This document shows, piece by piece, positions 1-55,628 of a stretch of DNA of 55,628 bases; the first letter of the stretch is position 1; each line of letters starts with the position of its first letter. This stretch comes from Acidobacteriota bacterium (GTDB taxonomy: Bacteria; Acidobacteriota; UBA6911): contig JAISUT010000045.1 of assembly GCA_031271905.1 (NCBI GenBank), forward strand, positions 1 to 55,628, in the 5' to 3' direction. Position numbers and translations under genes: made by a program. The notes beneath the pieces were generated by a model, which saw only the letters and a program-made list of their open reading frames with translations, did not search any database and was not told the origin of the DNA.

Positions 1-38
1 TGGGCGTTGTGATATAGATACAAGAGGAGGTACACCCT

Positions 39-3000
39 ATGCCATACACTGAAGCAAACTACGAAAACGCGGTTATCGAGGTGTTCCGCGACACGCTGGG
101 TTACGGCTATGCCTACGGACCCGACGTGGCGCGCGACTACGCCGACCCGCTTTATATGGACGAGTTGCTGCCCGCCTTGCGTAGGGTCAACCCGAAACTG
201 CCCGAAGCCGCCTTAACTGAGGCGGTCTACAAGCTGCGCAATTTTGAGGGCGGCACGTTCCTGCAAAAGAACGTTCAGTTCATGGACTACCTCCAGAACG
301 GCGTGTCGGTCAACTACTACGATAAGGGCGAGCAGCGGGCGGCACTGGTCTACCTCGTGGATTATGAGAACGTGGAGCGCAACACATTCACCGCCGCCAA
401 CCAGTGGACGATTACCGAGAACAGCGAGAAGCGCCCCGATGTGCTTGTGTTCGTCAACGGTCTGCCCCTCGTGGTGTTTGAGTTGAAATCGCCTTCCCGC
501 GAAGAAACCGACGCTTCCGAGGCGTATCTGCAACTGCGGAACTATATGCACGAGATACCGTCGCTGTTTATCTACAACGCATTCCTCGTGATGAGCGACC
601 TCGCCGTCTCCAAAGCCGGGAGCCTTACGGCGGGCGAAGACCGCTTCATGGAGTGGAAAACCAAAGACGGCAGCTATGAGAATACGCAGTACGCCCAGTT
701 CGACACCTTCATTGAGGGGATGTTTGACAAGACGCGGCTGCTCGACATTATAAAGAACTTCATCTGCTTCTCTGGCGACGCAAAAATCCTCGGCGCCTAC
801 CACCAGTATTTCGCTGTGCGTAAAGCCGTCGCTTCCACTGCAAACGCCACCGTCACGGACGGCAAGGGCGGCGTGTTCTGGCACACCCAAGGCAGCGGCA
901 AGTCGCTGTCGATGGTGTTCTACGCCCATCTGCTGCAAGAAGCCTTGAACTCGCCGACCATCGTGGTGCTGACCGACCGCAACGACCTTGACGACCAGTT
1001 ATTCGGGCAGTTCGCCAAATGCTCCGATTTCCTGCGCCAAGTGCCGCAGCGCGCCGAGAGCCGCACCCATCTAAAGGAACTGCTCGCGGGGCGGCAGGCA
1101 AACGGCATCATCTTCACCACGGCGCAGAAGTTCGAGGAGAGTTCCGAGTGCCTCTCCGACCGCCGCAACATTATCGTTATGGCGGACGAGGCGCACCGCA
1201 GCCAGTTCATCGACGAGCGCGTGGACAGCAAGACAGGGCGCATACAGAAATCCTTCGGTCTGATTATCCGCGAAAGCCTGCCGAACGCGACCTACATAGG
1301 CTTCACAGGAACGCCTATATCCAGCAAAGACCGCTCCACCATTGAGGTTTTCGGCAACTATATCGACATCTACGACATGACCCAAGCCGTGGAGGACGGC
1401 GCGACCCGCCCCGTCTACTACGAGAGCCGCGTTATACACCTGAAACTCGACGAGGACGTTCTGCGGCTCATCGACGCCGAGTACGACATCATGGCGCAAA
1501 ACGCCGAGGACTACGCCATCGAAAAGAGCAAGAAGGAACTCGGCAAGATGGAGTCTATCCTCGGCGCTGAGCAGACCGTCACCGCCCTGTGCGAGGACAT
1601 CATCAAGCATTACGAGGAAAACCGCCAGCACGAACTCACGGGGAAGGCGATGATTGTCGGCTATTCCCGCGCCATTGCGATGGCAATCTACCGCAAGCTG
1701 CTTGAACTGCGCCCCGCTTGGGTTGATATGGTCGGCGTCGTCATGACCGAGAGCAACAAAGACCCGGAAGAATGGCGCGGCGTCATCGGCAACAAACGTC
1801 ACCGCGACGAGATGGCAAAGCGGTTCAAGGACAACGACGACCCGCTGAAAATCGCCATCGTGGTGGATATGTGGCTGACCGGCTTTGACGTGCCGTCGCT
1901 TGCCACGATGTATGTTTACAAGCCGATGGCTGGGCATAGTCTCATGCAAGCTATCGCCCGCGTCAATCGGGTTTACAAGGATAAAGAAGGCGGCTTGGTG
2001 GTCGATTACGTCGGCATCGCCTCGGCTCTGAAACAGGCGATGAACGACTACACCAACCGCGACAAGAACAACTACGGCGATACGGACATCGCCAAGACAG
2101 CCCTGCCGAAGTTTATCGAGAAACTGGAAGTATGCCGTGACCTTTTCCACGGGTTCGACTACTCCGGCTTTATGCGGGCAAACGCCACCGACCTCTCCCG
2201 CGCCAAGGCAATCAGCGGCGGCGTGAACTTCCTGACGGCGATTGACAGACCGTCCCCTTCGATAGTCATTGGATCGCCGCTCCCAATGGTCGCGGAGCCG
2301 TCAGTAGGTTATGGCGACACCACCAGCCGCAAGGAAGCGTTCATCAAAGAGGCTATGCTCCTGCGTCAGGCGCTTTCCCTCTGCCGTTCGTTGGTTACTG
2401 CCGAGCAGCGGTATGAAGCCGCCTACTTTGAGGCTGTGCGGACGCTCCTCACCCGAATCACGGGCGAAGGCAAGCCGCTGTCCCTGAAAGAAATCAATGC
2501 CCGCATCAACGAGCTGTTGAAAGCGAGCATTCAGAGCGAGGGCGTTATCAATCTGTTCTCCAACGTGGAAACGGGCTTCTCCCTGTTCGACCCGAAGTTC
2601 CTCGACGAAATCGCTAGGATGAAGGAGAAGAACCTCGCTGTCGAGTTACTGAAAAAACTGCTCGCCGAACAGGTCTCTCTCTATCGCAGGACAAATCTCG
2701 TCAAGAGCGAGAAGTTCTCCGAAATGCTTTCCCGCGCCTTGAAAGCGTACCTGAACGGCATGATCTCCAACGAGGAGGTCATCGCCGAACTGATAAAGAT
2801 AGCAAAGGAGATGGCAACAGCGTCCGCCGAAGGCGACGCACTGGGGCTGACCGACGAGGAGTTGGCGTTCTACGACGCCCTGACCCGCCCCGAAGCCGTC
2901 AAGGACTTCTATGACAACTCGGAGCTTGTGGCGATGACCCATGAGCTTGCCGATTTGCTCCGCAAGAACCGCACCATCGACTGGCAGAAGAAAGAGTCCG

Positions 3001-3122
3001 CCCGCGCCGGTATGCGACGGATGGTCAAGAAGCTGCTGAAAAAGTACAAGTATCCGCCGGAGGGCATGGAAGACGCCATCGCCACTGTCATCGGGCAGTG
3101 CGAGATGTGGACGGATAATTGA
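39..3122 (+). CDS. hsdR: Type I restriction enzyme, R (motor/nuclease) subunit
   Basis: This 1027-residue protein is the ATP-driven translocase and nuclease subunit of a type I restriction complex, which cuts DNA lacking the host methylation mark. The N-terminal PD-(D/E)xK nuclease is visible as RPDVLVFVNG followed by VVFELKSP (Glu148, Lys150). The superfamily 2 motor follows: Walker A HTQGSGKSLSM near residue 284, ADEAH near 383, FTGTP near 421, then LTGFDVPSL and QAIARVNRVYKDKEG. The C-terminal part is helical, as in other HsdR proteins. The start has a strong ribosome site, AGGAGGT, about 7 nt upstream. The partner hsdM and hsdS genes are not in the window and would be expected upstream. 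Length is normal and no lesion is seen. Confidence 0.95.
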   Translation: MPYTEANYENAVIEVFRDTLGYGYAYGPDVARDYADPLYMDELLPALRRVNPKLPEAALTEAVYKLRNFEGGTFLQKNVQFMDYLQNGVSVNYYDKGEQRAALVYLVDYENVERNTFTAANQWTITENSEKRPDVLVFVNGLPLVVFELKSPSREETDASEAYLQLRNYMHEIPSLFIYNAFLVMSDLAVSKAGSLTAGEDRFMEWKTKDGSYENTQYAQFDTFIEGMFDKTRLLDIIKNFICFSGDAKILGAYHQYFAVRKAVASTANATVTDGKGGVFWHTQGSGKSLSMVFYAHLLQEALNSPTIVVLTDRNDLDDQLFGQFAKCSDFLRQVPQRAESRTHLKELLAGRQANGIIFTTAQKFEESSECLSDRRNIIVMADEAHRSQFIDERVDSKTGRIQKSFGLIIRESLPNATYIGFTGTPISSKDRSTIEVFGNYIDIYDMTQAVEDGATRPVYYESRVIHLKLDEDVLRLIDAEYDIMAQNAEDYAIEKSKKELGKMESILGAEQTVTALCEDIIKHYEENRQHELTGKAMIVGYSRAIAMAIYRKLLELRPAWVDMVGVVMTESNKDPEEWRGVIGNKRHRDEMAKRFKDNDDPLKIAIVVDMWLTGFDVPSLATMYVYKPMAGHSLMQAIARVNRVYKDKEGGLVVDYVGIASALKQAMNDYTNRDKNNYGDTDIAKTALPKFIEKLEVCRDLFHGFDYSGFMRANATDLSRAKAISGGVNFLTAIDRPSPSIVIGSPLPMVAEPSVGYGDTTSRKEAFIKEAMLLRQALSLCRSLVTAEQRYEAAYFEAVRTLLTRITGEGKPLSLKEINARINELLKASIQSEGVINLFSNVETGFSLFDPKFLDEIARMKEKNLAVELLKKLLAEQVSLYRRTNLVKSEKFSEMLSRALKAYLNGMISNEEVIAELIKIAKEMATASAEGDALGLTDEELAFYDALTRPEAVKDFYDNSELVAMTHELADLLRKNRTIDWQKKESARAGMRRMVKKLLKKYKYPPEGMEDAIATVIGQCEMWTDN

Positions 3123-3262
3123 CGGAGGCAAGCGCAAACGCATTCAAGAGCAACATTTTCGAGTATATGAACGGGACGAGGCGATACAGCATACCTGCAT
3201 ACGATGGCTGGCGATTTAGACTGCTATGGATTTGTCCCGTATAAACTCGGAAGGAGGCCGCG

Positions 3263-3904
3263 ATGGGCGGCAAGCTGTTATCCATATATGAAACGCTCTT
3301 CGCCCGTTACGGCGATTTGCATTGGTGGCCCGCGAAAACGCCATACGAGGTTGTCGTCGGCGCGGTTCTGACGCAGAACACCGCGTGGGGGAACGTCGAG
3401 AAAGCCATCGCCAATTTCGGCGGGCACCTCGCGCCCGAAACCGTAGCCGCCATGCCGGTCGAGGAGCTGGCCGAGGTTATCCGACCCTCCGGCTTCTTCA
3501 ACCAGAAAGCCGGATACCTGAAGGCCGTCACGGCTTGGTACGGGAAATACGGGTACGACGTGCCGACCGTCCAAAAGCGTCCGCTCGGCGAACTCCGGGC
3601 CGAATTGCTCGAAACAAAGGGCGTCGGCCAGGAAACCGCCGATTCGATACTGCTTTATGCGTTCGGCTTCCCGACCTTTGTGGTGGACGCCTACACCCAC
3701 CGCCTCTGCGGCCGCTACCCGGTTGAATCAGGCAAAGGATATGCGGCGGTCAAAGCGCATTTCGAGAGTGAACTGCCTGAGAGCGCGGAGGTCTACAACA
3801 ACTTCCACGCGCTCATCGTGATAAACGCGAAGGAGCATTGCAGGAAGAAGCCGACGTGCGACGGCTGCCCGCTCGGCGGCGGGTGCGGGAGGGTTGGCGC
3901 ATGA
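3263..3904 (+). CDS. HhH-GPD DNA glycosylase, endonuclease III-related (MagIII-like)
   Basis: A 213-residue base-excision repair glycosylase of the Nth superfamily. The helix-hairpin-helix is TKGVGQETADSILLYAF and the catalytic aspartate is in FVVDAYTHR. Four C-terminal cysteines (C-x5-C-x2-C-x5-C in HCRKKPTCDGCPLGGGC) suggest an iron-sulfur cluster. In E. coli Nth the hairpin carries the lyase lysine (GVGRKTA); here the equivalent stretch is GVGQETA. The protein is therefore probably a monofunctional glycosylase without AP-lyase, like the MagIII/COG2231 group. The ribosome site GGAAGGAGG precedes the ATG. It lies between a type I and a type II restriction gene, so a role tied to modified DNA is possible, but ordinary repair is equally likely. 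Confidence 0.85.
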   Translation: MGGKLLSIYETLFARYGDLHWWPAKTPYEVVVGAVLTQNTAWGNVEKAIANFGGHLAPETVAAMPVEELAEVIRPSGFFNQKAGYLKAVTAWYGKYGYDVPTVQKRPLGELRAELLETKGVGQETADSILLYAFGFPTFVVDAYTHRLCGRYPVESGKGYAAVKAHFESELPESAEVYNNFHALIVINAKEHCRKKPTCDGCPLGGGCGRVGA

Positions 3905-4094
3905 AATTCGACTATTGATGGCATGGGGGGACTCCCGCGCCGCCCGCGCCGACGACCGATAGGAACGACGTCCCCCGCCCGCGTCTGTTTCCCCGCCGTT
4001 TCCGATAAAAGCGTTACCGCCCCGCGTAGTTTCGCAGTAAAATCAACATTCGTGTTTGAAGCGGATTTGCACCGGCAAGCCTGGGAGCGGACGT

Positions 4095-5042
4095 ATGATC
4101 AACGCCAACCGCGTGGAACGTTGGAAAGCAGATGTGGCAGAGTCCGTCCGGATGTATAACGACTGGTTCTTCGACGCCACGCCGCAAGCGTTCAGGGAAT
4201 CCCGCGCCGCCGCCGTCCAACAGGTTTTGGATGCTTTCGCCGCCACCAACCAAGCGCGTTCGTTCTCTCCGGAAGTTTTGAGGAATTCTCCGGCCATCAT
4301 CACCGTATGGCGCATGATGACGGCACCTCCGATCGCCCGCGACCGCCTCGTCGGGCTGTCTGGTATAAAATCCCGCAGTTTCGTCAAAAGCCTGGAAAGC
4401 GGGAAACTTCCAAGGCAGATGACGCCTGTTGCGCTGAATGACGGGTTGGAAAAAGTTTGCAATGTCATCAAACGCCTGCTCGACCATGAACTGATACCTT
4501 GGGCGACAGCCCCCGCCGCTCCTGACGAAAATACAGTTCGTATCGCCGCAACCGTCATCGCCGACAGACTGTGCGGCACCTTGTCTGACCCGATAATCAG
4601 AAACGCCCAAGAGGAGCGACAACTCCAAGCCATAGCCGCATATCTCGATTCCTTCGGATATCGTTGCACCGCCATCCCCGCGGAAGGCTTTCAGGCGATG
4701 GGGAAGGGCAGTTATTCCTTTCGGGCAAATGTGCCAACCCGCGGAGAGAATCCCGTCAATATGCCTATTGATGTGATCATACAGCCCAAGGCTCCAAGCG
4801 ATTCCCGTCTGCCGATTCTGATCGAGTGCAAGAGTGCGGGCGATTACACGAACACCAACAAACGACGTAAAGAGGAGGCCCAGAAGATACACCAACTTCG
4901 GGAAACCTACGGAAAGCAAATCAAATTCGTGTTGTTCCTTTGCGGCTACTTCGATTCTGGCTATCTCGGCTATGAAGCGGCCGAAGGCATCGACTGGATT
5001 TGGGAACACCGCATCGAAGACATGCAGGAGTTGGGCTTATGA
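4095..5042 (+). CDS. XamI-family type II restriction endonuclease
   Basis: This 315-residue protein resembles the XamI restriction endonuclease family. The nuclease core is visible: Asp226 in MPIDVIIQP, then Glu244-Cys-Lys246 in LIECKSAGDYTNTNKRRKEEA, a PD-(D/E)xK arrangement. The C-terminal stretch GYFDSGYLGYEAAEGIDWIWEHR also fits what I recall of that family. The ATG at 4095 is chosen because GGGAG lies 7 nt upstream; an in-frame TTG at 4056 would add 13 residues without better support. The stop codon overlaps the start of the methyltransferase (ATGA), so the two are translationally coupled. If specificity is conserved with XamI the target is GTCGAC, but that is inference. Confidence 0.82.
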   Translation: MINANRVERWKADVAESVRMYNDWFFDATPQAFRESRAAAVQQVLDAFAATNQARSFSPEVLRNSPAIITVWRMMTAPPIARDRLVGLSGIKSRSFVKSLESGKLPRQMTPVALNDGLEKVCNVIKRLLDHELIPWATAPAAPDENTVRIAATVIADRLCGTLSDPIIRNAQEERQLQAIAAYLDSFGYRCTAIPAEGFQAMGKGSYSFRANVPTRGENPVNMPIDVIIQPKAPSDSRLPILIECKSAGDYTNTNKRRKEEAQKIHQLRETYGKQIKFVLFLCGYFDSGYLGYEAAEGIDWIWEHRIEDMQELGL

Positions 5043-6553
5043 CAGGCAGGGAGCAGGCCCGCCTTCGCATCCAAGACGAGCTTGACAGCACGAAAACCGC
5101 CGCCGAGCGCAACAGGCTGGGGCAATTTTCCACGCCGCCCGCGCTGGCCGCCGAAATCGTGCGCTACACCGTCGCAATGGCATCCCCCCTCGGCGCGGAC
5201 GCCAAGATCCTCGAACCGTCCTGCGGGACGGGGGCGTTTTTGACCGCCTTGTGCGAATGCCCCGCCACGGCATCCTTGCCCAAGGTCGGGGTCGAACTCG
5301 CCGTTGATTTCTCTGAAGCGGCAAAAGACTTGTGGAAGGACGATGCGTGCATCGTCAACGCAGACTTCCTCGATTGGGCCGGAAGGGCCGACGACATGTT
5401 CGATCTGCTGGTGGCGAACCCTCCCTATGTCCGTCACCACCACCTGACCGCAGGGCAAAAGGCGCGTTATGGCGATTTCGCCTCGAAAGTGTGCGGGAGG
5501 CGCGTATCCGGCCTTTCGGGACTCTACGTTTATTTCATGCTCGCGGCGACGGCGCGGCTCAAGCCGGGGGCGGTCGCCAGCTGGCTCGTCCCGGCAGAGT
5601 TCATGAGCGTCAATTACGGTTCGGCGATCCGCGACTGGCTTGCGGGCGATGTGACGCTTGAGCGCATACACGCCTTTCGCGCCGACGACCTGCAGTTCGA
5701 CGACGCGCTGGTGACCTCTTGCGTGGTGACCTGCCGCAACGCCCCTCCCGCCCGCGACCATCAAGTCGCTTTTACTTTCGGCGCCAGTTTTGCCGATCCC
5801 GACGAAACGTACAACGTCCAGGTTTCGGAATTGCGCCGTTCCACGAAATGGCTGCAACGTTTCGCCCAAGCGCCCGTGGAGCCTCGAACCGGCACCGCGC
5901 TGGGACGGTGCTTCTCTATTCGCCGCGGCATCGCCACGGGAGGGAATTCGTTTTTCATCAGGCGCAGAGAGCTGTTCCATTCGTTGGGGATATCCGACGA
6001 ATTCCTTCGCCCTATCCTCCCCAGCCCGCGCCATACGCCTGTCGAAGAAATCCTTTCGGACGCGGACGGATGGCCGGCCAATGTCGAGAAATTGGCGTTG
6101 TTGGATTGCACGGGCTGGAGTTTGGAAGACCTCCCGCATCCCGTGCGGGAATACTTGCGGAGCGCCTCCCCATCGGTTTTGGAATCCTATCTGGCGCGAG
6201 GCCGCAAGCCGTGGTACGCCCAAGAGCGGCGCGAGGCCGCCCCCATCGTCTGCACCTACATGGGGCGGCGCAAGACAGCGGACGGCAGCGCGTTCCGTTT
6301 CATACGGAACCGCTCGCGGGCCATCGTCACCAATTCCTATCTGATGCTCTTTCCGAAACCATCTGCCTATCTGGCTTCGGAGGAGGATTGGCTTGACGAC
6401 GCCTGGATGCGGCTCTCCCGCGTCGCCGCGTCCGCGATGTGCGCGCAAGGTCGAGAGTATGGCGGCGGCCTCCATAAGATCGAGCCCAAGGAACTTGCAA
6501 AAGTCGCGATACCGGACCTTGAACCTATGGCAGAGCCTATGCTCTTTTATTAA
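5039..6553 (+). CDS. N6-adenine DNA methyltransferase of the XamI-like system
   Basis: A 504-residue adenine-N6 methyltransferase that protects host DNA from the endonuclease encoded just upstream. The SAM-binding motif I is EPSCGTGAF (near residue 59) and the catalytic motif IV is NPPY at residues 127-130 (LLVANPPYVRHHH). The rest is a long target-recognition half of the kind seen in TaqI/Eco57I-type enzymes. The start ATG overlaps the endonuclease stop by 4 nt (ATGA). The stop codon lies inside the first unit of a perfect 13-bp tandem repeat (6546-6571). Confidence 0.88.
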   Translation: MTGREQARLRIQDELDSTKTAAERNRLGQFSTPPALAAEIVRYTVAMASPLGADAKILEPSCGTGAFLTALCECPATASLPKVGVELAVDFSEAAKDLWKDDACIVNADFLDWAGRADDMFDLLVANPPYVRHHHLTAGQKARYGDFASKVCGRRVSGLSGLYVYFMLAATARLKPGAVASWLVPAEFMSVNYGSAIRDWLAGDVTLERIHAFRADDLQFDDALVTSCVVTCRNAPPARDHQVAFTFGASFADPDETYNVQVSELRRSTKWLQRFAQAPVEPRTGTALGRCFSIRRGIATGGNSFFIRRRELFHSLGISDEFLRPILPSPRHTPVEEILSDADGWPANVEKLALLDCTGWSLEDLPHPVREYLRSASPSVLESYLARGRKPWYAQERREAAPIVCTYMGRRKTADGSAFRFIRNRSRAIVTNSYLMLFPKPSAYLASEEDWLDDAWMRLSRVAASAMCAQGREYGGGLHKIEPKELAKVAIPDLEPMAEPMLFY

Positions 6554-6571
6554 CCGAATTTATTAACCGAA
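6546..6571. repeat. Perfect 13-bp tandem duplication at the end of the methyltransferase gene
   Basis: TTTATTAACCGAA occurs twice head to tail (6546-6558 and 6559-6571). It is followed by a second, looser pair beginning GCCGATTC (6572 and about 6588). The methyltransferase stop TAA (6551-6553) is in the first unit. This looks like a short replication-slippage duplication; no function is evident. Confidence 0.8.
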
Positions 6572-6624
6572 GCCGATTCGGGCAAAGGCCGATTCAGGCG
6601 AAGAAAGAAAGGTTGGGACAGGAA

Positions 6625-8046
6625 ATGAGACCATGCAAGCCAGTGGTTGCGTTGACGACCCTTGCCGTGCTGCTCGTCGCCGCGCTCGCCGTGGCGCAGT
6701 GGCCGCAGGTGGACCAAGAGAAGCTCGACAAGGACCATCGGGACATGATGTCGCAGCTCGGCGTCAAGAAGCTCCGTCCGGGGCCGAGCGGCAACGAGAA
6801 AGACCCGAACCACGCCAATTACGACCCGGCGCTGGCGAACCCCTTCCCGGACTGGCCCGACCCGCTGACGCTCAAAAGCGGCAAGAAGGTCACGACCGCC
6901 GACGAGTGGTGGAACGAGCGCCGCCCCGAAATCGTGGAGGATTTCGAGCGCGAGGTCTTGGGTCGCGTGCCTAAGAACGCGCCCAAGGTGACTTGGACGG
7001 TCAAGGCACAGGTCGACGAGAAGGTCGGCGACCATCCGGTCCTCGCCAAGGAGCTGGTCGGCAAGGTGGACAACTCCGGCGCACCCGCCATCGAAGTCAA
7101 CATCGACGCCATCCTCGTGACCCCCGCCGACGTGAAAGGTCCGGTGCCGGTCATGGTCATGTTCGGCTTCGGCATGATGCCCGGTGCCAAGCCGCCCGAA
7201 GGGGCGAACAAGTTCTTCTTCGCGCCGCCTCCCGGCAGCGACCCTCCCGCCACCGAGCAACTGCTCGCCGCAGGCTGGGGCTACGCCTACCTGAACCCGA
7301 ACAGCGTGCAGGCCGACAACGGCGCGGGTCTGACCGAAGGGGTCGTCGGCATCGCCAACAAGGGGAAGTTCCGCAAGCCCGACGACTGGGGTTCGCTCCG
7401 CGCCTGGGGCTGGGGCGCCTCGCGCCTGCTGGACTACTTCGCGACCGACAAGGCCGTGGACGAGACGCGCGTCGGCATCGAAGGGGTCTCCCGCTACGGC
7501 AAGGCCGCGCTGGTGACGATGGCGTTCGACACGCGCTTCGCCGTGGTGCTGATCGGCTCCTCCGGCGAGGGCGGGGTGAAGCCGCACCGCCGAAACTTCG
7601 GCGAGGCGGTGGAGAACCTGACCGCGTCGGGCGAGTATCACTGGATGGCGGGCAATTTCGTCAAGTACGGTGCCGAGGAGGCGACCTTCGGCAGCAAGAA
7701 CGCGGGCGACATCCCGGTCGATTCGCACGAGCTGCTGGCGCTGTGCGCGCCTCGCGCGACCTTCATCAGCTACGGCGTCCCGGAGCAGGGGGACGCCAAC
7801 TGGCTCGACCAGCAGGGGAGCTTCATGGCGGCGGTCGCGGCGGGTCCGGTGTTCCGCCTGCTCGGGGCGAAGGACCTCGGCGTCACGGAGGACTATCGCA
7901 CGGTGAAAAAGCCGGATGTGAACGTCGGCCTGCTCGACGGGCAATTGGCGTGGCGGCAGCATGACGGCGGCCACACCGACGCCCCGAACTGGAAGTATTT
8001 CATCCCGTGGGCGAACAAGATGCTCGGCTACACGCCCCGAAAGTAG
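6625..8046 (+). CDS. Secreted alpha/beta-hydrolase, glucuronoyl esterase (CE15)-like
   Basis: A 473-residue exported hydrolase with an N-terminal signal segment (LTTLAVLLVAALAVAQ). The nucleophile motif is GVSRYGKAALV with Ser289, close to the G-x-S-R-x-G-K signature of CE15 esterases, which cleave ester links between lignin alcohols and glucuronic acid on xylan. A candidate acid, Glu315 in IGSSGEGG, follows 26 residues later, and the base is probably His450 in HDGGHTDAPNW. The ATG at 6625 is used rather than an in-frame TTG at 6613. No sugar-utilisation genes adjoin it, so the substrate is uncertain; a broader acetyl-esterase role is the main alternative. Confidence 0.78.
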   Translation: MRPCKPVVALTTLAVLLVAALAVAQWPQVDQEKLDKDHRDMMSQLGVKKLRPGPSGNEKDPNHANYDPALANPFPDWPDPLTLKSGKKVTTADEWWNERRPEIVEDFEREVLGRVPKNAPKVTWTVKAQVDEKVGDHPVLAKELVGKVDNSGAPAIEVNIDAILVTPADVKGPVPVMVMFGFGMMPGAKPPEGANKFFFAPPPGSDPPATEQLLAAGWGYAYLNPNSVQADNGAGLTEGVVGIANKGKFRKPDDWGSLRAWGWGASRLLDYFATDKAVDETRVGIEGVSRYGKAALVTMAFDTRFAVVLIGSSGEGGVKPHRRNFGEAVENLTASGEYHWMAGNFVKYGAEEATFGSKNAGDIPVDSHELLALCAPRATFISYGVPEQGDANWLDQQGSFMAAVAAGPVFRLLGAKDLGVTEDYRTVKKPDVNVGLLDGQLAWRQHDGGHTDAPNWKYFIPWANKMLGYTPRK

Positions 8047-8131
8047 GGGCGCGGCATATTTTCAAATACGGTTTAAAAGGGGGCTTGCCGACGGCGGGCA
8101 AGCGCCCCCGCGACATCGAAGGAGAATGCCG

Positions 8132-9052
8132 GTGAAGAAATTTCTCGTCAGCGTGATCGCGCTGGCTTTGGCGACCATATTCGCGGCGTGCGGCGGTTCG
8201 AAGGCGGGCGGCGCCAAGGGAGGCGCCAAGGATGTGGAGGTGGCGGTCGTCACATCCAACAAGACCGACGAGTGGCCGGGCGGCGTCTACGACGCCTACG
8301 GCATTCCCGAATACAAGGCGGGCAAGGTGGTGTTCGCCAATCCCGGCGACCGACAGGGCGGCGTATACATCCAGACCACGCGGGAGGATCTGCTCGGATA
8401 TGTCGGGCAGTTGCAGGGCAAGGGGTTCCGCGTCAAGGACGCATACCTCGAAGCCTTGGCGGGCAAGCGGTGGGAGAACTTCGAGGTGTTTTTCCCGCGA
8501 CCCGGCGGGCAATACGCCCTGTCGCTCGGTTTCAGTTTCGACGACGGCGGCAAGGGCTACAGCGAGATGTTCTACGACGAGGGTTCCGGGGAGGAGAGAT
8601 GGATCGACTTCAACCTGTCTCTCCACCTCGTGCGGCACGGCGCGCCCGCCGGCGTCAAGAAGGCCGATCTGTTGACGGAGCTGGGCATCCCCGACTCGGC
8701 GACCATCCCCGGAGACGCCGCAATGATCGACGAATTGGAGACGGCGGGGAACCTCGCCACCGGCGGGCAGGTCGCCTACAGCTTCGAATACGCCTTCGAC
8801 TACGAGTTGACGTTGGATGCGCAGAAGGCATACGCCGACCGGCTGATCGACGCCTGCGCGGCGGCCTCCGACGACGGCAAGCTCATCCTGTCCGGCTTTG
8901 GCGGCGGCGAGGCGGTGAGTGCGGCGGTGGCGAAGGAGAAGGCCGCCACCACATGGGCATACGCCCATAAGGGGCGGAGGTGCGTCATCCATGTCACAGG
9001 CGAAGGCGGCTACGGGGGGAAGATCGACGTGCGTGCGCAAGCCGCGCAGTAA
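8132..9052 (+). CDS. Putative lipoprotein, function unknown
   Basis: This reads as a 306-residue lipoprotein: a short basic start, a hydrophobic run and the lipobox IFAAC before a flexible G/K-rich linker. The GTG at 8132 is preferred because GGAG (8121-8124) is 7 nt upstream; the in-frame ATG at 8126 would leave only 1-2 nt. I do not recognise the mature domain. It is acidic-aromatic with many Tyr, Gly and Asp and no visible catalytic motif. It lies between the CE15-like esterase and another lipoprotein on the same strand, so an envelope role is likely. Confidence 0.7.
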   Translation: MKKFLVSVIALALATIFAACGGSKAGGAKGGAKDVEVAVVTSNKTDEWPGGVYDAYGIPEYKAGKVVFANPGDRQGGVYIQTTREDLLGYVGQLQGKGFRVKDAYLEALAGKRWENFEVFFPRPGGQYALSLGFSFDDGGKGYSEMFYDEGSGEERWIDFNLSLHLVRHGAPAGVKKADLLTELGIPDSATIPGDAAMIDELETAGNLATGGQVAYSFEYAFDYELTLDAQKAYADRLIDACAAASDDGKLILSGFGGGEAVSAAVAKEKAATTWAYAHKGRRCVIHVTGEGGYGGKIDVRAQAAQ

Positions 9053-9228
9053 GCGGTCGTGGCGCGTCTCGACCTTATAGGGCATTATGACGAGCAAGGA
9101 CAGGCGCCCGCCGCAAAGGGGTGATGAGGGGGGGCGGGGAAGGGCAAATGAACGCCGTGTGCGGGAAACAAGGACACCATACATGCCAGATGGCAATGGG
9201 ATTTGCCATTGACGGTTCAGGAGGGGTT

Positions 9229-10173
9229 ATGACGGGGAAATTATTCGTGGCAGTGCTCGCGCTCGCGGCGGCGTTCTCACTCTCCGCTTGCGGTCGCATC
9301 AAGGAAAAGGCGAAAGACGCCATCAAATCGAAGATCGAGGAAAAGCTCGCCGAAACGAAAGCCGGGAAAGACGCCGACGGCGCGCAAGCCGCAGACGCCG
9401 CCTCTGCCGCTTCTGGCGAGGCGGGCGAAGCCCCTGCGGCGGAATCCGCTACATCCGGCGCGGCGTCGTCCGACGAAGACGACGTGTGGTATAAGCACGA
9501 CTTCAAGATAAAATTCCGCTATAACGACGGCATCTCGTACAATCCCGCACTGTCGAATTTGGGCGGCGGCGCTTCGGGGGTGATAGCCGACTATACCATC
9601 GTCCGCAAGGGGAACGCCGTTTACCACCATACGGTTGTTACAGGCGGCAACCGCACGGAGACCGAGGCCATCGTCTATCGCATGGAAGGCGACGACGTCT
9701 ACAGCTACTTGCTGAACCCCGCCACCGGCAAAGTCGCCGTGCGAAGGAAAATGAGCTCCGTGTCTCTTGAAAGCCCCCTGCTCTACAACCATCCGAACCA
9801 GGTCTTCACGCTGCCGAAGGTGAATGAGAAAAAAGCGGGCTTGGAATGGAAAAAAGTCGGTGTCGAGACTGTTGCCGGCGTCCCTTGCGACGTTTACGAG
9901 GGGAACACATCCGATGGAGATTTGACTGCGATGAGCAAGGAGGCGGGCAACCCCTTCTTGGAAAAGATTGCGGGCACCAGCATGAAGGACATGCTGAAGA
10001 ATTTCATGCCGACGGGCACGCGACGCTTTTATATTGCGCAAGGCAGCGGCGCCACCCTCCGGTGTTATATCGACACCGCCGTCAACAACGGCAAGCGCGT
10101 CGTCGGCGACAGCTTCGTCGCGAGCTTTTTCCAAATGGGCGACATCGACGATTCTGAGATTCCCAAGATATAG
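9229..10173 (+). CDS. Putative lipoprotein, function unknown
   Basis: A 314-residue predicted lipoprotein with lipobox LSAC. A charged helix follows (RIKEKAKDAIKSKIEEKL), then an Ala-rich low-complexity linker up to about residue 85, then a folded beta-rich domain. I do not recognise the domain. The start has GGAGGGG just upstream. The gene converges with signal peptidase I, and 10174-10320 holds no clear gene. Confidence 0.7.
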   Translation: MTGKLFVAVLALAAAFSLSACGRIKEKAKDAIKSKIEEKLAETKAGKDADGAQAADAASAASGEAGEAPAAESATSGAASSDEDDVWYKHDFKIKFRYNDGISYNPALSNLGGGASGVIADYTIVRKGNAVYHHTVVTGGNRTETEAIVYRMEGDDVYSYLLNPATGKVAVRRKMSSVSLESPLLYNHPNQVFTLPKVNEKKAGLEWKKVGVETVAGVPCDVYEGNTSDGDLTAMSKEAGNPFLEKIAGTSMKDMLKNFMPTGTRRFYIAQGSGATLRCYIDTAVNNGKRVVGDSFVASFFQMGDIDDSEIPKI

Positions 10174-10320
10174 GCCGGATGCGGATCGCGCTGCAATTCG
10201 CATGGGAGGGGGCGCTGGATCCAACCGGCCCCATCGCCCCCCCCGGCTCGGATCGGGGCGCCGCGCAAAGGATGGCGGTCGTCTCGGACAAGGGGTTTGC
10301 GAGGGAACTTTGCCAACCCC

Positions 10321-11217
10321 TTACCGGATGACGGTTCCTATGCGCTTGAAATTGATCGACCGGAGTTTGTCGATCGGACGTGTCAACGGGATGTCCGGCG
10401 CCCATGCCCAAAAGACGAACATCGGCGTCCCCACGACATCCTCTGTCGGCACGAAACCCCAGAAGCGGCTGTCCAGGCTGTCGTCGCGGTTGTCCCCCAT
10501 GGCGAACACGTAGTCCTTTTCCACCTTGTATCGCCTTGCCGGACGCCCGTCCACCAGCACCATGTCCCCATCGAGCGACACAGCATGCCCTTCCCGGCGG
10601 ATGAACACCGCCCATGCCGGAAGGTTGTCCCGCGACAGGTTGATCAAAGTTCCTTTTTTCGGGACGGTGACCGGGCCGTAGTTGTCCTCGTTGAAGTCGG
10701 CCAGCGGCGGGAAAAGGTCGGGGTTCACATAGCCTTCCGGCAACGGGTCGGGGCGCATGTACTTGCCCCGCAGCGGCAACGCCTGTTTCGCGCCGTTGAC
10801 GTACACGTCGCGCCGTGCGATGCGCACCGTGTCGCCAGGCAAGGCGATGCAACGCTTCAGGTAGAACACCTGCCTGGGCTTTTCCACGTCGTCCCGCCGT
10901 CCCGGCCAGTCGAAAACGATGACGTCGCCCCGCCGGACGTCGCGCCAACCCGGCGCGCGCAGATGCGGTATGCGAATAGAAGTCATCGGGATGGCGTAGG
11001 GCGTCGTGCCTCCGTAGACGAACTTGTTCACCAAGAGGCGGTCGCCAGGCTGCACCGTGTCTTTCATGGAACCGGTCGGGACCTCGAACGCCGCCATCAC
11101 AAAACTTTGCACCGCCAACACGCAGACCAGCACCGGCACGATGTCCTTCAAAAACTGGAGCACCTGCCTTGCAAAAACAGATGCCGTCTTTGTAACACAC
11201 AGGTGTCGCCTCGCCAT
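10321..11217 (-). CDS. lepB: Signal peptidase I
   Basis: A 298-residue inner-membrane protease that removes signal peptides from exported proteins. One N-terminal membrane segment (IVPVLVCVLAVQSFVMAAF) leads into the catalytic serine motif EVPTGSMKDT (Ser50). The general-base lysine is Lys121 in YLKRCIALPGD, and the conserved MGDNRDDSLDSRFWG box is near residue 240. The ATG at 11217 has GAGG 8 nt upstream; a GTG at 11223 is also in frame. It is longer than the smallest enzymes because of an insert between the conserved boxes, as in many Gram-negative versions. Confidence 0.95.
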   Translation of the reverse strand: MARRHLCVTKTASVFARQVLQFLKDIVPVLVCVLAVQSFVMAAFEVPTGSMKDTVQPGDRLLVNKFVYGGTTPYAIPMTSIRIPHLRAPGWRDVRRGDVIVFDWPGRRDDVEKPRQVFYLKRCIALPGDTVRIARRDVYVNGAKQALPLRGKYMRPDPLPEGYVNPDLFPPLADFNEDNYGPVTVPKKGTLINLSRDNLPAWAVFIRREGHAVSLDGDMVLVDGRPARRYKVEKDYVFAMGDNRDDSLDSRFWGFVPTEDVVGTPMFVFWAWAPDIPLTRPIDKLRSINFKRIGTVIR

Positions 11218-11292
11218 GTCCACAACCTCAGTCCTCCACGGATTTCACATCAACATAACGGTCGGAGACGGCAATTGGTTCACATTTTTTTC

Positions 11293-11415
11293 AGGGAACC
11301 TCTAAAAACCCCGGATGTTGCGTTGCGCCTTGGTCGAAAAGGCCCATTTACCTTAGCGAACTCCGCTTTTCGATCTGCGGCGACGCCTTGTCTGCGGGCT
11401 TTTTAGAGGTTCCCT
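11293..11415 (+). repeat. Intergenic inverted-repeat element, long form, copy 1
   Basis: Perfect 16-bp ends, AGGGAACCTCTAAAAA and its complement, enclose a core with TTGGTCGAAAA and AACTCCGCTTTTCGA sub-repeats that can also pair. It lies between the lepB promoter side and the 3' end of the sahR-like gene. The same element recurs at 14011, 21033, 25673, 31416, 38394 and 41389. Confidence 0.9.
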
Positions 11416-11434
11416 TCAATGTCGGGGCGAACCC

Positions 11435-12364
11435 CTACTTCTCCCCGGCGGCAAGGAGCGTCTGGAAATGCGGCGGCTCCTCCTCGCGCGCGACCACGCT
11501 GATCTCGACCTTGCGGAAGCCCGCCGCCTCCAGCCAGCGGTGCAGGTCGCTCTCGGCGAACCCCAGCCGCCGGTCGCCGTACAGCTCCTTCGCCTTGTCG
11601 AAGCCGTGCTGTTGCAGGTCGAGGACGAGCAGTTGCCCCGGCCGCCGCAACAGCCGATGCGCCGCCGTGATCGCCGCCGCCGGGTCTTCCGCGTGGTGCA
11701 GCGACTGGCTCATGACCACGAGGTCGACGCTCTCGGGGGCGACCGGCGGGTCTTGCAAGTCGCCCAGCCGGAATTCCAAATTCTTGAGTCCGTTCTTACG
11801 CGCCCGCGCCGCGCCGTAGGAGACGATCTTCTCCGAGTTGTCCACCGCAATCACCTTCTTGCACCGACGCGCCAGCAGTTCGCTCAGAAGCCCCTCGCCC
11901 GAGCCGAGATCAGCCACTTCCAACGGCGGCAGGATGCGCAGGAGCAGGTGTCCGAACCCCTGCCAGGAGCGCCCCGGCCCGTAGATGCGGTCGAAACGCC
12001 CCGCCACCTGGTTGAAATAGACCCGTTCCTGCTCCCGCCGCCGTTTCAAGACCCGCCGGAGGTTGATCTTGTCCGCCGCCCGCTCCGTGATCTCATCCGC
12101 CCCTAGGATGGCGAGGCGCAACAGCTCCGCCGCCTGCCCCGCCCCACCTTGCGCCAGACGGTAGAAGGTCTTCTTGCCGTCGCGGCGCGGCTGTATGAGC
12201 CCCGCTTCCTGCAAGAGCCCCAGATGCGTCGAGATGCGCGACTGCCCGAGGCACATGACCTCCTGCAGCTCCTGCACCGAAAGTTCCTCCTTCTCCACCA
12301 AGGCGAGGATGCGCAGGCGCGTCGGCTCCGACAGCGTGCGCAGGGTTTTGATCACCGACGGCAT
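11435..12364 (-). CDS. SahR-like ArsR-family regulator fused to a SAM-dependent methyltransferase domain
   Basis: A 309-residue two-domain regulator. The N-terminal winged helix (SEPTRLRILALVEKEELSV, then LGQSRISTHLGLL) is ArsR-type but lacks an obvious metal-binding cysteine pair. The C-terminal half is a Rossmann methyltransferase fold with motif I VADLGSGEGLLSELL and a later SLHHAED stretch. This architecture, divergent from ahcY, matches SahR, which is known in Proteobacteria to control methionine/SAH metabolism by sensing S-adenosylhomocysteine. The ATG at 12364 has GGGAG 9 nt upstream; an in-frame TTG at 12373 is less likely. A palindrome between this gene and ahcY is the probable operator. 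Confidence 0.85.
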   Translation of the reverse strand: MPSVIKTLRTLSEPTRLRILALVEKEELSVQELQEVMCLGQSRISTHLGLLQEAGLIQPRRDGKKTFYRLAQGGAGQAAELLRLAILGADEITERAADKINLRRVLKRRREQERVYFNQVAGRFDRIYGPGRSWQGFGHLLLRILPPLEVADLGSGEGLLSELLARRCKKVIAVDNSEKIVSYGAARARKNGLKNLEFRLGDLQDPPVAPESVDLVVMSQSLHHAEDPAAAITAAHRLLRRPGQLLVLDLQQHGFDKAKELYGDRRLGFAESDLHRWLEAAGFRKVEISVVAREEEPPHFQTLLAAGEK

Positions 12365-12390
12365 TCGTTCCAACTCCCGCTAAAAAATAT

Positions 12391-12420
12391 TTGACTCGAC
12401 AGCGAACATATTTATATCAT
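12391..12420 (+). promoter_or_regulatory. Candidate sigma70-type promoter for ahcY
   Basis: TTGACT (12391-12396) is followed after 18 bp by TATCAT (12415-12420), or after 16 bp by TATATC. The -10 region overlaps the left arm of the palindromic operator, so a bound repressor would block it. No transcript evidence is available. Confidence 0.5.
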
Positions 12421-12441
12421 TTAATCATGATTTTTTGATAT
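12414..12441. promoter_or_regulatory. Palindromic operator candidate between the sahR-like gene and ahcY
   Basis: A 28-bp imperfect palindrome with outer arms ATATCA (12414-12419) and TGATAT (12436-12441) and a central TCATGA (12425-12430). 11 of the 14 symmetric pairs match. Its position between a SahR-like gene and ahcY makes it the likely binding site of that regulator. Confidence 0.65.
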
Positions 12442-12525
12442 GTATTCTTGTGGTAAAATGAAACAACGCGACCGGCTCGGCGGGCCGGGGGCGATTTCGA
12501 AACTTCGAAAGGAAATCAAGCACCT

Positions 12526-13953
12526 ATGGCAACGAACACAGCAGCACCGGCGGGCGAGAGCGTCGTACGGGACATCACCTTGGCCGAATGGGGCCGGAAG
12601 GAAATCGAGGTCGCCGAGCAAGAGATGCCCGGCCTGATGGCGGTGCGCGCCAAGTACGGGGCGTCCAAGCCGCTCAAGGGGGTGCGCGTCTCGGGCTCCC
12701 TGCACATGACGATCGAGACGGCGGTGCTGATCGAGACGCTGGTCGAGCTGGGGGCGGCGGTCCGCTGGGCGAGCTGCAACATCTTCAGCACGCAGGACCA
12801 GGCGGCGGCGGCCATCGCCGCGGGCGGCGTGCCGGTCTTCGCCTTCAAGGGCGAGTCGCTGGAGGAGTATTGGGAGTTCACCCTGCGCGCGCTCACCCAT
12901 CCCGGCGGCAAGGGGCCGGAGCTGATCGTGGACGACGGCGGCGACGCGACGCTGCTGCTGCACAAGGGCTACGAGATGGAGAAGGGGAGCGACTGGGTGA
13001 ACGCCCCGGCCTCCAGCCACGAGGAGGAGGTCATCAAGAACCTGCTCAAGAAGTGCGCGACGGAGCGCCCCGGCTGGTTCGCCAAGGCGGTCGCCGACTG
13101 GAAGGGGGTCAGCGAGGAGACCACGACGGGCGTCCACCGCCTCTACCAGATGCGCGAGGCGGGCAAGCTCCTGGTGCCGGCCATCAACGTGAACGACTCG
13201 GTCACCAAGTCCAAGTTCGACAACCTGTACGGCTGCCGCGAGTCGCTGGCCGACGGCCTGAAGCGCGCCCTGGGGGTGATGATCGCGGGCAAGACCGCCG
13301 TCGTCTGCGGCTACGGCGACGTGGGCAAGGGTTGCGCGCACTCGATGCGCGGCTTCGGCGCGCGCGTCATCGTGACGGAGATCGACCCGATCAACGCCCT
13401 GCAGGCGGCGATGGAGGGCTTCGAGGTCACGCGCACGGAGGACACGCTGGGCGAGGGGGACATCTACGTCACCTGCACCGGCAACTGCGACGTGATCACC
13501 CTGGAGCACATGCTGGGGATGAAGGATCAGGCCATCGTCTGCAACATCGGCCATTTCGACAACGAGATACAGGTGGACAGGCTCAACGCGGCGGCGGGCG
13601 TGACCAGGGTCAACATCAAGCCGCAGGTGGACCGCTACGACATCCCCGGCGGGCGCAGCATCTACCTGCTGGCGGAGGGGCGCCTGGTGAACCTCGGCTG
13701 CGCCGAGGGGCATCCGAGCTTCGTGATGTCCAACTCGTTCACCAACCAGGTGCTGGCGCAGCTCGACCTGTGGGATCACCGCGCCGAGTACAAGCCGGAG
13801 GTCTACCGCCTCTCCAAGAAGCTGGACGAGGAGGTGGCGCGGCTGCACCTCGGGAAGATCGGCGTGAAGCTGACCACGCTGACGCAGAAGCAGGCCGACT
13901 ACATCGGCGTCCCGGTGGACGGCCCCTACAAGGCCGACCACTACAGGTATTAG
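12526..13953 (+). CDS. ahcY: Adenosylhomocysteinase (S-adenosyl-L-homocysteine hydrolase)
   Basis: This 475-residue cytosolic enzyme splits S-adenosylhomocysteine to adenosine and homocysteine and so relieves product inhibition of methyltransferases. Landmarks are [18 protein letters not shown] near the N-terminus, the NAD-binding [16 protein letters not shown] near residue 260, [14 protein letters not shown], and the C-terminal KADHYRY that reaches the neighbouring subunit. The ATG follows GAAAGGAAA. Length is normal. The gene is divergent from the SahR-like regulator, which should make its expression responsive to SAH. Confidence 0.97.
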
Positions 13954-14010
13954 GGGGTGCGGGGTGTGGCGGCAGGCCGCCGCACCCCAAGACGCTCCGC
14001 GCCGTCCTTT

Positions 14011-14130
14011 AGGGAACCTCTAAAAAACCCGGACGCTGCGTTGCGCCTTGGTCGAAAATGCTCATTCGCCTCAGCGAACTCCGCTTTTCGACCTGCGGCG
14101 TCTTGTCTGCGGGGTTTTTAGCGGTGCCGT
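14011..14130 (+). repeat. Intergenic inverted-repeat element, long form, copy 2
   Basis: It starts with AGGGAACCTCTAAAAAA and shares the GCCTTGGTCGAAAATGCTC core. The right end has drifted (AGCGGTGCCG instead of AGAGGTTCCC). It lies 57 bp after the ahcY stop codon. Confidence 0.88.
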
Positions 14131-14227
14131 TTATCTGTTCGACCGCAACTTGAGGGAAATGGGGTGACGCCCATGTTTCGCATGTTGCGTTATCCGCTGA
14201 CGCTGTCCTAACCCCCGGGTTCGCCTG

Positions 14228-15739
14228 ATGAAAAAACTGATTTGCCGGCTCCTGTTGACGCTCCTGCTCGCCCTGCCGCTGGCGTGCCGCGCGGAAACGG
14301 CCTCCCTGACCATCCTGCACACCAACGACACGCACAGCCACCTGCTGCCGTTCAGCAACCCGATCCCGAAAAGGGACGCGGGGAAGCCGGAGGCGGCGAA
14401 GGCGTACGTCAACATCGGCGGCATCGCCCGCCGGGCGACGCTGATCCGGCGGTTGCGCGCGGAGCTCGAAGCCGCGGGGACGGCGGTCTGGGTCATGGAC
14501 GGCGGCGACTTCTCCGACGGCACCCCTTTTTCCATCGAATACAAGGGCGAGGCCGACGCCGAGGCCATGAACGCCGCGGGTTACACCTTGGGGACGCTCG
14601 GCAACCACGAGTTCAACTACACCCGCGCCCAGCTCGAAAAACTCGTCGGGATGTTCAAGTACCCCGTCCTTGCCGCCAACGTCGCGGACGCCAAGACTGG
14701 CAAGCCCTTGGCCAAGGAGTATGAGATCATCCGCGTCGGGCCGGTCAAAGTCGGCGTCTTCGGCCTTGTCACCTACGAGGCGCGGAGCTACCCGGCGGCG
14801 CGCGAAGGCATCAAAGTCTCCGGCGAGATCACCGCCGCCCGCCGCATGGTCGCGACGCTCGCCAAGGAAAAGGCGGACGTCGTGATCCTCCTCTCCCACT
14901 GCGGCGAGGACAAGGACGTGGAGATCGCGGAGAAAGTCCCCGGCATCGCCGCCATCGTGGGCGGGCACTCCCATTCGCGCCTCCCCTTCGGCAGGCTGGT
15001 CCGGCGCGCCAAGGCCGACAGCGCCGAGGTGGGCGAGGGGACGGTGCTGGTGCAGGCGCACCAGTGGGGCGGGGAGCTGGGCCGCCTCGACCTGACCTTC
15101 GCCAAGGGCGGGGACGGCGCATGGGGCGTCGCGAAATACAAGGCGTCGCTGATCCCCGTGAATTCCGACATCCCCGACGACCCGGCGGTCGCGGCGGCGG
15201 TGGAGCGGCGCTGGCGGCCTATCGCGGACAAGTACGAGAAGGTCGTCGGCACGGCGACCGCCGACTTCTCGGACAAGGGGAGCGACCAGCCCGCCTACAA
15301 CCTGATGGCCGACGCCCTGCGCGCGACTTACGGGACGGACATCGCGCTGGAGAACGTCGGCGGGGTGCGCGCGCCGCTGCTCGAAGGCGACGTCACTTTC
15401 GCCGCCTTGGCGGCGATGGACCCGTTCGACAACACCGTCGTCAAGTTCCGCGTCCGCGGCGACCGCCTGCGCAAGATACTGCAAGCGCAAAAGCCCGCCG
15501 TCTCCGGCATGAAGTACCGCATAGAAAACAAGGAGCTGCGGGAGGCGACGGTCGGCGGCGTGCCGCTGGAGGACGGCAGGTATTACACCGGCGTCACCAA
15601 CTCCTATTTCGCGCGGATCATCCTGAAGGGGGCGCAAGTCGAGGACACCGGGCGGCAGCGCCTGGACGTCTTGACCGAGTACGTCCGCAAGCTGGGGAGC
15701 GTCAGCCCCGTCTACGACTCCCGCCGGGTGGTGCGGTAG
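14228..15739 (+). CDS. Periplasmic 5'-nucleotidase / UshA-family metallophosphoesterase
   Basis: A 503-residue exported phosphoesterase with signal peptide (LICRLLLTLLLALPLACRA). The two-metal catalytic domain shows ILHTNDTHSHL, VMDGGDFSDG, LGNHEFNY, LLSHCGED and VGGHSHSRLP in the usual order. The C-terminal substrate-specificity domain includes DQPAYNLMADALRATYG, ENVGGVRAPL and AMDPFDNTVVKFRVRG. Family members release nucleosides from nucleotides, or hydrolyse UDP-sugars, in the periplasm. Because it follows ahcY on the same strand, a link to adenosine handling is tempting, but a repeat element separates them. Confidence 0.9.
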   Translation: MKKLICRLLLTLLLALPLACRAETASLTILHTNDTHSHLLPFSNPIPKRDAGKPEAAKAYVNIGGIARRATLIRRLRAELEAAGTAVWVMDGGDFSDGTPFSIEYKGEADAEAMNAAGYTLGTLGNHEFNYTRAQLEKLVGMFKYPVLAANVADAKTGKPLAKEYEIIRVGPVKVGVFGLVTYEARSYPAAREGIKVSGEITAARRMVATLAKEKADVVILLSHCGEDKDVEIAEKVPGIAAIVGGHSHSRLPFGRLVRRAKADSAEVGEGTVLVQAHQWGGELGRLDLTFAKGGDGAWGVAKYKASLIPVNSDIPDDPAVAAAVERRWRPIADKYEKVVGTATADFSDKGSDQPAYNLMADALRATYGTDIALENVGGVRAPLLEGDVTFAALAAMDPFDNTVVKFRVRGDRLRKILQAQKPAVSGMKYRIENKELREATVGGVPLEDGRYYTGVTNSYFARIILKGAQVEDTGRQRLDVLTEYVRKLGSVSPVYDSRRVVR

Positions 15740-16037
15740 TGGTGCGGGGGAGGGGGCGGCCCGCGCCCTATCCATCGGAAGGCAAAGGGTTTTCTATTGA
15801 GCCAATTGCAAAACCCTGAACGTCACGGCAAATCGATAAGGGCGATATGCGCGAACCGCCCCCGGTTGAACTCCCGCTGACATCGAGTTCCAACTCACCT
15901 CAATTTCTTATGACATAGCGCAACTCACAATTAGTTCATGTTATTCAAATTCGACTTCGCGCATAAAATTATTGAAGCTCAAACCTACCCATGCTTTAAT
16001 GAAAGCCGAACGTACCTGTGAAATTTTGAGGTGAGAT
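15740..16037. other. Intergenic region at the border of an AT-richer segment
   Basis: No gene is seen. Composition changes from GC-rich to clearly AT-richer at about 15.85 kb. An inverted repeat, AGGGTTTT with AAAACCCT 16 nt later (about 15785-15817), could terminate the nucleotidase transcript. The last 70 bases hold the promoter of the XRE gene. Confidence 0.6.
15972..16000 (+). promoter_or_regulatory. Candidate promoter of the XRE regulator
   Basis: TTGAAG (15972-15977), a 17-bp spacer and TTTAAT (15995-16000) fit a sigma70-type promoter. The predicted RNA start is about 30 nt before the XRE start codon. Confidence 0.5.
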
Positions 16038-16244
16038 ATGGGAGCAAGCTATAAAAAATTATGGAAGCTCCTAATAGACCGGGACATGTTGAAACGCGAC
16101 CTTCGCGAGAAGGCCAACATCAGCCCCTCGACTATGGCGAAGCTCGGCAGAGGTGAGAACGTGAACATCGACGTTCTGCTCAGAATCTGCGCAGCCCTCG
16201 AAGTCGATATTTCCGACATCATGGAAGTGGTGCCGGAGAATTAG
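16038..16244 (+). CDS. Small XRE/Cro-type DNA-binding regulator
   Basis: A 68-residue single-domain helix-turn-helix protein. The helices LREKANISPSTMAKLGRGE and LLRICAALEVDISDIMEVV are typical of the Cro/CI fold, with ISPSTMAKL as the recognition region. GAGGTGAG precedes the ATG. It lies directly before a broken AlbA/RecG-C-type gene and a PIF1-like helicase in an AT-richer block, as expected of a small regulator of an acquired module. The operator is not identified. Confidence 0.8.
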   Translation: MGASYKKLWKLLIDRDMLKRDLREKANISPSTMAKLGRGENVNIDVLLRICAALEVDISDIMEVVPEN

Positions 16245-16247
16245 ACA

Positions 16248-16742
16248 GTGGCCAACCTGCTCGCCAAGCACAAATCTCTGCCGCATAACCCCAAGATAGC
16301 ATATGCTTTTTACAGAGCCGGCTATATCGAGACTTGGGGGCGCGGAATTGAACGTATCGCCGAAGCCTGTGAAGCCGCTGGAACAAAAATGCCGTCATTT
16401 GAGGCTACGTCCACCGAAGTCGCCGTTACGTTTTCTTTTGAGCAAGCAGGCGAGTAGAGTTCGCCAAACGGAGAGTTCGTAGAAAAGTTCGCTGACCAGT
16501 TCGCAGATAAGAAAATGGTGTTCGTAGAAGAAGTCGATGAGTTCGTAGAAAGAGGCGTTTTACGAACAATTGTCAGGCTGATGATTGAGCAACCAAAAAT
16601 CAGCGCGGCAGGTATTGCAGAGGATGTACAGATGACACCGCGAGGAGTGCAGAAGAACATCGCCATTCTTAAGAAGCAGGGTCTTGTCGAACGGGTTGGA
16701 TCTGCTCGCGGCGGTTATTGGGTTGTAAAACGTCCAGAATAA
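16248..16742 (+). pseudogene. Remnant of an AlbA/AAA_4 (RecG C-terminal-like) regulator with an in-frame stop
   Basis: A single reading frame runs from 16248 to 16742, interrupted by one TAG at 16455-16457. The first piece, containing NPKIAYAFYRAGYIETWGRG, matches the C-terminal part of AlbA_2/AAA_4 'ATP-dependent DNA helicase-related' regulators. After the stop it continues with the degenerate EFVEKFADQFADKK stretch often seen in that family, then a winged helix (MIEQPKISAAGIAEDVQMTPRGVQKNIAILKK is at 16584-16679) ending in GSARGGYWVVK. The large N-terminal part is missing. The downstream piece could be translated alone from ATG 16515. This reads as a truncated, decaying gene. Confidence 0.75.
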
Positions 16743-16764
16743 AATGGCATAGGAGAGGGAGAAC

Positions 16765-19128
16765 ATGGAACAGCGCAAACTGACCAAAGCGGACATCGAC
16801 AAGGTTCGCAACACAGAGGGTTTCCCGGTTGACGACATATATCGGGATCTGGACACCCTCCAGCGTTTTGCGGGTGTTATCGGCGCGGATGACAAGTTGA
16901 TTCAAGATTTACGGAAAACAAAGGTGGCTCTTCTCGCGTCGGAGACCCAGACGCAACCTGACCCAGACGTAGAGACGCCCTCCGCGCCTCCGGAAAGGAA
17001 AAACGATGCGGCCGAATTCGAACCCGGGCAAATCGTCTTCGCCAAATCAAACCCATCAAGTCGTGGCGCTGTGGTTGCCGTGCTGGCCGGAAAGCCTGAG
17101 AACCGATTCGATGATATGTCTGAAAATCAGCGCCCCTTTTCTTGGAATGACGATCCCGACGCGCAACGTGCCCTTTCTGCGCTTCGCAACGGAAATGAAC
17201 GGTTCGTCATCATTACCGGCGCCGGTGGATCGGGGAAGACCACCCTTTTGCAGGAGTGGCGCAAAGAGGCGCACCCTGTCGTGCTTGCGCCGACAGGCAT
17301 TGCCGCCCTGAACGCTGGCGGACAAACGATTCATTCGTTTTTCAATTTCAGTCCTCAACTGCAAGAGATGGAAAAAATTAGGAAGATGCATCCTTCCGAT
17401 TCTCTGGCGAATTTGAAAACTCTCGTTATTGACGAGGTTTCGATGGTCAGGGCGGACTTAATGGAGGCAATCGAACTGCGGTTACGGTGCTGCGGTCCCC
17501 AAAAAGGAACGCCGTGGGGCGGTGTCCGCATTATCCTCGTCGGTGACATGTATCAACTTCCGCCCGTGGTTTCTTCGGGGGATGAATATCATTACTTCTA
17601 CGGTGGGTTCCTATCCGTGAAAAAAGGATATTCGAGCCCGTGGTGGTGGGCAGGGGAAGCGGTGCGCGAAACGCCATGGAAACTGTTTGAGTTGAATAAG
17701 AACTATCGCACCGGCGACGAACACGATTTCGCCGCGTTCCTATTGAAACTGCGCAGGGGGGAAATTAGCAATGAAGATATTGAAAAATTAAACACACGGA
17801 CAAAGGAAGGTCGTAGTGTGTCTGAAAATGTCATTCGATTGATGACGACAAATGATAACGTTGACGCCTATAACGAAGAGCGACTGCGAAAAATACCGAC
17901 GGAACAGCGTGAGTTTGATGCGATAATTACAGGCGACGTCCGTGATGATGACGACCATTGGATCGCCCCAAAGAAACTCAAATTGAAAAATAAAGCACGT
18001 GTCCTTTTTGTTAACAACGACCGCGGCGGACGTTGGATGAACGGCGACACCGGCACCGTCTTCGGAATCGGGGAGTCGTGCATCGCCGTAGAGCGTGACA
18101 GGGAATCGCAATGTGTGAATGTCGAACGGGCGGGATGGGAAGTCAAAGAATTTCACTACGATAAAGTTAAACAGACATGGGACGAAAAAAACATCGCAAG
18201 TTACAAGCAGTTCCCGCTCGCGCTCGGTTGGGCGCGGACAATACACAAGGCGCAGGGACAAACATATGATTCTGCCCATGTTGACCTTGGTACTGGCGCA
18301 TTTGCGCACGGACAAGTCTATGTGGCGCTATCGCGCTTGCGCTCGTTCAACGGCCTCACCCTTGAACGCAACTTGGAACATTCGGAAATCATCTGTGACG
18401 AGATTGTTCAAAAATGGCTGGATTATTTCAAAAGACGTGGAGACGGTGAAGAGGTTAGCCCGCCGGACGAATTGACCTATTCCCAACTTAAAGAAATCCA
18501 GACTGTAGAATGCCTGAAACGATTGGGCTTCACTTACAGACAAAAATATAATAAGCAACGAAAAAAAATGGAGACGATAACGCACCAAAGGTTTGGATAT
18601 GCGCCGTATCCTTATTCGTATGGGCGGCTCTTTGCGTTGCTTCAAGAAAGCGGCAAGGAAGCAGGTGCATTTATCATCAAAACAAACAACGGCAAGTTCA
18701 AGGGATTGATTGTCCACAACGATCTGAAGAAAATCTTCAGTGCTATCTGCAAACCAAATGCCTCTTCTGAAGAGGGCGAGGGATGCAAACGCTCTTGCGA
18801 CCAAAATTTCCCTGAAGGTTGGCAAATAATAGACCAGTTCAATCATCGTAGCCAAACACGAGGACAGGGCGATGAAAACATTGCCTTTTGGAACGAAGAC
18901 GTTCTTGATTCGCTCTTGTCGAAAGTCGAAGAACGCAAGGAGAGAATCTTCCTACCCGTGGCACAGACCGCGCCATCGTCACAAAATGACATGTCTTTAG
19001 GTGTCGACAATCCGCCTAAGTGCCCCAAATGTGGAGGACCGATGGTTGTGCGGCAGCGCAGAAGCGATGGAAAACCTTTTTATGGCTGTTCGTTTTTTCC
19101 TAGTTGCAATGGGATTGTGAACATCTGA
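16765..19128 (+). CDS. PIF1/RecD2-like SF1 helicase with C-terminal topoisomerase-type zinc finger
   Basis: A 787-residue superfamily 1 helicase. Walker A is ITGAGGSGKTTLLQEW near residue 155, followed by LAPTGIAALNAGGQTIHSF, Walker B LVIDEVSMVRADLME, and LVGDMYQLPPV. The late motif GWARTIHKAQGQTYDSAHVD leads into YVALSRLRSFNGL, the PIF1/RecD arrangement. An N-terminal region of about 130 residues is not recognised. The C-terminus is a four-cysteine finger (CPKCGGPMVVRQ...GCSFFPSC) like those on topoisomerase I. The start follows GGAGAGGGAG. Codon choice and composition are AT-richer than the flanks, suggesting acquisition. The role may be DNA repair, or part of a defence or mobile module. 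Confidence 0.88.
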   Translation: MEQRKLTKADIDKVRNTEGFPVDDIYRDLDTLQRFAGVIGADDKLIQDLRKTKVALLASETQTQPDPDVETPSAPPERKNDAAEFEPGQIVFAKSNPSSRGAVVAVLAGKPENRFDDMSENQRPFSWNDDPDAQRALSALRNGNERFVIITGAGGSGKTTLLQEWRKEAHPVVLAPTGIAALNAGGQTIHSFFNFSPQLQEMEKIRKMHPSDSLANLKTLVIDEVSMVRADLMEAIELRLRCCGPQKGTPWGGVRIILVGDMYQLPPVVSSGDEYHYFYGGFLSVKKGYSSPWWWAGEAVRETPWKLFELNKNYRTGDEHDFAAFLLKLRRGEISNEDIEKLNTRTKEGRSVSENVIRLMTTNDNVDAYNEERLRKIPTEQREFDAIITGDVRDDDDHWIAPKKLKLKNKARVLFVNNDRGGRWMNGDTGTVFGIGESCIAVERDRESQCVNVERAGWEVKEFHYDKVKQTWDEKNIASYKQFPLALGWARTIHKAQGQTYDSAHVDLGTGAFAHGQVYVALSRLRSFNGLTLERNLEHSEIICDEIVQKWLDYFKRRGDGEEVSPPDELTYSQLKEIQTVECLKRLGFTYRQKYNKQRKKMETITHQRFGYAPYPYSYGRLFALLQESGKEAGAFIIKTNNGKFKGLIVHNDLKKIFSAICKPNASSEEGEGCKRSCDQNFPEGWQIIDQFNHRSQTRGQGDENIAFWNEDVLDSLLSKVEERKERIFLPVAQTAPSSQNDMSLGVDNPPKCPKCGGPMVVRQRRSDGKPFYGCSFFPSCNGIVNI

Positions 19129-19157
19129 CCATTTCCATAATTGCTTCGACCCGCGCC

Positions 19158-19649
19158 TTAAAACCGCACGTCCTTGTCCGAAGTGACTTGGGGCAGACTG
19201 GCAACGGCGTCTAAGGCCGCTTTCACGGAGGTGTCCACGAAGGCGCTCTGGCTGCAGATGATGGCGACCGCGACGGCGCGGTAGCCGCCGCCCAGGCTCT
19301 GCTGCAAATAGCGCCCCATCGGGATGGCGGCGACGTATGCGCCGTAGGCGACGGCGGTTTTCCGGACGTGGTTGTTGTGCGCGAGCAGGAACACCCGGCT
19401 TTGCGGATGGGCGCGCAGGAGCCACAGGACGGATTGCGCCAGGAAATGCTTGAACCGCACCGACACGTCGAGCGGCAAGCCGCCCGCGACCCCGCCCTCG
19501 CCGATGGAACGGAGCAGGTAAAGGGTGCAGCCAGCGGCGTCCAGCTCCCGCAATGCGACAGAATGCTCCCCCGTCCCACCCGCCTCAGACCAGGCTCCGA
19601 ACCGCCTCCGCATCCATTGAAAATTAAGCAGTTGACGTTTGTGCCGCAA
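19158..19649 (-). pseudogene. Decayed partial copy of the erythromycin-esterase-family gene
   Basis: This is a shortened duplicate of the C-terminal half of the gene at 21098-22369. Homology begins near EAGGTGEHSVALREL and covers LYLLRSIGEGGVAGG and VFLLAHNNHV. It then jumps from RAVAVAI straight to SQSAFVDTSVKAALDAV, losing about 60 residues present in the intact gene. The N-terminal half is absent; the first 20 or so codons are unrelated. It converges with the helicase and faces away from the MFS transporter that separates the two copies. Confidence 0.85.
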
Positions 19650-19661
19650 TCGTCTTATACA
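19632..19661 (+). promoter_or_regulatory. Candidate promoter of the MFS transporter
   Basis: TTGACG (19632-19637), an 18-bp spacer and TATACA (19656-19661), about 85 nt before the start codon. It lies at the edge of the esterase remnant. Confidence 0.45.
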
Positions 19662-19747
19662 GGATGTGTTTTAAAAGTCTTTCATCGTTACAGGGTCACG
19701 GTTACAGCATCACGGCATTGAACGGTTGCATCTTGGTTGGGAGGCTT

Positions 19748-20974
19748 ATGACCACCTCGAAAAAAGCCATCACAGCGATTTACATCATCAGTCCCGGATT
19801 GATGCTGGCGGCGATCACCGGCACCATCTTGGGTTACATCATCCAGTCCTATCCGGGCATCCCGCCCACCCGGGTGCAGCAGATCGTGTCCCTCCCGGCG
19901 CTCAGCGGCATGGTCGCGTCCCTGGTCATCGGGCCGCTCACGATGAGGTTCAACAAGAAATACCTGACCATCGCGATCGGGGGCTGTTCCCTCGCCTACT
20001 TTGCGATTTTCTCGGTCGTGGGGGCGCAGGGCCCCTTCTTCATGCTCATCGTCGCGGCGCTGATCGCGGGCATCCCCCAGTGTACCGCCATGACCCTCGC
20101 CTCGGCGATGATCGGCGAGTTCGTCGGCGTCGCCAAAAGCTCCAACTACATCTCGATCCAGACCGCCATCATGAACGGGGGCGGCGTCCTGATGAACCTC
20201 GTCGGCGGCAGGATCGCCGCAGGCAACGACGGCGCGAACTGGCCGATGGTGTATTACCTCGGGGCGGTCATCGTCCCGATGCTCGTCGCCTTTGCGATAC
20301 TGATGCCCAAGAAGCCGGACGGCGCGGGCGGGGCGAACGCGGCGGGCGGCGACGTCGCCACCGCAGGCAGCGGCGACGCGGCGGCGGCGGCAACCGACAA
20401 ACTCCCGCCCCGGCTCTTTGCGATCGCCGGGCTCGGGCTGGTCTTCGCGATGATGATGAGCGCCTTCATGCTCTTCATCTCGATCTACGTCATCAACGAG
20501 TACAAGCTGGGGACGTCCACCGACGTGGGCTTCATCAACAGCCTCTTCACCGCCGTCGGCTTGGCCGGGACGCTGACCTATTTCTTCTGGGCGAAGCTGT
20601 TCAAGGGATATCTAGTCCTCGTATGCTACCTGCTGGAGACGATTGGCATGTTCGCCGTGGCATTCCTCCACGAAAGCCTGCTCGGCGCCTACATCGTCGC
20701 GGTTCTCATGGGGTGGGGCTTCAACGTGTCGTTCCCGTTCATCATGGGCTTCATCATGCGGATCACCTCGCCCCGGATGGCGCCCGTGGGCATGTCGTTC
20801 CTCATGGTCGGGGTCAGCCTCGGCATGACGGTGGCGCCCACGGTGTTGAACTTCCTCGGCGCCCTCATCGGGCCGGGAACTCACAACGTCATGCTGATGG
20901 CCGCCGTCATCATGGTGCCCTGTTGCGTCATCGGGCACTTCGTGTACAAATTGCCCAAGGGGGCCGTCGGCTAG
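19748..20974 (+). CDS. Major facilitator superfamily transporter
   Basis: A 408-residue integral inner-membrane transporter with about twelve hydrophobic segments. The loop IGPLTMRFNKKYLTI between early segments corresponds to the MFS A-like motif. A low-complexity Ala/Gly linker (about residues 193-215) separates the two six-helix halves. The start ATG at 19748 follows GGGAGG. The substrate cannot be told from sequence. It sits between the broken and intact copies of an erythromycin-esterase-like gene. Confidence 0.87.
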   Translation: MTTSKKAITAIYIISPGLMLAAITGTILGYIIQSYPGIPPTRVQQIVSLPALSGMVASLVIGPLTMRFNKKYLTIAIGGCSLAYFAIFSVVGAQGPFFMLIVAALIAGIPQCTAMTLASAMIGEFVGVAKSSNYISIQTAIMNGGGVLMNLVGGRIAAGNDGANWPMVYYLGAVIVPMLVAFAILMPKKPDGAGGANAAGGDVATAGSGDAAAAATDKLPPRLFAIAGLGLVFAMMMSAFMLFISIYVINEYKLGTSTDVGFINSLFTAVGLAGTLTYFFWAKLFKGYLVLVCYLLETIGMFAVAFLHESLLGAYIVAVLMGWGFNVSFPFIMGFIMRITSPRMAPVGMSFLMVGVSLGMTVAPTVLNFLGALIGPGTHNVMLMAAVIMVPCCVIGHFVYKLPKGAVG

Positions 20975-21032
20975 AAAAGGCGGTGGAGGGAGCGGAGGGA
21001 GATGTCATCGCGCGCGTCAAAATCGCATATCC

Positions 21033-21099
21033 GGGAACCTCTAAAAAGCTCGCAGACAGGGCGCTGGCGCTGTCGTCCGGGGTTTTTCGCAGGTTCCCT
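21033..21099 (-). repeat. Intergenic inverted-repeat element, short form, copy 3
   Basis: Ends GGGAACCTCTAAAAA and TTTTTCGCAGGTTCCCT with only the two arms (CTCGCAGACAGGGCG and GTCGTCCGGGG) between, so the core of the long form is missing. Orientation is reversed relative to copy 1. Its last bases supply the TAG stop codon (21098-21100) of the erythromycin-esterase gene. Confidence 0.82.
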
Positions 21100-22369
21100 A
21101 AAACCGCACGGCGTCGTCAAGGGTGACTTGGGGCAGGCTGACGACGGCGTCGAAGGCCGCTTTCACGGAGGTGTCCACGAAGGCGCTCTGGCTGCGGATG
21201 CTGTCGAAATCGACGGCGGCGTCCGTAGACAGGTCGATGAGCACCGGACGGCCGGCCAGGCCGTTCTCCTCCAGGAAGGCGTTGACGCTGCCCGGTCTGG
21301 CGTCCCTCAAAGGAACGTCCTCCACGCGGAACCCCGTCGGCGACGCATCGTCCAGCCGCATCTCGGCTGTGTGCCTGGCGGTGCTGGTGACCGCGACGGC
21401 GCGGTAGCCGCCGCCCAGGCTCTGCTGCAAATAGCGCCCCATCGGGATGGCGGCGACGTATGCGCCGTAGGCGACCGGGGTCTTCTGGACGTGGTTGTTG
21501 TGCGCGAGCAGGAACACCCGGCTTTGCGGATGGGCGCGCAGGAGCCACAGGACGGATTGCGCCATGAAATGCTCCCGCACCGACACGTCGAGCGGCAAGC
21601 CGCCCGCGACCCCGCCCTCGCCGATGGAACGGAGCAGGTAAAGGGTGCAGACGGCGGCGTCCAGCTCCCGCAAGGCGACAGCGTGCGCCCCCGGCCCGCC
21701 CGCCTCGGCGTAATGCGGTTCGAGCGCGTGGAAGCGGAGGCGGGCGTTGTGCAGGATGGCAAACAGCCTGTCCTGTTCCTCCACGGGCAGTTCCCGCCAG
21801 CGGACGGCGGCGGCCAGGGACGACGGCCCGTCGATCTTCTCGCAAATGGCGACGGCCTCCCGCAGGCTGCCTTCCAGCCGGGGCTCGACCCGGACGGCGT
21901 ACTCGCAGAACGGGAGCAGTGCGGTCGAGGGCGCGCCGGCCGCTTCGGGCAGGTCGATGCCGGCAAAACGGACCGCCGCGCCCCGGGCGGCTTGGAGCCG
22001 GTTGTAGCGCCGCAGCCAGCGCATCGTTTCGCCCGCGCCCCAGCGGGCGGCGGCGCGCCCGTATTCCTCCAGTCCGTCGTCGCCCCCTTCGCCCCGCACC
22101 CAGCGGTCCAAGACGAAACCCTCGGCGAAGCCGAACTCCATGGCGAAGACGTCGAAGCCGAACCGTTCGTGCAGATGCCGGAACAGACGCCGGCGTATCG
22201 ACCAATACTCCTTCATGAAATGCGCGCCTTCGCCGATCGCGACCACGCGGACGCCTTCGCCCTCGGCGATGCGCGAGAACGCCTCAAGGTCGTCCCCTGC
22301 GCCGTCGTCAGGGGAGATGGAGCGTAGCTCGTGGACATGGTCACGGACGAACCGCGCATTTGCCGTCAT
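21098..22369 (-). CDS. Erythromycin esterase family protein
   Basis: A 423-residue protein of the EreA/EreB-like superfamily. Visible family features are VVAIGEGAHFMKEYW near residue 40 (conserved Glu-x-x-His), FDVFAMEFGFAEGF, and VFLLAHNNHVQK with the conserved His pair. Known Ere enzymes hydrolyse the macrolide lactone, but most family members have unknown substrates, so resistance should not be assumed. The start is ATG 22369 with GGAGAGGGTGG upstream. It lies 50 bp after enolase on the same strand and may be cotranscribed. A decayed copy is at 19158. Confidence 0.85.
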   Translation of the reverse strand: MTANARFVRDHVHELRSISPDDGAGDDLEAFSRIAEGEGVRVVAIGEGAHFMKEYWSIRRRLFRHLHERFGFDVFAMEFGFAEGFVLDRWVRGEGGDDGLEEYGRAAARWGAGETMRWLRRYNRLQAARGAAVRFAGIDLPEAAGAPSTALLPFCEYAVRVEPRLEGSLREAVAICEKIDGPSSLAAAVRWRELPVEEQDRLFAILHNARLRFHALEPHYAEAGGPGAHAVALRELDAAVCTLYLLRSIGEGGVAGGLPLDVSVREHFMAQSVLWLLRAHPQSRVFLLAHNNHVQKTPVAYGAYVAAIPMGRYLQQSLGGGYRAVAVTSTARHTAEMRLDDASPTGFRVEDVPLRDARPGSVNAFLEENGLAGRPVLIDLSTDAAVDFDSIRSQSAFVDTSVKAAFDAVVSLPQVTLDDAVRF

Positions 22370-22419
22370 GCGCTTCCACCCTCTCCGTAAAAGCGGTTGC
22401 CGTGAGTGTACGACATTTG

Positions 22420-23876
<1,457 letters not shown>

Positions 23877-23937
23877 CTTTTTTACAAATTGCAAACGCAG
23901 GTGCGCTGTGGCACCTTATTACCGGTCGTTGGTTATT

Positions 23938-23997
23938 ATGATGAAAAGTTTCGAGATCACGGGCATCGCCATTGCCGGGAAACCCCCGGGCGGATAG
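23938..23997 (+). CDS. Candidate isoleucine leader peptide of cimA
   Basis: A 19-codon open frame encoding MMKSFEITGIAIAGKPPGG and ending in TAG. Three of its codons, grouped at 23956-23973, are isoleucine (ATC, ATC, ATT). CimA catalyses the first step of the pyruvate route to isoleucine. The frame is followed by mutually exclusive antiterminator and terminator hairpins, the standard layout of amino-acid attenuation. The ribosome site is weak (no clear GGAGG), which is the main weakness of the call. Confidence 0.55.
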   Translation: MMKSFEITGIAIAGKPPGG

Positions 23998-24034
23998 GGC
24001 TTTGCCAAGGCGAAGTTGCACAGCCCCCATCCGC
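23990..24034 (+). promoter_or_regulatory. Candidate antiterminator of the cimA leader
   Basis: GCGGAT (23990-23995) can pair with ATCCGC (24029-24034), and GGGCT (23997-24001) with AGCCC (24022-24026). That makes an 11-bp helix with a small internal loop. The left arm overlaps the leader peptide stop codon and the right arm uses the 5' half of the terminator, so the two structures exclude each other. Confidence 0.55.
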
Positions 24035-24054
24035 AAGGCGGGTGGGGGTTTTTT
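24024..24054 (+). terminator. Intrinsic terminator (attenuator) upstream of cimA
   Basis: Stem CCCCCATCCGC (24024-24034) pairs with GCGGGTGGGGG (24038-24048) through a 3-nt loop with one G-U pair, followed by six T. It lies 52 nt before the cimA start codon and after the short Ile-rich frame, so it would stop transcription before cimA. Confidence 0.85.
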
Positions 24055-24106
24055 GTTATGGGGCATGTGAGATGCCCGCAAGGCGCGCCGAGGCGCGGGA
24101 GGGCGT

Positions 24107-25672
24107 ATGAAGGCATCCAGGGTATTCGTCTACGACACCACGCTGCGGGACGGGACGCAGGGCGAGGGGGTCGCTTTCTCGGTGCAGGACAAGATACGGG
24201 TCGCCCGGAAGCTGGACGAGCTGGGGATCCACTACATCGAGGGGGGGTGGCCCGGCTCCAACGAGAAGGACGCCGAGTTCTTCCGTCTGGCGGCGGGGCA
24301 CAAGTGGCGGGCGAAGATATCGGCGTTCGGCAGCACCGCCTTGGCGAAGAACCCGCCCGAGCGCGACCCCAACCTCCAGGCGCTGGTCGCCGCCCGCACC
24401 CCGGTGGTCACGATCTTCGGCAAGGCGTGGGACTTCCATGTCACCTCCGCCCTGCGCATCCCCCTCGCCCGCAACTGCGAGATCATCCGCGACTCCGTCG
24501 CCTTCCTCAAGTCGCAGGGACGCGAGGTGGTCTACGACGCGGAGCATTTCTTCGACGGCTTCGCCGCCAACCCAGGGTACGCCCTGAAGACCCTGAAGGC
24601 GGCCGCCGACGGCGGCGCCGACACCTTGGTGCTGTGCGACACCAACGGCGGCTCCCTGCCGTCGCAGATCAAGGACGCCATCCGGCGCATCCAGGAAGAG
24701 ATCAAACTTCCTTTGGGGATCCACTGCCACAACGACTCCGACCTCGCGGTCGCCAACACCCTGATGGCGGTCGCCAGCGGCGCGGTGATGGTGCAGGGGA
24801 CCATGAACGGCTACGGCGAGCGCTGCGGCAACGCCAACCTCTGCTCCATCATCCCCAACCTGGAGCTCAAGGCGGGCTGCCTGACGATAGGCCCCAAGCG
24901 GCTGAAGCTCCTGACCGCCGCCTCGCGCTTCGTCAGCCAGATCGCCAACCTGACGCACCGGCGCGACCTCCCTTTCGTGGGCAGGAGCGCCTTCGCCCAC
25001 AAGGGGGGGGTGCATGTCAGCGCCGTCATCCGCGACTCGGCGACCTACGAGCACGTCCTGCCCGAGAGCGTCGGCAACGGGCGGCGCGTGCTGGTCTCGG
25101 AGCTGTCCGGGAAGAGCAACTTGCTGTACAAGGCGCGCGAGATGAACCTGGACATCTCGGAGGAGGAGCGGCTCAAGCCCGCTCTCGCCCGCATCAAGAA
25201 GCTGGAGAGCGAAGGGTACGAGTTCGAGGCCGCCGAAGCCTCGGTGCGCGTCCTGATGGAGACGGCGCTCAACGGCGAGAAGGAGTTCTTCAAGATCGAC
25301 AACTTCCGGGTCTTCACCGACATGTACCGCACCGGGGAGATCACCTCCGAGGCGACGGTCAAGGTGCTGGTCGGCGACAAGACCATGCACTCCGTGGCGG
25401 AGGGGGACGGCCCGGTCCACGCGCTGGACAAGGCGCTGCGACTCGCGTTGAACCAGTTCTTCAAGCCGTTGCGCCGCGTCAGGCTCATCGATTACAAGGT
25501 GCGCGTGCTGCCCGGGGAGCAAGGCACCGGCTCGCGGGTGCGCGTCCACATCCTGCAATCGGACGGGGAGGAGAGCTGGACCACGGTCGGCGTCTCGGAG
25601 AACATCCTGGAGGCGAGCTACATCGCCCTCGCCGACGGCATCCGCTACAAGCTCCTACAAGAATCGTCATAA
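24107..25672 (+). CDS. cimA: (R)-citramalate synthase
   Basis: A 521-residue enzyme condensing pyruvate and acetyl-CoA to citramalate, the first step of threonine-independent isoleucine synthesis. The N-terminal TIM barrel shows VYDTTLRDGTQGEGVAFS, IEGGWPGSNEKD, LCDTNGGSLP and the metal-binding GIHCHNDSDLAVANT, with MNGYGERCGNANL after it. The EGGWPGSN form and the length fit CimA rather than LeuA. The C-terminal regulatory domain for feedback by isoleucine is present to residue 521. The start follows GGGAGGG. A leader peptide and terminator lie upstream, and an inverted-repeat element begins at the base after the stop codon. Confidence 0.95.
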   Translation: MKASRVFVYDTTLRDGTQGEGVAFSVQDKIRVARKLDELGIHYIEGGWPGSNEKDAEFFRLAAGHKWRAKISAFGSTALAKNPPERDPNLQALVAARTPVVTIFGKAWDFHVTSALRIPLARNCEIIRDSVAFLKSQGREVVYDAEHFFDGFAANPGYALKTLKAAADGGADTLVLCDTNGGSLPSQIKDAIRRIQEEIKLPLGIHCHNDSDLAVANTLMAVASGAVMVQGTMNGYGERCGNANLCSIIPNLELKAGCLTIGPKRLKLLTAASRFVSQIANLTHRRDLPFVGRSAFAHKGGVHVSAVIRDSATYEHVLPESVGNGRRVLVSELSGKSNLLYKAREMNLDISEEERLKPALARIKKLESEGYEFEAAEASVRVLMETALNGEKEFFKIDNFRVFTDMYRTGEITSEATVKVLVGDKTMHSVAEGDGPVHALDKALRLALNQFFKPLRRVRLIDYKVRVLPGEQGTGSRVRVHILQSDGEESWTTVGVSENILEASYIALADGIRYKLLQESS

Positions 25673-25784
25673 GGGGACCTCTAAAAACCCCGGATAACAG
25701 CGCCGGCGCCTTGGTCGAAAATGCTCGGTTGCTTCAGCGAACTCCGCTTTTCGACCTGCGTCTGCGAGCTTTTTAGAAGTTCCC
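25673..25784 (+). repeat. Intergenic inverted-repeat element, long form, copy 4
   Basis: It starts GGGGACCTCTAAAAACCCC directly after the cimA stop codon and ends TTTTTAGAAGTTCCC, sharing the GCCTTGGTCGAAAATGCTC core. The abutment suggests it serves as the cimA terminator. Confidence 0.88.
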
Positions 25785-26151
25785 GTAATGCGGGTGCCCC
25801 GCCCCGCCCCCCTGCACATCCCTCCCGTCCCTTCAATCCCTTCCGTCCGGGCGCGGTGAGCCGCGCCCCGCGCTTCCGGCACTCTATACGAATTTTGTAA
25901 ATCCGTGCACGCTTCCACCCCCTCGTCCCATGCGCCGCCCCCGGCGGAAAAATTCTAATCGAGCCGTTTTTTAATGTTTCCGGGGATGTTGCCGATTCAG
26001 CAATCGTCACAGATTAAAAATCGCAAATCGCCCCGGGACGCGAGCCCCGGGCGGTTACGGCGTTCCCGGGACGCGAATCCCCCCACTGTCGTGGTCGCCA
26101 TGCTGGTGCAGAGGCTCCCCGTCCCCCGGATGCCGTAGGCAAAGGAGTGCC
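25785..26151. other. Intergenic region with hairpins, no gene
   Basis: No gene is seen. A perfect hairpin GGGCGCGG-TGAG-CCGCGCCC lies at 25849-25868; the same sequence recurs at 47790. A direct repeat with core CCGGGACGCGA occurs at about 26033 and 26066. The ribosome site AAAGGAG of the subtilase lies at the end. No confident promoter is visible. Confidence 0.6.
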
Positions 26152-29085
26152 ATGAAAAGCATGCAAGGGACGAAGTCTATCTTCCTGGCCGCCGGGATGG
26201 CGGCGTTGCTCGCCGTCGGATGCGGCGGCGGAAGCGGCGATGTAAGCGGCAACGGTGCCGGGGGCGGCGGCGCGACGAACGCCGCGTCCCGATACGAGGT
26301 GGGCGGGAGCGTCACAGGGTTGGCGAAAGCGCAGACCCTGGTGCTCCAAAACAACGGGGGGGAGAAACTCTCCGTGTCGGCGAACGGCTCGTTCGCCTTT
26401 CCCACCGCCTTGGCGAACGGAAGCGCCTACCAGGTGACCGTCGCCACGATGCCTACGGGGCAGAACTGCTACGTCTTGGGCGGGAGCGGGGTCATCGAGG
26501 CAGCCGACACCGCCTCTGTCAAAATCGTCTGCGGCGCCAAGGGTATCAGCCTGAGCGGCAAGATCGCCGTCTCCCAAGGGGTGCTCATCGACAGCGACGT
26601 CAACGACATCAACGAGAACTATGTCTCCAATGACACCATCGACTCCGCGCAACCGCTTCCCAACCCTGTCGCGGTGGGCGGCTACGTCAACTTGCCCGGC
26701 AAGGGGACCAGCGGGCGCTCTTACGTCATTGGGGACGCCGACGACTATTTCCGAGTCCGGCTGAAATCCGGGGATCCCGTCGTGCTCGTGACGGGGGAGT
26801 CCGACACGTCGGGCAACGACCTGGATCTCTGCCTGTATGACTCGGGCAAGGTCAAGCTGGACTGCTCCATGGGGACCGGCTCGTACGAGATCCTCCACGC
26901 ACCTGCCGAAGGGGACTATTTCGTCCAGGTGGGCGTCGTGAGCGGCGCCTCCAACTACATACTCGTCATCGGCGACGAGGTGTCGGTCGGGACGGACGGG
27001 GAGGTCGCGATCCTGTCCAGCCAGCGGGAGTCCGTCCCCGGCCAGGTCGTCGTCAGCCTCAAGGATCCGGGGCAGGGCGGCGCCGTGGCCGCCGCAGCCG
27101 CGCAAGGCGCCCTGGCGAAAATCTCCGCCATGGGGTTGCGCACCCTGTCCGGTGACGCCGGACGCGAGATGCTGCTGACGGTGGAAGACGCCGTCGCCCT
27201 GGAAGCCTCGATCGCCGCTGCGGACGGCTCCGACGCGGCGCCCGCCGGGAACAAGGGGCTGCATGGGCAGGGGGGCGACGCCAAGAGCGCGCCGGGGAAG
27301 GAGCGCGTATGGCAGACCTTCCGGGCGATCAAGAGCCTGCGCAAGCGGGCGGACGTCGCCTCCGCCGAACCTAACTACGTCCTGCGCAGCTACGGCGCGG
27401 TTCCCGACGACCCTTATTATGACAGGCAGTGGCAGCACGCGATGATCAAGCTGCCCGAGGCGTGGGAGCACACCACGGGGAGCGACAATGTCATCGTCGC
27501 CGTCGTCGACACCGGGATCCTGAAAGAGCACCCCGACCTGCGCAACCGCCTCTCCGGCACCGGGTACGATTTCGTCAAGGACGCCGACCTGAGCAACGAC
27601 GGCGACGGCATCGACCCCGACGCCACCGATCCGGGCGACGGCACCAACCGGTCGTTCCATGGCACGCATTGCGCCGGGATCATCGCCGCCGAGACCGGCA
27701 ACGGGCAGGGTGTGGCGGGGACGACCTGGCACACCCGGATCATGCCGGTGCGCGTCTTGGGCAAGGACGGCGTGGGTTACTCCTACGACATCCGCCAAGG
27801 CATCCGCTACGCCGCAGGCATGGACAACGACTCCGGCACCGTGCCGGCGCGCACGGCCGACATCGTCAGCATGAGCTACGGGGGGAGCGTCTACGACTCC
27901 CTCGACCAGAAACTGTTCGACCAGGTGCGCGCCAAAGGGGTGATCCTCGTCGCGGCGGCGGGCAACGGCGGCACGGCGCAGGCGTCTTATCCCGCCGCCT
28001 ACGACGGTGTGATCTCCGTGAGCGCGGTGAACGCCGACGGCAGCAAGGCGTCTTACTCCAACTACGGTTCCACGGTCGATCTGGCCGCTCCGGGAGGCAA
28101 CTCCGGGGATTTGAACAAAGACGGCAAGAGCGACGGCGTGTGGGGTCCCACCGGCGACGACACTTCGGGTCCCGTCACCTACACCTACAAGGCGATGGCG
28201 GGGACCAGCATGGCGACGCCGCATGTGGCGGGCGTCTTGGCGCTGATGAAGGCGATCTACCCGAAGCTGACCCCGGCCGACGTGGACAACATGGTCCGCT
28301 TGGGCGGGCTGTCCGACGACATCGGCGCCCCGGGGCGCGACGACTACTTCGGCTACGGCCTGGTCAACGCCCTCAAGGCCGTGACGGCGGCGCGCACCCT
28401 CGCCAGCGGCGCGGCGGTCACGGGGATGGACGCGAACCCCCGCACCGTCAACTTCGGCGCCTATGGCACCGGCGTCTCGGTGAGGGTGTCCAAGATCGGG
28501 ACTGGCGTGTTGTCGGTCGCCAAGGTGTCCGAGAACGCGAACTGGCTGTCGGTCATCCCTGTCTCCGTGGATGGCGGCGGGTTCGGCGACTACCGCTTCG
28601 ACATCGACCGGACCGCCTTGCCGAAGGAGGGGATATACACGGCAACGGCCGTCTTCGTCGCCTCCACCGGCGACTCCATGCCGATCAACGTCACGGCGCA
28701 AGTGAGCGCGGCGTCGGCGTCCTATGACGCGGGGCATCACTTCGTGGCGCTGGTTAGGGTCGGCGACGGAAGCTCCGAGGGCGAGGTCGTGGACATGGTC
28801 GAGGTCACGGCGTCCGACGGCCACTACGCCTACGCCTTCGCCGACGTGGTGCCGGGGACTTACCGCATCCTCGCAGGCAGCGACCGGGACAACGACGGCT
28901 ACCTCGCCGACGAGGGGGAGTCCCTGGGGGCGTATCCCTCGCTGGACGAGGTCGTGGAGTTCGAGGTCACGGGGACGTTGGACAACTTGGACTTCCCGAC
29001 CGGGTTGAACCTCGCCATCGGGGGCATGTTGACCCGCAGCGTCCGCACGACGGACGGGGGCGTCCTCCGTTTGAATTGGAGGTGA
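26152..29085 (+). CDS. Subtilisin-family (S8) serine protease lipoprotein
   Basis: A 977-residue exported protease. The signal peptide ends in lipobox LLAVGC (Cys24), predicting a lipid anchor. Residues about 160-285 hold a pre-peptidase C-like beta domain (ADDYFRVRLKSGDPVVLV) and about 290-415 look like the inhibitory propeptide. The catalytic domain has Asp453 in VVDTGILKEHPDL, His503 in FHGTHCAGI, Asn605 in AAAGNGG and Ser686 in AGTSMATPHVAG. The C-terminal 240 residues are beta-rich, with a carboxypeptidase-regulatory-like fold near the end. All catalytic residues are intact. It may mature surface proteins or digest external protein. Confidence 0.93.
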   Translation: MKSMQGTKSIFLAAGMAALLAVGCGGGSGDVSGNGAGGGGATNAASRYEVGGSVTGLAKAQTLVLQNNGGEKLSVSANGSFAFPTALANGSAYQVTVATMPTGQNCYVLGGSGVIEAADTASVKIVCGAKGISLSGKIAVSQGVLIDSDVNDINENYVSNDTIDSAQPLPNPVAVGGYVNLPGKGTSGRSYVIGDADDYFRVRLKSGDPVVLVTGESDTSGNDLDLCLYDSGKVKLDCSMGTGSYEILHAPAEGDYFVQVGVVSGASNYILVIGDEVSVGTDGEVAILSSQRESVPGQVVVSLKDPGQGGAVAAAAAQGALAKISAMGLRTLSGDAGREMLLTVEDAVALEASIAAADGSDAAPAGNKGLHGQGGDAKSAPGKERVWQTFRAIKSLRKRADVASAEPNYVLRSYGAVPDDPYYDRQWQHAMIKLPEAWEHTTGSDNVIVAVVDTGILKEHPDLRNRLSGTGYDFVKDADLSNDGDGIDPDATDPGDGTNRSFHGTHCAGIIAAETGNGQGVAGTTWHTRIMPVRVLGKDGVGYSYDIRQGIRYAAGMDNDSGTVPARTADIVSMSYGGSVYDSLDQKLFDQVRAKGVILVAAAGNGGTAQASYPAAYDGVISVSAVNADGSKASYSNYGSTVDLAAPGGNSGDLNKDGKSDGVWGPTGDDTSGPVTYTYKAMAGTSMATPHVAGVLALMKAIYPKLTPADVDNMVRLGGLSDDIGAPGRDDYFGYGLVNALKAVTAARTLASGAAVTGMDANPRTVNFGAYGTGVSVRVSKIGTGVLSVAKVSENANWLSVIPVSVDGGGFGDYRFDIDRTALPKEGIYTATAVFVASTGDSMPINVTAQVSAASASYDAGHHFVALVRVGDGSSEGEVVDMVEVTASDGHYAYAFADVVPGTYRILAGSDRDNDGYLADEGESLGAYPSLDEVVEFEVTGTLDNLDFPTGLNLAIGGMLTRSVRTTDGGVLRLNWR

Positions 29086-29148
29086 CCCCGGCGCTTCCGC
29101 CCCCGCCCTGAAGGCGGGGCCGGGGCCGCCGCGCAAGTTGTTGCACCG

Positions 29149-29184
29149 ACGGGGACGGCGCGAGGCGTCGCCCCCGTTTTTTTT
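29149..29184 (+). terminator. Intrinsic terminator after the subtilase gene
   Basis: ACGGGG (29149-29154) pairs with CCCCGT (29172-29177) with inner ACG/CGT pairing, followed by eight T. It lies 64 bp downstream of the stop codon. Confidence 0.7.
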
Positions 29185-29268
29185 CGCGTCCCGCCGCAGC
29201 GGACGGGCGCGCGCCGGGACGCATGGGTGCGGGAAACCCGTATGTGCTTTTTATGTGAAGGGCTTCGC

Positions 29269-29297
29269 TTGACTCAAATGGGTGCCGCGAATACAAT
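29269..29297 (+). promoter_or_regulatory. Strong candidate promoter of the corrinoid protein gene
   Basis: TTGACT (29269-29274), a 17-bp spacer and TACAAT (29292-29297) make a near-consensus sigma70-type promoter. It predicts a 5' untranslated leader of about 125 nt. Confidence 0.7.
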
Positions 29298-29307
29298 AAC
29301 CGGGATT

Positions 29308-29384
29308 GCGTTAAGGTCGGCGGTGTTTGTGACGGCGCGCGCCGTTGGCACCGTCGCCAATGGGGAGAACGCAACGGACTTTAA
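29308..29384 (+). promoter_or_regulatory. Structured 5' leader of the corrinoid protein gene
   Basis: Nested helices can form: TTGCGTT (about 29308) with AACGCAA (about 29369), inside it GGCGGTG with CACCGTC, and innermost ACGGC with GCCGT. A smaller hairpin CTGAT-GAA-ATCAG follows at about 29396-29408. No known riboswitch consensus, including the cobalamin box, was recognised. Confidence 0.4.
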
Positions 29385-29430
29385 TTTAATCGACTCTGAT
29401 GAAATCAGGGATGCGGGGAGATAAATCAAT

Positions 29431-30063
29431 ATGTCGAAAATCCAGGAAATTGCCACTGCTGTTGAAAACGGGAAAACGAAGATCGTAGCCGGGCTCGTCG
29501 AAGAGGCGCTTGCCGAAGGGTGTGACGCGCAGGAGATCCTGAACGTCGGCATGATCCAAGCGATGGACGTCGTCGGCGCGAAGTTCCAGCGGGGCGACAT
29601 CTTCGTCCCTGAAATGCTCGTGGCCGCGAAGGCGATGAAGAAGGGCGTGGACGTGCTGAAGCCGAAACTCGCCACCGCCGGCAGCGCGTCGCTGGGCAAG
29701 GTCGTCATCGGCACCGTCATCGGCGATCTGCACGACATCGGCAAGAACCTCGTCGCCATGATGATCGAAAGCGCGGGTTTCGAGGTGGCGGACCTCGGCG
29801 TGGACGTCCCCGTGGCCAAGTTCGTCGAAGCGGTGGAGAGCGATCCGGCAGTCAAGATCATGGCGGTCTCCGCGCTCCTGACCACCACGATGCCCGCGAT
29901 GAAGGACACCGTCGATGCGCTGAACGCCTCCAAAGACCGCGCGCGCTTCAAGGTCTTGGTGGGCGGCGCCCCGATCACCCAAGACTTCGCCAACCAGATC
30001 GGCGCCGACTCCTACGCCCCGGACGCCGCTTCCGCAGCCAAGGCCGCGAAGGCGCTCGTCTAA
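29431..30063 (+). CDS. Corrinoid (B12-binding) protein of a methyltransferase system
   Basis: A 210-residue cobalamin-binding protein of the MtaC/MtbC type, the methyl carrier between substrate and acceptor methyltransferases. An N-terminal helical cap (about residues 1-85) precedes the Rossmann B12 domain. The lower-ligand motif is GDLHDIGKNLV with His101, and a later VGGAPIT stretch lines the nucleotide-tail pocket. The ribosome site GGGGAG lies upstream. The UroD-type methyltransferase about 290 bp downstream is the probable partner. Whether the substrate is methanol, a methylamine or a methoxy-aromatic cannot be told. Confidence 0.92.
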   Translation: MSKIQEIATAVENGKTKIVAGLVEEALAEGCDAQEILNVGMIQAMDVVGAKFQRGDIFVPEMLVAAKAMKKGVDVLKPKLATAGSASLGKVVIGTVIGDLHDIGKNLVAMMIESAGFEVADLGVDVPVAKFVEAVESDPAVKIMAVSALLTTTMPAMKDTVDALNASKDRARFKVLVGGAPITQDFANQIGADSYAPDAASAAKAAKALV

Positions 30064-30113
30064 TCCGTTTCGCAAGGGTGCGGCGTGCCGCGCCCGTTGT
30101 ACGCCGAACAACG

Positions 30114-30139
30114 AGCGGGTGCCCACGCGCCCGCTTTTT
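30114..30139 (+). terminator. Intrinsic terminator after the corrinoid protein gene
   Basis: AGCGGGTGC (30114-30122) pairs with GCGCCCGCT (30127-30135) across a 4-nt loop, with one G-U pair, followed by a T run. It separates the corrinoid gene from the methyltransferase gene. Confidence 0.75.
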
Positions 30140-30263
30140 GTTTTCATGGGGCGTGGCGCGCCATCTCCCGGAGGCGGACGGCTCGCCGCGCCGCGTCCAG
30201 GTCGCCATCCGCCATGGCGTCTCGCGATAACCTCGCGTTTCCCGAAGCGTTTTTGCTTTGTTC

Positions 30264-30293
30264 TTGCTTTGCCTTTCGCCTCTCTTTTATACT
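30264..30293 (+). promoter_or_regulatory. Candidate promoter of the UroD-type methyltransferase
   Basis: TTGCTT (30264-30269), an 18-bp spacer and TATACT (30288-30293) lie between the upstream terminator and the start codon, so the gene may be transcribed separately from the corrinoid gene. Confidence 0.5.
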
Positions 30294-30350
30294 GCCCGCT
30301 TCAAATACTTAAAGGGCCCGATGAAATAAAACTATTTAAGGAGCTTGGAT

Positions 30351-31406
30351 ATGCTGACAAAGAGACAGAACCTGCTGGAAACCATCAAGGGCGGCAACCC
30401 CGACCGTTTTGTAAACCAATACGAAGCCTTCATGTGCCAGCCGACCAAATACGGCATGATCATGGTGAACCCCTACGTCGAGTCGGGCGAACAGCTCGCG
30501 CCCGGCGGGACGATCAAAAACCAGTGGGGCGTCACCATCAGTTGGCCGGCGGGCGTCCCCGGCCCGTTCCCGGTGCATGACGCCGAACACAAGGTGTTGA
30601 AAGACGTCACGGAATGGAGGAAGGTCGTCAAGGCGCCCAACCTGGACTTCCCCCAGAAGGAATGGGACAAGTTCAAGCCCTCCATCGAAGCCATCGACCG
30701 GAACGAGGTGTTCGCCACCGTGTTCAACGCGCCGGGCATCTTCGAGCAGACCCACTACCTGATGGGGATAGATTCCTGCTTGGAGAGTTTCTACGAGGAG
30801 CCGGAGGCGCTGAAGGAGCTCATCGACTACATCACCGACTGGCAGCTCGACTACGCGAAGCTGCTGTACGAGAACTTCCATCCCGACGCCGTGTTCCAGC
30901 ATGACGACTGGGGCAGCCACCTTTCCTCGTTCATCTCGCCCGCCATGTTCGAGGAGTTCCTCGTGCCGGCGTACAAGAAGCTCTACGGCTTCTGGAAGGC
31001 GAACGGCATCGAGCTGATCGTCCACCACAGCGACGCCTACGGCGCAAACCTGGTTCCCGCCATGATCGAGATCGGCATCGACATCTGGCAGGGTCCGGTC
31101 ACGACCAACAAGACGCCGGAGCTGGTGAAGCAGTACGGCGGCAAGATCTCCTTCATGGGCGACATCGACAACGGCGTCATCGACCGGGTGCACCTGGTCA
31201 ACGAGGACGGCACCCCCATCGACAGCGCCGAATCCAAGGCTGCGCGCGAGGTCATCGCCAAGGAGGCGCGCCGCGCGGTCGAGACCAACGGCAAGCTGTA
31301 CTACATCCCCTGCTGCACGATGGGCGGCCCGGAGAGCTCCTTCCGGGGAGTGTACGAGGCCTTGACGGAGGATATCGACAAGCTGAGCAAGGAATTCTTC
31401 AAGTGA
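30351..31406 (+). CDS. Uroporphyrinogen decarboxylase-fold (MtaA/CmuA-like) methyltransferase
   Basis: A 351-residue UroD-superfamily protein. Its place after a corrinoid protein points to methyl transfer rather than heme synthesis. FNAPGIFEQTHYLMG, the HDDWGSHLSSFISPAMFEEF stretch, IVHHSDAYGANLVPAMIEIG and the late IPCCTMGGPES are visible. The His-x-Cys zinc motif of classical MtaA is not seen; HHSDAYG stands in that position, so this is likely a substrate-specific or divergent member. The ATG at 30351 has AAGGAG 7 nt upstream. A repeat element starts 10 bp after the stop codon. Confidence 0.85.
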   Translation: MLTKRQNLLETIKGGNPDRFVNQYEAFMCQPTKYGMIMVNPYVESGEQLAPGGTIKNQWGVTISWPAGVPGPFPVHDAEHKVLKDVTEWRKVVKAPNLDFPQKEWDKFKPSIEAIDRNEVFATVFNAPGIFEQTHYLMGIDSCLESFYEEPEALKELIDYITDWQLDYAKLLYENFHPDAVFQHDDWGSHLSSFISPAMFEEFLVPAYKKLYGFWKANGIELIVHHSDAYGANLVPAMIEIGIDIWQGPVTTNKTPELVKQYGGKISFMGDIDNGVIDRVHLVNEDGTPIDSAESKAAREVIAKEARRAVETNGKLYYIPCCTMGGPESSFRGVYEALTEDIDKLSKEFFK

Positions 31407-31415
31407 CATTTTTAT

Positions 31416-31481
31416 AGGGAACCTCTAAAAAAGCTCGCATGCAAGGCGCAACGCCGCGTCCGGGGTTTTTAGAGGTTCCCT
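31416..31481 (-). repeat. Intergenic inverted-repeat element, short form, copy 5
   Basis: A 66-bp element with perfect 16-bp ends (AGGGAACCTCTAAAAA and complement) and only the two arms between, able to fold almost end to end. It is in reversed orientation and lacks the GGTCGAAAATGCTC core of the long form. It lies 10 bp after the methyltransferase stop codon. Confidence 0.9.
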
Positions 31482-31666
31482 AGGGCAAACGTCGCCAAGC
31501 CTGCGGGGGGCATCGCAACATGTCCTGCGGGCTGGCGACGCCGCATAGCGGACAAGCGCAAACCTTCACCCCGCCCGATGCGCCCGATCGTGAAGGCGAC
31601 GAAGTTCCGAATCGTGGCGGCGGCATGAGTCGCGCCGCCGGTTCTTCACGGCGCGGCATTTGATTG

Positions 31667-33637
31667 TCAGCGCCGGAGCTTGTGGGCGTTTACTGCGGCG
31701 GCGATCCCCTCCGATTCCAAGTCATCGAGCGCCAGGAGCGCCCCTCCCAGCCATCGGTTCAGCGCCTGGCACAGGTGGAAGCGCACCGCGCCTTTCTCCG
31801 TGTCCAGGACGATGCTGCCGAAGCCGCTCCGGGCGAAGCGGGCGGCGGCGCGGCACGCCGCCTCGAACGGCGCCACGCCGGGGGTGTCGGAAAAACTGGC
31901 GCGCCCGTCGGTTATGAGCACCATCGTCGCGGGCATGTCCCGGTGTTTCAGCCGGTGCGCGGTCAGCGTCCTCTGCGCCAGCTCGATGCCCGCCGCCAGC
32001 GGGGTGTTGCCGCCGCAGGGAAGCTCCCTGAGCCGCTTCTGCGCCAGGTAGACCGAGCGGGTCACGTCCAGCAGGAGTTCGGCGCGTCCTTTGCGGAAGG
32101 AGACCAGCCCGATGCTGTCCCGCTCGCGGTAGGAGGCGTTCAACATAGACAGCACCGCCGCCTTCACGTCGTACATCCGCTTGTGCGCGCCGATGGAGGC
32201 GCTGGCGTCCACCACGAACAGGATGCAACTGCCCGGGGACGCCTCCCGCACCTTGACGCGGATGTCCGAGGGCTCGACCACCAACGCGCCGCCTTGCCGC
32301 CGTCGGGCGCGCTGGCAGGCCGCCGCCGCCCGGAACGTCGCGTCCAAGGCGATGTCCGTGTCTTGGCGGCCTCGGGGAAGGCGGCTGGAGACGTAGCGCC
32401 CCGTCCGCTTGTCCGACCGGCTGCGGAAACGCCGCCCTTGGCTTGCCGCCGTCCGGCGCAAGAGGCCGCGATCCCGCCAATTCCTGATTTCGAACACCTC
32501 CCCCGGCTGATGCACTTGGGCGGCGTTCGAGGCGAAGCCCGCGCCGCCTTCCCCGACGCCTCCGGGGCCGGCGGGCGACGGCGTGACGGTGCCGTCCGCG
32601 TCGGCCTCGATGTCTGCCGGGGCGTCTTCGGGCGGAGTTGCGCCGTCCTCCCCATGCGTGGGCTTCGGGGGCGCGTCGCGCCGCACCGCAGGGTGCCGTT
32701 CCCCTTGCTCGCGCCGGTCGTCCCGCTGCTTGCCGTCTTCGCCCTCACCGGTCGATGGCCTCGCCCTGTGCGCGAGCGCGAAGGCGCCGACCGCCTTCAG
32801 GTCGTCGAATGAGGCTTCGCGCCGTCCGGCGAGCGCCGCCGAGGCGCGGGCGGCCTCCACGAGCGCGATTTCGGCGCGGTGTCCGGCGCAGTTCGCGCTG
32901 GCGGCGACGGCTGCCGCCATCTGCGTGACGGCGGCACCGGCCTGGACTTCGGGGAGGAGCCGCCGGGCGGCGGCGACGCGGCGGGCGAGCGCCTCCGTCT
33001 TTGCGGCGAAGCGCTGGCGGAAGGCGGCGGGGTCGCGCTCAAACTCCATCCGACGGGCGAGGATCTCGGCGCGCCGAGGCGCGTCGCCCGCGCCATCGCC
33101 GTCGGTACCGTCGTCGCCGAGGATGGCGACGCACAGCCCGAAGCGGTCGAGCAGTTGCGCCCGCAACGCCCCCTCCTGCGGGTTCATGGTGCCGACCAAG
33201 ACGAAGCGCGAGGTGTAGCCGCCGCTCATCCCGTCCCGCTCGACGCGCACCGCGCCGCCAGAGGACGCCTCCAACAGGGCGTTGGTCAGGCGGGTGTCCA
33301 GCAGGTTGACTTCGTCCACATACAGTACGTGGCCGTCGGCGGCATGGAGGATGCCCGGCTCGAACCGCCGCACCCCCGCCGTCATCGCGGCGCGCAGGTC
33401 GAGCGCGCCGAACAGCATGTCCTCCGTGGTGCCGAGCGGCAGCTCGACCACCCGCAACCCCTCGTCAAGATAGGGGGCGAAGTCCGCCAACCCGCGCGCC
33501 AGGGTGGTTTTGGCGGTGCCGCGCGCGCCGGAGACGAGGACGCCCCCCACGCGCGGGTTGACCACGCCGTAAAGGAGGCAGGCTTTGACGTCATCCTGCC
33601 CGACCACGGCGACGAACGGATAGGCTGGCGCGCGCAT
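31667..33637 (-). CDS. ChlI/BchD-like AAA-VWA chelatase subunit
   Basis: A 656-residue fusion of an AAA+ ATPase like ChlI/BchI with a C-terminal VWA domain like ChlD/BchD. The ATPase has VSGARGTAKTTLARG (near residue 40), VLYVDEVNLLD and VGTMNPQEG. A charged, Pro-rich linker spans about residues 290-390. The VWA metal site is LFVVDASASIGAHK with GNTPLAAGIE and LITDGRASF. Such proteins drive metal insertion into tetrapyrroles (Mg or Co). No large CobN/ChlH subunit is in the window. With the B12-dependent enzymes nearby, cobalt chelation is plausible but unproven. It lies 54 bp after malQ on the same strand, probably cotranscribed. Confidence 0.85.
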   Translation of the reverse strand: MRAPAYPFVAVVGQDDVKACLLYGVVNPRVGGVLVSGARGTAKTTLARGLADFAPYLDEGLRVVELPLGTTEDMLFGALDLRAAMTAGVRRFEPGILHAADGHVLYVDEVNLLDTRLTNALLEASSGGAVRVERDGMSGGYTSRFVLVGTMNPQEGALRAQLLDRFGLCVAILGDDGTDGDGAGDAPRRAEILARRMEFERDPAAFRQRFAAKTEALARRVAAARRLLPEVQAGAAVTQMAAAVAASANCAGHRAEIALVEAARASAALAGRREASFDDLKAVGAFALAHRARPSTGEGEDGKQRDDRREQGERHPAVRRDAPPKPTHGEDGATPPEDAPADIEADADGTVTPSPAGPGGVGEGGAGFASNAAQVHQPGEVFEIRNWRDRGLLRRTAASQGRRFRSRSDKRTGRYVSSRLPRGRQDTDIALDATFRAAAACQRARRRQGGALVVEPSDIRVKVREASPGSCILFVVDASASIGAHKRMYDVKAAVLSMLNASYRERDSIGLVSFRKGRAELLLDVTRSVYLAQKRLRELPCGGNTPLAAGIELAQRTLTAHRLKHRDMPATMVLITDGRASFSDTPGVAPFEAACRAAARFARSGFGSIVLDTEKGAVRFHLCQALNRWLGGALLALDDLESEGIAAAVNAHKLRR

Positions 33638-33691
33638 CGACGAATTCCCCCCGACTCCCGAAGTGGGAAGATGGTTGTTGCCGGTCTCCGG

Positions 33692-35179
33692 TCACAGGCG
33701 TCCGTAACGGCGGTTCATGCCGCGCAGCCACTCGGCCGCCTCGGGGCGGAGCGCGTCCTCGCCCATGCGCCAGACCCAGTTGCCGCCGGTGGTGGCGGGG
33801 GTGTTCATCCGCGCCCCCGCGCCGAGTCCCAGCACGTCCTGCATCGGCAGGATCACGGTGTCCGCCACCGACGCGAGCGCCAGACGGACGAGGTCGCGCA
33901 CCGGCTCCGTCCCGGCGCTCCCCATGTAGGCGAGCGCCGCCTCGCCCTCCCGCCGCGTCAACTCGCCCGCGAACCAGCTCGCCGTGGTGTCGTTGTCGTG
34001 CGTGCCGGTGTAGGCGACGCAGTTTCTGACGAAGTTGTAGGGCTTGTGCGGGTTGTCGGGCGATTCGTCGCCGAAGGCGAATTGCAGCACCCGCATCCCG
34101 GGGAAGCCCCAGCGGTCGCGCAACGCCTGGACTTCCGGAGTGATGTAGCCGAGGTCTTCGGCGATGAACGGCAACGTGCCGAGCGCGTCGCGCAACGCCT
34201 GGAACAGGCGGTCGCCCGGGCCGTCCGCCCATGCGCCGGCGGCGGCGGTGGGGGCGCCGGCGGGGATGCGCCAGAATTTCTCGAAGCCTCGGAAGTGGTC
34301 GAGGCGCACGATGTCGGTCATCCCTGCGGCGGCGCGGACGCGCTCCACCCACCAGGCGTAGCCAGTGCGCTCCATCTCGTCCCAGCGGTAGAGCGGGTTG
34401 CCCCAGAGCTGCCCCGTCTCGCTGAAATAGTCGGGGGGCACGCCGGCGACGTTCAGGGGGTTCCCCCGCCCGTCCAGGTCGAAGAGGTCGCGATTCGCCC
34501 AGACGTCGGCGCTGTCGTGCGCCACGAAGATGGGGATGTCGCCGATGACCTCGATGCCGCGCCCGTTGGCGTAACGCTTCAACGCCCGCCATTGCCGGAA
34601 GAACGCGAACTGGACGAACTCGTGCTCCCGCAAGGCGTCTTCCGCGACCTCCCGCCCGTCCCGCCACTCCGTCCACGGCGCTTCGGCGTTCGCTTCGCGT
34701 AACGCGGCGAAGCGGGCGAAGTCGTCGAGCCAGGAGGCGTTTTCCCGGAGGAACGCCTCGAATTCCTGGAACAGGTCGTCCGGGCGGGTCGCGAAGAAAG
34801 CCTCCGCCGCCTTTTTCAACAGGCGGCGTTTGCGCGGCGCGACTGCGGCGAAATCGACGCGCGAACTGTGGGGCGGCGCGGCGAGGGCGTCTAGCGCGGG
34901 AGGCGCCCCCCGCAACTCCCCGGCGTCCAGCCAGCCGCGTTCCACGAACGGCTGGAGGCTGACCAGCAGGGGGTTGCCCGCCATGCTGGAATAGGCTTGG
35001 TAGGGGGAATGCCCGAAGCCGGTCGGTCCCAGAGGCAAGACCTGCCAGAGCCGCTGCCCCGCCTCCGCGAGGAAATCAATGAAGCGGTACGCCCACGCCC
35101 CGAGGTCACCGACGCCCGTTTCGCCGGGTAGAGAGGTCGGATGGAGCAGGATGCCGCTTTTGCGCGTCGTCGTAGCCAT
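33692..35179 (-). CDS. malQ: 4-alpha-glucanotransferase (amylomaltase, GH77)
   Basis: A 495-residue cytosolic enzyme that transfers alpha-1,4-glucan segments in maltodextrin and glycogen metabolism. Family signatures are GILLHPTSLPGETGVGDLG at the N-terminus, QVLPLGPTGFGHSPYQ, the nucleophile in DIVRLDHFRGFEKFW, the acid Glu in FIAEDLGYITPEV, and the third carboxylate in YTGTHDNDTTASWF. Length is normal. No strong ribosome site precedes the ATG at 35179. It is probably the first gene of a pair with the chelatase-like gene. Confidence 0.95.
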   Translation of the reverse strand: MATTTRKSGILLHPTSLPGETGVGDLGAWAYRFIDFLAEAGQRLWQVLPLGPTGFGHSPYQAYSSMAGNPLLVSLQPFVERGWLDAGELRGAPPALDALAAPPHSSRVDFAAVAPRKRRLLKKAAEAFFATRPDDLFQEFEAFLRENASWLDDFARFAALREANAEAPWTEWRDGREVAEDALREHEFVQFAFFRQWRALKRYANGRGIEVIGDIPIFVAHDSADVWANRDLFDLDGRGNPLNVAGVPPDYFSETGQLWGNPLYRWDEMERTGYAWWVERVRAAAGMTDIVRLDHFRGFEKFWRIPAGAPTAAAGAWADGPGDRLFQALRDALGTLPFIAEDLGYITPEVQALRDRWGFPGMRVLQFAFGDESPDNPHKPYNFVRNCVAYTGTHDNDTTASWFAGELTRREGEAALAYMGSAGTEPVRDLVRLALASVADTVILPMQDVLGLGAGARMNTPATTGGNWVWRMGEDALRPEAAEWLRGMNRRYGRL

Positions 35180-35304
35180 GTGAATAAGATAGACCGTCCG
35201 CGCCGAAAAAGACAGGGGTGCGGCCAGACAAGGTCAGGCGCGCATGGCCGCGACGACGTCCGTATGCACGAAGTCGTCCCCCTAATTACATATGGTGAAT
35301 GTCA

Positions 35305-35337
35305 AGAAAAAGGGATGGCTGGGGAAAGCCATCCCTT
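35305..35337 (-). terminator. Intrinsic terminator of nrdJ
   Basis: A perfect 11-bp stem, AAGGGATGGCT with AGCCATCCCTT (35310-35320 and 35327-35337), has a 6-nt loop. On the minus strand it is followed by a T-rich tract, 26 bp after the nrdJ stop codon. Confidence 0.85.
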
Positions 35338-35362
35338 CTTTGTCCTGGGCGTTATTTTGCGG

Positions 35363-38140
35363 CTACGAGCAACCGCTGGTCTCGCCGCAGTTCATGCACT
35401 TGTAGCAGGCGCCGTTGCGCACCATGAGGCTGCCGCATCCGGCGCAGCTCGGCGCGTCGTCCAGCGCGTACATCGCCTTGTAGTCGCCCAGCGACACCAC
35501 CGGCCCGGCGTTCGGCTTGACTGCCGCCCCTGCGGCTGGCGCGCCCGTCGCGGCGCCCCCTGCCGACCCTTCGGGCTTCTTGCGCACATGGACGCCGGTC
35601 TGAGCCTGCTCCTCGACCGGCAGGAACTTCGACGCCAGCCAGCGGAAGATGTAGTCCACGATCGACTTGGCGAACGGCACCTCCGGGTTGCCGGTGTGCC
35701 CCGAAGGCTCGAAGCGCACATGGGCGAACTTGTCGATCAGCACCCGCAACGGCACGCCGTACTGCAGCGCCATCGAGATCGCGGTCGCGAACGAGTCCAT
35801 CAGCCCGGAGATCGCGCTCCCCTCCTTCGCCATGACCAGGAATATCTCGCCCGGCTGCCCGTCCTCGTACATCCCGACGGTGATGTACCCCTCATGTCCG
35901 GCGATGGCGAACTTGTGCGTGATCGCCTGCCGCTCCGAGGGGAGCTTGCGCCGCACCGGCTTGAACTCGTTCTTCTCGGGCTTCGCCTTTGCGCCGGAGG
36001 TGACGTTCAGCGGCTGGGTCTTCTTGGAGTTGTCGCGGTAGATGGCGATGGCCTTCACCCCCAGGCGCCACGCCTGCATGTACAGCTTTTCGATATCCTC
36101 GGCGGTGATGCTCTCGGGCACGTTCACCGTCTTGGAGATGGCGCCGGAGATGAACGGTTGCACCGCGCTCATCATCTTGATGTGCCCCATGTAGTGGATG
36201 GAGCGGGTGCCGCGCTGGGGGCGGGAGGCGCAGTCGAAGACCGGCAGGTGCTCCGGCTTCATGTGCGGCGCGCCCTCGACCATGCCGTTCTCGTCGATGT
36301 AGCGCGTGATGTCGCGGATATGCTCGTCGGAATAGCCGAGGCGGGAGAGCGCGGGGACGACCGTGTTGTTGACGATCTTCATCATGCCGCCGCCGACCAG
36401 TTTCTTGAAGTTCACCAGCGCGAAACTGGGTTCGACGCCCGTGGTGTCGCAGTCCATCATGAAGCCGATGGTGCCGGTCGGCGCCAGCACCGAGGTCTGC
36501 GCGTTGCGGAAGCCGTTGGCCGCCCCTTCCAGCACGACCAGGTCCCAGCACTCCTGCGCCGCCTGCAACAGATCCTCGGGAACCAGCTTCGGGTCGATGT
36601 TCTGCACGGCGGCGCGGTGCATGCGCATGACCTCCATGAAGGGCTCCTTGTTGCGCGCATACTCGGCGAAAGCCCCCAATTTGGCGGCGATGCGCGAGGA
36701 TTGCAGGTACGCCTGGCCCGTCATGACCGCGGTGACGGCGGCGGCGAAGTTGCGCCCCTCGTCGCTGTCGTATGCCAAGCCGTTGTGCATCAACATCGCG
36801 CCCAAGTTGGCGTAGCCCAGACCCAAGGGGCGGTAGTCGCGGCTGTTCTGCCCGATCTTCTCGGTGGGGTAGCTGGCGTTATCGACGATGATCTCCTGCG
36901 CGGTGATCATGACGTCCACCGCCTTGCGGAAGCTCTCGACCTCGAAGCGGCCGTCGGCGTTGACGAACTTCAGCAGGTTGAACGACGCGAGGTTGCATGC
37001 CGAGTCGTCCAGGAACATGTATTCGGAGCAGGGATTGGAGGCGTTGATGCGCCCCGAGGCCTTGCAGGTGTGCCAGCGGTTGATGGTCGAGTCGTATTGC
37101 ATCCCCGGGTCGCCGCAGGTGTGGCACGACTGGGCGATCTTGCCCATGAGGTCGCGCGCCTTGTAGGTGCCGACGATCTCGTTGTCCGGCCGCTCGCGCG
37201 TGAACCAGGCTTCGTCTTTTTCCACCGCCGCCAAGAACTCGTCGTTGACGCGCACGCTGTTGTTCGCGTTCTGGAAGAAGATGCTGCTGTAGGCTTCGCC
37301 GTCGATGCCGCCGTCGTACCCGGCGTCCATCAGCGTCCAAGCCTTCTTCTCCTCCTTGGACTTGCACTCGATGAACTCCTCGATGTCGGGGTGGTCGATG
37401 TCGAGGATGACCATCTTTGCGGCGCGCCGGGTCTTGCCCCCGCTCTTGATGACGCCGGCGAAGGCGTCGAACCCCTTCATGAAGCTGACCGGACCGGAGG
37501 CGATGCCGCCGCCCGAGAGCCGCGCGCGCGAGGAGCGGAGCGCGGAAAAGTTCGTGCCGGTCCCCGAGCCGTACTTGAACAGCTTCCCTTCCGTGTGCGC
37601 CAAGGTGAGGATGGAGTCCATCGTGTCCTCGACCGAGTTGATGAAGCAGGCCGAGCATTGGGGATGCTCCTCGACGCCGCAGTTGAACCAGACCGGCGAG
37701 TTGAATGCCGCATACTGGTTCAGGAGCAGGAAGGCGAGGTCGTCGTGAAAGGCCGAGGCGTCCGCGTCGGAGGCGAAGTACCCCCCCTTGACGCCCCATT
37801 CGGTCAACGTGCGCGCCACGCGCTCCACCAACGTCCGCACGCTGCGCTCCCGCTGCGGTGTGCCGACCTGCCCATGGAAATATTTCGAGGCGACGATGTT
37901 GGTCGCGTGCTGCGACCATTTCTGGGGAACCTCGACGTTGTCTTGCCGGAACAGATCTGCCCCCTTTTCGTTGGTGATGACCGCCGAGCGCGTTTCCCAA
38001 GCGATGTCTTCATAGGGGTTGACCCCTTCCTGCACAAAACTGCGGGGGAACTCCAGCCCGCCTTCCGCAGGCTCCTCCCCCTCCCCCTTCAAAACCACTG
38101 AAGCAACGCTTTCCATGGGTAATGCCTTGTTACTACTCAC
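35363..38140 (-). CDS. nrdJ: Adenosylcobalamin-dependent (class II) ribonucleotide reductase
   Basis: A 925-residue enzyme that reduces ribonucleotides to deoxyribonucleotides using a B12-derived radical, independent of oxygen. Visible are WSQHATNIVASKYFHG, the catalytic-cysteine region QCSACFINSVEDTMDS, the SNPCSEYMFLDDSACNLASFN box, PTGTIGFMMDCDTTGVEPSF, and a C-terminal CAGCGSLMV...CYKCMNCGETSGC zinc-ribbon/redox tail. The GTG at 38140 is chosen because AAGGAG lies 8 nt upstream; a longer frame to 38269 runs into the regulatory region. Two NrdR boxes lie upstream, so NrdR repression is expected. Confidence 0.95.
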   Translation of the reverse strand: MSSNKALPMESVASVVLKGEGEEPAEGGLEFPRSFVQEGVNPYEDIAWETRSAVITNEKGADLFRQDNVEVPQKWSQHATNIVASKYFHGQVGTPQRERSVRTLVERVARTLTEWGVKGGYFASDADASAFHDDLAFLLLNQYAAFNSPVWFNCGVEEHPQCSACFINSVEDTMDSILTLAHTEGKLFKYGSGTGTNFSALRSSRARLSGGGIASGPVSFMKGFDAFAGVIKSGGKTRRAAKMVILDIDHPDIEEFIECKSKEEKKAWTLMDAGYDGGIDGEAYSSIFFQNANNSVRVNDEFLAAVEKDEAWFTRERPDNEIVGTYKARDLMGKIAQSCHTCGDPGMQYDSTINRWHTCKASGRINASNPCSEYMFLDDSACNLASFNLLKFVNADGRFEVESFRKAVDVMITAQEIIVDNASYPTEKIGQNSRDYRPLGLGYANLGAMLMHNGLAYDSDEGRNFAAAVTAVMTGQAYLQSSRIAAKLGAFAEYARNKEPFMEVMRMHRAAVQNIDPKLVPEDLLQAAQECWDLVVLEGAANGFRNAQTSVLAPTGTIGFMMDCDTTGVEPSFALVNFKKLVGGGMMKIVNNTVVPALSRLGYSDEHIRDITRYIDENGMVEGAPHMKPEHLPVFDCASRPQRGTRSIHYMGHIKMMSAVQPFISGAISKTVNVPESITAEDIEKLYMQAWRLGVKAIAIYRDNSKKTQPLNVTSGAKAKPEKNEFKPVRRKLPSERQAITHKFAIAGHEGYITVGMYEDGQPGEIFLVMAKEGSAISGLMDSFATAISMALQYGVPLRVLIDKFAHVRFEPSGHTGNPEVPFAKSIVDYIFRWLASKFLPVEEQAQTGVHVRKKPEGSAGGAATGAPAAGAAVKPNAGPVVSLGDYKAMYALDDAPSCAGCGSLMVRNGACYKCMNCGETSGCS

Positions 38141-38210
38141 GAGACCACTCCTTTTCCTGGCGATGGGTTTTTTTCTGGAAACCGCCCCGCTTTCCCCGTT
38201 CCGGCGCGAC

Positions 38211-38258
38211 TCACCAAATATAGCACTCATTTGGACGGCACACCACAATATATTGTGA
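38211..38258 (-). promoter_or_regulatory. Tandem NrdR boxes upstream of nrdJ
   Basis: The distal box (38243-38258) contains the perfect palindrome CACAATATATTGTG and fits the NrdR consensus closely. A weaker box (38211-38226, TCACCAAATATAGCAC) starts 32 bp away, the three-helical-turn spacing typical of NrdR pairs. A -10-like TATATT on the minus strand lies inside the weaker box. Confidence 0.75.
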
Positions 38259-38393
38259 ATTTTTTTCAAAGACAGGTGCCGAACCGATTCGGCCCGACAT
38301 GGATTCGTTATGAATACAGCCCGTGGGGGAGGGATTGCAAGGAAGAAACGGGGTGTTTTGTCGGGGTTGTTTTGTCGAGGGGGGACTGGCTTT

Positions 38394-38516
38394 AGGGAAC
38401 CTCTAAAAACCCCGGACGCTGCGTCGCGCCTTGGTCGAAAATGCTCATTCGCCTCAGCGAACCCCGCTTTCCGACCTGCGGCGACGCCTTGTCTGCGAGG
38501 TTTTTAGAGGTTCCCT
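38394..38516 (+). repeat. Intergenic inverted-repeat element, long form, copy 6
   Basis: Ends AGGGAACCTCTAAAAA and TTTTTAGAGGTTCCCT with the full core GCCTTGGTCGAAAATGCTC. It is nearly identical to copies 1 and 2 and lies 8 bp past the 3' end of the RRM protein gene. Confidence 0.9.
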
Positions 38517-38523
38517 TACTCCT

Positions 38524-39147
38524 TCATTCTTCGCCGGCAGCGTCGCTGTCGCGGAAGTCGGCGAGGTAGTCGTAGTTGGGATCGTCGGCGTCGTCTTCGT
38601 AGCCGCCGAAGATCTGGCCGCCGCTCCGCTCCCGTATCGGTCCCTTGCGCGCGCCCATCTCGCCCTTCGCCCCGTACTGGGGTCTCCGCTTATGCACGGG
38701 TTTTGCGTCGGCGCCGAAGTTCCGCCGCCGGTTCTCCGCGCGGGCGGTGCGCGCACCGTCCATCATGTCCGTGGAGAAGTCCGCCGCGCCCACGGAGGGC
38801 GACGGCCTGGGTGTGAAGCCTGGACGCATCGGGGGGCGTCCAGCCCCCGCCGGTCGCATCGCGCCGCCGGGTCGAGACCCGGCGCCATCCGGACGGCTCT
38901 CCCTGGCGCGGGCTTCGTTGATCGTGATGTTCCGTCCCTTGAACGGCTGGTTGTTCAACCGGCGGCTGGCCTCGTCGGCTTGGGCCTGGTCGCCGAACTC
39001 CACGAAGGCGAACCCCCGTCGTTTCCCTGTTTCCCGGTCTACGGGGATGATCACGGTCGTGAGGGGGCCTATCGGCGAGAAAAACTCCTTCAGTTCCGCT
39101 TCAGTCGTATCGTAGGGCAAGTTCCCTACAAACAAACGTACAGACAT
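38524..39147 (-). CDS. RRM-domain RNA-binding protein
   Basis: A 207-residue protein with one N-terminal RNA recognition motif (residues 1-82). RNP2 is LFVGNLP and RNP1 is KRRGFAFVEF. The rest is a disordered Arg/Gly/Pro-rich tail ending in an acidic stretch. Bacterial RRM proteins of this kind bind single-stranded RNA and are often cold-induced. The ATG follows AAGGGAGAACA. The tail is longer than in the small cyanobacterial-type Rbp proteins and has RGG-like composition, which could add RNA affinity. Confidence 0.9.
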   Translation of the reverse strand: MSVRLFVGNLPYDTTEAELKEFFSPIGPLTTVIIPVDRETGKRRGFAFVEFGDQAQADEASRRLNNQPFKGRNITINEARARESRPDGAGSRPGGAMRPAGAGRPPMRPGFTPRPSPSVGAADFSTDMMDGARTARAENRRRNFGADAKPVHKRRPQYGAKGEMGARKGPIRERSGGQIFGGYEDDADDPNYDYLADFRDSDAAGEE

Positions 39148-39543
39148 TGTTCTCCCTTGTAAGCCCCCGTCGAACGCAGGCAGCGCTCCCTCGGAATCGA
39201 TGGACGAGTCGTTTTGGATTTCATGCGTAAGAGAGTCGGAGGCATATTTATCGATCGGCGCTGGAAATCTCGGTTTCAACCTCTGGAGCAAACGTGCAGT
39301 CCATATCATTCAAATCGGTTCGATTTCGGAATTGTACACTAAAAAATTCGCCGCAAAGGAAATTTTTTCCAGTTTCCTTTGATTTTTTCGGGGTGGGGCG
39401 CGCCGCCGTCCGAAACGCCGACGGCGCCCGACGACGCACCTTACCGTTTGACAAGCGCGGGTGTCCTCCCTCACAATGGCGGTTTTCAAAACGATGGTCG
39501 GCGCGGGGAGAGGTGCCCCCCGTCCCGGCGAGGGGGCTGTGCC

Positions 39544-40335
39544 ATGGCGGGATATCTGGTTTTCGACATCGAGACGCGTGTGGACAAGGGGTTGGTCAAG
39601 GCGGTCTACGACGCAGAGGACGCGCTGACGCTGGAGCAGGCCTACGACACGGCGCGCGACCGGCTCTTGGAGAGGAGCGGGCAGAAGAGCGACTTCTTCC
39701 CCATCCCCTTCCATGTCCCGATCGCCATCTCCACCCTGCAAGCCGATGAGCAGTATCGCATCCAGTCGCTCGGCTGCCTGGGCGCGGACCGCTTCTCCGA
39801 GATGGAGCTGATAAGCCGGTTTTGGAAGATATTCGAAAGTTCGCGGCAGATCCTGGTGACTTTCAACGGGCGCGGCTTCGACCTGCCGGTGCTGGAGACC
39901 CGCGCCCTGAAATACGGCATCCCCCTGACGCGCTATTTCGAGGCGGGCTACCGCGGCAACCGCTACGCCGACACCCACCACATCGACCTGTGCGACTGGA
40001 TGTCCAACTTCGGCACGGCGCGGCGCGGCTCGCTCGACGTACTCGCCAAGCTCGTCGGCCTGCCGGGCAAGTACAGCATCGGGGGGGATGACGTCGAGTA
40101 CCTGTTCCGGCAGGGGCGCCAGAAGGAGATCAACCAGTATTGCACGACGGACGTGCTCCAGACCTGGATCCTCTTTCTGCGCGTGGAGCTGTTGCGCGGC
40201 AGGCTGGACGCCAAGCGTTACAAAGAGGTCGTCTCGGAAACCAGCGAGGATCTGACCCGCCGGGCGGGGGTGGCGGGCGAGGCGGGGGCGGACAACTTCC
40301 TGCTCGACTTCCTGTTGCGTTGGAAAAACGAATAA
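39544..40335 (+). CDS. 3'-5' exonuclease of the DNA polymerase B exonuclease-like family
   Basis: A 263-residue DEDD-type nuclease. ExoI is YLVFDIETRV (the Asp and Glu metal ligands), ExoII is LVTFNGRGFDLPVLE, and ExoIII is INQYCTTDVLQTW. It stands alone without a polymerase domain, as in the PolB-exo2 family. It probably trims DNA or RNA 3' ends in repair or turnover. The start ATG 39544 lies after GGCGAGGGG. It begins a rightward run of genes after the leftward nrdJ/RRM genes. Confidence 0.87.
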   Translation: MAGYLVFDIETRVDKGLVKAVYDAEDALTLEQAYDTARDRLLERSGQKSDFFPIPFHVPIAISTLQADEQYRIQSLGCLGADRFSEMELISRFWKIFESSRQILVTFNGRGFDLPVLETRALKYGIPLTRYFEAGYRGNRYADTHHIDLCDWMSNFGTARRGSLDVLAKLVGLPGKYSIGGDDVEYLFRQGRQKEINQYCTTDVLQTWILFLRVELLRGRLDAKRYKEVVSETSEDLTRRAGVAGEAGADNFLLDFLLRWKNE

Positions 40336-40450
40336 TCCGGCGCGCCACGCGCTTGGAACTGGTATAATTGCCCACTTTTGAACGAGTGGGGCGCTCGCGG
40401 CGCGGGCGTTGCGGCGAGGACGCCGCCCCACCCCTGCCGAGGCTTGTGTT

Positions 40451-41383
40451 ATGAAGATCGTGGTGACGGGGGGATCCGGTTTCATCGGCTCCCACGTCGT
40501 GGACGTGTTGCTGGGGGATGGGCACGAGGTCGTCATCTACGACGTGGACGCGCCCCGCTACGGCCAGCCCTGCGCCTTCGTGCGCGGCGACATCCGCGAC
40601 ATCGACAGGATGGCGCAGACGCTCGGAGGCGTCGACGTCGTCTACATGCTGGCGGCGGAGGCGAACGTCAACCGCTTCTTCGAAAGCCCGCTCTACTCGA
40701 ACGGCGTCACCGCCGGGGGCACGCTCGCGGTGTTGGAGGCGGTGCGGCGCGCCGGGGGGGGGGCCCGGGCGATCCTCGCCTCCACGGAATGGATATACGG
40801 GTCGCCGTCCGAGTCGGGCTCCGGCGCGGACGCCGAGTTCATCACCGAGGAGACCCCCTACGCGCAAGACCCGGACCACCTCTACACCTCCTCCAAGATC
40901 GCCTCGGAGCTGTTCTGCAAGAACTACCACGGGCTTTACGGCGTGAACTACACCATCATGCGCTTCGGCATCCCCTTCGGCGACCGGGCGCGGCCGGAGA
41001 CCGTGACCCCGATCTTCCTGCGGCGCATCCTCGCGGGAGAGCCCATAACCATCCACGGAGACGGGAGCCAGACGCGGCAGTTCATCTACGTCAAGGACTT
41101 GGCGCGCGGCAACGCGGCATGCGCCGCGCCAGCGGCGGAAAACCAGGTGTTCAACCTGAACGGCGGCAGGAAGGTCACGGTCATCGAGATCGTCCGGACG
41201 CTGGAGGAGATATTGGGGAAGAAGGCGAAACTGACCTTCGTCGAGGATCGCAAGGGGAACTTCAAGGGGCGCTTCATCTCTTCGGAGAAGGCGGAGCGGC
41301 TGCTCGGCTGGAAGCCGCGCCATGGATATGCCGAGGCGATGCGCCTCTACGTGGAAGGCTGTCTCAAGCCCGCGAAACCATAA
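40451..41383 (+). CDS. NAD-dependent sugar-nucleotide epimerase/dehydratase (extended SDR)
   Basis: A 310-residue extended short-chain dehydrogenase. The NAD site is VTGGSGFIGSHVV, the catalytic Tyr-x-x-x-Lys is LYTSSKIASELF, and the GDGSQTRQFIYVKDLA box is typical of epimerases acting on nucleotide sugars. Its substrate is not clear. It is followed by a repeat element and a second SDR gene on the same strand; together they probably make an activated sugar for envelope polysaccharide. Confidence 0.9.
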   Translation: MKIVVTGGSGFIGSHVVDVLLGDGHEVVIYDVDAPRYGQPCAFVRGDIRDIDRMAQTLGGVDVVYMLAAEANVNRFFESPLYSNGVTAGGTLAVLEAVRRAGGGARAILASTEWIYGSPSESGSGADAEFITEETPYAQDPDHLYTSSKIASELFCKNYHGLYGVNYTIMRFGIPFGDRARPETVTPIFLRRILAGEPITIHGDGSQTRQFIYVKDLARGNAACAAPAAENQVFNLNGGRKVTVIEIVRTLEEILGKKAKLTFVEDRKGNFKGRFISSEKAERLLGWKPRHGYAEAMRLYVEGCLKPAKP

Positions 41384-41388
41384 CTTCC

Positions 41389-41510
41389 GGGAGCCTCTGA
41401 AAACCTCGCAGACAAGGCGTCGCCGCAAGTCCAAAAGCGGAGTTCGCCGAGGTGGATGGGCATTTTCGACCAAGGCGCAACGCAGCGTCCGGGGTTTTTG
41501 GAGGTTCCCC
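41389..41510 (-). repeat. Intergenic inverted-repeat element, long form, copy 7 (reversed)
   Basis: Reverse orientation of copies 1, 2, 4 and 6: it begins GGGAGCCTCTGAAAACCTCG and ends CCGGGGTTTTTGGAGGTTCC. The core AGCGGAGTTCGCCGAGG and GCATTTTCGACCAAGGCGC is intact. It starts 5 bp after one epimerase stop codon and ends 20 bp before the next start. Confidence 0.88.
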
Positions 41511-41529
41511 TTCTGAATTCGGATGGATC

Positions 41530-42918
41530 ATGAAATACCCCTTGGTGTGCCTGGAGCGGGGAACCTCCCTGCAGAACGCGATTCAACAGATCGGCAGGAG
41601 CCCGTTCGACCGGGCTTTCGTCTTGGACGGTGACGGCGCCTTCGCGGGCTGCGTCGCCATCTCCGACCTGCGCAGGCTCTTGGTCAGCGGCGCCCGGAGC
41701 GACGACGCGGTGGACTCTTACCCGATGCGCCATGACTACCGCCTGACGGACGATTCCCTGGATAACCCCCGCCTGGTGCGCGACCTGGTGGCGGACATGG
41801 AGTTGAAGGGGGTGCGCTTCCTGCCGGTGGTCGATGCCGCAGGCAAGGTCACGGAGGTGTTCGCGCTCGAAGACCTCGCCGGCAGGTTCGGCATCACCGG
41901 CATAGGCGACGCCTCCGGAGGCGGGTCTGCGCCCGTGCGCCGGGTGCTGGTGGTGGGGGGCGCGGGCTTCCTCGGCAGCATCCTGACGCGCAAGCTCTTG
42001 AAGCGCGGCTTCGCCGTGCGCGTGCTCGACAGCTTCATCTACGGGCGCAGGTCGCTGGACGGGCTGGCGGGGGAGCGGAACCTGGAGGTCGTGGAAGGCG
42101 ACCTGCGCAACATCCACACCTGCGTGACCGCCCTGGGGGATGTGGACGCGGTGGTGCTGTTGGCGGCCGTCGTCGGCGACCCCGCCTCGAAGGTGCGCCC
42201 GACGCAGACCATCGAGACCAACGTGCTGGCGGCGCTGGCGTTGGCGAAGGCCAGCAAGCTGCAACACATCCCGCGCTTCATCTACGCCTCCACCTGCAGC
42301 GTCTACGGCGTCGGCGCCGACGTGTTGGACGAGGAATCGCCGCTGAACCCGGTCTCGCTCTACGCGCGCACCAAGATCGAGTCCGAGAAGATCATCCTGG
42401 GGATGGGGGACGGGTATTTCTGCCCGACCATCCTGCGCATGGGGACGCTCTACGGCTTCTCGCCGCGCATGCGGTTCGACCTCGTGGTCAACACCATGAG
42501 CATGAAGGCGCAGGTGGGGGGCGGCATCCAAGTGTTCGGCGGCAACCAGTGGCGGCCGCTGCTCGGGGTGGAGGACGCCGCCGAGGTCTACGTCCGTTGC
42601 CTGGAGGCGCCGCTGGAAAAGGTGGGCAACCAGGTGTTCAACGTCGGCTCCGACCGGCAGAACTACCAGATCGACGACGTGGCGCGCATCATCAGCGAGG
42701 CGCTGGGCGGCGTGCCGGTCATGCGTGACGACTCGAACCTGGACGCGCGCGACTACCGCGTCTCGTTCGCCAAGCTGGCCGACGTGCTGGGCTACGAGCC
42801 GCGGCAGGCCATCGACAGGTCGGCTCGGGAGATCGTGGAGAACCTCGCGTCGGGCGCCATCAAAGACCCGGCGCACCGCATCTACTACAACCATTACTTC
42901 GACTCCGCCGAAGAATAG
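41530..42918 (+). CDS. CBS-domain / NAD-dependent epimerase fusion
   Basis: A 462-residue fusion. Residues 1 to about 125 form a CBS-pair-like module (YPLVCLERGTSLQNAIQQIG, GRSPFDRAFVLDGDGAF, GVRFLPVVDAAGKV). After a short Gly/Ser linker an extended SDR follows, with NAD motif VVGGAGFLGSILTRKL, STCSVYGVGAD, Tyr-Lys pair LYARTKIESEK, and NVGSDRQNYQIDD near the end. CBS pairs usually bind adenine nucleotides and regulate attached enzymes. The start ATG 41530 has only a weak upstream site (GGATGG). Confidence 0.87.
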   Translation: MKYPLVCLERGTSLQNAIQQIGRSPFDRAFVLDGDGAFAGCVAISDLRRLLVSGARSDDAVDSYPMRHDYRLTDDSLDNPRLVRDLVADMELKGVRFLPVVDAAGKVTEVFALEDLAGRFGITGIGDASGGGSAPVRRVLVVGGAGFLGSILTRKLLKRGFAVRVLDSFIYGRRSLDGLAGERNLEVVEGDLRNIHTCVTALGDVDAVVLLAAVVGDPASKVRPTQTIETNVLAALALAKASKLQHIPRFIYASTCSVYGVGADVLDEESPLNPVSLYARTKIESEKIILGMGDGYFCPTILRMGTLYGFSPRMRFDLVVNTMSMKAQVGGGIQVFGGNQWRPLLGVEDAAEVYVRCLEAPLEKVGNQVFNVGSDRQNYQIDDVARIISEALGGVPVMRDDSNLDARDYRVSFAKLADVLGYEPRQAIDRSAREIVENLASGAIKDPAHRIYYNHYFDSAEE

Positions 42919-43205
42919 GGGAAAATTTTTCACGGGGGGTGAAACCATCCCCCGTTTCCCAGCGTATACTTCTCCCCCAATTTTTTCCTTGACTGCGAAA
43001 AATATTCTGCTTTAGGATGGCACCATCTTTGGTTTGACCGTGAAAACCTGATTTGCCGATGTACCCGTTTGACGATTGGAAAGAAGTGAATGTTTTGGAT
43101 TGCCTGTTCTGACGCGCCTTTGGCGGAGAAGGGCCCCAAAGGCGCTTGTTTCTAAACTACGCTCCCGCCCTGGTCGGGAGTGTGAGCGACTGATGAGGTA
43201 CTACG
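42919..43205 (+). promoter_or_regulatory. Promoter/leader cassette of receptor gene A
   Basis: From 42980 to the start codon this differs from 47900-48125 at only 9 of 226 positions. It contains TTGACT (42989-42994), an 18-bp spacer and TAGGAT (43013-43018). A 10-bp perfect hairpin GCGCCTTTGG / CCAAAGGCGC (43114-43123, 43136-43145) and the ribosome site GAGGT follow. The predicted untranslated leader is about 180 nt. Confidence 0.8.
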
Positions 43206-46200
43206 ATGTCCCAAATGTCTAGTAGAGGGGGGGGGTATTGGTTGCTGGCGCTGTTGGCGCTGGCGCTCATGTCCCCGTCGGCGTTCGGACAGACCACCGC
43301 GTCATTGAGCGGGACGGTCGCGGACGCGTCGCAGGGCGTGCTGCCCGGTGCGACGGTGACGGCGATCAACACCGAGACCGGCGTCGAGACCACGGCGACG
43401 GCGAATAATTCGGGCGTGTACAACTTCCCGAGCTTGCAACCGGGCACGTACAACGTGAGGGCGTCCAAGGAGGGCTTCCAAGCGAAGACGACGACGGACG
43501 TGCGCCTGAGGATAGCGTCCCAAAACAACCTGCCGTTCGCGCTGGAAGTGGCGGGGACTTCCACCGAGGTGGAGGTCACGGCTTCTGCCGAGAACATGAT
43601 CCTCGAGGCCGGCGCCTCGACGGGAACCATCCTGCAAGAAGACCTGATGGCCACGTTGCCGCTGATCAGCAACGACGTGATGGATCTGGTCAACGTGATG
43701 GGCGGCGTGGTGAAGTCGGAAGACCCGATCTTCTCGAACTACACGCAGACCATCGGCGGCGTCGCCGCCGGCAACATCAACGTCCAACGCGACGGCATCT
43801 CCGTCAGCGAGGTCCGATGGGCCTCCGGCGCCGTGTCCCCGAGCCGCGTGAACCAGGAGATGGTGGGCGAGTTCAAGATGATCCTCTCCCCCGTGGACGC
43901 CGAGATGGGGCGTGGCGCGGGGCAGTTGCAGATGATCACCAAGTCGGGCGCGAACGCATTCCACGGCTCCGGCGTGTGGAACATCCAGAACACGGCGCTG
44001 GACGCCGAGGAATGGTACGTCAAGAAGAGCGGCGGCCAGTCGCCGTGGCGCAACCTGCACAACTACACGGTGACGATGAGCGGTCCGATCGTCAAGAACA
44101 AGACCTTCTTCTTCGCGACTTGGGATCACCAGATCGTCCGCGAGAAGACCCAGGTCACCTACCCGTCCCTGACCCCCTGCGCGCGGTTGGGGATCTACCG
44201 CTACTTCGAGGGCTGGAACAACCTGAACGCCAACCCGGCGAACACGGCCAGCGTCATACTCCCGGGCGCCTATCCGGGCGCAGTGCCGGCGCGCATTGCC
44301 GTGTACCAGAACCAAGACCCGGCGCAGTCGTGGTCGGATCCCAAGAACGGGTCGCCGCTGTACGAGGCTCCGGGAGGCGCCCCCGTGGGCGCGTTGCAAT
44401 ACCAGAGCGTCCTGGGTCCGCTGGATCCGGGCGCCAAGGCGCTGCTCCAAGCCGACGAGGCTCGCGGCGTATATGACTGTTCCTCGCTCCTTGGCACAGC
44501 CTACGCGCCTTCCGCGACGAACCCCCTCGGCGGGACCACCGGGACCTCCTGGGTCTCTGCGGTGAACGGCGGAGCTGGCTACAGCTACGGGGGCATCCCC
44601 ATCACGGGCGTCCGCGACGGCTGGGACGCGAGCGGGTACGTCGACCGGTTCAACCCGCTGGTGCCGCTTCCGAACTACTACAACCTCGGCGACGGCCTGA
44701 ACATCGCCGGCTACCGATGGACCCGGACGACCAAGGGGGCGAACACCGTCTACGGCACGGGCCAGGACGGCGAACGCAAGTCGATCTCCGTGAAGATCGA
44801 CCACAACATCAACAGCGCGCACCGCCTGAGCGGCACCTACAACTTCGAGCGGCTCATCGGCGAGGACGGCCAGCCGTCGTGGGACAACGGATATTCCTAT
44901 GGCGGGAACATCCTGCGCAAGCCGCAGAGCTTCACGGTGGCGCTGACCTCGACCCTGAGGCCGACGTTGCTGAACGAGTTCCGCTTCGGTTTGTCGCAGA
45001 CCTACTCGCAACGCAACGACGCCATCGACGCCAATCCTGAACTGACGGCCATCCTGTACGACCTGATGCCGACCTCGACCGCATTCCCTGTGGTGATCGG
45101 GTACGACAGCATGGGCTACACCCCCGGCATGGGGTTCGGCACCGCGACATACGGCGCCAGCCACCCCGTGGGCAACATGGCTTTGCTGGGTGACTCGTGG
45201 GGAGGCACCGACAACCGCTGGACGGCCTCCGACACGGTCACCTGGATGAAGGGCGCCCATTCGTTCAAGGGGGGCTTCGAGGTCCGGCTCTCCAAGTCGT
45301 TGCAGAACCTGAACGGCAACAGCCAGAACACCTTGTCGGGCAGCCGCCTGTTCCCGAACGTCTCGGGCGGCGCGGGCTCCACCCCTTACCTGAACACGGA
45401 GTTCAACCCTGTTCAGGTTCCGGTGGATCCGACGAATCCCTACGCCGGCACGATGCCGGATCCGACATATCCGCTTAACTGGGCGAACAACGGCATGGTG
45501 GGCGGCGAGTCTGGCAACGGCTACACCATCGCCCGCAGCTTGCTGGACTACCTCTCCGGGTCGGTCAACTCGGTCACGCAGTTCTTCTACGCCAAGCCCG
45601 ACATGACATGGAACAGTGTCGCGGCGGGCGAGAACCAGTACGAGATGGATCTGCGCGGACGCGAGTTCGCGGCGTTCTTTAAAGATGACTGGAAGATCAC
45701 CAACGACCTGACGCTGAACCTGGGCGCCCGTTGGGAATACTACGGCGTGCCGTGGGAGAACAACGGCATGACGGTGGCGCTCAAAGGCGGCAGCACCAGC
45801 ATCTGGGGCCCTTGCGGCGACGGTGCGAACATTTGGACGACGGGGGTTTCGTGTACGCCCGATCCCTCCTACGAGATCGGGTACCAGTTCGTCGGCCCGA
45901 ATTCCGACCATCCCGACATCAGTCCTTGGAACAAGGATCTGAACAACTTCGCCCCGCACGTCGGCTTTGCCTGGCAACTGCCTTGGCTGGGCAAGGGCAA
46001 GACGACCCTGCGCGGCGGCTATTCGATCAGCTACACGCCGGTCAACAACTTCGGCGGTTACGTCGGCTTCATGACCAACGTGCCCGGTGCCACCTACATG
46101 TACCAGATCGACGGCCTGACCGCCAGCAACGGCGCCAACCGGAGCCTCAACCTCCTGGATGTGAAGAACGGCGCGACGACGGGGCTCATGCCGCTGGCGG

Positions 46201-47771
46201 ATCCCGCAACCGCGCGTGGCATCGATGTGTTGGGCCCACAGGGCATCCTCAACCGCGAGAAAGCGTACAACGTCTACGACGAGAACATCCGCAACCCGTA
46301 CGTGCAGAGCTTGAACCTGTCGTTGACGCGGCAGCTCGGCAATGCGCTGACGGTGGATGTCCGCTACATCGGGACGTTGAGCCGCAAGCGCATCGCGTCC
46401 ATCAACGTCAACACGGCGAACTACCTCAACAACGGGTTGTTCGAATTGTTCGAGGCGGCCCGATACCCCGACGCGGCGGCGTCGCCGTCGGCGCTCGCGG
46501 CGCTCGCGGCGTTGTTCCCGGCGAATTCGTACTGGCCTGGCCTTGCGGGGGCGGCGCAGCTCCGGGGCAATTACGGCGTCTTGGCGAACCTGGTGTCGGG
46601 CAACTATTCAGGGTTGGCCTCTTCGTTGGCCAACGCCAACACGTTCGGCAGCATCTCGGATGGGATCAACGGCAAGCTCATGCGCAGTGCGGGCATGCCC
46701 GAGAATTTCATCATCGCCAACCCGGCTCTCGCCCCCACCGGGTCGTGGGGCGCGGCCGGCGCCGGATGGAACGCGAACATGTACAACTCGAACTACCATT
46801 CGATGCAGGCGCAGGTGACGATGCGCCCGGTGCGCGGGTTGAGCTTCCAGGCGACTTACACTTGGAGCCGGAACCTCGCAGACCAGGGGATCGTCGATTA
46901 CACCACGATGAACCACCGGTACTATCTGGACTCGATGCACCGCACGCACGCGCTGACCAGCTACGGGTCGTACGAGCTGCCGTTCGGCGCGAACGGGTTC
47001 TTGTTCCGCAACGCCACGGGCGCCTTCAAGAAGGCGATAGAGGGCTGGTCTCTAAGCTGGGTCGCATCCGCAAGCAGCGGCATCCCGATGTCGATCAGCG
47101 GCGTGAGCCGCCAGTGGGGCAACTCCGACGTGATGCTGGAGCGGCCCGACCTGTGGGACAACAAGGCGGGCAGGGTCACCGCCGATCCTGATCCGGCGAC
47201 CTACTACGGCGGGTATTTCTACGGCGACAAGTACGTCCGCGTCGAAGACCCGCAGTGCGCCATGCTGGATCCGTCGTTGTACGCCTTTTGCACCGGCGCG
47301 GCCGGCTCCTACTTCGGCATGATGAAGGCGCTGGCGCTGTCCGATCCCAGCCAGGCGGACGGCGTCGCCCGGTACGGAATCACGGCGGGGACGCCGTCGT
47401 CCTACACGTCGGCTTCCGGGTGGACGTACGGGACGGGCGATCCGGTCATCGTGTTCCGCAACCCGCTTCCCACCGAGGTGGGGAACTTCGGCCCCAACCA
47501 GTTGACGGGGCCTGGGAAGTGGAGCCTGGACATGGCGATGGCAAAGTCGATCGAGTTCATGGAGGGCAAAAAGCTCGAGATCCGCGTCGACGCCCAGAAC
47601 ATCTTCAACCATCCGCTGCCGTCCAACAGCGCGTTCCGATGGAATGCGCGGTTCACGCAGACCTATCCGCCGGAGACCACGTTGAACGCGGTGAATCCGA
47701 ACACTTTCGGCATCCTGAGCAGCAAGGGCGGCCACCGGACGTTCCAGGCGAAGATCCGCCTGAGCTTCTAA
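43206..47771 (+). CDS. TonB-dependent receptor-like outer-membrane protein A (carboxypeptidase-regulatory type)
   Basis: A 1521-residue outer-membrane protein. After a leader with a poly-Gly run coded by nine G (MSSRGGGYW), a signal peptide ends at SPSAFGQ. A carboxypeptidase-regulatory beta domain follows (ASLSGTVADASQGVLPGATV, NNSGVYNFPSLQPGTYNVRA). The plug-like region contains GNINVQRDGISVSEVRWASG and DAEMGRGAGQLQMITKSGA. The remainder is a large barrel ending KIRLSF, with the terminal Phe needed for barrel insertion. Family members take up large substrates or act in surface functions. ATG 43206 has GAGGT 7 nt upstream. A paralogue follows directly. Confidence 0.92.
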   Translation: MSQMSSRGGGYWLLALLALALMSPSAFGQTTASLSGTVADASQGVLPGATVTAINTETGVETTATANNSGVYNFPSLQPGTYNVRASKEGFQAKTTTDVRLRIASQNNLPFALEVAGTSTEVEVTASAENMILEAGASTGTILQEDLMATLPLISNDVMDLVNVMGGVVKSEDPIFSNYTQTIGGVAAGNINVQRDGISVSEVRWASGAVSPSRVNQEMVGEFKMILSPVDAEMGRGAGQLQMITKSGANAFHGSGVWNIQNTALDAEEWYVKKSGGQSPWRNLHNYTVTMSGPIVKNKTFFFATWDHQIVREKTQVTYPSLTPCARLGIYRYFEGWNNLNANPANTASVILPGAYPGAVPARIAVYQNQDPAQSWSDPKNGSPLYEAPGGAPVGALQYQSVLGPLDPGAKALLQADEARGVYDCSSLLGTAYAPSATNPLGGTTGTSWVSAVNGGAGYSYGGIPITGVRDGWDASGYVDRFNPLVPLPNYYNLGDGLNIAGYRWTRTTKGANTVYGTGQDGERKSISVKIDHNINSAHRLSGTYNFERLIGEDGQPSWDNGYSYGGNILRKPQSFTVALTSTLRPTLLNEFRFGLSQTYSQRNDAIDANPELTAILYDLMPTSTAFPVVIGYDSMGYTPGMGFGTATYGASHPVGNMALLGDSWGGTDNRWTASDTVTWMKGAHSFKGGFEVRLSKSLQNLNGNSQNTLSGSRLFPNVSGGAGSTPYLNTEFNPVQVPVDPTNPYAGTMPDPTYPLNWANNGMVGGESGNGYTIARSLLDYLSGSVNSVTQFFYAKPDMTWNSVAAGENQYEMDLRGREFAAFFKDDWKITNDLTLNLGARWEYYGVPWENNGMTVALKGGSTSIWGPCGDGANIWTTGVSCTPDPSYEIGYQFVGPNSDHPDISPWNKDLNNFAPHVGFAWQLPWLGKGKTTLRGGYSISYTPVNNFGGYVGFMTNVPGATYMYQIDGLTASNGANRSLNLLDVKNGATTGLMPLADPATARGIDVLGPQGILNREKAYNVYDENIRNPYVQSLNLSLTRQLGNALTVDVRYIGTLSRKRIASINVNTANYLNNGLFELFEAARYPDAAASPSALAALAALFPANSYWPGLAGAAQLRGNYGVLANLVSGNYSGLASSLANANTFGSISDGINGKLMRSAGMPENFIIANPALAPTGSWGAAGAGWNANMYNSNYHSMQAQVTMRPVRGLSFQATYTWSRNLADQGIVDYTTMNHRYYLDSMHRTHALTSYGSYELPFGANGFLFRNATGAFKKAIEGWSLSWVASASSGIPMSISGVSRQWGNSDVMLERPDLWDNKAGRVTADPDPATYYGGYFYGDKYVRVEDPQCAMLDPSLYAFCTGAAGSYFGMMKALALSDPSQADGVARYGITAGTPSSYTSASGWTYGTGDPVIVFRNPLPTEVGNFGPNQLTGPGKWSLDMAMAKSIEFMEGKKLEIRVDAQNIFNHPLPSNSAFRWNARFTQTYPPETTLNAVNPNTFGILSSKGGHRTFQAKIRLSF

Positions 47772-48125
47772 AGGCACCCGCCGCAGAAGGGGCGCGGTGA
47801 GCCGCGCCCCGCAAGGCGATGCAAAGCAGGCAAACCACAGGCTCCCAGGGCACCGGGGGCCTGTTCCCGTTTCAGGAGGCGGTGATTTGCGCCGGGGGGA
47901 TTTTTTCCTTGACTGCGAAAAATATTCTGCTTTAGGATGGCACCATCTTTGGTTTGACCGTGAAAACCTGATTTGCCGACGTACCCGTTTGACGATTGGA
48001 AAGAAGTGAATGTTTTGAATCGCCTGTTCTGACGCGCTTTTGGCGGAGAAGGGCCCCAAAGGCGCTTGTTTCTAAACTACGCTCCTGTCCTGGTCGGGAG
48101 TGTGAGCGACTAATGAGGTGCTACA
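47772..48125 (+). promoter_or_regulatory. Terminator of gene A and promoter/leader cassette of receptor gene B
   Basis: Hairpin GGGGCGCGG-TGAG-CCGCGCCCC lies at 47789-47810. A terminator-like stem ACAGGCTCCC / GGGGGCCTGT follows at about 47837-47864. From 47900 the cassette seen before gene A is repeated: TTGACT 47909-47914, TAGGAT 47933-47938, hairpin arms 48034-48043 and 48056-48065. One stem pair is G-U here, so the helix is kept. Confidence 0.8.
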
Positions 48126-51100
48126 ATGGCTCGAATGTCTAGTAGGGGGGGGGGGGGGATGTGTGGTTGCTGGCGCTGTTGGCGCTGGCGCTCATGTCCC
48201 CGTCGGCGTTCGGACAAGGTTCCTCCGCCACTTTGGGCGGGACTGTCCAAGACGCCTCGTCGGGTGTCTTGCCCGGCGCATCCATCACGGCGATCAACGT
48301 CAACACCGGCGTTGAGACCAAGACGACCGCCAACAACTCCGGCATCTACAATTTCCCAAGCCTGCAACCCGGCACCTACAACATCACCGCGGAAGCGCCG
48401 GGATTTCAAAAAGCCGTCAAGACGGACGTGCGGCTGGGCGTAAGCGCCCAGGCGCGCCTGAACTTCGACATGGCCGTGGCGGGCAGCTCGGAGACGGTGG
48501 AGGTCACCGCCACCGCCGAGAACATGGTGCTGGACGCCGGTTCCTCGACGGGGACCGTGCTGCAGGAGGAGATGGTCAACGAGATCCCGTTGCTGAGCAA
48601 CAACGTCATGGACTTGATCAACATGATGGGCGGCGTGGTCGCGGGCGACGACCCGATCTTTGGCGGCGGCAACCAGACTTTCGCCGGCGTGACGGCCGGA
48701 AACATCAACGTCCAGCGCGACGGCATGTCGGTCAGCGAAGTCCGCTGGGGTGCTGGCGTCACCTCCTCGACCAACATGAACACCGAGATGGTGGGCGAGT
48801 TCAAGATGATCCTCTCCCCCGTGGACGCCGAGATGGGGCGCGGCGCCGGACAGGTGCAGATGACGACCAAGTCCGGTTCCAACGCCTACCACGGCTCCGC
48901 GGTCTGGAACATCCAGAACACCGCCTTGGACGCGCGCGAATGGCTCGCCAAGAAAAACAATTTGGAACCCACTTGGCGCAACCTGAACAACTACATGTTG
49001 ACGGCGAGCGGGCCGATCATCAAGAACAAGACGTTCTTCTTCGCGACCTGGGATCACCAGATCTTCCTTGAGAAGAGGCCGACGATCACCAAAGTGCTCA
49101 CCCCGTGCGCGCGCAAAGGAATCTACCGCTACCTCTCGGGCTGGAACCCGGACAACTCCGGCGCCACGGCCGATTTCACCAGCTACACCCGCCCGAGCGT
49201 GGATGAGAACGGCACGCCGTTGGCAGGAACGGTCAGCGTGTGGAACCCCAGTGCGAACAACTACCAGAACGTCACCTCCTCGCTGAAGTACATGAGCGTG
49301 TTCGGCGACTTGACGGGCACGCCCGCCGAGGCGGCGCTCCTTGCCGCAGGCACGGGCCCCACGGGCTTGTACGGCGACTGTTCCGCGATGGACGCCTACT
49401 TCGACCCGATGAGCGGGAGATTCGGAGTCCAGGGGGAGGGAGCGGGGTCTAACCCATACACGGCCTCATCCTACTGGGGTGGCAATTTCAGTACGGGCGG
49501 CGCCTACCGGTACGCTTTCGACCCTACGGGGTACGTGAACCGGTTCACTTACGGCACCTCTTACAGCGGCGGCACCGTCGTCATGCCTCCCGCGAACTAC
49601 TACGCCTTCGGCGACGGTTTGAACTACGCGGGTCACAAGTGGAACATGGTGTTCCACGGCGACGGTTCGATCTACGGAACGGGCGGCGACCCGTCGCGCA
49701 AGTCGATCACCGCCAAGATCGACCACCAGATCAACAACGAGCACCGCATCAGCGGCACCTACACTTGGGAGAAGTATTACGTCGAAGACAACTACGCGCA
49801 ATGGCCTAAGGAGTACGGCGGTTACGGCGGCGGCATCGACCGCAAGCCGCAAAACCTGATAATCTCCCTGACGTCCACGTTGCGTCCGACGTTGCTGAAC
49901 GAGTTCCGCTTCGGGCTGTCGCGGTCGGACACCATGACCAACACGGCGTTTTCCGGCAAGGACGGCAACGATGTGAAAGACCTCTTGAGCAAGCTGTTGC
50001 CGACCGACTCCAGCACCTCGTTCGCAGGCACGCCGTTCCAAGACCAGTACATGCTCCTCAGCACGGGCACGGCGCCCCTGCTCTTCAGCACGGACGCGGC
50101 GCAGGACGCCTATTACAGCACGGGCTCCAACACGGCGAGCCATCCTTTCGGCAGCCGCGGCAACATCCCGACGGGGTGGGGCGGTCTGGATCCGCGCTGG
50201 ACGTTCAACGACACCGTGACCTGGATGAAGGGTGCGCACTCCTTCAAGGGCGGCGTCGAGGTGCGCATCCAGTCCTCCAGGCAGGACTATATGGGCAACC
50301 GCGACTTTGGGGGCAACGGCGCGTTCGTCGCCCTGCCAGTGGTCGTCGGCGGCACTACGTCGGCGATGACCTCCCGCCGCGCAGGCGCCCTGTCCACCGT
50401 GATGCCTGCGGCGGATGTCGCGCCCAACAGCCACGACACGGCCATGGCAACCGATGGGAACTACAAGACGGCATACGCCCTGATGACCTACTTCTCAGGC
50501 TCGCTCAACCGGATCCGGCAGTATTTCTACGCGACCGGGCCGAATCAATGGAACGACGCCTACACCAAGGGGGAGGACATCTATTCCTACCAGATGAACA
50601 ACAGGGAGTTCAGCGCCTTCTTCAAGGACGACTGGAAGCTGACCAACGACCTGACGCTGAACCTCGGCGTCCGCTACGAATATTACGGCGTGCCCTACGT
50701 CCCCGGAGGCAAGACGCTCGGCCTGCCTGACGGCGGCATGAGCATATTCGGCATCACGCAAGGCGGGTGGAAGAACTGGATGACTGGCAGGCAATATGTC
50801 ACCGGCGACCCGACCACCCTCTATCAGACCGCCTTTGAATACGTCGATAGCGCGTGGAACAAGGATCTGAACAACTTCGCGCCGCACGTCGGTTTCGCCT
50901 GGCAGTTGCCTTGGCTGGGCAGGGGCAAGACCACGTTGCGAGGCGGCTACTCGATCAGCTACACGCCGGTGAACAACTTCGACCAGTACGGCATCTGGAT
51001 CGCCGCCAACGGCGGGGCCAACACCGACTATGTGGAAGTCTACACCGGCACCAGCGCCGGTTTTACACCCGCCATCGGCGACACCAACTACTACATGGAT

Positions 51101-52720
51101 CTCACGGATCTGAGTACGGTGGACTCGACCGGGCGGCGCATCCTGCCTATGCAGGTGACCGGGGGCATCTCCGCGCTGTCTCCGAAAAAGGTCGGACAGT
51201 TCAGCGGCTATCCCGTCGCGGTGGACGAGAACGTGCGGAACCCATACATCCAGAGCATCAACTTGTCTTTGACGCGCAACTTCGGCAACGCGCTGACGGT
51301 CGATGTCCGCTACATCGGGACGTTGAGCCGGAAGGCGATCGCCACGGACAACATCAACCAGCCGAACTACATCAGCAACGGTCTGTACGCGGCGCTGGAA
51401 GATGTTCGCCAAGGTCATTCCAATCCTTTGATCAACAGCTTGATCACTGTGGGTTCTCTGGGTGCTGCGGGAAGCGTGGACGGGTCGGACGAGCTGAGGA
51501 AGTCGTTTTTCACCGCCACCAGTCTCGCCAGGGGCGATTTCAACACTGTCGCCAACACCTTGACGTCAACCAACGGCTACCTGTTTGATCCCACCGATCC
51601 GTCTGCCCAAGGCTTGGTTCTCCGCAACGGATGCCTGCCCGAGGATCGCGTGGGCGGCGTATGCACGAAATCCACCCCGTGGAATTACATCACGGCGAAC
51701 CCGCAGTTCTCCAACTACTACGCGCAGTTGGTGCACAATGCGGTTAAAACCAACTACCACTCGATGCAGGCGCAGGTGACCCTGCGGCCGACGCGGGGGC
51801 TCAACTTCCAGGCGACCTACACCTGGAGCCGGAACCTGGGCGACTCGGCGTGGACGAACCTGCTCGGTGCGCGCGACTACCAGTTGAGCGCCCAGCACCG
51901 TTCCCACACGCTGAACACCTACGGATCGTACGAGCTGCCGTTCGGGGCGAACGGGTTCATATTCCGCAACTCCTCAGGGTGGTTTAAGAAGGCGGTCGAG
52001 GGATGGTCGTTGAGCTGGGTGGGTTCCGTGTCGAGCGGGCAACCGTACAGCCTCACTGGGAGCAACACGCTCTGGTCGAACTCCTACCCCGTCCTTGAGC
52101 GTCCCGACCTGTTCGACAGCAAGGACGGCCATGTGACCTGGGACAACGAGGGCAACGCCGGATACTACTTCGGACAGAAGTACACCAACTATGCTCTCGA
52201 CACCAGGATCTGCGACGCATCCCGCATGGATGCGACGTTGTACAGCTCCTATTGCACCTTGACGACGGGTGGCCCGCGCGTGTTGGCGCTGGCATCCGGA
52301 GTGCGCGACGCCAACGGCAACATGCTTCCCGCCGTCTATCAAAACGGCGAAGGCGCGCCGTACGGTCGCGCCGACGGCGAGCCGATCGTGGTGTTCCGCA
52401 ACGCCGACCAGCGGTTGGGGGCGGATGCCATGGGCAACTACAAGGGCTACCAGTTGACCGGCCCGGGCCGGTGGAGCCTCGACATGGCGATGTCCAAGTC
52501 GATCGAATTCATGGAGGGGAAGAAGTTCGAGATCCGGGTGGACGCCCAGAACGTGTTCAACCACCCGATGCCGTCCAACGCCACCAGCATCAGCGCGACG
52601 GCGAACCGGTTTACGGCGATCTCCAACCCGACCGGCACCATCAACTCCGGCACCTTCGGCTACCTCGCCTCCAAGGGCGGGCACCGGACGTTCCAAGCGA
52701 AGCTGCGGTTGAGCTTCTAA
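48126..52720 (+). CDS. TonB-dependent receptor-like protein B, start separated from body by a G14 tract (phase-OFF as given)
   Basis: The body, read from 48161, is a paralogue of receptor A with the same domains: signal peptide WLLALLALALMSPSAFGQ, carboxypeptidase-regulatory domain, plug with DAEMGRGAGQVQMTTKSGS, and barrel ending KLRLSF. The start equivalent to that of gene A is ATG 48126 with the same leader. Between them lies a run of 14 G (48145-48158), which puts ATG 48126 out of frame with the body; 15 or 12 G would restore it. As given, translation from 48126 ends after 105 residues at 48443. A GTG at 48161 could start the body directly, but has only the G run as a ribosome site. Alternatives are a sequencing error in the run, or slippage by RNA polymerase. 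Confidence 0.85.
48145..48158 (+). repeat. Homopolymeric G14 tract, candidate phase-variation switch
   Basis: Fourteen consecutive G begin seven codons after ATG 48126, inside a block otherwise about 96% identical to gene A, where the equivalent run is nine G and in frame. Such tracts gain or lose units during replication. Confidence 0.85.
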
Positions 52721-52788
52721 CCGGAGGCGTCCGGTAGGGGATGCGGTTTCCGCCGCGCCCCCGAAGCCGGAATCAGTGCAAGCAAGCC

Positions 52789-52820
52789 AACAGGCTCCCA
52801 GGGCATCGGGAGCCTGTTTC
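52789..52820 (+). terminator. Intrinsic terminator of receptor gene B
   Basis: A perfect 11-bp stem AACAGGCTCCC / GGGAGCCTGTT (52789-52799, 52808-52818) with an 8-nt loop. The flanking AGCAAGCC and the stem recur almost unchanged at 54923-54964 and, more loosely, near 47825-47864. Confidence 0.85.
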
Positions 52821-52950
52821 ATTTCAGGCAGGTTTCAGACGGCGACCGGCGTCCACGCCGTCCCACCGGGAACCACCCCGCGAGAAGTTGCATTTGTCCC
52901 CCGCCTGCCGGAGTATGTCCTAAAGCGTTGGACTAGCAAGGAGGGACACG

Positions 52951-53943
52951 ATGAAAAACAAACTTATCACGCAAATCCAGGCGCGCATGGCGTCGATGCT
53001 CGACGCGGCGCAGATGGCGGAACTGCGGAGGGTGCTCTCCCACAGCCTCCATGACGTGGAGGTGACGGAAAAGAAGTCCGCCGTGGAACTGGAGGCAGGA
53101 GAGAACGAAGGGATGTTGAAGGTGTTCATCTCGGCTAAACGGGTCGAGGGTTGTTCCGAGAGGTCGCTCCGGTATTATGGCGCGAGCATTCGGCAGATGC
53201 TCGGCAGCATGGACAAGCCGGTTCGGGAAATCGGCACGGACGACCTGCGCGCCTACCTTGCCGACTACCAACAGGCGCACAACGCCGGCAAAGTGACGGT
53301 TGACAACATGCGCCGCATCTTCTCCAGCTTCTTCGGCTGGCTTGAGGACGAGGACTGCATCCTGAAAAGCCCCGTGCGTCGCATTCACAAGGTGAAGACG
53401 GACAAGACGATCAGGGACACGTTCAGCGACGAGGGGGTGGAGATGTTGCGCGACGCCTGCGAGGAGCTACGCGACTTGGCGATGATCGACTTGTTGGTGT
53501 CCACGGGGATGCGGGTCGGCGAGATGGTGCGGCTCAACCGCGAGGACATCAATTTCCACGAGCGGGAGTGCGTGGTGTTCGGCAAGGGCAACAGCGAGCG
53601 GATGGTCTACTTCGACGCCCGGACGAAAGTACACCTGATGAACTACCTCGATGGCAGGCGCGACGCCTGCCCCGCGCTTTTCGTGTCGCTGTCCGTCCCG
53701 CACGCGCGGTTGCGGATCGGCGGCGTGGAGGCGCGTCTCCGTGGGATCGGCAAACTGGCGGACATGCAGAAGGTGCATCCGCACAAGTTCCGGCGCACGC
53801 TTGCCACGCGCGCCATTGACAAGGGTATGCCCATAGAGCAGGTGCAGCGCCTGCTCGGCCATGTCAGGATCGACACGACCATGCACTATGCGATGGTCAA
53901 CCAAGTCAACGTGAAGAACTCGCACCGGAAGTTCATCGGGTGA
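52951..53943 (+). CDS. Tyrosine recombinase (XerC/XerD-like integrase)
   Basis: A 330-residue site-specific recombinase. An N-terminal SAM-like core-binding domain (about residues 50-135) leads into the catalytic domain, with Arg in STGMRVGEMVRLN, Lys in VFGKGNSERMVYF, the H-x-x-R box in HPHKFRRTLATRA, His in LLGHVRIDTT and the nucleophile Tyr in TMHYAMVN. All catalytic residues are present, so it should be active. GGAGGG precedes the start. It lies between receptor gene B and the third receptor-type start, away from any dif-like site I could identify. It may rearrange this locus or be the remnant of a mobile element. Confidence 0.92.
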   Translation: MKNKLITQIQARMASMLDAAQMAELRRVLSHSLHDVEVTEKKSAVELEAGENEGMLKVFISAKRVEGCSERSLRYYGASIRQMLGSMDKPVREIGTDDLRAYLADYQQAHNAGKVTVDNMRRIFSSFFGWLEDEDCILKSPVRRIHKVKTDKTIRDTFSDEGVEMLRDACEELRDLAMIDLLVSTGMRVGEMVRLNREDINFHERECVVFGKGNSERMVYFDARTKVHLMNYLDGRRDACPALFVSLSVPHARLRIGGVEARLRGIGKLADMQKVHPHKFRRTLATRAIDKGMPIEQVQRLLGHVRIDTTMHYAMVNQVNVKNSHRKFIG

Positions 53944-54199
53944 AGTCATCGGTCACGGCGGGGGCTCCCCGGAGAGACCGGGTGCCTGTTGCGCCTTGGG
54001 TGCCGACGGTCGCGGACGAGTCCCCGATTGTTGATTTTTTTCGAAAAGGGCGCGTTTTTTTGCGAAAATAGTTGCCCAAATCGCGACTCGTTCGTTAGAT
54101 ATATGAGGAGCGATTTGCAGTGCCGGACATACGGTCGGGCGACGCGCCGCCTCATGACAGGCCAGACTCGCCGGATTCCCTTGGCGGGGAGGTCGGGAG

Positions 54200-54871
54200 A
54201 TGACAATGGGGAGGAGGATGAAGATGAAGATGGAGACGGGTGCACGTAGCGGCATGGGGAGGGGCGACATCGGGCAATCGATGGCTGCGGCCTGGGCGTT
54301 GCTCAGGAAAACCGAACGCATCATGAAGCAGAGCGCCAGGGAGAGCGCCATTCGCAAAAAAGACCTTGACCGCCGGATGCGGGAGACAGACCGCCGGATG
54401 CAGGAGACGGATCGTCAGATGCAGGAGACGGACCGCCGTCTCGGCGCGCTCACCAACAGGTTTGGCGAGCTGGCCGAACACCTGGTCCTCCCCAACATCA
54501 GGGAGAAGTTCCGCGCGATGGGGTACGAATTCGACGACGCCTGCTCCCGCCGGGAGATATTCGACGCCGACGGCAGGATGATCGCCGAGGTGGACATCTG
54601 GCTGGAGAACGCCGGGCATGTGATGGTGGTGGAGGTGAAGGCGCGTCTCACCAACGAGCGGATAGACAAGCACATCGAACGCATAGAGAGGATACGCGAG
54701 CGGTTCGACACCAGAGGCGACCGGCGGAGGATCATCGGCGCGGCGGCGGGAGCGATCATGTCCCGGGATGTGCGCGATTACGCCGTCGCGAAGGGGCTGT
54801 ACGCCATCGGCCAGTCCGGCGACACGGTCAAGATCGACGTCCCCGAGGGCTTCACCCCCCGCGAATGGTGA
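54200..54871 (+). CDS. DUF3782-like coiled-coil protein with PD-(D/E)xK nuclease-like domain
   Basis: A 223-residue protein. A coiled coil (about residues 45-85) carries a near-perfect seven-residue repeat (DRRMRET, DRRMQET, DRQMQET). The C-terminal domain has a nuclease-like core: Glu and Asp in MIAEVDIWLE followed by VVEVKARLT (E-x-K). This architecture is common in uncharacterised DUF3782 proteins of cyanobacteria and anaerobes. ATG 54200 has GGGGAGG 7 nt upstream, but several in-frame ATGs follow and the true start could be up to 14 codons later. Function is unknown. Confidence 0.75.
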   Translation: MTMGRRMKMKMETGARSGMGRGDIGQSMAAAWALLRKTERIMKQSARESAIRKKDLDRRMRETDRRMQETDRQMQETDRRLGALTNRFGELAEHLVLPNIREKFRAMGYEFDDACSRREIFDADGRMIAEVDIWLENAGHVMVVEVKARLTNERIDKHIERIERIRERFDTRGDRRRIIGAAAGAIMSRDVRDYAVAKGLYAIGQSGDTVKIDVPEGFTPREW

Positions 54872-54930
54872 GGGGTGGCGCGTCGGGGTCGTTTCGTCCC
54901 GGATTGCGCGCGCGAACTGAAAGCAAGCCG

Positions 54931-54964
54931 ACAGGCTCCCGGCACGCCGGGGGCCTGTTTTTTT
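54931..54964 (+). terminator. Intrinsic terminator after the DUF3782-like gene
   Basis: ACAGGCTCCCGG pairs with CCGGGGGCCTGT (one G-U) and is followed by seven T. It belongs to the same hairpin family as the terminators after the receptor genes. Confidence 0.85.
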
Positions 54965-55545
54965 GCGTGAGACCGCCGCTCTGCCAACTGCACCTCATAC
55001 GACATACGGCACGACGCAGCAATGGCGCGGCTTGCCGAGGTGCGGTGTGCCCCCCTGTCCCTCCCTATCCCTCGCATCCATCCCCCCCCGTCCCGGTTGC
55101 CGGAGGCCGCCGCCCGCCCGGGGTCGTCTTTGGCGGGGCGGCGCTCGTGAGACAAACGGCGGTTTGTAGCAGGGGCGGGATTGGGGGCGACCATGGGGCA
55201 GAAGGCTTGGAATGTAAGGCTGCCGGAGGGCGCCTCCGCCGCGCGAGGAGAATTTTGAGTGCTCGTAAATACTTGTAATCTCCGCTATTACGCTAATGTT
55301 CGCAAAAAGTTTCATATTTTTTTCTTGACTCGTTTGAAATCTCCCGATTAAGATTGCCAGCGTCTTTGTGTCAAGCCATGCGGCAAACGGGTGCGACAAA
55401 CGCCGGTTTGCCGCCGGGGCTTGGCGACGCCGCCGGGGAAGAAGGGCCCCGCGCTTGGCGGAGCGAGGAACCCTCTCCCGCCCTGGGGGGAGAGACAGAG
55501 GCCTATGTGCCGGGGATGGAATAAGCGCCCCGGCGAGGAGAGAGA
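54965..55545. other. Long intergenic region before a third receptor-type gene
   Basis: No gene is seen. Two short inverted repeats built on ACAAAC/GTTTGT and CAAAC/GTTTG lie at about 55152 and 55396. A promoter with the receptor geometry is at 55325-55354 (TTGACT, 18 bp, TAAGAT). The stretch GAAGGGCCCC at about 55441 is also present in the leader hairpin loops of genes A and B. GAGGAGAGAGA precedes the start codon at 55546. Confidence 0.6.
55325..55354 (+). promoter_or_regulatory. Promoter of the third receptor-type gene
   Basis: TTGACT (55325-55330), an 18-bp spacer and TAAGAT (55349-55354) have the same -35 and spacing as the promoters of genes A and B, also preceded by a T run. The rest of the leader is different. 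Confidence 0.6.
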
Positions 55546-55628
55546 ATGACGACAATCAGACGAATGGGGCCGGTCCTCCTGACCGCGCTTCTGCCGTTGC
55601 TGCTGGCCGCGCTGGCGTTCGGTCAGAC
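55546..55628 (+). CDS. Start of a third exported, probably receptor-type, protein (cut by window end)
   Basis: Only 27 codons are visible: a signal peptide, MTTIRRMGPVLLTALLPLL then LAALAFGQ, which resembles the A and B signal peptides in ending with FGQ. There is no G tract here. The shared promoter geometry and position suggest a third TonB-dependent receptor paralogue, but the mature domain lies outside the window. Confidence 0.5.
   Translation, partial: MTTIRRMGPVLLTALLPLLLAALAFGQ

Follow-up and report, generated by a model that had tools for sequence, protein, structure and literature searches.

A G14 tract at the 5' end of an Acidobacteriota outer-membrane receptor gene as a candidate translational phase-variation site

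The window analyzed here, 55,628 nucleotides long, comprises the entire contig C9 of a 67-contig draft genome of an Acidobacteriota bacterium, which amounts to 3.4 Mb with a GC content of 63% and a completeness of 99.8%. It carries two receptor genes, A and B, in tandem and in the same orientation, both of which contain a CarboxypepD_reg domain and an OMP_b-brl_4 barrel according to Pfam. The features of the two genes are as follows.

43206 to 47771, forward strand: gene A, the paralogous receptor, with its ATG at 43206 and in frame with a G9 tract at 43227–43235
47901 to 48225, forward strand: 5' block of gene B (promoter, leader, and signal peptide), near-identical to the gene A block at about 42981–43290
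47909 to 47938, forward strand: sigma-70-like promoter TTGACT-18-TAGGAT inside the shared 5' block, with identical letters upstream of gene A
48115 to 48119, forward strand: Shine-Dalgarno-like GAGGT, 6 nt before the ATG at 48126 and conserved before the gene A ATG
48126 to 48443, forward strand: frame from the ATG at 48126 as assembled, a 105-aa dead-end product (putative OFF state) with its stop at 48443
48145 to 48158, forward strand: G14 tract, the proposed slippage site, 19 nt past the A of the ATG at 48126
48161 to 52720, forward strand: gene B body, a CarboxypepD_reg and OMP_b-brl_4 receptor of 1519 codons without a stop, counted from the GTG at 48161

Gene A is read continuously through its G9 (MSQMSSRGGGYWLLALLALALMSPSAFGQ). 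The assembled frame from the ATG of gene B begins MARMSSRGGGGMCGCWRC, and the receptor ORF of gene B lies in another frame. The G14 thus constitutes a G/C homopolymer of at least 8 within the gene B ORF near its 5' end, and frame computation revealed that gain or loss of units at this tract toggles between the full-length frame and a premature stop; any tract length divisible by three joins the ATG at 48126 to the receptor frame. The initial annotation, which held that the tract shifts gene B and that adding one G or removing two restores the protein, is borne out by this arithmetic. The receptor ORF encodes 1519 amino acids.

The gene B product contains an N-terminal carboxypeptidase-regulatory-like domain (PF13620, 3.4e-20) and a C-terminal outer-membrane beta barrel (PF25183, 3.2e-104). 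For the A and B receptors, Pfam reported no separate family for a TonB-dependent plug, and a sequence-based search for relatives of the receptor with solved structures found none. With both domains in A and B and multiple receptor paralogs in the genome, the two genes resemble the Oar-like, TonB-dependent-type receptors, whereas the leaders of the other genomic paralogs are ordinary and contain no G tract. The closest paralog to the gene B body is located on contig C64 (64% identity), with a dN of 0.28 and a dS of 0.62 between the two. Because no further stop or shift was found in the 1519 codons scanned and dN is lower than dS against the C64 paralog, the receptor frame of gene B appears to be kept by selection. 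A protein scan of genome contigs returned only one distant locus, from an Acidobacteria MAG, with an amino acid identity of 45%.

The 5' blocks of A and B are 93% identical over the aligned stretch and 97–100% identical upstream of the start region, and the signal-peptide codons 3' of the tract are the same in both genes. The promoter pattern was found once, against a mean of 0.0 (sd 0.2) in shuffled sequences. In both paralogs, the tract is positioned between the conserved Shine-Dalgarno/ATG and the signal peptide. The proposal that gene B has the leader, start, and signal peptide of gene A thus stands, but the number of G residues is not the sole difference, as the tract flanks also differ (AGA-G9-TAT in A and AGG...-ATGTG in B), with a net difference of five bases. 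In contrast to the 5' blocks, the bodies of A and B share an amino acid identity of only 52%, and the gene B body is nearer to the C64 paralog, which has a different leader; the sequence comparison therefore indicates that A and B have in common a promoter-leader unit that was copied or converted not long ago. No Rfam match to a structured RNA was found at the leader. Comparison of tract length in related genomes had been suggested as a check, and conservation of the tract was not borne out: the G tract is absent from the other gene B paralogs of the genome and from the relatives in the genus, and a conserved tract was rejected.

The two copies of the 5' block (42981–43290 and 47901–48225) are direct repeats 4.9 kb apart; if they recombined, gene A would be lost and the gene B body would be left with the same promoter. 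A tyrosine recombinase gene of the phage integrase family follows immediately after receptor B, at 52951–53943 of the window, and is surrounded by a 39-nt imperfect inverted repeat (52779–52817 and 54931–54969); the recombinase gene and the repeat may represent a mobile unit or terminators. An invertible promoter operated by this neighboring recombinase was considered and rejected, as A and B point in the same direction and the 5' block is not flanked by any strong inverted repeat.

A pattern search across the genome detected 55 G/C tracts of at least 10, including 32 of 10, nine of 11, and 14 of 12–21, with 10 tracts reaching at least 14. A third-order Markov chain fitted to the window and used to simulate 3.4 Mb served as the chance model and produced 36 tracts of at least 10, two of at least 12, and none of at least 14. 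Tracts of 10–11 are thus near the chance level, whereas those of at least 12 are in clear excess. Nine relatives in the genus contain 0–2 tracts of at least 12 each, counts that may be too low since these assemblies are more fragmented, and those of their tracts that were read are mostly located at contig ends. Among 25 genomes of the class with a completeness of at least 90%, only one other genome has more tracts of at least 12. Within the class, genome G025 carries 33 tracts of at least 12, frequently clustered closely together on both strands. At five loci of relatives (L174, L176, L178, L175, and L127), runs of 14–36 G or C stand exactly at contig ends, which are probably assembly breaks or read artifacts. 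The G14 of gene B itself is longer than expected by chance and longer than in the relatives. In a codon-usage scan, every clearly coding tract of 10–11 was in frame on both sides, indicating that frame loss starts only at the lengths where slippage or miscounting begins. A defect in mismatch repair was rejected as the cause of the long tracts; mutS (mutS1) and mutL are complete, and a mutator state therefore does not explain them.

Roughly one in two of the long tracts falls between genes or at the end of a contig. The other tracts of at least 12 in the genome are listed below.

C37, 64162 to 64174, 13 units: methyltransferase gene beside a polysaccharide flippase; tract in mid-gene, frame shifted
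C51, 2153 to 2165, 13 units: hybrid histidine kinase gene; tract between the receiver and HPt domains, frame shifted and HPt cut off
C48, 29566 to 29580, 15 units: repeat-rich autotransporter-like gene; G15 in frame
C64, 64383 to 64394, 12 units: ArsR regulator gene; G12 at the N-terminus, in frame, shortly before an internal ATG
C62, 65440 to 65457, 18 units: MalT/LuxR regulator gene; tract at the 3' end
C10, 15374 to 15389, 16 units: G16 on the strand of a two-partner-secretion exoprotein gene, which begins a few hundred bases downstream
Remaining tracts: three on C18 in repeated DNA and one on C42, all intergenic; those on C15, C43, and C50 at or near contig ends

Homologs of the methyltransferase in the relatives G005 and G009 (49–51% identical) are uninterrupted and have no homopolymer. 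The C48 gene has no Pfam domain, and its name rests on sequence character; the C10 exoprotein gene encodes a TPS domain and YDG domains. Changes in the length of the C62 tract would alter the C-terminus of the regulator. In the intergenic repeat of C18 (within C18:1–14000), the two copies have G18 and G17, respectively, at corresponding positions (3229–3246 and 5986–6002), so tract length differs between copies, and a further G14 (3271–3284) is located near one of them. Tracts of 13–14 coincide with shifted frames in three genes (gene B, the C37 methyltransferase, and the C51 kinase), as expected from slippage and from length errors alike. By count of genes rather than by formal enrichment, this single genome holds several tract-bearing surface and regulatory genes (C37, C48, C51, C62, C64, and C10), which makes a phase switch at gene B more credible than the window alone does.

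Judging from the sequence, gene B is probably one of several translational phase-variation (contingency) loci in the genome that operate by slipped-strand mispairing. Transcription would start from the promoter common to gene A, and translation from the ATG at 48126 would run through the G tract, where slipped-strand mispairing at replication would add or remove G units. With a tract length that is a multiple of three, the complete outer-membrane receptor would be made, its signal peptide having a basic n-region (ON); any other length would lead to a dead end (OFF), as with the 105-aa product of the assembled G14. The shorter G9 tract would make gene A the stable in-frame sister. The ON/OFF switch put forward by the initial annotation is therefore matched by the anatomy of the locus and gains credibility from the genome-wide long tracts, while switching itself, in the sense of length variation in the population, use of the ATG at 48126, and a change of receptor level, is an inference from the sequence. 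Against a phase switch, the tract is not conserved among paralogs or relatives, and no mismatch-repair defect is present that would explain fast slippage. A bolder reading is that the genome has a true phasome, in which about seven loci (receptor B, the autotransporter-like adhesin, the polysaccharide-locus methyltransferase, the upstream region of the TPS exoprotein, the hybrid kinase, ArsR, and MalT/LuxR) would switch independently through G/C tracts of 12–18, including switching of the HPt output domain of the kinase, with mismatch repair intact; we regard this joint proposal as tentative and somewhat doubtful. The mixed locations of the tracts in surface genes, regulatory genes, and intergenic DNA are likewise consistent with a simple accumulation of G runs in this genome, as opposed to selection for switches.

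Expression of gene B might be independent of the tract if translation started at the GTG at 48161, which is in the receptor frame, with the G run serving as the Shine-Dalgarno sequence and the tract forming a harmless 5' leader. By established base-pairing rules, the CCUCC anti-Shine-Dalgarno sequence could bind a run of G, and the G12 of the C64 ArsR gene likewise stands shortly before an internal ATG. However, the start at GTG 48161 would deprive the signal peptide of its basic n-region (MWLLALLALALMSPSAFGQ), whereas basic residues precede the hydrophobic stretch in the leaders of the paralogs, which points to the ATG at 48126 as the better start. The conserved GAGGT and ATG upstream, together with the lack of a start codon in gene A at the place matching GTG 48161, also speak against this alternative, and we consider it quite unlikely. 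The assembled length of the G14 may be miscounted by one unit or several, and in the extreme case the tract would have a fixed in-frame length that was miscounted in assembly, with gene B always expressed. The tract length comes from a single assembly, several long tracts here and in the relatives lie close to or at the ends of contigs, the least reliable parts of an assembly, and the shifts at tracts of 13–14 in three separate genes are what random length errors would give. The G14 of gene B, however, lies 7.5 kb inside its contig with unique flanks, and an in-frame tract of a length near 14 would still be prone to slippage, being as long as tracts that switch in Campylobacter (PMC6321876) and Neisseria (PMC3786947). 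We regard such a constitutively expressed gene B as unlikely.

Two further explanations carry still less weight. Once the 5' block had been copied from one gene to the other, a one-off expansion of the tract could have left gene B recently broken, as the recent common 5' block on bodies of 52% amino acid identity suggests that B was possibly rearranged lately, and the other paralogs are without the tract. Nevertheless, the absence of any other stop or shift in the 1519 codons argues against decay, and a tract of such length is expected to revert readily, meaning that a shift there alone would not be a stable knockout; we find a broken gene improbable. Slippage of RNA polymerase or the ribosome on the G run would instead provide some in-frame product in each cell, so that the tract would determine how much receptor is made and not act as an on/off switch. 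Homopolymers of at least 8 are known sites of transcriptional realignment, but A or T runs rather than G runs are typical (PMC3711429), and with no specific sign of such slippage here, this explanation on its own is highly improbable, although transcriptional or ribosomal slippage could act together with phase variation.

Translational phase variation of gene B, if it takes place, would have close parallels. The haemoglobin receptors HmbR and HpuAB of Neisseria meningitidis are switched ON or OFF by frame through a poly-G within the ORF (hmbR and hpuA), with recorded tract lengths from about 9 to over 15 (PMC3786947). Gene B likewise has a poly-G within an outer-membrane receptor ORF but differs in receptor family, ligand, and phylum; moreover, variation and phenotype were measured in Neisseria, whereas gene B is known from sequence alone. 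In Campylobacter, G or C tracts of at least 8 already mediate switching and multi-gene poly-G phasomes occur (PMC6321876), and in the homopolymer-associated genes of Helicobacter canadensis, changes in the length of 3'-end tracts alter the C-terminus (PMC2823697). As in these two systems, several genes of the present genome carry tracts, situated at the 5' end, in the promoter, or near the 3' end. However, the tracts in Campylobacter are mostly 9–10, compared with 12–21 here at a GC content of 63%, where tracts of 10–11 are about as frequent as chance predicts, and variation was demonstrated at the read level in Campylobacter and Helicobacter canadensis, while the tracts here are known from one assembly. 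Homopolymer tracts have been put forward as a general means of regulation among prokaryotes (PMC2831843). No report of phase variation for Acidobacteria was found in the open-access literature searched, which does not prove its absence. The novelty originally claimed for gene B therefore has to be narrowed: poly-G switching of receptors is already known from HmbR and HpuAB (PMC3786947), and only the lineage and the receptor subtype look new within the literature searched.

For annotation, tract-bearing genes of this kind get called broken or mis-started in single assemblies. Simple-repeat phase variation has been studied mainly in animal pathogens and commensals. If the present interpretation is true, switching by long G tracts would extend to bacteria that perhaps face phages, grazers, or shifting nutrients rather than immunity.
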